A DNA stretch of 36,862 nucleotides from positions 1 through 36,862 of the forward strand of contig JAUZPZ010000003.1 of NCBI GenBank assembly GCA_030705675.1, in the 5' to 3' direction. The DNA is from Bacillota bacterium. GTDB taxonomy: Bacteria > Bacillota > Clostridia > RUG12999. Shown here one piece after another: positions 1 to 36,862 of this stretch; the stretch's first letter is position 1, and each line of letters begins with the position of its first letter. A model generated the notes under the pieces. The model was not told where the DNA came from. It did not search any database and worked only from the letters and a program-made list of their open reading frames with translations. A program made the position numbers and the translations under genes.

Positions 1-1
1 T

Positions 2-772
2 CTCAATATTTATGAAAACTCATTTATAACTTCTATCGACATAAAAAAAGGCGTTGCGCAATGTAACAATATAAAAATAACAGCAGACAAAATCATTGTG
101 GCTACGCATTTTCCTTTTATCAACACACACGGCAGTTATTTTCTTAAAATGTATCAGCATCGTTCATATGTTATCGCACTCGAAAATGCGCCAAATATTG
201 ACGGTATGTACCTTGAAGAAAAGATGGACGGGCTATCCTTCAGAAATTATGAAAATTTGCTTTTAATTGGCGGCGGTGACCACAGAACCGGCAAAAGCGG
301 CGGGAATTTCGCGGTTTTACGTGAGTTTGCCAAAAACGCTTATCCAAACGCGCACGAAAAATTCTGTTGGGCAACGCAGGACTGTATGACACTCGACAAC
401 GTTCCATATATAGGTCAATATTCAAAGTCAACGCCAAATTTGTATGTTGCGACAGGGTTTAATAAATGGGGAATGACCTCCTCTATGTCGTCAGCTATCA
501 TTTTAACTGATATGGTAACAGGCAAAAAAAATGAATTTGAAGAGGTTTTCTCTCCGCACAGAAGTATTTTAAAACCACAGCTTGCGGTAAACGCATTTGA
601 AGCGGTTGCAAATCTGCTAAGTTTCTCAAAAAAACGCTGTCCGCATTTGGGCTGTGCGTTAAAATGGAACAAAGTCGAAAGAACCTGGGATTGCCCCTGT
701 CATGGTTCAAGATTTACCGAAAGCGGAAAACTTATTGATAATCCTGCAACAGGAGATTTGAATAATGTTTGA
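2..772 (+). CDS. FAD-dependent oxidoreductase with C-terminal Rieske [2Fe-2S] domain (5'-truncated by window edge)
   Basis: Open frame continues upstream of the listed ORF to the window edge (LNIYENSFITSIDIKKG...). C-terminus has the Rieske motif CPHLGCALKWNKVERTWDCPCHGSRF. Confidence 0.85.
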   Translation, partial: LNIYENSFITSIDIKKGVAQCNNIKITADKIIVATHFPFINTHGSYFLKMYQHRSYVIALENAPNIDGMYLEEKMDGLSFRNYENLLLIGGGDHRTGKSGGNFAVLREFAKNAYPNAHEKFCWATQDCMTLDNVPYIGQYSKSTPNLYVATGFNKWGMTSSMSSAIILTDMVTGKKNEFEEVFSPHRSILKPQLAVNAFEAVANLLSFSKKRCPHLGCALKWNKVERTWDCPCHGSRFTESGKLIDNPATGDLNNV

Positions 773-1574
773 GGGTTGGTATTTTAAACTCCAAAAGGAC
801 GATAATCTTATTGCGTTTATTCCCGGCAGATGCAGGGATAACGCATTTATTCAGGTTGTCACATGTGATAAATCATACAACTTTAATTACCCGCTGTCGG
901 AGTATCGCAAAAGAGAAATAATAAATGTTGGAAACAATAAATTTTCAATGGACGGAATGAAGGTTAACATTGGAAATCTTATTAAAGCAAATATAAAGTA
1001 TAACAATATAACCCCGATAAAATATGATATTATGGGACCATTTAAATATCTTCCCATGCAATGCCGTCATAGCGTAATAAGTATGAGACATGACTTGACG
1101 GGCAGTGTAACCGTAGACGGGCGGACAATTGATTTAACCGGCGGTATCGGCTATATTGAAGCGGATAGTGGAAATTCTTTTCCTAAAAGCTATTTGTGGC
1201 TGTAATGCAATGATTTTAGTGAAAACTGTTCCATTATGCTTTCGGTTGCTGAAATCCCATTTATGGGATTTCATTTTGTTGGCTGTATTTGCGTTATAAT
1301 TTACCAAGGCAAAGAATATCGTTTTGCCACTTATTTGGGAGCAAAAATTATTGAACTTAATAAGAATAAAGTAATATTAAAACAGGGTGGTTACATTTTG
1401 GAGGTTGATATTAAAAACACCGATGGGCAATCACTTTTAGCACCGCAAACAAGTAAAATGACAAGAATAATCAAGGAATGTATATCCGTATCAGGCAGGT
1501 TTCAATTTTATATAAAAGGTAAAAAGCTATTTGATTTGGAAAGTAAAAATATTAGTTTTGAATTTGTTAAATAA
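765..1574 (+). pseudogene. Tocopherol-cyclase-like protein interrupted by an in-frame TAA at 1203-1205
   Basis: ORFs 765-1205 and 1236-1574 are in the same frame. Reading through gives ...GYIEADSGNSFPKSYLWL*CNDFSENCSIMLSVAEIPFMGFHFVGCICVI..., which resembles tocopherol cyclase-like proteins (EKDWG-x-SFP-x-x-x-x-WLQ-N). The TAA sits where CAA (Gln) is expected. Confidence 0.7.
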
Positions 1575-1812
1575 AATTAAAAAGCTATAAAAAACACCGT
1601 AATATAGCAAAGATTTCAGTAAAGCAGATTGATTTGCCTTCGGCAATGTTTGATAACAGCCTGGAAATTACTTCCCGGCTTTTGCTTTATACAAAATTCG
1701 TGGATAAAAAGTATATGCAGCATTTGCATTTTTGTATAACTTGTCAATTGTAATTTACTTAAATATATTGTATAGTGTTATAAAAAGAATTATGAAATTA
1801 AGGGGTGTCTGT

Positions 1813-2301
1813 ATGTTTAGAGAAATGCGCCGCAAAAACCAGCTTTTATCTTCAGAGGAAAATATCCGGATTCTAAATCGCGGAACGTCGGGCGTATTAG
1901 CCGTATCCGGAGAGGATAATTACCCCTATGCCGTTCCGCTCAGTTATGTATATCACGACAATAAGATTTTTTTTCATTGCGCCATAACAGGCCATAAACT
2001 GGACGCCATTGCCGGAAATGAAAAAGTTTCTTTTTGCGTGATTGATAAGGATCAGGTAGTGCCGGAAGAATATACGTCATATTTTCGTAGCGTTATTGTT
2101 TTTGGAAAAGCCCATATTTTAGACAATGAAGATGAAAAACGAAGCGCCCTTGAAATTTTGGCCGCAAAATATTCGCCTGACCTTGAACAGGGCCGCTTGC
2201 AGGAAATTGAAAAGGTATTTAATCGTGTGTGCCTTGTAGAACTCGTGATTGAGCATATGACCGGCAAAGAAGCGATTGAATTGTGTAAAGAAAGGTCTTA
2301 A
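1813..2301 (+). CDS. Pyridoxamine 5'-phosphate oxidase-like / NimA-like flavin-binding protein
   Basis: MFREMRRKNQLLSSEENIRILNRGTSGVLAVSGEDNYPYAVPLSYVY...FHCAITGHKLDAI is the NimA/PNPOx-like pattern. The ATG at 1813 is preferred over the 1732 start. Confidence 0.85.
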   Translation: MFREMRRKNQLLSSEENIRILNRGTSGVLAVSGEDNYPYAVPLSYVYHDNKIFFHCAITGHKLDAIAGNEKVSFCVIDKDQVVPEEYTSYFRSVIVFGKAHILDNEDEKRSALEILAAKYSPDLEQGRLQEIEKVFNRVCLVELVIEHMTGKEAIELCKERS

Positions 2302-2310
2302 TTATGACCC

Positions 2311-2357
2311 CCACTCCGAATTATTAAAGGAATTTTTCGGAGTGAATTTTTTATTTT
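2311..2357 (+). terminator. Intrinsic terminator after the NimA-like gene
   Basis: CACTCCGAA...TTCGGAGTG hairpin followed by a T-rich run. Confidence 0.75.
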
Positions 2358-2407
2358 TTAGAAAAGTGTTACAAATACTGTTCTTAATAATAAAGAAGAA
2401 TTTTTGC

Positions 2408-2436
2408 TTGACAAATGGTAATATATGTGATATAAT
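2408..2436 (+). promoter_or_regulatory. Sigma-A type promoter for the rplU operon
   Basis: TTGACA - 17 nt - TATAAT. Confidence 0.8.
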
Positions 2437-2442
2437 TTATAA

Positions 2443-2515
2443 ACGACCGCACGGATCAGGTTATAAACGGAAAATAATCCTACCTGCGACCCGGCGAGAT
2501 TAGTGTATGGAGGTG
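2443..2515 (+). promoter_or_regulatory. Candidate L21 leader (5' UTR of rplU)
   Basis: Roughly 75-nt leader between the promoter and rplU, with a CAGGT...ACCTG stem (about 2457-2482). L21 leaders are known in Firmicutes; assigned by position and partial structure only. Confidence 0.45.
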
Positions 2516-2520
2516 TAATC

Positions 2521-2829
2521 ATGTACGCAGTTATTGAAACAGGCGGAAAACAGTATAATGTAAACGTAGGCGATGTTATCTACGTTGAAAAGCTCGGTAT
2601 GGAGGCTGATACCGCCATTAAGTTTGATGTTCTTGCCATTGTTGACGGTGAAAACACGAAGTTCGGCGCACCGGTCGTTGACGGCGCGAGCGTTGAAGGC
2701 GTTGTTGTAGGCGATGTTAAAGGCAAAAAGGTAAGAATTTTCAAGTATAAACCCAAAAAGGGCTACCGCAGACGTAAGGGTCACAGACAAAACTACTCAA
2801 AAGTCGAAATTAAAGCTATCAATGCGTAA
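2521..2829 (+). CDS. rplU: 50S ribosomal protein L21
   Basis: MYAVIETGGKQYNVNVGDVIYVEKL...KGYRRRKGHRQNYSKVEI. Confidence 0.98.
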   Translation: MYAVIETGGKQYNVNVGDVIYVEKLGMEADTAIKFDVLAIVDGENTKFGAPVVDGASVEGVVVGDVKGKKVRIFKYKPKKGYRRRKGHRQNYSKVEIKAINA

Positions 2830-2853
2830 TTTCCCGGAGTGGACGGTGATTTT

Positions 2854-3189
2854 ATGATTAAAGCGGTCTTCTCGGAAAGAGGCGGACGTGTGGTAGGCTT
2901 TAAAATGAGCGGACACTCGGGCGCCGCGGCAGAGGGCAATGATATTGTCTGTGCCGCTGTATCAGGAGCCGTGCAGTGTGTGATTGCGGTTATTGATGAA
3001 GAACTCGGATTCGCCGAATGTCTATCCGCACGCGAATTGCCGGAAAACGTGGTTTCGTGTGATATTTCATCGCTTAGTGGCGACAATGCTGCTGTTGCAG
3101 AAATTGTGCTCGGAGGCTTTGAAAAGCTCATGGAAATGTGGGAAAAAGATTTCCCCAAAAATATTTCAGTAAAAAAACAATTTATTTAA
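2854..3189 (+). CDS. prp: Ribosomal-processing cysteine protease Prp
   Basis: GHSGAAAEGNDIVCAAVSGAVQ motif with catalytic His and Cys; located between rplU and rpmA. Confidence 0.93.
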   Translation: MIKAVFSERGGRVVGFKMSGHSGAAAEGNDIVCAAVSGAVQCVIAVIDEELGFAECLSARELPENVVSCDISSLSGDNAAVAEIVLGGFEKLMEMWEKDFPKNISVKKQFI

Positions 3190-3219
3190 ATTATTACCAG
3201 AAGATTGGAGGTAAGCCTG

Positions 3220-3507
3220 ATGTTAAAAATTGGTATTCAGTTTTTTGCCCATAAAAAAGGTATGGGAAGCACAAAGAACGGACGTGATAGTGAATCGAAG
3301 CGTCTTGGCGTAAAGAGAGCCGACGGCCAGTTTGTTCTTGCCGGAAATATCCTTGTAAGACAGAGAGGAACTAAGATTCATCCCGGTGCTAACGTAAAGA
3401 AAGGCAGCGACGATACTTTATTTGCCACTGTTTCCGGACATGTTAAATTCGAAAGAGTTGGCAAGGACAGAAAACAGGTAAGCGTATACGGGGTATCCGC
3501 TCAATAG
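3220..3507 (+). CDS. rpmA: 50S ribosomal protein L27 with N-terminal extension
   Basis: [39 protein letters not shown]...; ATG at 3220 with upstream GGAGG. Confidence 0.98.
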
Positions 3508-3538
3508 TGAACCTTTGTTCATTAAAACTTTAAAATGT

Positions 3539-3576
3539 AAGGGGGTTGTAACGCAAGTTGCATCCCCTATTTTATT
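3539..3576 (+). terminator. Intrinsic terminator after rpmA
   Basis: AGGGGGTTGTAAC-gcaa-GTTGCATCCCCT followed by ATTTTATT. Confidence 0.8.
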
Positions 3577-3667
3577 ATAGTAAAAGTTTCCTTGGATTTT
3601 GCGCCCGTGGGGCGCAGTAGATTAAATCAAACTTTTTTTAACGGCATATTAGAAGGAGGGTGAAATT

Positions 3668-4936
3668 ATGCTTGTTGACAGTGCAAAAATAACCATAGAG
3701 GCGGGGAACGGCGGCGATGGGTCCGTATCTTTCCATAGGGAAAAATATGTTGCGGCGGGCGGTCCTGACGGCGGCGACGGCGGAAATGGCGGAAATGTCA
3801 TATTTGTCGCGGATAAAACCCTTGCTACCCTTATGGATTTCAGATACAGAAAAAAATACAAAGCCGAAAACGGCATAAGCGGCAGCGGCGGGCGGTGTGA
3901 CGGCAAAAACGGTGCTGATATAGTAATAAAAGTACCTTGCGGAACAATTATACGCAACATAAAAACAGACAGGATTATTGCAGACTTGACAAATGACGGC
4001 GACAGCTTTATTGCCGCAAAAGGCGGCAAGGGCGGCTGGGGAAATGTGCATTTTGCCACACCCACGCGTCAGGTGCCCAAATTTGCAAAACCCGGTCTTA
4101 AGGGAGAAGCAAAAGAAATTCAGCTTGAGCTTAAACTTATTGCCGACGTCGGTCTTATAGGATTTCCGAATGTTGGAAAATCCACTCTCCTTTCCATGGT
4201 AAGCGCGGCAAGACCAAAAATCGCAAACTATCACTTCACTACCCTTGAACCTAATTTGGGCGTGGTGAGTCTTTTCCCGGAAAGCAGCTTTGTAATTGCC
4301 GATATACCCGGACTTATTGAAGGCGCGAGCGAGGGCGTCGGTTTGGGACACGACTTTTTGCGGCATATAGAACGCACCCGAATGCTTATTCATGTCGTTG
4401 ACGTTTCCGGAATTGAGGGCAGAAATCCTATTGAAGATTTTGATAAAATCAATGAAGAGCTTGAAAAATATAGCGCAGTTCTTGCAAAAAAAATACAGGT
4501 TATTGCCGCAAATAAAACCGATATAGGGATGCATCCCGAACTTGCAGAGCAGTTCCGCGACGAAATGGAAAAACGCGGGTTTCGTGTTTTTGAAATTTCA
4601 GCCGCGACAAGCAAGGGCGTAAGGGAACTTATAAATTACACCTATAGTCAGCTTCGGGAAATTCCGGTTGAGGACTGCTGTGTTGTTGAGGAAGACCTTC
4701 CGGACGAATATTTGCAGGAGCCTTTTACCATTCACGTTGAGGATGGGGTTTACTGTGTCGAAGGCGGCTATATTACGTATTTAATAGAGTCTACAAATTT
4801 TGAGGACTACGAATCCGTAAACCATTTTCAGGACGCACTTCGCCGAAAGGGCGTCATTGAAGCGCTGGAGCACGAAGGTATAAAAGAAGGCGACACGGTA
4901 CGCCTGTATGATATTGAATTTGATTTTGTATATTAA
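3668..4936 (+). CDS. obgE: GTPase ObgE/CgtA
   Basis: Glycine-rich Obg fold, GFPNVGKSTLL, DIPGLIEGASEGVGLG, NKTD and a C-terminal OCT domain. Confidence 0.97.
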   Translation: MLVDSAKITIEAGNGGDGSVSFHREKYVAAGGPDGGDGGNGGNVIFVADKTLATLMDFRYRKKYKAENGISGSGGRCDGKNGADIVIKVPCGTIIRNIKTDRIIADLTNDGDSFIAAKGGKGGWGNVHFATPTRQVPKFAKPGLKGEAKEIQLELKLIADVGLIGFPNVGKSTLLSMVSAARPKIANYHFTTLEPNLGVVSLFPESSFVIADIPGLIEGASEGVGLGHDFLRHIERTRMLIHVVDVSGIEGRNPIEDFDKINEELEKYSAVLAKKIQVIAANKTDIGMHPELAEQFRDEMEKRGFRVFEISAATSKGVRELINYTYSQLREIPVEDCCVVEEDLPDEYLQEPFTIHVEDGVYCVEGGYITYLIESTNFEDYESVNHFQDALRRKGVIEALEHEGIKEGDTVRLYDIEFDFVY

Positions 4937-5250
4937 TGAGTATGGGGGAACATATTATGATCACAAGCAAACAGCGGGCGCATCTTCGCGCAATGGCAAA
5001 TACAATTGTTTCGGTTCAGCAGATTGGCAAGGGCGGTATTGCTGACAATCTTATAAAACAGCTTGATGACGCCCTTGAAGCAAGGGAGATTATAAAAGTC
5101 ACAGTGCTTGAAACTGCCCTTCTTACAGCGCGTGAAGCGTGTGAGATTTGCGCAGAAAAGCTTTTTGCCGAACCTGTACAGTGCATAGGTTCAAAATTTG
5201 TGCTTTACCGCCGCGCGCGCAACCCCAAAAACAGGAAAATTAAAATTTGA
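4936..5250 (+). CDS. yhbY: YhbY-family CRM-domain RNA-binding protein
   Basis: MITSKQRAHLRAMANTIVSVQQIGKGGI; start may be 4957. Confidence 0.9.
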   Translation: MSMGEHIMITSKQRAHLRAMANTIVSVQQIGKGGIADNLIKQLDDALEAREIIKVTVLETALLTAREACEICAEKLFAEPVQCIGSKFVLYRRARNPKNRKIKI

Positions 5251-5263
5251 CAGGTGATAACTT

Positions 5264-5836
5264 ATGAAAACCGGCATATTCGGAGGCACTTTCGATCCCC
5301 CGCATATCGGACATATACTTCTTGCCCAGAAAGCTAAGCAGCAGTGCAAATTAGACAGGATAATTCTTCTGCCTTCAGCGGTTCCTCCACACAAAAAAAG
5401 TCATTTATCAGGCTTTCACAGGCTTGAGCTTGCCCGCATTACAGCGGAAGAATACGGTTTTGAATTATGTGATTGGGAATACAAAAAAAAATCTCCCTCA
5501 TATACGATTGAGACAATTTCATATATGAAAACTCTCTATCCCGGTGACCAGCTTTATTTCATCATTGGCGGAGATTCTATGCTGGACTTTGAAAAGTGGT
5601 ACCGTTGGGAGGAACTGATAACCATGTGTTCATTTATTGTGGGTATCCGTAAACAGTCTGAGCTTGACGCGGTAAACGCGGCGGCGGCGGATAAACGCCG
5701 GCGCTTTGGAGCAGATATAACCGTTCTCGATATTATCCCTGTGGATATTTCCTCCACGGAAATCCGCGAGACCGGCGACCTTTCGGAAGTTCCGCCCCGT
5801 GTACGGGAATATATAATAAAAAATAAGCTTTATTAA
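5264..5836 (+). CDS. nadD: Nicotinate-nucleotide adenylyltransferase
   Basis: GIFGGTFDPPHIGHILLAQ and SSTEIRE motifs. Confidence 0.96.
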   Translation: MKTGIFGGTFDPPHIGHILLAQKAKQQCKLDRIILLPSAVPPHKKSHLSGFHRLELARITAEEYGFELCDWEYKKKSPSYTIETISYMKTLYPGDQLYFIIGGDSMLDFEKWYRWEELITMCSFIVGIRKQSELDAVNAAAADKRRRFGADITVLDIIPVDISSTEIRETGDLSEVPPRVREYIIKNKLY

Positions 5837-5849
5837 AGGATTTGGTTTT

Positions 5850-6419
5850 ATGGACTACATCTCAACAGATAAAAAGCTTCGGTCAATGCTCAGTCCCGAC
5901 CGCTACAGACACTCCAAAGGTGTAGAAGAACTTGCGGTGGCTCTTGCTCTGCATTGGGGGGCAGATGTTCAAAAGGCAAAAATGGCGGGGCTTTTGCACG
6001 ATCTTGCCAAAAACCTCGACCGTGACACATGCAAACGTATAATTGAAACAATGAATGCTGACCCTTTAATTAAAGAGTCTTGTTCGCTTTGGCACGGTCC
6101 TATAGGAGCTTACCTTTTAAAGAAAGAATTTGGGATTGACGATGACGAAATTTACGACGCGGTTTACTATCACACAATCGGAAAACTGGGCATGAGCCTG
6201 CTGACAAAGATTATTTATGTCGCTGATGCCATAGAAATAAACCGTGACGCCTACTTCGATTGGGCGCCGGACTGCCGCAAAATTGCTATGGAAAATCTTG
6301 ATAAAGCAGTTTTAGAGGTAACGGACAGAACAATTCTTTCTCTTATCGACCGTAAGTTAAAAATAAATCCCACCTGCATTCTTTTGCACAACGAAGCCCT
6401 TTTGCTTACCCAAAAATAG
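5850..6419 (+). CDS. yqeK: HD-domain protein YqeK (bis(5'-nucleosyl)-tetraphosphatase, symmetrical)
   Basis: RYRHSKGVEELAVALA...AGLLHDLAKN; follows nadD. Confidence 0.92.
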   Translation: MDYISTDKKLRSMLSPDRYRHSKGVEELAVALALHWGADVQKAKMAGLLHDLAKNLDRDTCKRIIETMNADPLIKESCSLWHGPIGAYLLKKEFGIDDDEIYDAVYYHTIGKLGMSLLTKIIYVADAIEINRDAYFDWAPDCRKIAMENLDKAVLEVTDRTILSLIDRKLKINPTCILLHNEALLLTQK

Positions 6420-6461
6420 AGATTCGCCGGGATTTCCGCACAGTATTTTATCTTTTTTTAA

Positions 6462-6489
6462 TTGACATTTTGCAACAAAGTGGTATAAT
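6462..6489 (+). promoter_or_regulatory. Sigma-A type promoter upstream of the phosphoribosyltransferase gene
   Basis: TTGACA - 16 nt - TATAAT. Confidence 0.7.
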
Positions 6490-6525
6490 TAATATGGTAA
6501 TTTAAATTCTCGGAGGAATTATAAT

Positions 6526-7089
6526 ATGAAGACTACATACGAGATTACGCTTGGTGGCGTAAAAAGAGATTTGCCCCTTTGCAGGCTTAACGACAATCTG
6601 CAAATTGCGGCTTTTGTTGTTTTGGGAGACTATGAGCTTACCTGTGCCTGCGCAAAGCTTCTTGCCGAAAAGGCTCCTCCCCATGACATTATCCTTACAG
6701 CCGAATGCAAGGGTATTCCTCTCGTCCACGAAATGGCAAAGGTACTTAATGAAAAAAAACATATTATTGCGCGTAAAAATGCCAAGCTTTATATGAAAAA
6801 CATATTTAGGGCAACTGTAAAATCTATCACCACCAAAGGCGAGCAGATACTTTATCTCGACGGCACGGACGCCGAGCTTATAAAAGGTAAACGTGTGCTT
6901 ATTGTGGATGATGTTGTAAGCACAGGCGAGTCCCTTCGCGCCCTGGAGGATCTTGTCAAACTTGCCGACGGCGAAATTGCCGGAAAAATGACTATTCTTG
7001 CGGAAGGCGATGCGCAGGGGCGCGATGATATAATTTATCTTGCTCCGCTTCCTCTTTTTGATAACGAGGGTGAGCCTTTAGCGGAATAA
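6526..7089 (+). CDS. Phosphoribosyltransferase (adenine phosphoribosyltransferase-like)
   Basis: PRPP loop VLIVDDVVSTGESLRAL; AECKGIPLVHEMAKVL. Confidence 0.85.
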   Translation: MKTTYEITLGGVKRDLPLCRLNDNLQIAAFVVLGDYELTCACAKLLAEKAPPHDIILTAECKGIPLVHEMAKVLNEKKHIIARKNAKLYMKNIFRATVKSITTKGEQILYLDGTDAELIKGKRVLIVDDVVSTGESLRALEDLVKLADGEIAGKMTILAEGDAQGRDDIIYLAPLPLFDNEGEPLAE

Positions 7090-7119
7090 TTATCTAAGAC
7101 AAGCATAAACTTTAAATAT

Positions 7120-7151
7120 AGGACCTGTTTATAAAAATAGGTCTTTTATTT
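7120..7151 (+). terminator. Intrinsic terminator after the phosphoribosyltransferase gene
   Basis: GACCTG...TAGGTC hairpin followed by TTTTATTTT. Confidence 0.6.
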
Positions 7152-7163
7152 TGGGGAGATATA

Positions 7164-7194
7164 TGGTATAATAAACCTAATGTTTATTATACCA
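7164..7194. repeat. Perfect 13-bp inverted repeat TGGTATAATAAAC-ctaat-GTTTATTATACCA
   Basis: Read directly from the sequence. Confidence 0.9.
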
Positions 7195-7246
7195 ACTTTG
7201 AAGTTAGGGTCTGCGTATCACACATACGAAATTGAGGTGCATATTT

Positions 7247-8872
7247 TTGAAGACAAACACAAAAGGATCTGCTGATCTCGGTCAGTCCGTAATCAAAGGA
7301 TCACTTATTCTAGTAATAGCAAATTTGCTTGTAAAAGTAATCGGTGCAATGTTTAAAATTCCTCTTACAAACCTTATCGGAAATAGAGGTATGGGTTATT
7401 TCAGTTCGGCATATACGATTTATTCGGGTCTTTTTACCGTTGCAACCGCCGGTCTGCCGGTGGCTATTGCAAAGATGATTGCCGAAAGCACCCAACGAAA
7501 AAGCCTTCGCGAGCTTAAACGTATTCACTACATATCCTATATAATATTCGCTATTGTAGGCGTTGTGGGCGCGAGCATACTTTATCTCGGGGCGGACAAA
7601 TTTATGAAACAGTACGGAGACAATTCTATCTGTATAAGACTTATTGCGCCGGCTTTGTTTTTTGTTGCGATAATGAGCGTATATAGGGGATTTTTCCAGG
7701 GTTTGTCCGACATGTACCCTACCGCGATAAGTGAACTTATCGAATCTTCCGTCAAACTCATTGCAGGCTATTCCCTTGCGTATATTTTTCTTAAAAAAGG
7801 GCTTGTTTACGGCGCCGCCGGCGGAGTAAGCGGCGTGACTCTGGGAAGTGTTTTGGGAAGCGCCTTTCTTATTATGGCCTTTTTCATAAAACGAAAGAAG
7901 ATATATTCATCACTTGACCCCAATATTCCCTCTCCGTCACGTCTTAAAATATTTACCCAACTCATGTATGTGGCATTGCCTGTTACAATAAGCGCTTCAG
8001 TATTTACCATTACAAACCTTATAGATGTTTTTCAGACAGGCCGCCGCCTTACCCTTATAGCGGATAAGCTTCCTTTGGCACCTGTCGACCTTTACGGAAT
8101 GTATACCTCAAAAGCCGTTACAATGCTTAACCTTCCCCCCGCACTGGTAGTTGCGCTTTGCCTTCCGCTTGTCCCCGCAATAGCGCGCGCATATACGGCA
8201 AAAGATATGCCTTCTGTTTCCTACAAAACATATGAATCAATAAAATTTACCATAATCTTCGCGCTTCCTTGCAGCGTCGGTCTTGCGCTACTTGCCGATC
8301 CCGTACTGCGCACTCTTTACGGCACGAACGATGCCGCAACTCTCCTTCGCCTCATTTCCCCGGCAATTGTATTCGTTTCCCTTGTGCTTGTTACCAATGC
8401 GATTTTGCAGGCAACCGGAAATGTACTTATACCCGTTTTGAATATTGCCATAGCGGGTATTACAAAGGTCATAATAAATTATTTTCTGCTTGTAATACCG
8501 GCAATAAATATTAACGGTGTAGCCATAGGCTCATCCGTGTGTTATTTTATTTACATGGTGCTTAATCTTTTCTATGTTTCAAAAGTTACAAAGACACACT
8601 TTTCTATGCGCGACTTTATTGCAAAACCATTGGTCTCCTCCGCGGCAATGGGAGTGGTTGTATTGGTAGTAAACAGACTGCTCACCTCCGCTCTCGGAAC
8701 AAGCCGCCTTGCAGCTATAATCTGCACGGGCGCCAGCGTATGTGCAGGCGGAATAATTTATATGATAAGCTTGTTTAAAACCTCTACACTTACAAAAGAT
8801 GAACTTATTATGCTGCCGAAAGGAGATAAAATAATCTCAATAGCGGCTAAGATAAGGCTTATTAAGGAGTAA
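7247..8872 (+). CDS. Polysaccharide biosynthesis / lipid flippase family protein (SpoVB/YabM-like, MOP superfamily)
   Basis: Multi-TM protein with LVIANLLVKVIGAMFKIPLTNLIGNRGMGYFSSAYTIYS and YRGFFQGLSDMYPTAISELIE. TTG start at 7247 with GAGGTG RBS; upstream TTG 7232 also possible. Confidence 0.88.
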   Translation: MKTNTKGSADLGQSVIKGSLILVIANLLVKVIGAMFKIPLTNLIGNRGMGYFSSAYTIYSGLFTVATAGLPVAIAKMIAESTQRKSLRELKRIHYISYIIFAIVGVVGASILYLGADKFMKQYGDNSICIRLIAPALFFVAIMSVYRGFFQGLSDMYPTAISELIESSVKLIAGYSLAYIFLKKGLVYGAAGGVSGVTLGSVLGSAFLIMAFFIKRKKIYSSLDPNIPSPSRLKIFTQLMYVALPVTISASVFTITNLIDVFQTGRRLTLIADKLPLAPVDLYGMYTSKAVTMLNLPPALVVALCLPLVPAIARAYTAKDMPSVSYKTYESIKFTIIFALPCSVGLALLADPVLRTLYGTNDAATLLRLISPAIVFVSLVLVTNAILQATGNVLIPVLNIAIAGITKVIINYFLLVIPAININGVAIGSSVCYFIYMVLNLFYVSKVTKTHFSMRDFIAKPLVSSAAMGVVVLVVNRLLTSALGTSRLAAIICTGASVCAGGIIYMISLFKTSTLTKDELIMLPKGDKIISIAAKIRLIKE

Positions 8873-8878
8873 AAACAG

Positions 8879-9673
8879 ATGGATTTTGAATTTAAAGACA
8901 GATACGACATTAACGATTTTTTAAAGATAACCTCTATTTTGCGCGGAGAAGGCGGCTGCCCTTGGGACAGGGAGCAGACTGCCGACTCGCTGAAAAAATA
9001 TGTTTTAGAGGAAGCTTATGAGGTAATAGACGCCTGTGACGCCGGTGGCATGAAGCTTGCGGACGAACTGGGCGACCTGCTTTTGCAGATCACAATGCTT
9101 TCACAAATAGGAACTGAAGAAGGCTCTTTTTGTTTTGATGATGTATGTGATATGATTTCAAAAAAAATGATTCTTCGCCATCCCCATGTTTTTGGTAACG
9201 TAAAGGCGGAAACAAGCGAAAAAGTTTTGGATAACTGGGAAAAAATAAAACGCAAAGAGCGTGATATTTCAACAGTGACCGACTCCATGTGCGACGTAAC
9301 AAAAGGTATGCCCGCAATGCTCCGCGCTTATAAAATTCAGCATAAAGCGTCAAAAGTCGGTTTTGACTGGGACACAGTTTCGCCATGCATTGACAAAGTA
9401 CATGAAGAAGCAGATGAAGTGCGCGGTGCAATAGCAAAAGGCGACCCTAAAGAAATTCAAAACGAAATAGGCGACTTGATTTTTGCAGTCGTGAATGTGG
9501 CGCGTTTTCAGGGGGTAAATCCTGAGCTTGCAGCAGGAATGAGCAATGAAAAATTCGTAAAACGTTTTGCTTATATTGAGAAGAAGGCAAAATCTCTGGG
9601 TAAAAAGCTTGAAGATATGACCCTTAAAGAAATGGACAAGCTATGGGATGAAGCAAAGTCAATTGGAATATGA
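8879..9673 (+). CDS. mazG: Nucleoside triphosphate pyrophosphohydrolase MazG
   Basis: GGCPWDREQTADSLKKYVLEEAYEVIDA...ELGDLLLQ. Confidence 0.96.
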   Translation: MDFEFKDRYDINDFLKITSILRGEGGCPWDREQTADSLKKYVLEEAYEVIDACDAGGMKLADELGDLLLQITMLSQIGTEEGSFCFDDVCDMISKKMILRHPHVFGNVKAETSEKVLDNWEKIKRKERDISTVTDSMCDVTKGMPAMLRAYKIQHKASKVGFDWDTVSPCIDKVHEEADEVRGAIAKGDPKEIQNEIGDLIFAVVNVARFQGVNPELAAGMSNEKFVKRFAYIEKKAKSLGKKLEDMTLKEMDKLWDEAKSIGI

Positions 9674-9871
9674 ATAAACCGTTTTCCATTTTTTTACACA
9701 AATTACCATTAAATATACATGATGAACCGTAAACCCCCTTTATAACAGGCTTTTCTTTTAATTTTTTTTATTTTTTAATAAAAAAAGAAGGAAATATTTA
9801 TATTATGTAGAATTGTTATTTTATATAATTGATATTATTACACACACATCGATAAAAAGGAGAATTACACA

Positions 9872-10150
9872 ATGAACAAAACGGATTTAATTTCAGGTAT
9901 CGCAGAAAGATCGGGCCTTACAAAAAAAGATTCTGAAAAGGCTCTTGAAGCATTTATAACAACTGTTCAAGAAGGTCTTATTGCAGGCAACAAGATTTCC
10001 CTTGCAGGGTTTGGCACATTCGAGGTTAAGCAAAGAGCAGCAAGAAAGGGCGTTAATCCTCAGACAAAGAAACCTATCACAATTGAGGCTACAAAGGCTC
10101 CTTCTTTCAAAATAAGCAAAACTTTAAAGGACATGGTTGCAGGAAAGTAA
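9872..10150 (+). CDS. hup: HU-family DNA-binding protein
   Basis: MNKTDLISGIAERSGLTKKDSEKALEAF...GFGTFEVKQRAARKGVNPQTKKPI. Confidence 0.97.
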   Translation: MNKTDLISGIAERSGLTKKDSEKALEAFITTVQEGLIAGNKISLAGFGTFEVKQRAARKGVNPQTKKPITIEATKAPSFKISKTLKDMVAGK

Positions 10151-10220
10151 TATTGTTCCTTATGCCTGAGGGTTTTTACACTCCCAGGCATTTAATTTCT
10201 ACCTGTTTGGAGGTGGGCGT

Positions 10221-10466
10221 ATGAGAATTGATAAATATTTAAAAGTTTCCCGTCTTATTAAACGCCGCACGGTGGCAAATGATGCTTGCGGCGGAGACAG
10301 GGTGCTTATTAACGGCAAGGCCGCAAAACCGGGCGACCGTGTAAAAATCGGAGATATTATCACCCTGCGGTTTGGCAGCAATACTCTGAATGTAGAGGTA
10401 CTCTCTATAGATGACCACGTTTCTAAAGATGGCGCGAAAGAGATGTACCGCGCGGTCATAGATTGA
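10221..10466 (+). CDS. S4-domain RNA-binding protein (RqcP/YabO-like)
   Basis: MRIDKYLKVSRLIKRRTVANDAC...GRVLINGKAAKPGDRVKIGD-type S4 domain; YabO context after mazG/HU. Confidence 0.9.
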   Translation: MRIDKYLKVSRLIKRRTVANDACGGDRVLINGKAAKPGDRVKIGDIITLRFGSNTLNVEVLSIDDHVSKDGAKEMYRAVID

Positions 10467-10493
10467 CTTTTAGACACAAAAATTATACTATTA

Positions 10494-10546
10494 GAAAACG
10501 AGCTAAGGTTTCAGTTTTAACAGCTGAAGTCTTAGCTCGTTTTTAT
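10494..10546. terminator. Strong intrinsic terminator between rqcP-like and AI-2E transporter genes
   Basis: AAAACGAGCTAAG-GTTTCAG-ttttaaca-GCTGAAGT-CTTAGCTCGTTTTT hairpin with T-run; A-run on the other side makes it likely bidirectional. Confidence 0.85.
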
Positions 10547-10603
10547 GTGTAATTCTTAGGGGTACGGCATCCACAGCCCCTCCCCCTTTGTAATATTTTT
10601 TTA

Positions 10604-11716
10604 TTATGTCTTTCTTATACTGCTGCAATCGGCTTTTCCGTTATCTAAATAATCATCAATAATCATTTTACATGCCGCGCTGAGCGGAACCCCTATTATC
10701 ATGCCGACAAATCCGAACAAGTCGCCAAACACGATTACCGAAACCAGCACAAGCAGAGGCCGTATTCCCGTGGAACTGCTAACCACCTTAGGCTGAATGA
10801 AATATCCGTCTATGGCGTAAAGCACAGCAAGGAAGATCAGGACAGACATCACTTTCCAAAGACCGCCGGCAATAAGACTTATCAGCACGACTACAATTGT
10901 AGACAATATCGGTCCAAAAAAAGGCACCATGTTTCCTATCGCCGTGAGCAGTCCCAGCAATACCGAATAGGGCACTTTCATTACCGACAATCCTATTGAG
11001 GTAATTACCCCCACTACAATGGCGTCCGCCGCAAGCCCGGCAAAGTATGAGTAGAAAAGTGTAATTATCCGCTTAATATACACGGTTACAAATTCAAATC
11101 TTCCCCTAAAGATCGCCTGGCGCACTCTTTTCATGTAATTCATTATACTTATTCTGTCTAAAATTATATAAATTGAAATAACTACGCTTACAAACACCGA
11201 GATAAACGAGTTCGCTATTCCGCTTATCACTGAGATATATTTATTTATCTGCGCCATGTTAAAATATTCCGAGATTTTTGAATTTACAATATCAACGGAA
11301 TTAAAGTTTGACAAATATTTGTTGTGTGAAATATATTCATCCACAACCGCAAAATAACGAGGCGCGTTATTTATCAATTCCTCAATATTACGGTAAAGCT
11401 TCGGAATGAGGTACCTTATTCCAAATCCTATTAAAAGGAAAATTATCAGATACAGGAACAAAGTCGCTATCGGCCTCGCGTTTTTATTTATAAATCTCAC
11501 GTTTACGCGGGATACCAACTGTTCCAGCTTATATGCGGGGCGGTACAGAAAAAACGCTATTACCGCGCCGAGAATGCATGGGAAAAGTACGCTGATAATC
11601 ATATTAAACAGCGAGCTTACATCATGAAAATTATTTATAAGCTTATATATCAGAATAAGCGCCGTACCCGCAAAGATAAATTTTATCCAGTTGCTTTCAA
11701 CCTTTTTCATCCACAC
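10604..11716 (-). CDS. AI-2E family transporter
   Basis: Multi-TM; ISLIAGGLWKVMSVLIFLAVLYAIDGYFIQPKVVSSSTGIRPLLVLVSVIVFGDLFGFVGMIIGVPLSA. Confidence 0.9.
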   Translation of the reverse strand: MWMKKVESNWIKFIFAGTALILIYKLINNFHDVSSLFNMIISVLFPCILGAVIAFFLYRPAYKLEQLVSRVNVRFINKNARPIATLFLYLIIFLLIGFGIRYLIPKLYRNIEELINNAPRYFAVVDEYISHNKYLSNFNSVDIVNSKISEYFNMAQINKYISVISGIANSFISVFVSVVISIYIILDRISIMNYMKRVRQAIFRGRFEFVTVYIKRIITLFYSYFAGLAADAIVVGVITSIGLSVMKVPYSVLLGLLTAIGNMVPFFGPILSTIVVVLISLIAGGLWKVMSVLIFLAVLYAIDGYFIQPKVVSSSTGIRPLLVLVSVIVFGDLFGFVGMIIGVPLSAACKMIIDDYLDNGKADCSSIRKT

Positions 11717-11733
11717 ACCTCCGCTTCGGATAA

Positions 11734-13221
11734 TTATGCCATTTTTGCTATTGTTTTAAATTTCTCATAAGCGTCTTCCCAGTCTTTTCTATCCTGCGGT
11801 TCGTAAATACTTACTGGGAAAGAGTCTTTAATTATTTTACGCGCGCTGTTAAGGTTTTCAATTTTGCCAAGTGCCATAAACTGAACTATAGCATTGCCGG
11901 TGCTTGTTGCCTCAACAGGACCCGCAACCACCGTGCGGCCGCTTGCGTTCGCCGCAAACTGGCACACCATTTTATCCTTTATTCCGCCGCCCACCATATG
12001 AATTGTATTAATTTTTCTGCCAAGAGTTTCTTCCATACCGTCAACGCTCATTGCGATTTTAAGTGCGAGGCTCTGCGCTGCACAGCGTATTACATCACCG
12101 GCGGTTTCCGGTACTGTCTGACCGGTCCTTTTGCAGAATTCCCTAATCTTCTTAGGCATATTTCCGGGTGTGCCAAAATCCGAATAATCAGGGTCAATAA
12201 GGCTTTCAAACGGCTTTGCCGTCCATGCCTGCTTTTCAAGATCATCAAACGAATAGTTTTTGCCTTCCCTCTGCCACTGCCTGCGGCTTTCCTGAATAAT
12301 CCACAGACCCATTATATTGCGAAGAAACCTGATCTTACCCTCTACTCCACCTTCATTTGTAAAGTTAAATTTCATTGAAGTTTCATTGATTATCGGCTTA
12401 TCGTTCTCAACGCCAAGCAGTGCCCAAGTACCGCTTGAAATATAAACATAATCGTCGCCCTCTGTAACCGGAACGCTTGCAACCGCCGAGGCTGTATCAT
12501 GCGCGCCTACGGCAATTACCGGCACTTTCGGACAGCCAAGCTCCTCGCATATCTCATCCGACAGATTTCCTATAACGGTTCCGGGCATTACTATTTCACC
12601 AAAAATCTTTTTCGGAATGCCGAATTTCTCCATAAGCTCATAGCTCCACTCCTTTGTTCCGGGGTCAAGAAGCTGGGTTGTAGAAGCCATTGTATATTCA
12701 TTTTTCATTACGCCGGTAAGGAAATAGTTGAAAATATCAGGTGCAAAAAGAACTTTTTCCGCCGCTTCTATCGTCGGATCCTTTTCTTCAATAGACGCCA
12801 TCATCTGGTAAAGGCTGTTAAAGGGTACAAACTGTATGCCGGTTTTCTCATAAATATAGTTTTTTCCGGCAATTCCACATGCTTTTTGTATCATGCCCTC
12901 TGTGCGCTTATCACGATAATGGTAAGGGTTGCCAAGCATTTTGCCGTTTTTGTCAAACAGACCATAATCAACGCCCCAGGTGTCTATGCCGATAGCCTTA
13001 ATATCGTCATGACCTCCGTTTACACATTTCAGTATACCCTGCTTAATCTCAAAAAACAATCTCAAAAAGTCCCAATACATACTGCCGTTTACAATAACGG
13101 GGTCATTGGAAAATCTATGTATTTCCTCCATTGATATTTTTTCGCCGTCAAATTCAAAAAGCATTCCTCTGCCACTTGACGCGCCAAAATCAAATGCTAA
13201 AACTTTTGTTTTTTCAGCCAT
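11734..13221 (-). CDS. rhaB: Rhamnulokinase
   Basis: FGGY kinase; DFGASSGRGMLFEFDG, GIDTWGVDYGL, YVYISSGTWALLGVE, HMVGGGIKD. Confidence 0.92.
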   Translation of the reverse strand: MAEKTKVLAFDFGASSGRGMLFEFDGEKISMEEIHRFSNDPVIVNGSMYWDFLRLFFEIKQGILKCVNGGHDDIKAIGIDTWGVDYGLFDKNGKMLGNPYHYRDKRTEGMIQKACGIAGKNYIYEKTGIQFVPFNSLYQMMASIEEKDPTIEAAEKVLFAPDIFNYFLTGVMKNEYTMASTTQLLDPGTKEWSYELMEKFGIPKKIFGEIVMPGTVIGNLSDEICEELGCPKVPVIAVGAHDTASAVASVPVTEGDDYVYISSGTWALLGVENDKPIINETSMKFNFTNEGGVEGKIRFLRNIMGLWIIQESRRQWQREGKNYSFDDLEKQAWTAKPFESLIDPDYSDFGTPGNMPKKIREFCKRTGQTVPETAGDVIRCAAQSLALKIAMSVDGMEETLGRKINTIHMVGGGIKDKMVCQFAANASGRTVVAGPVEATSTGNAIVQFMALGKIENLNSARKIIKDSFPVSIYEPQDRKDWEDAYEKFKTIAKMA

Positions 13222-13382
13222 TTTTATCCCTCCGCGTACAATTTTTATAATATTGTTATTATACTACAAAATATTCCTCTTAGTCAAGTAATATTTTCAA
13301 TATCTATCCTGCACTTCCTCCTTTTTCATGCATAAATAGTATCAAAAGTATCTTTCCTGAATTGTACGCATTGCCGGCAACA

Positions 13383-13418
13383 AAAAAACCGCGTAGAGAA
13401 CTAATCTCTATGCGGTTA
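13383..13418 (-). terminator. Intrinsic terminator for the UPF0126 gene (minus strand)
   Basis: On the minus strand: AACCGCATAGAGA-ttagt-TCTCTACGCGGTTTTTTT. Confidence 0.8.
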
Positions 13419-13482
13419 AAAATGATAACAAACCTATTTCCGGGGGTTTTTAAAGGGGGGTTACTCCCTTTTGTGAGTTTGC

Positions 13483-13602
13483 GCGTGTTTTGCGGGCTTT
13501 GCTCGTGAAACACGCTCCTTGCAAGGGCTGCGGCGGTGAGCCGCCTGCGAATGTAAGCCCTTGTTCGAAAGAAAAGTGGTAGCGAGGCGTGCTTTTCTTT
13601 CG
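13483..13602. repeat. Cluster of three consecutive stem-loops
   Basis: GCGTGTTT/AAACACGC (13483-13515); CAAGGGCT/AGCCCTTG with inner GCGGC/GCCGC (13522-13563); CGAAAGAAAAG/CTTTTCTTTCG (13566-13602). Confidence 0.8.
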
Positions 13603-13611
13603 GAGCTTCCT

Positions 13612-14265
13612 CTATGCAGTTTCTTCTTGCTGTATTCTTTCGGCTTCCACCCTCGCCCTGGGTAAATTCCACTTAAAGTGGGCGGACATTATCCTTACCG
13701 CCACTACTACCGCCGCGCCGCTGACCATGGCAATATTCCTGCCGAATATATTCCATGTCGCAACGCACACCAGCGCTCCTATTACAGAAGCACACGCGTA
13801 GATGTGCTTTTTAAAAATATAGGGCATATCTCCGGCAAGCACATCCCTAAGCACTCCGCCGCCCACTCCCGTTATCACTCCGACAAAGATAAGCAAAAAT
13901 ACTCCGTATGTGCCATGTTCGATGCAAGTCTGTATACCTACCACCGTAAATATTCCCAGCCCCACAGAGTCCATAATCAACACAAAACGCTCGTAGAGAC
14001 GCTGGTTCTTCATAAAAACACGCCTCATTTCCGGTATAAACATTATAGCCGCTATAACCGCCGAGACAGCGGCATACATAGGGTCCCTGAATATTACCGG
14101 GGGAACCATTCCTATAATAATATCCCTTATTACCCCGCCGCCGACTGCCGTGACTATTCCAAGCGTTATCACGCCGAATATATCCATCTGTTTTTTCAAA
14201 CCCGTCATCGCCCCGGAAACCGCAAACGCAACTGTGCCTATCATCGCAAAAATAAAAGTAACCAA
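13612..14265 (-). CDS. TRIC cation channel / UPF0126 family membrane protein (candidate glycine transporter)
   Basis: MVTFIFAMIGTVAFAVSGAMTGLKKQMDIFGVITLGIVTAVGGGVIRDIIIG...GVITGVGGGVLRDVLAG, the duplicated GGGxxRD repeat of UPF0126. TTG start with GGGGAG RBS. Confidence 0.93.
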   Translation of the reverse strand: MVTFIFAMIGTVAFAVSGAMTGLKKQMDIFGVITLGIVTAVGGGVIRDIIIGMVPPVIFRDPMYAAVSAVIAAIMFIPEMRRVFMKNQRLYERFVLIMDSVGLGIFTVVGIQTCIEHGTYGVFLLIFVGVITGVGGGVLRDVLAGDMPYIFKKHIYACASVIGALVCVATWNIFGRNIAMVSGAAVVVAVRIMSAHFKWNLPRARVEAERIQQEETA

Positions 14266-14302
14266 AATAGACCACTCCCCGTAAAATCATTTTATGAAAA
14301 GT

Positions 14303-14452
14303 TCTCTGTCTTGGTTACCTGAAAGATTCTCCGCATAGCTTGCGAATTGCTTCGTCGGTGCATAAATATGCTTTCCAGAGTTTCGTCGGAATCCAGTCCT
14401 TTTACCTGAGAGTTTCGCCCCTTCGGTGACTTAAAAAAGTTCTCTCCCGAAT
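14303..14452 (-). ncRNA. Tandem (two-aptamer) glycine riboswitch
   Basis: Minus strand: GGGAGAGaacttttttaagtCACCGAAGGGGCGAAACTCTCAGGTAAAAGGACTGGATTCCGACGAAACTCTGGAAAG...GCACCGACGAAGCAATTCGCAAGCT...GGAGAATCTTTCAGGTAACCAAGACAGAG. Both aptamers have the conserved CACCGA and CTCAGGT/TTCAGGT segments. Confidence 0.95.
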
Positions 14453-14584
14453 TCTTCATCCGATTATTTTATTTTTTCCGCCGCCATCTGTGCTTTTATA
14501 GATGGCACGATAAATGTACTTATGTATATATTATCACAAAAGCGTCTGTAATTCAAGACTTTCACACAAAATAATTTCTTATTT

Positions 14585-14896
14585 CTACACAAAATAAAAA
14601 ATTATTTCTACTGCAAACGCCGCCGCACATGCCGTCATTGCAACAGTAAGAAGGGAACGTTCAAAATAAGCCAATACCACAGCAACCGCGAAAGCCACTC
14701 CGGTGCTTAAAGCCGTGCACCTGCTGCCGCTGAATATCCAAGGTATTGTCATGGCGCTTAAAACCGCATACGGAATATATTCAAAAAATTTTTGCAGAAA
14801 AGGTGATTTTACTCTTTTTCTGAATAGGGTAAAAGGCACCATCCTTATAAAATATGTAACGACCGCCATTACGAGTATGTATAAAAATATTTTCAT
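14585..14896 (-). CDS. azlD: AzlD-family branched-chain amino acid transport subunit
   Basis: Small 4-TM protein, VTYFIRMVPFTLFRKR...YIPYAVLSAMTIPWI; next to AzlC. Confidence 0.9.
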   Translation of the reverse strand: MKIFLYILVMAVVTYFIRMVPFTLFRKRVKSPFLQKFFEYIPYAVLSAMTIPWIFSGSRCTALSTGVAFAVAVVLAYFERSLLTVAMTACAAAFAVEIIFYFV

Positions 14897-15615
14897 TTAT
14901 CCTGCCGCCTCCTTACAGAAATAAACGCCATTATCACCGACGCCACAAGCGACGATATTATCACGGAAAACCCAAAACCTATCCCTGACAAAAGCGGGAT
15001 AAAATGTATCGCCGTGCTAATCGCCGCCGCAATAAGCACCGCAAAGGCTATTTCACGGCTCTTTTTCATGGCAGGAACGACAATGGCTATAAACATTCCG
15101 TATATGGCAAGTCCCAACGCCGCATATATTGCCGGAGGAAGCAGCTTTCCCATAACCGAGCCTATAAGAGTTCCGGCGGCCCAGCCTATGTAGGGTACAA
15201 TTATAAGCCCGTACATATATGCAGTATTTATATCCCCTGCTCTTGACGAGGCGACCCCAAAAATTTCGTCGGTAATAAACGCCCCCAAAAACATTCTGTG
15301 TGGGGTTGTAAAATTAACATCTGCTTTCTGAGAAAGGGATATTCCCATAAGCGAATACCGCATATTTATAACAAGCTGTGTCAAGGCTATTTCTATAAGC
15401 GTTCCACCCGAGGCAATCACGGAAATGCCCGCGACTTGTCCCGCCGAAGTTAAATTCGTCATTGAAATAAGCAGTGAGCTTATAACAGAAAGTCCACTGC
15501 CTACCGCCATTATACCAATGCTTATCGAAACCGAAAGATAGCCAAGTCCTATGGGAATCCCGTCTTTAAATCCCTTTAAAAATTCCTTCTTTTCCATATC
15601 TTTTACAATCACCAC
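14893..15615 (-). CDS. azlC: AzlC-family branched-chain amino acid transporter
   Basis: FLKGFKDGIPIGLGYLSVSISIGIMAVGSGLS...SAGQVAG...YSLMGISLSQK; overlaps azlD start. Confidence 0.92.
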   Translation of the reverse strand: MVIVKDMEKKEFLKGFKDGIPIGLGYLSVSISIGIMAVGSGLSVISSLLISMTNLTSAGQVAGISVIASGGTLIEIALTQLVINMRYSLMGISLSQKADVNFTTPHRMFLGAFITDEIFGVASSRAGDINTAYMYGLIIVPYIGWAAGTLIGSVMGKLLPPAIYAALGLAIYGMFIAIVVPAMKKSREIAFAVLIAAAISTAIHFIPLLSGIGFGFSVIISSLVASVIMAFISVRRRQDK

Positions 15616-15648
15616 AACATATTAATAGTTGCTCATTCTCATATATTT

Positions 15649-16893
15649 TTACGCATGTACAACTTTAGCATTTGCAAGCATAAGTTTTATTCTGTTCTCC
15701 TGGTTTACCTGTGTTGCTCCGGCATCATAATCAATCGCGACAATATTAACGTCGGGATTGCGCTCTTTTATAGGTTTCATCATGCCTTTGCCACATATAT
15801 GGTTAGGCAGGCATCCAAACGGCTGTGTACATATTATATTCTTTACTCCTTCATGGGCAAGCTCTAACATCTCCGCCGTAAGCAGCCAGCCTTCTCCCAT
15901 TTTTGTTCCGAGACCTATATATCCCTTAACAAGCGAAACCGTTTTTTCAAATGGCGTGGGAGGCATGAATTCTCCTGACGACTTCATTATATCTATTATA
16001 TCCCGCTGTTTTTTAAGAAGAAATTTATATGCCGCCTTATAGGCAATACTTTGTATTTTATTTATTCCGTACAGCTTATTGTCATAAATAGGGTTAAAAG
16101 TACAGTACAACATAAAATCAAGCAATCCCGGCACAACCACTTCCGCCCCTTCATTATGGAGAAACTTATCCAAATCATTATTGCCCAGCGGAGAATATTT
16201 TACAAAGATCTCTCCCACAACACCCACTTTGATTTTATCTATTTTTTCCTTTGGAATATCGCTGAACTCCCTGATAATTTCCCTATAATTCTGCTTTATT
16301 TTTCTGTAACTCATGTGAAAGGACACCATTTCATCGGATAAACGGTTCATCCATTTATCCGCCAAAGACTCCGCCTCCCCTTGCTGCAATTCATAAGGTT
16401 TTACCTGATTTACAAGCGACATTAGCAAATCCCCGTAAAGCACGGCGTACATCATTCTGTGTAGCTTTTTTATATCAAGTTGCATTCCCGTATGCTTTTC
16501 TATGCCCGCAATACCGAAAGCAATTACCGGTACATGCCCCAAACCCGCTTTTTTCAATGCTTTGCGCAAAAGCGAAACATAGTTCGACGCGCGACATCCG
16601 CCTCCCGTCTGAAAAAGCATAAGTGCCACTTTATTTACATCATACTTCCCGCTTTGCAATGCGTTTATAAGCTGTCCTATTACAAGAATTGCGGGATAAC
16701 AAGTGTCATTATGAACATATTTCAGTCCGCAGTCGACCACCTGTTTGCCCGACGTATCCAAAACTTCCGTTTTATAGCCGTAATAATTTAAAACACGGGT
16801 AATCATTTTAAAGTGGATAGGGAGCATAGTGGGTATAAGTATAGTGTAATCTTTAGTCATGTCCTTTGTAAAACTAATATAAGTATTATCCAC
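15649..16893 (-). CDS. 2-hydroxyacyl-CoA dehydratase (HgdB/DUF2229-associated) component
   Basis: YKTEVLDTSGKQVVDCGLKYVHNDTCYPAILVIGQLINAL...QTGGGCRASNYVSLLRKAL...CTQPFGCLPNHICGKGMMKPI. GTG start overlaps the upstream stop (TAGTG). Confidence 0.85.
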   Translation of the reverse strand: MDNTYISFTKDMTKDYTILIPTMLPIHFKMITRVLNYYGYKTEVLDTSGKQVVDCGLKYVHNDTCYPAILVIGQLINALQSGKYDVNKVALMLFQTGGGCRASNYVSLLRKALKKAGLGHVPVIAFGIAGIEKHTGMQLDIKKLHRMMYAVLYGDLLMSLVNQVKPYELQQGEAESLADKWMNRLSDEMVSFHMSYRKIKQNYREIIREFSDIPKEKIDKIKVGVVGEIFVKYSPLGNNDLDKFLHNEGAEVVVPGLLDFMLYCTFNPIYDNKLYGINKIQSIAYKAAYKFLLKKQRDIIDIMKSSGEFMPPTPFEKTVSLVKGYIGLGTKMGEGWLLTAEMLELAHEGVKNIICTQPFGCLPNHICGKGMMKPIKERNPDVNIVAIDYDAGATQVNQENRIKLMLANAKVVHA

Positions 16894-19847
16894 TATATTT
16901 CACCTCTTTCCTCCATTGCGCCGATAAGGCTGCGTAGCCTTATTTTTACGGCTCCTAAATTTGTAATTTCATCGATTTTTATTTGAGTATAAAATTTATT
17001 GGAACTTTCAAGAATTTCTCTTACTTCATCCGTTGTTATGGCGTCAACCCCACAGCCAAAGGAAACTAACTGCACCAGCTGTGTATCGCTATGTTCCGCC
17101 GCGTAGCGTGCCGCACGGTACAGGCGCGAATGGTAAGTCCATTGGTTAAGCACATGCACAGGCTGCGGATCCGCAAGGTGGCATACACTATCCTCGCTTA
17201 CAACAACAAAATCAAGAGAAAGGGCAAGTTTATCAATTCCATGCCCGATTTCCGGATCAATGTGATACGGGCGTCCCGCAAGAATCATTATGCGCTTATT
17301 ATGAGTGCGGGCATACTCAAGTGCCTTTTCCCCTTCAGTACGTACCTCATTCATATAGCTTTCATACTCGTCAAACCCGGCTTTTACGGCTTTTTTTATC
17401 TCTAAAGCGGATATGCTGTAAAATTTTCTAAGATATTTGTACAATTCTCTTGTAAGCTCTTTGCGGTTATTTACATTCAAGTACGGGTAAAGAAACTTTA
17501 CTTTGCCCAAGTTTTCCATATTTCCGTTTAATAACTCGGAGTAATAGGCAACGACCGGACAATTATAATGATTATCCCCTATGCCTTCATCCACGTTATA
17601 TGACAGGCACGGATAAAATATAGCCTCCACCCCTTGCTCGATTAATTCTTCAATGTGTCCGTGCATAATTTTTGCCGGATAACATGCCGTATCGGAGGGT
17701 ATTGAAAAATACCCTTTTTCATATATTCGGCGGCTGGATGGTCCGGACAAAACAACATCAAATCCAAGTTCGTTAAAAATGCCGTGCCAAAGCGGCGCAA
17801 GCTCATACATTCCAAGCGCCATGGGCAGACCAAGCTTTCCGCGCTTTGCCTGAGGGCTTCTTTTAAGAGAAAACAGCTTATTCCTCTTAAATTCATAAAG
17901 GTTAGGTAGCGGATCAGCGGCTTTTTTAATTCCAAGACCCTTTTCACACTGATTGCCCGAAACATATTTATTTCCGTCCGAAAATGTATTTATAGTAATG
18001 CGGCAATGATTTGTACAACCCTTGCACACAGTAAGTTTTGAATTGTGTATAAAATTCTCCAGTTCTTCCTTTTTAAGAATTGCGGAATTTGTAATGCGCA
18101 TAGATTGCAGCGCAGCACCGTAAGCTCCCATAAGTCCTGCTATTGTCGGGCGTATCACATTTCCTCCAAGCTCGATTTCAAAAGCGCGTAGCACGGCGTT
18201 GTTCAGAAAAGTTCCTCCCTGAACCACGATATTCTTTCCTAATTCGTCCGGCGAGCCGGCGCGAATTACTTTGTAAACGGCATTCTTTACTATACTTATA
18301 GAAAGTCCGGCGGAAATATCTCCTATTGTAGCACCGTCCTTCTGGGATTGCTTTACAGAAGAATTCATAAATACCGTACATCTGCTGCCAAGATTGACGG
18401 GTGCCTTAGAAGCAAGACCTTTTCGGGAAAATTCTTCTATTTCGCTGCCCAACGAACGCGCAAACGTTTCTATAAACGAGCCACAGCCGGAAGAACACGC
18501 CTCATTCAGCATAATGCTGTCAATTGCCCCGCCCCGTATTTTAAAACACTTTATATCCTGACCGCCAATATCCAGTATAAAATCCACATCCGGCCGGAAA
18601 AATTTTGCCGCCGTATAATGCGCAATAGTTTCAACAACCCCTATATCTATTCCAAACGCACTTTTTATAAGTTCCTCGCCATAACCCGTAACCGCGCTTC
18701 CACATATTTTTATTCTGTCCGCGCATAAATCATAAATCTTTACTAACTGTTCCCTCACAATTTCAACCGGATTACCTTTGTTTGAACTGTAATATGAGTA
18801 CAAAATTTCCATATTGTCAGAAATAAGCAGCAGCTTTGTGGTAGTGCTTCCGCAGTCGATACCGAGATAAGCCCTGCCCGAATATTTGCTTATATCAACC
18901 TTATTAACAGTAGCTTTTTCATGGCGAGTTATAAACTCGTCATATTCTTCCCTGTTTTTAAACAAAGGGGGCAAAGACGCGCCTTGTTTTACAAGAGATA
19001 CTGTGTTTATATTCCGCATAAGGTCTTCGTATTCTACAGCTTTTCCCGTTTTTTCCGCATAAAAAGCAGCCCCAAGAGCAACAGCAAAACGAGCGTACTC
19101 AGGGCATAAAGCGGTTTCGTCAGTAAGTTTTAAAGTATCTGTAAACCTGTCACGCAACCCTTTGCAGTAATATAACGGCCCACCCAAAAACATTACCTTA
19201 CTTTTAATCTTTCTTCCATGGGCAAGTCCCGCAATTGTCTGGTTTACAACAGCCTGATATATACTTGCGCAAATATCTTCCTTGCGTGCTCCCTGATTTA
19301 AAAGGGGCTGAATGTCTGTCTTTGCAAAGACCCCGCAGCGCGAAGCTATAGGGTAAAGCTTAGAGTAATTTTGGCTAAGCCTATCCATTTCATCCACGCT
19401 CACATTTAGCAGTGTCGCCATTTGGTCTATAAATGCACCGGTACCTCCCGCACATGAGCCGTTCATACGCTCGTCAATACCGCCACTCAGGAAAATGATC
19501 TTTGCGTCCTCTCCCCCAAGCTCTATAACCGTTCCCGTCTCAGGTTCAAGAAGCTTTACCACTTCTCCCGTAGCGTAAACCTCCTGAACAAAAGGGATGT
19601 TCAGCGTCTGAGCAAGACCAAGCCCGGCAGACCCCGAAATCGCTATAGAAAAGCTTTTCCCTTTTACAAGCTTGCCCATGTCCTTTAAAATTTCTATAAC
19701 TTTATTTTTTATCTGAGAGAAATGTCTTTCATAGCGTTCATATTTAATTTTATTATTTTCATCAAGAAGCACAACCTTTGCCGTAGTCGAGCCAATATCA
19801 ATACCTACGGATAAAGGATGTATATCTGCACTTTTTATTTGAACCAT
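16893..19847 (-). CDS. Acyl-CoA dehydratase activase: two BadF/BadG/HgdC ATPase domains plus DUF2229
   Basis: SVGIDIGSTTAKVVLLDE...NGSCAGGTGAFIDQMA and second AYLGIDCGSTTTKLLLI...NEACSSGCGSFIETFA, then a DUF2229-like region (GLPMALGMYELAPLWHGIFNELGFDVVLSGPSS). ATG 19847 with GGAGG RBS. Confidence 0.92.
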   Translation of the reverse strand: MVQIKSADIHPLSVGIDIGSTTAKVVLLDENNKIKYERYERHFSQIKNKVIEILKDMGKLVKGKSFSIAISGSAGLGLAQTLNIPFVQEVYATGEVVKLLEPETGTVIELGGEDAKIIFLSGGIDERMNGSCAGGTGAFIDQMATLLNVSVDEMDRLSQNYSKLYPIASRCGVFAKTDIQPLLNQGARKEDICASIYQAVVNQTIAGLAHGRKIKSKVMFLGGPLYYCKGLRDRFTDTLKLTDETALCPEYARFAVALGAAFYAEKTGKAVEYEDLMRNINTVSLVKQGASLPPLFKNREEYDEFITRHEKATVNKVDISKYSGRAYLGIDCGSTTTKLLLISDNMEILYSYYSSNKGNPVEIVREQLVKIYDLCADRIKICGSAVTGYGEELIKSAFGIDIGVVETIAHYTAAKFFRPDVDFILDIGGQDIKCFKIRGGAIDSIMLNEACSSGCGSFIETFARSLGSEIEEFSRKGLASKAPVNLGSRCTVFMNSSVKQSQKDGATIGDISAGLSISIVKNAVYKVIRAGSPDELGKNIVVQGGTFLNNAVLRAFEIELGGNVIRPTIAGLMGAYGAALQSMRITNSAILKKEELENFIHNSKLTVCKGCTNHCRITINTFSDGNKYVSGNQCEKGLGIKKAADPLPNLYEFKRNKLFSLKRSPQAKRGKLGLPMALGMYELAPLWHGIFNELGFDVVLSGPSSRRIYEKGYFSIPSDTACYPAKIMHGHIEELIEQGVEAIFYPCLSYNVDEGIGDNHYNCPVVAYYSELLNGNMENLGKVKFLYPYLNVNNRKELTRELYKYLRKFYSISALEIKKAVKAGFDEYESYMNEVRTEGEKALEYARTHNKRIMILAGRPYHIDPEIGHGIDKLALSLDFVVVSEDSVCHLADPQPVHVLNQWTYHSRLYRAARYAAEHSDTQLVQLVSFGCGVDAITTDEVREILESSNKFYTQIKIDEITNLGAVKIRLRSLIGAMEERGEI

Positions 19848-20029
19848 ATATTGAAAGCCTCCAAAGTATATATACAATAATATTATCACAAATATCGAAA
19901 AATGTCAACAAATCACCACTTCCAATTTCTTATATGAAATGTTCAACTGTCAATAATAAGTGACAATTGGACAGAATTTTTTTGATTCTTGCAGTCCGCA
20001 AAAAATTATGGCATAATAAACACAAGGCG

Positions 20030-20633
20030 GTGCGGTATTTATAGACAAATATGGTCGATTATTTTTATACGATAATCTGTTATTTCAATACTCAAATATA
20101 AGAACATACCAGATATGTGAACTGCTGTTAATAAATGGAGGCGAAATAGGAGAGCATATACAGGTATGTGCCGAAATACTTTATGTTGCTTCGGAAAACG
20201 CAAAAATATATAATGATGACGAGAAGTTTGAAATTTTCCGGTTACTTATAACGAACTTTATTCAAAGCTTATGTTTAGCAAAAGCATTGTAGAATCCTAT
20301 TTAAAACAAATTATTATATCTGTTTACCTTATCCAGTCCCTGCAGGGCAAAATATACGCCATTATTAAATATATAGATACTAACATTACAATTATAAAAG
20401 ATGTCGGATTAATTGCAAGGGATTTATCGTACAGTGAATTATTATTTGTCCCACTGCCTCAAAAAAAACTGGAGGACTATCAATAAAAGCATATATAATG
20501 AATGAAAATTTGGGGGAGGCTATGCGTATGCTGGGAAATCGGGAGTTAAGCGTCACCCGCATAGCTTTAAAACTGAACTTTGACTCACAAAATTTTTTTG
20601 TTTCGGTATTGAAATATAAGTCTTTAGGTGTTA
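20030..20633 (+). pseudogene. Degenerate AraC-family transcriptional regulator
   Basis: Fragments in different frames: GGAVFIDKYGRLFLYDNLLFQYS...; AIIKYIDTNITIIKDVGLIARDLSYSE (first HTH); EAMRMLGNRELSVTRIALKLNFDSQNFFVSVLKYKSLG (second HTH and recognition helix). Frameshifts and stops lie between them. Confidence 0.75.
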
Positions 20634-20683
20634 TAATTAAAATGTTTGTTAAATGGAAATTTTTTTACGGAGGAAATATACAA

Positions 20684-22069
20684 ATGAAACGAAAACCAAT
20701 ATATTTACTTATATTTTTAATAATTGCCACTCTGCTTTCTTCATGTGGCAACGATTTGGCAAAGGTGCTCAAATCCCCGCAGAGTTACGCTGACGAAAAC
20801 GGGTTTGTTATAGTGGACGCGACGCTCATACGCTATTGCGGCAATAAGTCAAGCGTCAAGATACCCGATTCAGTCACATCAATTTACGACAACGCTTTTT
20901 CAGGCTGTACTTTTATTAAAGATGTAACATTTCACGACAAAATTACCGCTATCGGAAGCGAAGCTTTCAGCGGATGCACGGCTCTTAAAGAAGTTACTAT
21001 GCCGGACGGGGTGATAACCCTCGGAGCGCGCGTTTTTGCCGGCTGTTCCTCCCTCAGGAAAATAAAGCTTCCCCAATATCTCATGAGCGTTCCTTACGGT
21101 ATGCTTATGAATTGCACCTCGCTCAAAAGCATTACTTTGCCTGACACTGTGACCTCAATAGGGGACGGAGCTTTTAACAATTGCCGTTCTCTCACAAAAA
21201 TTACTCTTCCCGGCAAAATAAACGAAGTTCCTTCCTACGCTTTTGCCGGATGCAGCGCTTTAAGCGAAGTAAATTTACCTAATGGTCTTACGGCAATAAA
21301 TGATTCTGCCTTTGATAATAACACCGCCATAAAAAAAATCACTATTCCCGAAAGCGTAAATTATATAGGAAGCGGAGCCTTTGCGTATTGCAACAATCTT
21401 GAAAACCCAACCCTGCCCGCAAATCTTGTATATTTGGGTGAATCTGCCTTCTTCGGCTGTGAAAGCATAACCGGGATTTCTTTGCCCCGTAACATAGACA
21501 GCCTTCGCAAAGAGGTTTTCAGCATGTGCACCTCACTGTCAAACGTAGAATTTTCTTCAAAACTGCTTTCTATTGACCAAAAGGCTTTTTACAATTGTAA
21601 ATCCCTTGAAACCGTCCAGCTCCCCATTTCTCTTACAAAAATAGGAGCCTCCGCTTTTGAGAGCAGCGGAATAAGGGAAATTACACTACCCGCCGCCGTT
21701 GTAAGTATCGAAAAGGCCGCTTTCAGCGACTGTGCAAACCTTGAAAAGATTACTCTTTCTGACTCTCTTATATCTCTCGGTCAGTTTGCGTTTTCCGGAT
21801 GCGTCAGTCTTCGGAGCATTATAATTCCTTATGGCGTTACCGAACTCAGCTCCGGTCTTTTTAACAACTGCTCATCTTTGTCAGACCTGTTTCTCCCGGC
21901 AGAAATAGTAAAAGCCGGTAAAGGTGTTTTTGAAGGCACAAGCAGTCTTATATATGTAAATTATGCGGGGTCATCCTTGCAATGGGAAGCGATAAAAAAA
22001 GACGACGAATTTATGAGCGACGAAACAAGCGCTAAATTAAAATTTATTTACGGCAGTAAGCCCCAGTAA
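20684..22069 (+). CDS. BspA-like leucine-rich-repeat (LRR_5) lipoprotein
   Basis: MKRKPIYLLIFLIIATLLSSCG lipobox, then repeats of the SVTSIGDGAFNNCRSLTKITLP type. GGAGG RBS before ATG 20684. Confidence 0.92.
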   Translation: MKRKPIYLLIFLIIATLLSSCGNDLAKVLKSPQSYADENGFVIVDATLIRYCGNKSSVKIPDSVTSIYDNAFSGCTFIKDVTFHDKITAIGSEAFSGCTALKEVTMPDGVITLGARVFAGCSSLRKIKLPQYLMSVPYGMLMNCTSLKSITLPDTVTSIGDGAFNNCRSLTKITLPGKINEVPSYAFAGCSALSEVNLPNGLTAINDSAFDNNTAIKKITIPESVNYIGSGAFAYCNNLENPTLPANLVYLGESAFFGCESITGISLPRNIDSLRKEVFSMCTSLSNVEFSSKLLSIDQKAFYNCKSLETVQLPISLTKIGASAFESSGIREITLPAAVVSIEKAAFSDCANLEKITLSDSLISLGQFAFSGCVSLRSIIIPYGVTELSSGLFNNCSSLSDLFLPAEIVKAGKGVFEGTSSLIYVNYAGSSLQWEAIKKDDEFMSDETSAKLKFIYGSKPQ

Positions 22070-22402
22070 ACCAGCAAAATTGCAATAATATGGGGTGCTC
22101 GAACGAGCGCGCCATATCTATTTATTTTTATTAAATTTGAAAAAAGCGGGGCATATTTTCTATACGGGAAATACCTCGCTCATTTGTAAATATAAATTTA
22201 TCATATTTAATATTATATCTTCAATATATCTAAGTTTATTCCCTTTCTTTCAAAAATTCCGAATACATTCTATTAATTTTCCTGTATTTTATCTTCATAA
22301 AAATAAATTATTTTTTGAATATTAATTTTTAATCCGGCAATAATATGAGTGACCTCATAAATACACTTAAAAGGCTATTGCCTTTTAAACCCCCTTTTTC
22401 AA

Positions 22403-22443
22403 AAAAGGAACAGAGCAGTCCCCCTTCTCTGTTCCTTTTTTAT
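22403..22443. terminator. Bidirectional intrinsic terminator downstream of the LRR gene
   Basis: AAAAAAGGAACAGAG-cagtcccccttCTCTGTTCCTTTTTT. Confidence 0.85.
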
Positions 22444-22508
22444 TTGTTTAAGCAACACTGATCGTATCCTTTTTTTCAATATTAAAAATAAGCGGCGCGC
22501 CGTGGAAA

Positions 22509-22543
22509 GAAACTCCCATGGCAGATATTGCCATGGGAGTTTC
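22509..22543 (-). terminator. Hairpin terminator of the secreted glycosidase-like gene
   Basis: Perfect 15-bp stem GAAACTCCCATGGCA/TGCCATGGGAGTTTC followed on the minus strand by TTTCTTTCC. Confidence 0.65.
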
Positions 22544-22594
22544 TTGCAATTTCTATTTTTGGGCGAAATAATCAAAAGCAATATTGCTACTACA

Positions 22595-25500
22595 TTATCT
22601 TATTCCGTAAGCGTCCTGTGCCAGATCCTTAACCCAGGTATAATTGTAAACACTTGCCGGATTTTCTCCCACAAGGATAAGACCTGGATCAAGCCAATAA
22701 ACCTTTTTATCAAGAGCGACTGCAATATCACGCAAAGGCACAAATACCCTGCCGTTTATAAGTACGGCCCCTGATTCAAGTGCTGATTTCGTTCCGTTTA
22801 TGGTCATGTAGTTTTTCCCTACACCAATTTCAACTGTTTTGCTTCCTTTTTTTATAGAAGCGGTACTTGTGCTGTCATTCCACGAAACCCCGGCGTTAAA
22901 CGCCTCCGACAAAAAGCGTATGGGAATCATAGTTTTGTTATTTATAACTTGCGGTACAATTTGCGAATTTGCATCGACCTGCGTCTGTTTTCCCTTCACA
23001 AATGCCTCGCTGCTTCCCACAGCCATAATTACCGTTTGATTATACTCGTTCGCCTTTATCTGATTTACAGTTACAGGCTCATCCTGCGGAGTAGTATCAT
23101 TTGCTGTGGTTTCGGTGTAACGGTAAGCATATCTGCCTACTGGAGCCGTATCGCCGTTATTATAGAAGTCCATTATATCCCCGTCATTTTGGCAGTTATC
23201 ATTCCACTTAAACTCAATATCAACAAGCTTATTATCAAGCCCAAGATATTCTCTGGGAATTTGTATCATCATTTCGTTCCCGTTTACAGTATATGTAACT
23301 GCTCCCACGTTACTCCAGTTCCAGCCATTATCACTGTATTCAAGTGTAGCGCTCGTTGAAGAAGATGGATTTATACGGTTTACAACAAAGTCATAACCTT
23401 CCCAGCCCGTTGCATATGTACGGTCAGTATTTATATACAAGCGCATCCATCCCGGATCCGTATAAGGAGTAATGTTATTTGTGGTTTTTACATAGAAATA
23501 CAGATTATTCGCATCCCTTGCAACCTTTGAAAGAACTATATCATTTCTTCCTGTATTATTATTATAAAGCTGCTGTCTGCCCATAGAATAGTAGTTACGA
23601 ACTTCCGTGCCACCTTTATATCCGTAGAAGTTGGGACCTACATCACTCCACTGACTAAAGCCGTTCGATAAATTTATCGTCTTTTCCACACTTGCCACGG
23701 GCGTCTGATTTACACCTTTGAACTGACGTATATACTTTGTCATAAGATAATAATAGTTATCTTTAAAGTCCCCTTTTGTAGGCTCAATATCACGGCTGTA
23801 TTCGTCGCGGTACTGGTCTGGGAATGCACCTGCAATTCCTTGCCATGTGGTATAATGAGTTACTTGCCATTCGTTCCAGCCTGTTATAAATACCATCTTG
23901 GGGTTAAGCTCAAGAGCCCTTGACCACTGTTCCTGGAAATTATATCCATAATACTTTGAGTCATCACTGAGAAGGCTGAATCTGTCATTATAGGTAAAGC
24001 TTCTCCCGTACACCCCTTCGCCGTTCATAGCGGTAAGTCCATTGTCATTGCTGTTCTGTGCAACACCTACAGAGACGCATTCATAGTCAAATTTATTGTT
24101 TGTAAGCGGAGTAAATCCGTGCTGAGGATACACCTCAAGCCATGGCCACATTGGATTCCTTGTCGGGCCGTTTCTATACGACGCTTGAGCCGGACGGAAG
24201 GTAAAGAAGTTACTAATTGTGCTGTTGAGCGCGTTTATATCGCTATATCCCGTATCATTACCAAGTGTGTCAGGGCAGCCCATAATAACAGGCTTGCCGT
24301 CCCAGTAATACCATGTGTCACTGTAAAGACCCGTACCATACATCGACTGATAGATCCTTCTTAAATCCATATTTGTGGCATCATTTGCGGTAAACGGAAG
24401 TATAAATGACATCTGAGGAGTCTTTATGCCGCTTTGGCGCATAGAATGAAGTACCCCGCCCAGCGTCATATATCCACCGGTCCATGTAAGGGACGAGTTT
24501 GTTGCGTCAAAGAAAAGAGCATCCACGCCTGCCGCCGAGAGCAGTTCCATTTGTTTACGCATTACCCAAGCGTCAAGTCCGTGGTAATAGCCGTAAATAG
24601 ATTGGTTCCACATATGTATTCCGGTTCCCCAGCTACCTGCGCCGTTATCCCACGTCCAGGCATTTTTTATATCCGCTTCCGTACCTCCTGGATGTGTACG
24701 AAGGTATTCTTTAAGCGTTTCTTCATTATTAAATACACCTTGGGTGTCCAGTAGCGTGGGTTGAGCGTGCCACGTCCAATAAAACATTCCTACTTGCTTA
24801 TCTTCATCCTTTGCGCCTACGGTTTCATAGCCCGGAAGCTTCCTGCCCATCATATCCGTAGCAGACCATGTGTCGCTGTAATCCTGTGTAAGGCTGCTAT
24901 CCGCGACGGGGGTAAAATTTGTAAGCCTGTCGTTATAATATGAGGTTCCGACAGATGTTGTTGAAAACTGGAACCAGTCAACAGAATAGTAGCATCCGTC
25001 AAACACAAGGTAAACATCATGAGTGCCGGTTACATTTGCGCTTATATTGCACGGAATTGTAATCCATGTTGGATCCTGCGTTGTATATTCAAAATAGATC
25101 TCGGCAATTTTTGTACCTTGTTCAGGATCATCAAGCATTACATGGATTTCCCCTGTATCTCCGCTTGAGCACTTATAAGGGTTTACCCTCATATTTATTC
25201 CTTGAGGGGTTGTTGCTCCAAACGCCACATCCGCGTACGCGGTGGCCGTATTTGCGCTGCTAACATATATTGATGTGGTGTTATTAGTAATGTTTTGGCT
25301 TTTCTTATCATAGCTTTCAGCCTGAATAAGGCTGTAAGCGTCGCGTGGATTATGTACGACCCCGCTTACATTTAAAATTTCCATTGTTTTTATATTCGCC
25401 TCAAAACTTTGGTTGTCATATTCAGTGCCATTTATGTAAATATTGCTTGTCACGCCACTGTAAACACCATCAGTACTTTTCCAAACGCCCACCTGCTGTA

Positions 25501-25906
25501 CAGGGTTGGAAAATACCGCGAGAAAAGCCCCGGTATAAGTATACTCCGGTATAGCTACCCCTAACTCTTGATTGTCTTTAAAATTCGTAAAACAATTACT
25601 TGCTATTGCCGTGGACTGCAAGGTGCTTGCATAGCTGCCCTGCCACTGATATATAGACAGGGTAAGAGAGCCCACGTTATCGCCGTAACTTGGACATATT
25701 GCACTGTAATACTTAAGCAGTTTGTTGGTTGTAAAATATTGCGCCAAAACATTTCCCGTCGTAAGCATAACTGCCGAATGAGAAGTATATCCTCCAAAAT
25801 GTGTTTTGTTACTAACCAACGGTATTGTCACGTTTGCAGATGCCATCGTTGAATATGAAACAAGCATCGTCAAAATAAGAATAGTTGCAATGATTTTACT
25901 TTTCAT
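22595..25906 (-). CDS. Secreted multidomain putative glycoside hydrolase: CBM6-like, TIM-barrel-like (GH71/GH99-like?), DOMON/CBM9-like and copper-amine-oxidase-N-like C-terminal domain
   Basis: Signal peptide MKSKIIATILILTMLVSYSTMASA; GTHDVYLVFDGCYYSVDWFQF (CBM6-like end); QVGMFYWTWHAQ...AAGVDALFFDATN...FITGWNEWQ; YDFVVNRI (DOMON-like); MIPIRFLSEAFNAGVSWND...VFVPLRDIAVALDKKVYW (Cu_amine_oxidN1-like). Confidence 0.75.
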   Translation of the reverse strand: MKSKIIATILILTMLVSYSTMASANVTIPLVSNKTHFGGYTSHSAVMLTTGNVLAQYFTTNKLLKYYSAICPSYGDNVGSLTLSIYQWQGSYASTLQSTAIASNCFTNFKDNQELGVAIPEYTYTGAFLAVFSNPVQQVGVWKSTDGVYSGVTSNIYINGTEYDNQSFEANIKTMEILNVSGVVHNPRDAYSLIQAESYDKKSQNITNNTTSIYVSSANTATAYADVAFGATTPQGINMRVNPYKCSSGDTGEIHVMLDDPEQGTKIAEIYFEYTTQDPTWITIPCNISANVTGTHDVYLVFDGCYYSVDWFQFSTTSVGTSYYNDRLTNFTPVADSSLTQDYSDTWSATDMMGRKLPGYETVGAKDEDKQVGMFYWTWHAQPTLLDTQGVFNNEETLKEYLRTHPGGTEADIKNAWTWDNGAGSWGTGIHMWNQSIYGYYHGLDAWVMRKQMELLSAAGVDALFFDATNSSLTWTGGYMTLGGVLHSMRQSGIKTPQMSFILPFTANDATNMDLRRIYQSMYGTGLYSDTWYYWDGKPVIMGCPDTLGNDTGYSDINALNSTISNFFTFRPAQASYRNGPTRNPMWPWLEVYPQHGFTPLTNNKFDYECVSVGVAQNSNDNGLTAMNGEGVYGRSFTYNDRFSLLSDDSKYYGYNFQEQWSRALELNPKMVFITGWNEWQVTHYTTWQGIAGAFPDQYRDEYSRDIEPTKGDFKDNYYYLMTKYIRQFKGVNQTPVASVEKTINLSNGFSQWSDVGPNFYGYKGGTEVRNYYSMGRQQLYNNNTGRNDIVLSKVARDANNLYFYVKTTNNITPYTDPGWMRLYINTDRTYATGWEGYDFVVNRINPSSSTSATLEYSDNGWNWSNVGAVTYTVNGNEMMIQIPREYLGLDNKLVDIEFKWNDNCQNDGDIMDFYNNGDTAPVGRYAYRYTETTANDTTPQDEPVTVNQIKANEYNQTVIMAVGSSEAFVKGKQTQVDANSQIVPQVINNKTMIPIRFLSEAFNAGVSWNDSTSTASIKKGSKTVEIGVGKNYMTINGTKSALESGAVLINGRVFVPLRDIAVALDKKVYWLDPGLILVGENPASVYNYTWVKDLAQDAYGIR

Positions 25907-26447
25907 TTCGTTCTCCTTAAAAATTTACCGGGCAAAAACATGTTATTCTGCACGCTAAAGCGGCATTTTTGCAAAGAATAGTTTTTACCAAACAGCAATA
26001 AATTTTATTATTTATTTTTTATTATACTCTTTTTATTTTATTATACATTATTTTATAACTCTTGTAAACCCTTTTCTTTAATTTTCCTGTGGTGCTTTTG
26101 CTGATTTTGTGGTATCTTTTTTGTTAATTTTAACCATAATCTGTATTTTTAATAAAAATATCTGTATGTATACGGGAAAATGTTACTGGGAAAATATCCC
26201 AGTATATTTTGGCATAATATTACTTGATTTTACAGTTTTATTGTGATAAAATAAATGAAAATATTTTATGGGGGGATAATTAACGCCTATTTTGACACAT
26301 ATAACTATAATACGTATGAGAAGGCGATAATGCTACTTGTATATACCTATTATAAGTGTTATATAAACCATATTTAAAGCAGCACCCACAATCGTTTCGC
26401 AAGATTTGTCAAAATATAAATATTTTGTTAACTTTTGGCATTTTAAG

Positions 26448-26476
26448 TTGACAGAGAGAAATAATCGTTATATAAT
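26448..26476 (+). promoter_or_regulatory. Consensus sigma-A promoter in a large intergenic region
   Basis: TTGACA - 17 nt - TATAAT. Confidence 0.75.
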
Positions 26477-26942
26477 ATAATAGAAGATGTGTGTGATATG
26501 AATAATCTTCCTGTACCGTTAAACGGTCAGCCGAATTTTATAAAATATTTTTCTGCATTCATAATACATTTTTATTCGGGTTTCGCTATAATATGACTTT
26601 TTATAAAGCGGAATATAAGATTTTCCGTAATTGAAACGGTCGCAGAATATTGCGGCTTTACGGTTTTTAATATAGGACAACCCTCAATCATCAAAGCCAC
26701 GAAACTTCCGGCTTTGCATTTTCACTGTAAAACCATATTAATACTTTTGTTTTTGGAAAGGCTTATGTTTAATAAAATAAAAAAAATTGCAGACTATAAT
26801 TCTGTAATTAATTTTAAAAAGTTGCTCTGTTGACAATGAAATGGCAAATAAATTAATTTACAAGAAGCGGGGCATACTGTTATGCCACAAAAGAATAATT
26901 TTGACAAAACAATTAAATTTTTAAGAATTTGATTTAACAATG

Positions 26943-26973
26943 ACTTGTCACCATATACGCAAGTCTTGTTTTT
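26943..26973 (+). terminator. Short terminator/attenuator-like hairpin just before the CNNM-family gene
   Basis: GACTTG-tcaccatatacg-CAAGTC followed by TTGTTTTTA. Confidence 0.5.
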
Positions 26974-27009
26974 ATGCTCTTTAAAGGTTTTATTAAGGAG
27001 AATTCAAAT

Positions 27010-28317
27010 ATGGGAACTATAGGGCGACAATTACTTTTACAAATTGTCCTGATTTTATTAAATGCTTTTTTTGCCGCGACGGAAATCGCCGTTATTTCTT
27101 TAAATGAAACAAATGTTAGGAAAAAAGCTGAATATGGTGATGGAAAAGCAAAAAAAATGCTTAAAATGGTAACTGAACCGACAACTTTTCTTTCAACAAT
27201 TCAAATTGGTATAACTCTTGCCGGTTTTTTGGGTTCAGCTTTTGCCGCCGACAGTTTTTCAGGTCCCCTTGTTCATTTGTTTACAAAAATTTGGGGCACA
27301 AATGCTATCCCGGCTAAAACGGTCAATACGATTGCGGTAGTTTTAATAACTCTTATTTTGTCATACTTTACCCTTGTTTTCGGGGAGCTTGTTCCCAAGA
27401 GAATAGCAATGAGGAATGCCGAGAAGCTTGCGCGGGGGGTATGCGGTGCTATAACGGCAGTATCGGTCCTCTTACAGCCTATAATATGGCTGCTTTCCGT
27501 TTCCACAAACGGGGTACTCCGGCTGCTTTCCATCAACCCCCATGAAACGGGGGAGGATGTTTCCGAGGAAGATATAATGAATATGGTGGACGCCGGTCAG
27601 GAGAACGGTTCAATTGATCTCGCCGCCAAAGAAATGATAGAAAATATTTTTGAGTTTGACGACATAACGGCAGAGGGAATTATGGTTCCGCGAACTGAAA
27701 TGCTCGTTGCGTGGCTCGATTACTCGGCGGAAGACATTTTGGAATTGATCGAGAAAAGGAAATTTTCAAGAATACCCATATGCGGAGAAAGTATCGACGA
27801 CATTGTGGGGATTTTATATACAAGAGATTTTTTACTTGCATGCAGAGAAGGAAATGATATAGACTTCCGTGGACTTATACATGAAGCAAAATTTGTCCCC
27901 GGTACTACTCACGCAAATGTGCTGTTTCATAAGATGCAAAAAGAAAAATCCCATATGTTTATTGTTATTGATGAATACGGCGGCACCGCCGGGCTTGTTA
28001 CCATGGAAGATCTGATTGAGGTCCTTCTCGGTAAAATTTATGATGAAAAGGATCTGGCGGATACTCCGGATATTACTTTACTTGACCAAAACAAATGGAA
28101 AATATCGGGAAACGCGCCTATGGATACGGTGCTGAAAAAGCTTAAGATTGATCTTCCTTCACAGGATTTTAATACATTCGGCGGATTTATCATGAATTAC
28201 CTGTCATATATTCCGGGCAAGGAAGACCATCCCGAATTTGAGGCGCATGGATTGCGTATAAAAGTGCTGTCGATGTATGAAAAACGTGTTAAATGGGCTG
28301 AAGTTACCAAACTATAA
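27010..28317 (+). CDS. Hemolysin/CNNM (CorC/HlyC)-family transporter: DUF21, CBS pair and CorC_HlyC domain
   Basis: NAFFAATEIAVISLNETNVRKKAE...ITAEGIMVPRTEM...IDEYGGTAGLVTMEDLIEVLLG. AAGGAG RBS precedes ATG 27010. Confidence 0.94.
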   Translation: MGTIGRQLLLQIVLILLNAFFAATEIAVISLNETNVRKKAEYGDGKAKKMLKMVTEPTTFLSTIQIGITLAGFLGSAFAADSFSGPLVHLFTKIWGTNAIPAKTVNTIAVVLITLILSYFTLVFGELVPKRIAMRNAEKLARGVCGAITAVSVLLQPIIWLLSVSTNGVLRLLSINPHETGEDVSEEDIMNMVDAGQENGSIDLAAKEMIENIFEFDDITAEGIMVPRTEMLVAWLDYSAEDILELIEKRKFSRIPICGESIDDIVGILYTRDFLLACREGNDIDFRGLIHEAKFVPGTTHANVLFHKMQKEKSHMFIVIDEYGGTAGLVTMEDLIEVLLGKIYDEKDLADTPDITLLDQNKWKISGNAPMDTVLKKLKIDLPSQDFNTFGGFIMNYLSYIPGKEDHPEFEAHGLRIKVLSMYEKRVKWAEVTKL

Positions 28318-28397
28318 TAAATTCAAAATATTTCACGCTTAATATTCGCGGTGATATTTGAAAATTACAAATTATATAAAGGAGAAAACTGAATATT

Positions 28398-29453
28398 ATG
28401 GAGTATATTTCGTTACCGTATTTTTTATCTCTTATGAGTCAGCATCCTTCGCTTATAGTAACCGGGCTGCTTACTTTGGGGGTTATTCTTGTAAATGGGT
28501 GGACTGATGCGCCAAACGCTATAGCGACTTGCGTTTCCACAAGATCCATGAAACCCGGCGCAGCTATTTTGATGGCGGCTATTCTTAACCTTGCCGGTGT
28601 AATTTTTATGACCCATATAAACAAGAGTGTCGCGGAAACCATTTATAATATGGTCGATTTCGGCGGAGATGCCCATAAAGCTCTGATAGCGCTGTGCGCG
28701 GCTTTAGTCGCCATTGTTCTGTGGGCAACCATTGCCTGGAAGTTCGGAATACCCACGAGCGAGAGCCATGCGCTGATAGCAGGAGTGTCCGGAGCCGCAA
28801 TTGCTCTTCAGAACGGCTTTAAAGGCATTAACGGGCACGAATGGCTAAAGGTCTTATACGGTCTTGTGCTGTCATCAATACTTGGCTTCGTGCTGGGCTT
28901 TGTAATAACAAAAATTACCGAATTCATGTGTGTAAATAAAAACCGCACAAAAACAGAGGGTTTTTTTCAGAAAGCACAGGTCACAGGTAGCGGACTTATG
29001 GCTTTTATGCACGGGGCGCAGGACGGTCAGAAATTTATCGGGGTTTTTCTTCTCGGAATGTTCCTTGCGAAAGGTCAGAGCCAAACAGGATCGGTAACTA
29101 TTCCGATTTGGCTGATGGTTTTGTGTGCCGCCGTGATGGGTCTTGGCACTTCAATCGGAGGATACAGAATTATAAAAGCCGTGGGTATGGACATGGTAAA
29201 GCTTGAAAAATATCAAGGGTTTTCAGCTGACGCTGCAGGCGGCATATGTTTGCTTCTTGCTTCAATTACGGGCTTGCCCGTTTCCACCACCCATACAAAG
29301 ACCACCGCTATAATGGGTGTCGGCGCGTCGCGCAGTTTGAAGCGGGTTAACTGGGGCATTGTACGCGAAATGGTACTTACGTGGATACTTACCTTCCCCG
29401 GATGCGGACTCGTGGGATTTATAATGGCAAAGGTATTTATTTTAATATTTTAA
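28398..29453 (+). CDS. Inorganic phosphate transporter (PiT family)
   Basis: NGWTDAPNAIATCVSTRSMKPGAAI...PTSESHALIAGVSGAAIA...GLPVSTTHTKTTAIMGVGAS. Confidence 0.95.
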   Translation: MEYISLPYFLSLMSQHPSLIVTGLLTLGVILVNGWTDAPNAIATCVSTRSMKPGAAILMAAILNLAGVIFMTHINKSVAETIYNMVDFGGDAHKALIALCAALVAIVLWATIAWKFGIPTSESHALIAGVSGAAIALQNGFKGINGHEWLKVLYGLVLSSILGFVLGFVITKITEFMCVNKNRTKTEGFFQKAQVTGSGLMAFMHGAQDGQKFIGVFLLGMFLAKGQSQTGSVTIPIWLMVLCAAVMGLGTSIGGYRIIKAVGMDMVKLEKYQGFSADAAGGICLLLASITGLPVSTTHTKTTAIMGVGASRSLKRVNWGIVREMVLTWILTFPGCGLVGFIMAKVFILIF

Positions 29454-29473
29454 TATAAGGGAGCTCTTACATA

Positions 29474-30094
29474 ATGAAAAAAACATCATACGATTACTTC
29501 GATTTCTTTGAGGATATGATTGAATGCGGCTGCGGCTGCGCCGGTACTTTAAAGCAAATATTCGGCACATATTCTTATGGCAAGCTTGATTCTTACAAAG
29601 AACAAATGCATGATCTGGAACGTGCGGCAGACCAGAAAAAACACGAAATGACCGAACATTTGATAAAAGAGTTTTTGCCGCCTATCGACAGGGAAGATAT
29701 AACTGATATTGCTCATCTTCTTGACGAAATCTGTGACTGTGTCGAAGAAGTAATGCTTCTTATGTATATGAATGATATCCACCATTGCCGCTCCGACGTT
29801 TACGGCATGGTTGATGTAGTCGTTGAAATATGTGACAAGCTTAAAGAATACCTATCCCAGTTCCGTCATTTCAAAAAAGATCCCGATCTGCGCCGCTATA
29901 CCATTGAAGTCAATACTTTGGAAGAAGACGGCGATAGACGCTACATCACGGCTGTGCGCAATCTTATGATTGACGGTACGGATCTGCGCGAAGTAACGGC
30001 ATGGCGTGAAATTTACACCTGTATTGAAAACTGTTATGATTCCTGCGAAAGAGTGGCGGAGGCTCTTGAAGAAGTGATTTTAAAGAATTCATAA
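29474..30094 (+). CDS. DUF47-family PhoU-like protein
   Basis: About 206 aa, helical, adjacent to PiT; HDLERAADQKKHEMTEHLIKEFLPPIDREDITDIAHLLDEICDCVEEV. Confidence 0.93.
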   Translation: MKKTSYDYFDFFEDMIECGCGCAGTLKQIFGTYSYGKLDSYKEQMHDLERAADQKKHEMTEHLIKEFLPPIDREDITDIAHLLDEICDCVEEVMLLMYMNDIHHCRSDVYGMVDVVVEICDKLKEYLSQFRHFKKDPDLRRYTIEVNTLEEDGDRRYITAVRNLMIDGTDLREVTAWREIYTCIENCYDSCERVAEALEEVILKNS

Positions 30095-30138
30095 TATTTT
30101 TACTTCCAAATACTTCCAAAAAAATTGGAGAAAAGAAA

Positions 30139-30990
30139 ATGAGTATAATAAACAAAACTACCTTTCGTTCTCTGCTAAAAGGTTATTGGCTAATGTTAAT
30201 CTTAAAAGGCATGATAACCGGAATCGCCGGGATGTTGCCCGGATTCAGCGGCGGAGTAATGATGCTTGTGTTCGGTTTATATGAACCGCTTATGGAAACT
30301 CTTGCTCACCCAAGAGTATCACTCAAGCGAAACTTACCTATCCTTACCCCATTTGTTCTTGGAATTGGTTTGGGCTTTTGGCTGACAGCACGTGTGATGG
30401 CAGATGTTTTCAACAAATATGCACTTCAGGCAACCTGCCTTTTTATAGGTCTTATAGTCGGAATGATACCTGCCCTTTTTAAAGAGGCGTCCGCAAAAGG
30501 GCGCCCCAAGGGAACATTTATATGGCTAATTTTGAGCACTATTATTCCTCTTTCTATATTTGAATTTTTAAAATTCAGCCACAGTATTTCGGTAGTCCCC
30601 AATTTGTGGTGGTTTTTATTCAGCGGGGTATTATGGGGTGTTTCCTTGATAGTACCGGGAATGAGTTCATCTTCACTGCTTATGTTTCTGAATTTATATA
30701 TACCTCTCAATAATGGAATAGGAAATTTTGATTTTTTTGTCATTTTGCCGTGGATTTTCGGAATCGCCGCTACAGTACTTGTTTTATCGCGGCTTGTAAA
30801 TTACATATTTAATAAATATTACAGCATTGCGCATCACTGTGTTATTGGAATTGTTTTTGCGACAACAGTTATTATAATTCCTATACATTATGGCAGTATG
30901 GCACAGCTGTTTTTCTGCATGCTTATTGCCGTTTTAGGATTTTTACTTTCTTTTGGCATCAATATATTAAATAAAAAATTTTGTTCTTAA
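30139..30990 (+). CDS. DUF368 membrane protein (PopT-type polyprenyl-phosphate translocase candidate)
   Basis: GMITGIAGMLPGFSGGVMMLVFGLYEPLMETLAHP...GVSLIVPGMSSSSLLMFLNLYIPL, matching duplicated PGxSG/S DUF368 motifs. Confidence 0.88.
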   Translation: MSIINKTTFRSLLKGYWLMLILKGMITGIAGMLPGFSGGVMMLVFGLYEPLMETLAHPRVSLKRNLPILTPFVLGIGLGFWLTARVMADVFNKYALQATCLFIGLIVGMIPALFKEASAKGRPKGTFIWLILSTIIPLSIFEFLKFSHSISVVPNLWWFLFSGVLWGVSLIVPGMSSSSLLMFLNLYIPLNNGIGNFDFFVILPWIFGIAATVLVLSRLVNYIFNKYYSIAHHCVIGIVFATTVIIIPIHYGSMAQLFFCMLIAVLGFLLSFGINILNKKFCS

Positions 30991-31092
30991 AGAATAATTT
31001 TTTTAATAAATAATTAAATTTGGGGAAACAGTAGATTTTCATTAAAACCAACGGACTACACGCAAAATGGCTTTCCCAAAAAGTTATGTACA

Positions 31093-31145
31093 AAAAACGA
31101 GCTAAAATTCAGCTTTAACAGCTGAATTTCGGCTCGTTTTCTTTT
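31093..31145. terminator. Intrinsic terminator near the end of the PiT/DUF47/DUF368 cluster
   Basis: AAAAACGAGCTAAAATTCAGCTTTAACAGCTGAATTTCGGCTCGTTTTCTTTTT. Confidence 0.85.
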
Positions 31146-31358
31146 TGATGGCTATAAATTCTGTGTATTTTACCTTTGTATTTTGCCGGGATATTTCCTT
31201 ATGATATTTTCTCTTTCTATTAAAGCCGCGGGGCAACATTTACGCATATTGTATGACATTTTTAAGCGTTATGCTTTGTTCTGCAAAAGTACATACATAA
31301 AAATCCATATAATGCCTAAACCCCCCCGGCAAAACCGGCAATCGTTATTTTATGTATT

Positions 31359-31877
31359 TTATTCCTTTTCTATTTTTATCTGCTGCGTTATAAACGGCAA
31401 AACCTGATCGCAGTTGATATTAAGCACATATGCAAATTCCTCGTAAAGAAACTTTTCAGCATCACCAAGCAGTTTTTCATCAACAAGACGAAGCTTTTTA
31501 TTATTTTTGACACGCTCTTTCCGGCGAACCTGAAGGGTTTTTATAATCCGCATAATTTTCTCACGATCCCCGTTTTCAAGAATTTGCTTATATTTCTCTT
31601 TACGGTCGTTTTCGTTTTCTATCCATATGTTTTCCTCTGACGGAATGGATTTAATAAGCTCATACACTTCCTTTGAAGATAGAACCTTATGCATTTTTGA
31701 CGTAAGCCTATTATTGTCAACGGGCACAAAAAACTTACATTTTTCATCAAAAACGGGATTAAGAACATAATAGTTCTGCGCTTCTCCGCACACTTCCCTT
31801 TTTGAAATTGCCTCAATCTTGCATACCCCATTGGTAGAGTAAATAACATATTCATTTACTTTAAACATTTCCTTCAT
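31359..31877 (-). CDS. CarD/CdnL/TRCF-family transcriptional regulator
   Basis: MFKVNEYVIYSTNGVCKIEAISKREV...YYVLNPVFDEKCKFFVPVDNNRLTSKMHKVLS; start may be 31868. Confidence 0.92.
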   Translation of the reverse strand: MKEMFKVNEYVIYSTNGVCKIEAISKREVCGEAQNYYVLNPVFDEKCKFFVPVDNNRLTSKMHKVLSSKEVYELIKSIPSEENIWIENENDRKEKYKQILENGDREKIMRIIKTLQVRRKERVKNNKKLRLVDEKLLGDAEKFLYEEFAYVLNINCDQVLPFITQQIKIEKE

Positions 31878-31916
31878 GTCCCTCCTTTTTGAAATTTTAC
31901 AAATAAAACATTACTA

Positions 31917-31971
31917 TATAATTGCCCATGTGCGTTTCGGCTACATGCGGCTTAGCCGCAGGGCGAAAATT
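31917..31971. repeat. 55-bp direct repeat, copy 1
   Basis: TATAATTGCCCATGTGCGTTTCGGCTACATGCGGCTTAGCCGCAGGGCGAAAATT, identical to 32121-32175; internal hairpin TGCGGC-tta-GCCGCA. Confidence 0.95.
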
Positions 31972-32094
31972 CGCGGGCGCTATGCGTTCAGCCATAGATA
32001 AAATCATGTCTGTAGGGAGTTTTTAAAAGGATTTTTAAAAACTCGGAAAGCGACAAGCTATAGTAAAAGCTACTTCTTTGCTTGTGTCGCTTTT

Positions 32095-32126
32095 ATTATA
32101 CCATACCTGCAAGGTTATGGTATAAT
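32095..32126. repeat. Inverted repeat ATTATACCATA...TATGGTATAAT
   Basis: Perfect 11-bp arms, 10-nt spacer, overlapping the start of direct-repeat copy 2. Confidence 0.85.
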
Positions 32127-32175
32127 TGCCCATGTGCGTTTCGGCTACATGCGGCTTAGCCGCAGGGCGAAAATT
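32121..32175. repeat. 55-bp direct repeat, copy 2
   Basis: Identical to 31917-31971. Confidence 0.95.
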
Positions 32176-32354
32176 TCGCACGGGCTTTTAAAACATATAA
32201 TAAACATATCTATATGTTTATTATACCATATTTCAAGAAAAAAAGCAAAAGGCAAATTTACCAAAAATCAAGGAAATTTCAATGTTTTATTTATCTTACA
32301 TTAAAACACCATATTCTTTAAATATAATTTAAAATTATGCTCTGCCTTTAAAAA

Positions 32355-32386
32355 ACGGGGACCTTCCACTCCCCGCGGTCCCCGTT
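32355..32386 (-). terminator. Hairpin downstream of the YgjP-like gene
   Basis: AACGGGGACC-ttccactccccgc-GGTCCCCGTT perfect 10-bp stem. Confidence 0.6.
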
Positions 32387-32472
32387 AAATCTTTAATCAT
32401 ATTCGTATTTCAGTAAATCCGCTTGCCCTTTCCGGCATAGTTTTTGCTGTAAAAACCGTTTATATTAAAACT

Positions 32473-33201
32473 TTACAAATTTTCAGCTTCAATTTTGTGC
32501 GCCAGTTCATCCAATCTATACTTGCATTCTTTATAATCCGGCTTATATTTTTCTACCTCTTTCCAAAACAATTTACCGTGATTTTTATGCTTTATATGTG
32601 CAAGCTCATGTATAATCACATAATCCACCGCATCCATATCCGCCATTGCGAGTCTCCACGTAAATGTAAGATTTTTCCCTTTGCACGAACCCCATGATCT
32701 TCTCGCCGTTCCCACACGAACATTTTGGGGATATAAATCCATAATATTTGAAAAATATTTTATGTGATCATTTAAAATTTCAGCAAACAGCTTTTTATAT
32801 ATTTCCTTAATCTGTTCAAGAAATTTTTCTCTGCTTAGTCCCTTAGATACATAAAATTTCATGTCACCATAGTTGCTTTTTGCGCCATAGGCGAATATAT
32901 CGGTTTCAATAACGGGACAATCCTTTCCCAAAAAAGGTATACTGCCGCCCGGGTGCACCTGTTTTATATAATGCCGCCCGCTGTATTTTTCCGCTTTATT
33001 TATTTTTTTCGCGATCCAGTCCGCTTTTTCCTGTACAAGTTTAATTATTGCTTTGGCGGAAAGACTTTTCGGACATCTTATTTCAAGGGTTCCGTTTCCC
33101 CGTACATAAAGCGCGATTGTTTTTCTGACAGCTCTCTTTATCTCTGTGTGCGCTCCGGTAATTTCACATATTTCCCTTACTGTCTCATTGTCATTAAACA
33201 T
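32473..33201 (-). CDS. YgjP-like (M48/SprT-like) zinc metallopeptidase
   Basis: RRSWGSCKGKNLTFTWRLAMADMDAVDYVIIHELAHIKHKNHGKLFWKEVEKYKPDY with HExxH. Confidence 0.93.
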   Translation of the reverse strand: MFNDNETVREICEITGAHTEIKRAVRKTIALYVRGNGTLEIRCPKSLSAKAIIKLVQEKADWIAKKINKAEKYSGRHYIKQVHPGGSIPFLGKDCPVIETDIFAYGAKSNYGDMKFYVSKGLSREKFLEQIKEIYKKLFAEILNDHIKYFSNIMDLYPQNVRVGTARRSWGSCKGKNLTFTWRLAMADMDAVDYVIIHELAHIKHKNHGKLFWKEVEKYKPDYKECKYRLDELAHKIEAENL

Positions 33202-33372
33202 ATTTAATCACCCAAAATATTTTATCCTACCTATTGCCGTCAATGGATAAAAAACCGGGCAAACCTGACAGTTTGCCCAAAATCCAATATACTTTTATCC
33301 TTTACACTTTTTCGCCCGAGTGTTTCCCCATTTTCATATAAAAACCGCAATATTACCGTGCGGGTATGTTTA

Positions 33373-35688
33373 TCAGCCTAAATAATCCACCATGCACATA
33401 TATAACTGCCTTGTGTCTACAGGCTTTTGAATGAATGCATTTATTCCGCAATCGGTAAATTTTTTATTATCGTATTCATCTGTACATGACATTACAGCCA
33501 ATACAGGCATCTTTTTCACATCGGTACGATCCATCAGCCGTATTTGTCTGGTTGCGGTATACCCGTCCATATCCGGCATATTTACATCAATAAAAATCAT
33601 ATCGAAATACCCTTCGATAGAATCCTTTACCAGCCTTACCGCCTCTGTACCGCTCCGGGCTGAAACCAATTCGGCACCCAGTTCCTCTATAATCGCGCAG
33701 AGAATATCAAGACACATTTCATCATGGCCAACCACAAGGATACGTTTTCCCGTAATATGAATATTTTTTCCGCTCTCGCGTATTTCTGTTTCCGTTTCGG
33801 TTATATCCTGTTTTGCCAGTTCTTCAAACTCCTTACGCGCAAGATCGAAACAGTGCAAAATCTTAGGATTAAAAATTCCGCACTGACCTCCCTTTATCAT
33901 TTCATATGCCGTTTCCGTCGAATATGCTTCCTTATAACAACGTTCACTTATCAACGCGTCATAAACATCCGCTATTGAAACTATTTGCGCCGAAATTGGT
34001 ATATCCTCGCATTTTAAACCATCCGGATACCCTTTTCCATCCCAGCGTTCATGATGATAACGCGTTATATCATAGCAGTATGACGCATATTCCACACCCT
34101 GCACATTTGAAATCATTTTTATAATTTCACTGCCTTTTTCAGAGTGCTCACGCATAATATCAAATTCCTCTCTCGTAAACCTGCCGGGTTTCAGCAGTAT
34201 ACTGTCCGGAATTGCTATTTTTCCAATATCATGCATTGCCGAGGCGGCAACTATAAGGTTTATTTTATCTTCATTAAGTCCGTATTTCGGATACTCACGC
34301 ATTACCTTCCTTGCAAGCAAGCATGTATATCCTTTGATGCGCTTAATGTGCTCTCCCGATTCCAGCGCGCGGTATTCAACCAACGTCGCGAGTACCTCTA
34401 TCAAGTCTTTATTCAGGTTTCGGAGCGCCAAAATATTATCTTTTTCGTTTTTAACACTCTGTATTGTCTTTTCACGTTTCACCTGATCCGTGACATCTCT
34501 TACTACCATAAGAACCCCGTTTTTTCCATAATCGTTCATCATAAAAACATATATTTCTACATATTCCTCTGTTCCGTCATCTTCTATAACGGGGCAGCTG
34601 AAAAGCTTTGTCTTCATTTCTCCCTTTTCGATATAAGCTTTCAGCTTTTCGGTGGAAATCTCCGAGCTTAAATGATCTATATACGGCGTCGGTATCTTGC
34701 CGCGCAGTCTGTCAAAAAATTTTGTATATTTCCCCGTAACCATGCCGACTTTCTCGTTTTCCGCATTAAACCGGTACATTTTGTATATATCCGCGTCCAG
34801 GTCAATGGAAACATACATTTTAAACATACGTCTGCCTATGTTAAGTATTTGCGCATTTGCACGGTCACGTTCCTTTTTTAACTCTCCGTCCCTGTCAATA
34901 CGCATAACAAAAACCAGTACATGTATATCGTTGTCCTTCTGTTCTTTGATAAACACCATTTTTGTCATTGTCCAATGGTGTTTATCGTCATTATATCTTT
35001 GCAGATGCTCCATCCATACCGATTCCGCACCTTCATTATATGCTTTTATCAAAGCGTCTCTTGAAAATTTATTTATAAAATCTTCATAAAAATCATTATG
35101 TATAGTTTCAGCTTCACATCTTATAAGCTCGTCAAAAGTTGTGTTTCTGTTAATGGAAATCAGCATATTTTCCCAATTTCCCACAACATGACACTCGTTT
35201 TGCGTAAGGTTTGATGAAAATATCATAACATATTTGTTTTCAACAAACTTTATAATATTTCCCATGTCCCGCTTTCTGTTTTCCGGAATTACTTCCTTTT
35301 CAAAGAGAAACACGGTTTCAGGATATTGCTCGAGTTTCAGAATTGACTGTTCCATCCACACTTTAGGATTGTTTTTAGCCCTGTATCTAAACTTTACCGG
35401 AGACATATTGTCTTTATCCATAACATATTTAAAAAGGTTTTCCGGCTTGCTTACCTCTGCTTTGTGAACATCCCGCGGATCTATTTTCTCTCTGCACATA
35501 TATTCATATGCAGAGTTAAAGTCCCCCTCAGGCAGTCCATCACAACTCTTGCCTTCATCCACGGCGACATTATAGCAGTATCCTAATTTTGTGTTTACAA
35601 CAGTAACGACATCATACGCAAGTTCAAAAGCTTCCGTAAATGCCTTTATTGTGTTTTCTATTTGTTTTCTTTTCTCTGCTGTATCCAT
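33373..35688 (-). CDS. Signalling protein: PAS-like sensor modules, HD-GYP phosphodiesterase-type domain and C-terminal response-regulator receiver
   Basis: VAASAMHDIGKIAIPDSILLKPGRFTREEFDIMREHSEKG...YHHERWDGKGYPDGL...SIADVYDALISERCYKEAYS; C-terminal ILVVGHDE...FIDVNMPDMDGY...QKPVD. Confidence 0.93.
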   Translation of the reverse strand: MDTAEKRKQIENTIKAFTEAFELAYDVVTVVNTKLGYCYNVAVDEGKSCDGLPEGDFNSAYEYMCREKIDPRDVHKAEVSKPENLFKYVMDKDNMSPVKFRYRAKNNPKVWMEQSILKLEQYPETVFLFEKEVIPENRKRDMGNIIKFVENKYVMIFSSNLTQNECHVVGNWENMLISINRNTTFDELIRCEAETIHNDFYEDFINKFSRDALIKAYNEGAESVWMEHLQRYNDDKHHWTMTKMVFIKEQKDNDIHVLVFVMRIDRDGELKKERDRANAQILNIGRRMFKMYVSIDLDADIYKMYRFNAENEKVGMVTGKYTKFFDRLRGKIPTPYIDHLSSEISTEKLKAYIEKGEMKTKLFSCPVIEDDGTEEYVEIYVFMMNDYGKNGVLMVVRDVTDQVKREKTIQSVKNEKDNILALRNLNKDLIEVLATLVEYRALESGEHIKRIKGYTCLLARKVMREYPKYGLNEDKINLIVAASAMHDIGKIAIPDSILLKPGRFTREEFDIMREHSEKGSEIIKMISNVQGVEYASYCYDITRYHHERWDGKGYPDGLKCEDIPISAQIVSIADVYDALISERCYKEAYSTETAYEMIKGGQCGIFNPKILHCFDLARKEFEELAKQDITETETEIRESGKNIHITGKRILVVGHDEMCLDILCAIIEELGAELVSARSGTEAVRLVKDSIEGYFDMIFIDVNMPDMDGYTATRQIRLMDRTDVKKMPVLAVMSCTDEYDNKKFTDCGINAFIQKPVDTRQLYMCMVDYLG

Positions 35689-35699
35689 TGTTCTTCATC

Positions 35700-35970
35700 C
35701 TGTTCTTCGGGCACACTTAACCTAAGCGGCAAGTGCGAATCTTATATTTTTATAAAGTGCCTGTAGTCAACCTTTAGTTTCCGAAGTTGCCCTTTACGCC
35801 GTTTGTTTCATACCAAGGCTATTTCCGACAGTATGTCGGAGTGTTGCCTTGTCCCCATATGCGGGATTTGTACATATAGATTATCTCCCGCGCAAGGTCT
35901 CCGGCTTTAGGACAGTTTTGTCATAAACCATTTGTACAATCAGGCTTTCTTTTCCGATTATACAAATCTT
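35700..35970 (-). ncRNA. Candidate structured RNA / long 5' leader of the HD-GYP gene (family unassigned)
   Basis: Minus-strand stems include TCCGACA/TGTCGGA, GCGGGA/TCCCGC nested in CCTTG/CAAGG, CGGAG/CTCCG, near-perfect 12-bp ATTTGTaCAATC/GATTATACAAAT, and CTTCGG/CCGAAG. No ORF explains it. Confidence 0.5.
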
Positions 35971-36082
35971 ATCAGAGCTTTATTAACATTACAATTTCGT
36001 TTTTAACCGTATTGGCAAAAAATGAGGCACAACCTCTTTATCCCACGCACAACATGTTATGCTATTAGGATCTCTAATTTAC

Positions 36083-36111
36083 AGTATATCATACTTTTTT
36101 ATCATTTTCAA
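36083..36111 (-). promoter_or_regulatory. Sigma-A type promoter for the HD-GYP leader
   Basis: Minus strand TTGAAA - 17 nt - TATACT. Confidence 0.7.
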
Positions 36112-36218
36112 TAGTAAAAATTATTTTGCAAATAATTGTTATTTTCTGTAAATTTTTAACCTGTTTTTTGTTTATCAGAATATAAATTACCAAACTGCGG
36201 GTTTTTCCGGATAAAACG

Positions 36219-36259
36219 AAGATTCCGATTTTGAAAAAATCGGAATCTTAATTGATTTT
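36219..36259. terminator. Intrinsic terminator with perfect 14-bp stem
   Basis: AAGATTCCGATTTT-gaa-AAAATCGGAATCTT followed by AATTGATTTTTTTT. Confidence 0.8.
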
Positions 36260-36294
36260 TTTTATTGTATCGGACGAAAATTTTGTCTCAAGAA

Positions 36295-36510
36295 CAAAAA
36301 TGGAGCAAAGCGAACTTTGCTCCGACGTGTATTATATTGTGAATTTAAATGCCAGAGATATAACCGAACGTAGCTCGCAAAAGGTTGGTAGCGAACCAAA
36401 GTCGTTGCGAGGGCGTTTACAACCGAGCAGACGACGTGAGCGTGACCTTTTTTGAAAAAACCTTTTACCAAAAGGAGGAGCAAGGTAGCGGGCGGATGTT
36501 TTTGTGCAAA
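36295..36510. repeat. tRNA-adjacent tandem repeat unit A (216 bp)
   Basis: Starts CAAAAATGGAGCAAAGCGAACTTTGCTCCGACGTGT; nearly the same as unit B through ...CCTTTTACCAAAAGG...GGCGGATGTTTTTGTGCAAA. Confidence 0.9.
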
Positions 36511-36741
36511 CAAAAACGGAGCAAAGCGAACTTTGCTCCGACGTGTCTTTTATAGCGAATTTAAATGCCAGGGATATAACCGAACGTAGCTCGCAAAAGG
36601 TTGGTAGCGAACCAAAGTCGTTGCGAGGGCGTTTACAACCGAGCAGACGACGTGAGCGTGACCTTTTGCGAAAAGACCTTTTGCGAAAAAACCTTTTACC
36701 AAAAGGGGGAGCGAGGAAGTAGGCGGATGTTTTTGTGCAAA
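36511..36741. repeat. tRNA-adjacent tandem repeat unit B (231 bp)
   Basis: Same as unit A with an extra copy of a roughly 15-nt ACCTTTTGCGAAAAG-like subrepeat. Confidence 0.9.
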
Positions 36742-36774
36742 CAAAAACGGAGCAAAGCGAACTTTGCTCCGACG
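36742..36774 (-). terminator. Intrinsic terminator of tRNA-Leu, also the partial third repeat copy
   Basis: Minus strand: CGGAGCAAAG-TTCG-CTTTGCTCCG-TTTTTG, a UUCG tetraloop hairpin directly after the tRNA CCA end. Confidence 0.9.
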
Positions 36775-36861
36775 TGGTGCCGGTGGCCGGACTCGAACCG
36801 GCACGGTGTTGCCACCGGTGGATTTTGAGTCCACTACGTCTGCCAATTCCATCACACCGGC
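36775..36861 (-). tRNA. tRNA-Leu (anticodon CAA), CCA encoded
   Basis: Minus strand GCCGGTGTGATGGAATTGGCAGACGTAGTGGACTCAAAATCCACCGGTGGCAACACCGTGCCGGTTCGAGTCCGGCCACCGGCACCA. Acceptor GCCGGTG/CACCGGC, anticodon arm GTGGA-CTCAAAA-TCCAC, variable arm and T-loop TTCGAGT. Confidence 0.97.
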
Positions 36862-36862
36862 A

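Follow-up and report, generated by a model that had tools for sequence, protein, structure and literature searches.

Riboswitch classes normally occur in many species. The c-di-GMP-I and c-di-GMP-II riboswitches (RF01051, RF01786) are structured and lie ahead of genes for cyclic-dinucleotide turnover, and the leader described here resembles them in both respects. The raiA motif, or ModT RNA, is a large orphan structured RNA of the Bacillota that is broadly conserved (PMC11706538). The orphan candidate RNAs obtained by screening intergenic regions rest on comparative genomics and on many homologues (PMC2864571, PMC6429828, PMC11109978). Literature searches on HD-GYP genes and leader RNAs gave no title or abstract describing a leader such as the one reported here, which precedes an HD-GYP/REC gene on the minus strand of the window (the whole stretch of 36,862 nucleotides that was analysed).

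Results

On the minus strand, the elements followed one another in the order tRNA-Leu (36861-36775), a 216-nt tandem repeat, a 14-bp stem, the promoter, the leader, AGGA and ATG. The promoter that the initial annotation had placed about 390 nt ahead of the HD-GYP/REC ATG (35688) was confirmed as a site that shuffles would seldom produce. It consists of TTGAAA-17-TATACT (36111-36083, minus strand) with a TG (TGa) before the -10, and thus belongs to the extended -10 type. Sites scoring at least 10/12 plus TGn were expected 0.01 times in the 562-nt region according to shuffles (P of at least one, 0.01), and the minus strand of the window contained only three in all. Transcription is expected to start near 36076. 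Promoter-like sites were also observed further down, at 35986-35957, within the leader, where a shorter transcript could arise, and at 35597-35569.

Upstream of the promoter, the 14-bp stem with its U-rich tail (36249-36219) is terminator-like on both strands and sets the leader apart from the upstream tRNA-Leu unit. The tandem repeat directly after tRNA-Leu (36293-36776; 2.2 copies, 90% match) carries terminator-like hairpins of 9-10 bp, and short pieces of it recur elsewhere in the genome, on two further contigs.

The gene downstream of the leader (33373-35688, minus strand) encodes a 771-aa protein of unusual domain order, in which a large N-terminal region with no assigned domain is followed by the HD-GYP domain and, last, by a receiver domain at the C-terminus. 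Both the HDIGK and the HHERWDGKGYP motifs are present, and the protein is a probable signalling-molecule-degrading enzyme. In the leader itself, no stop-to-stop frame longer than 33 codons was found on the minus strand. A possible 18-codon upstream ORF, MYKSRIWGQGNTPTYCRK (35819-35875, minus strand), is preceded by GGGAG at 9 nt and may be due to chance. With no longer frame present and this lone ORF possible but unsupported, a peptide-coding explanation was rejected.

The leader was folded with RNAfold, which gave a minimum free energy of -108.4 kcal/mol (z -4.11). Against global, 3-block and 6-block dinucleotide shuffles, the z values were -4.16, -4.56 and -4.47, respectively, and none of the 200 shuffles was as stable in any of the three schemes, including those in which composition was kept locally. 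The plus strand of the same region was ordinary (z -1.4 to -1.8 against shuffles), and the mean z of 387-nt windows taken along all 37 kb was -1.1 (sd 1.8). When the domains described below were folded alone, z was -5.1 for the 5' domain, -4.9 for the middle one and -2.2 for the 3' one. The leader fold is thus strand-specific and beyond chance, with two separately significant domains. The coding sequence of the HD-GYP gene also folds somewhat better than its shuffles (z about -3), so that part of the leader signal could be regional.

Most of the other extreme regions of the window were low on both strands, unlike the leader, as is to be expected of inverted repeats and terminators. One of these regions contains two identical 55-nt direct copies (31917-31971 and 32121-32175), intergenic and 204 nt apart, where folding is extreme for either strand (z -11 and -9); they look like a small hairpin repeat element. 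Another, the intergenic stretch 22351-22700, also had very low z values on both strands (-9.5 and -7.7).

The several nested stems noticed earlier were recovered as 5', middle and 3' domains, and most of the main helices were predicted with a mean pair probability of 0.85 to 0.99. In the 5' domain (35929-36078, minus strand), a closing helix (36078-36072/35977-35971) surrounds three hairpins and is followed by a predicted 14-bp hairpin (35967-35954/35943-35930). Inside this domain, a weak terminator-like hairpin (36036-36016, minus strand), GAGGUUGUGCCUC and then AUUUUUUG (U6), may act as an early attenuator. The middle domain (35788-35914, minus strand) is closed by the UGUCCU/AGGGCA and GCCG/CGGC helices, within which a GCGGGA/UCCCGC hairpin and an arm made of CAAGGC/GCCUUG plus UCCGACA/UGUCGGA are predicted. 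The 3' domain (35705-35786, minus strand) is closed by CUUCGG/CCGAAG (35786-35781/35710-35705, mean pair probability 0.97) around an inner hairpin (35737-35712, 0.91). This long-range pairing had been proposed in the initial annotation with a segment about 25 nt before the start codon; the helix itself was predicted, and its 3' strand is located 17-22 nt before the ATG. Several repeated segments of the leader have more than one possible partner. An exact 9-nt direct repeat, ATTTGTACA (35866-35874 and 35930-35938), which may be fortuitous, would allow the 14-bp hairpin to pair instead with the middle-domain loop.

The leader structure ends with the CUUCGG/CCGAAG helix at 35705, 3 nt before the start of the Shine-Dalgarno sequence at 35701. 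This AGGA (35698-35701, minus strand), 9 nt before the ATG, was predicted to be unpaired in the full fold (0.90), so that translation is permitted in the default state of the prediction. Between the leader and the HD-GYP gene there was no strong terminator, and the predicted fold of the leader contained no strong terminator/antiterminator or Shine-Dalgarno-sequestering alternative. Owing to this open Shine-Dalgarno sequence and to the lack of a strong terminator, no switch or off-state is visible in the predicted fold. UGUCCU (35914-35909) can nevertheless pair with AGGAUG (35701-35696) over the Shine-Dalgarno sequence, in a weak helix of 6 bp including two G-U pairs. Either this pairing or the early hairpin GAGGUUGUGCCUC, acting as an attenuator, could represent an off-state, both being weak candidates.

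The leader is single-copy in its genome. Homologous upstream regions were sought, as the initial annotation had proposed, and no leader homologue was recovered from relatives, phages or plasmids. By DNA comparison, none was found in 99 relatives, and 371 class members gave only short chance pieces of 22-58 nt; the best of them (L135, 32 nt) was rejected, as the rest of the leader does not come after the match. The exact junction patterns of the leader were absent from the viral contigs searched. Three single-sequence covariance models, R1 (middle domain), R2 (middle plus 3' domains) and R3 (5' domain), were then applied to 60 relatives, to sets of 291 and 391 class members and to 379 genomes from the phylum. 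No homologue was obtained in these samples, the inspected matches lying mostly in coding sequence.

Eight covariance matches (L113, L114, L116, L119, L120, L121, L126 and L131; per-genome E values from 0.0006 to 0.23) were attributed to chance because most of them lie amid coding sequence (e.g. L114, L116 and L131) and because none of the inspected matches precedes a signalling gene whose leader is comparable; L113 adjoins unrelated perfect hairpins. Six more (L115, L117, L122, L124, L125 and L127) were judged on score and alignment only. A diverged homologue could have been missed, since models built from one sequence are weak and the whole-genome search scored only a few candidates in each genome. 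Loci around other HD-GYP genes contained no related RNA, most of these loci being centred on the HD-GYP domain, so that a true leader may lie beyond them. As a singleton without covariation, the leader is a good candidate for probing and not yet a new class.

Among the 60 relatives searched, the HD-GYP protein had no full-length orthologue, and its best match in the genus covered 219 aa at 49%. A neighbouring gene on the contig is 75-78% identical in the three congeners, which points to a contig native to this genus and makes contamination unlikely. With neither a leader homologue nor a full-length HD-GYP orthologue among the relatives searched, the gene and its leader, on a native contig, are both accessory or fast-evolving.

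A leader without homologues, ahead of a gene without a full-length orthologue in the sampled relatives, would also be expected if this were intergenic DNA, newly acquired or in decay, whose good folding is due to chance, or if the leader structure were not under selection. Other stretches of the window likewise have low z values, probably from repeats and terminators. However, those extremes are mostly low on both strands, whereas the leader shows a strong strand asymmetry, a stability that none of the 200 shuffles equalled under any scheme, and two distinct domains that both come close to z -5. The absence of any RNA function is thus considered unlikely.

The leader was compared with Rfam 15, as had been suggested. 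No family matched at the gathering threshold, and matches up to E 10 were only implausible ones, with no riboswitch among them. This agrees with the initial annotation, which had matched the leader to none of the riboswitches considered. The c-di-GMP-I and c-di-GMP-II models were without a match in the leader at either threshold, and no group I or group II intron model appeared up to E 10, which set aside an intron. The leader stretch AAAGCCGGAGACCUUGC (35908-35892) shows some resemblance to the B12 box of the cobalamin riboswitch (RF00174), AGUCAGGAGACCUGCC; the cobalamin model gave no match at E <= 10, and no further part of the conserved core is evident. The window also contains a glycine riboswitch aptamer (14384-14459, minus strand, 58.4 bits, Rfam 15).

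The suggestion that the leader could be a raiA motif was abandoned, as RF03072 was absent from the leader and, at E <= 1, from the whole genome. The same result bears on the proposal of an independent noncoding RNA, trans-acting or serving as a scaffold, which would precede an HD-GYP gene transcribed by read-through or from an inner promoter. The large size, the two compact domains, the dedicated promoter and the promoter-like sites further down would suit such an RNA. On the other hand, no terminator ends it ahead of the HD-GYP gene, no other large Rfam RNA was matched, and it is absent from the relatives searched, unlike the broadly conserved raiA/ModT RNA (PMC11706538). We consider an independent RNA very unlikely.

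Another explanation is a new riboswitch class, in which the binding of a small molecule (a cyclic dinucleotide or another metabolite) would switch the expression of the HD-GYP phosphodiesterase. Its place, length and folding strength, the signalling enzyme encoded downstream, in which the HD-GYP motifs are intact, and the alternative pairings available, including UGUCCU/AGGAUG, are consistent with this proposal. Against it stand the lack of a riboswitch match in Rfam, the leader not being found in the other species sampled, whereas riboswitch classes are normally multi-species, the absence of a strong switching alternative, and the shortness of most alternative pairings, for which chance suffices. 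A riboswitch is quite unlikely on these grounds.

Discussion

The leader has its own promoter, is noncoding, is contiguous with the HD-GYP gene and, on the strand that is transcribed, folds more stably than expected by chance. Of the earlier reading, the long, strand-specific, structured HD-GYP leader unlike any known riboswitch was retained and the raiA idea was given up. With moderate confidence, we favour a lineage-restricted structured 5' leader that would act in cis on the translation or the stability of the HD-GYP mRNA. In the mechanism proposed, the HD-GYP/REC mRNA would be transcribed from its own promoter (36111-36083) with the structured leader at its 5' end; this leader would form two multi-helix domains, each stable by itself, followed by a terminal helix stopping 3 nt short of the ribosome binding site; and the folded RNA, or a bound factor or ligand, would set the access of the ribosome to the Shine-Dalgarno sequence beside the terminal helix. 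We infer that the leader regulates the HD-GYP gene in a translational mode.

It is distinctly improbable, though conceivable, that the leader represents an undescribed class of large (about 390 nt, two-domain) ligand- or protein-sensing leaders controlling an HD-GYP phosphodiesterase, found so far in a single genome. Were it ligand-sensing, it would constitute a new RNA-level control of a cyclic-dinucleotide phosphodiesterase, and its aptamer would be of very large size. As an orphan leader, too, it makes a clear and testable candidate, with strong, strand-specific folding and separable domains.

The leader and the raiA/ModT RNA (RF03072) are both large orphan structured RNAs; the leader, by contrast, was not found in relatives, and it runs on into a coding gene with no strong terminator in between. 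Like the orphan RNAs derived from intergenic screens, it is structured, intergenic and upstream of a gene; unlike them, it is represented by a single sequence.
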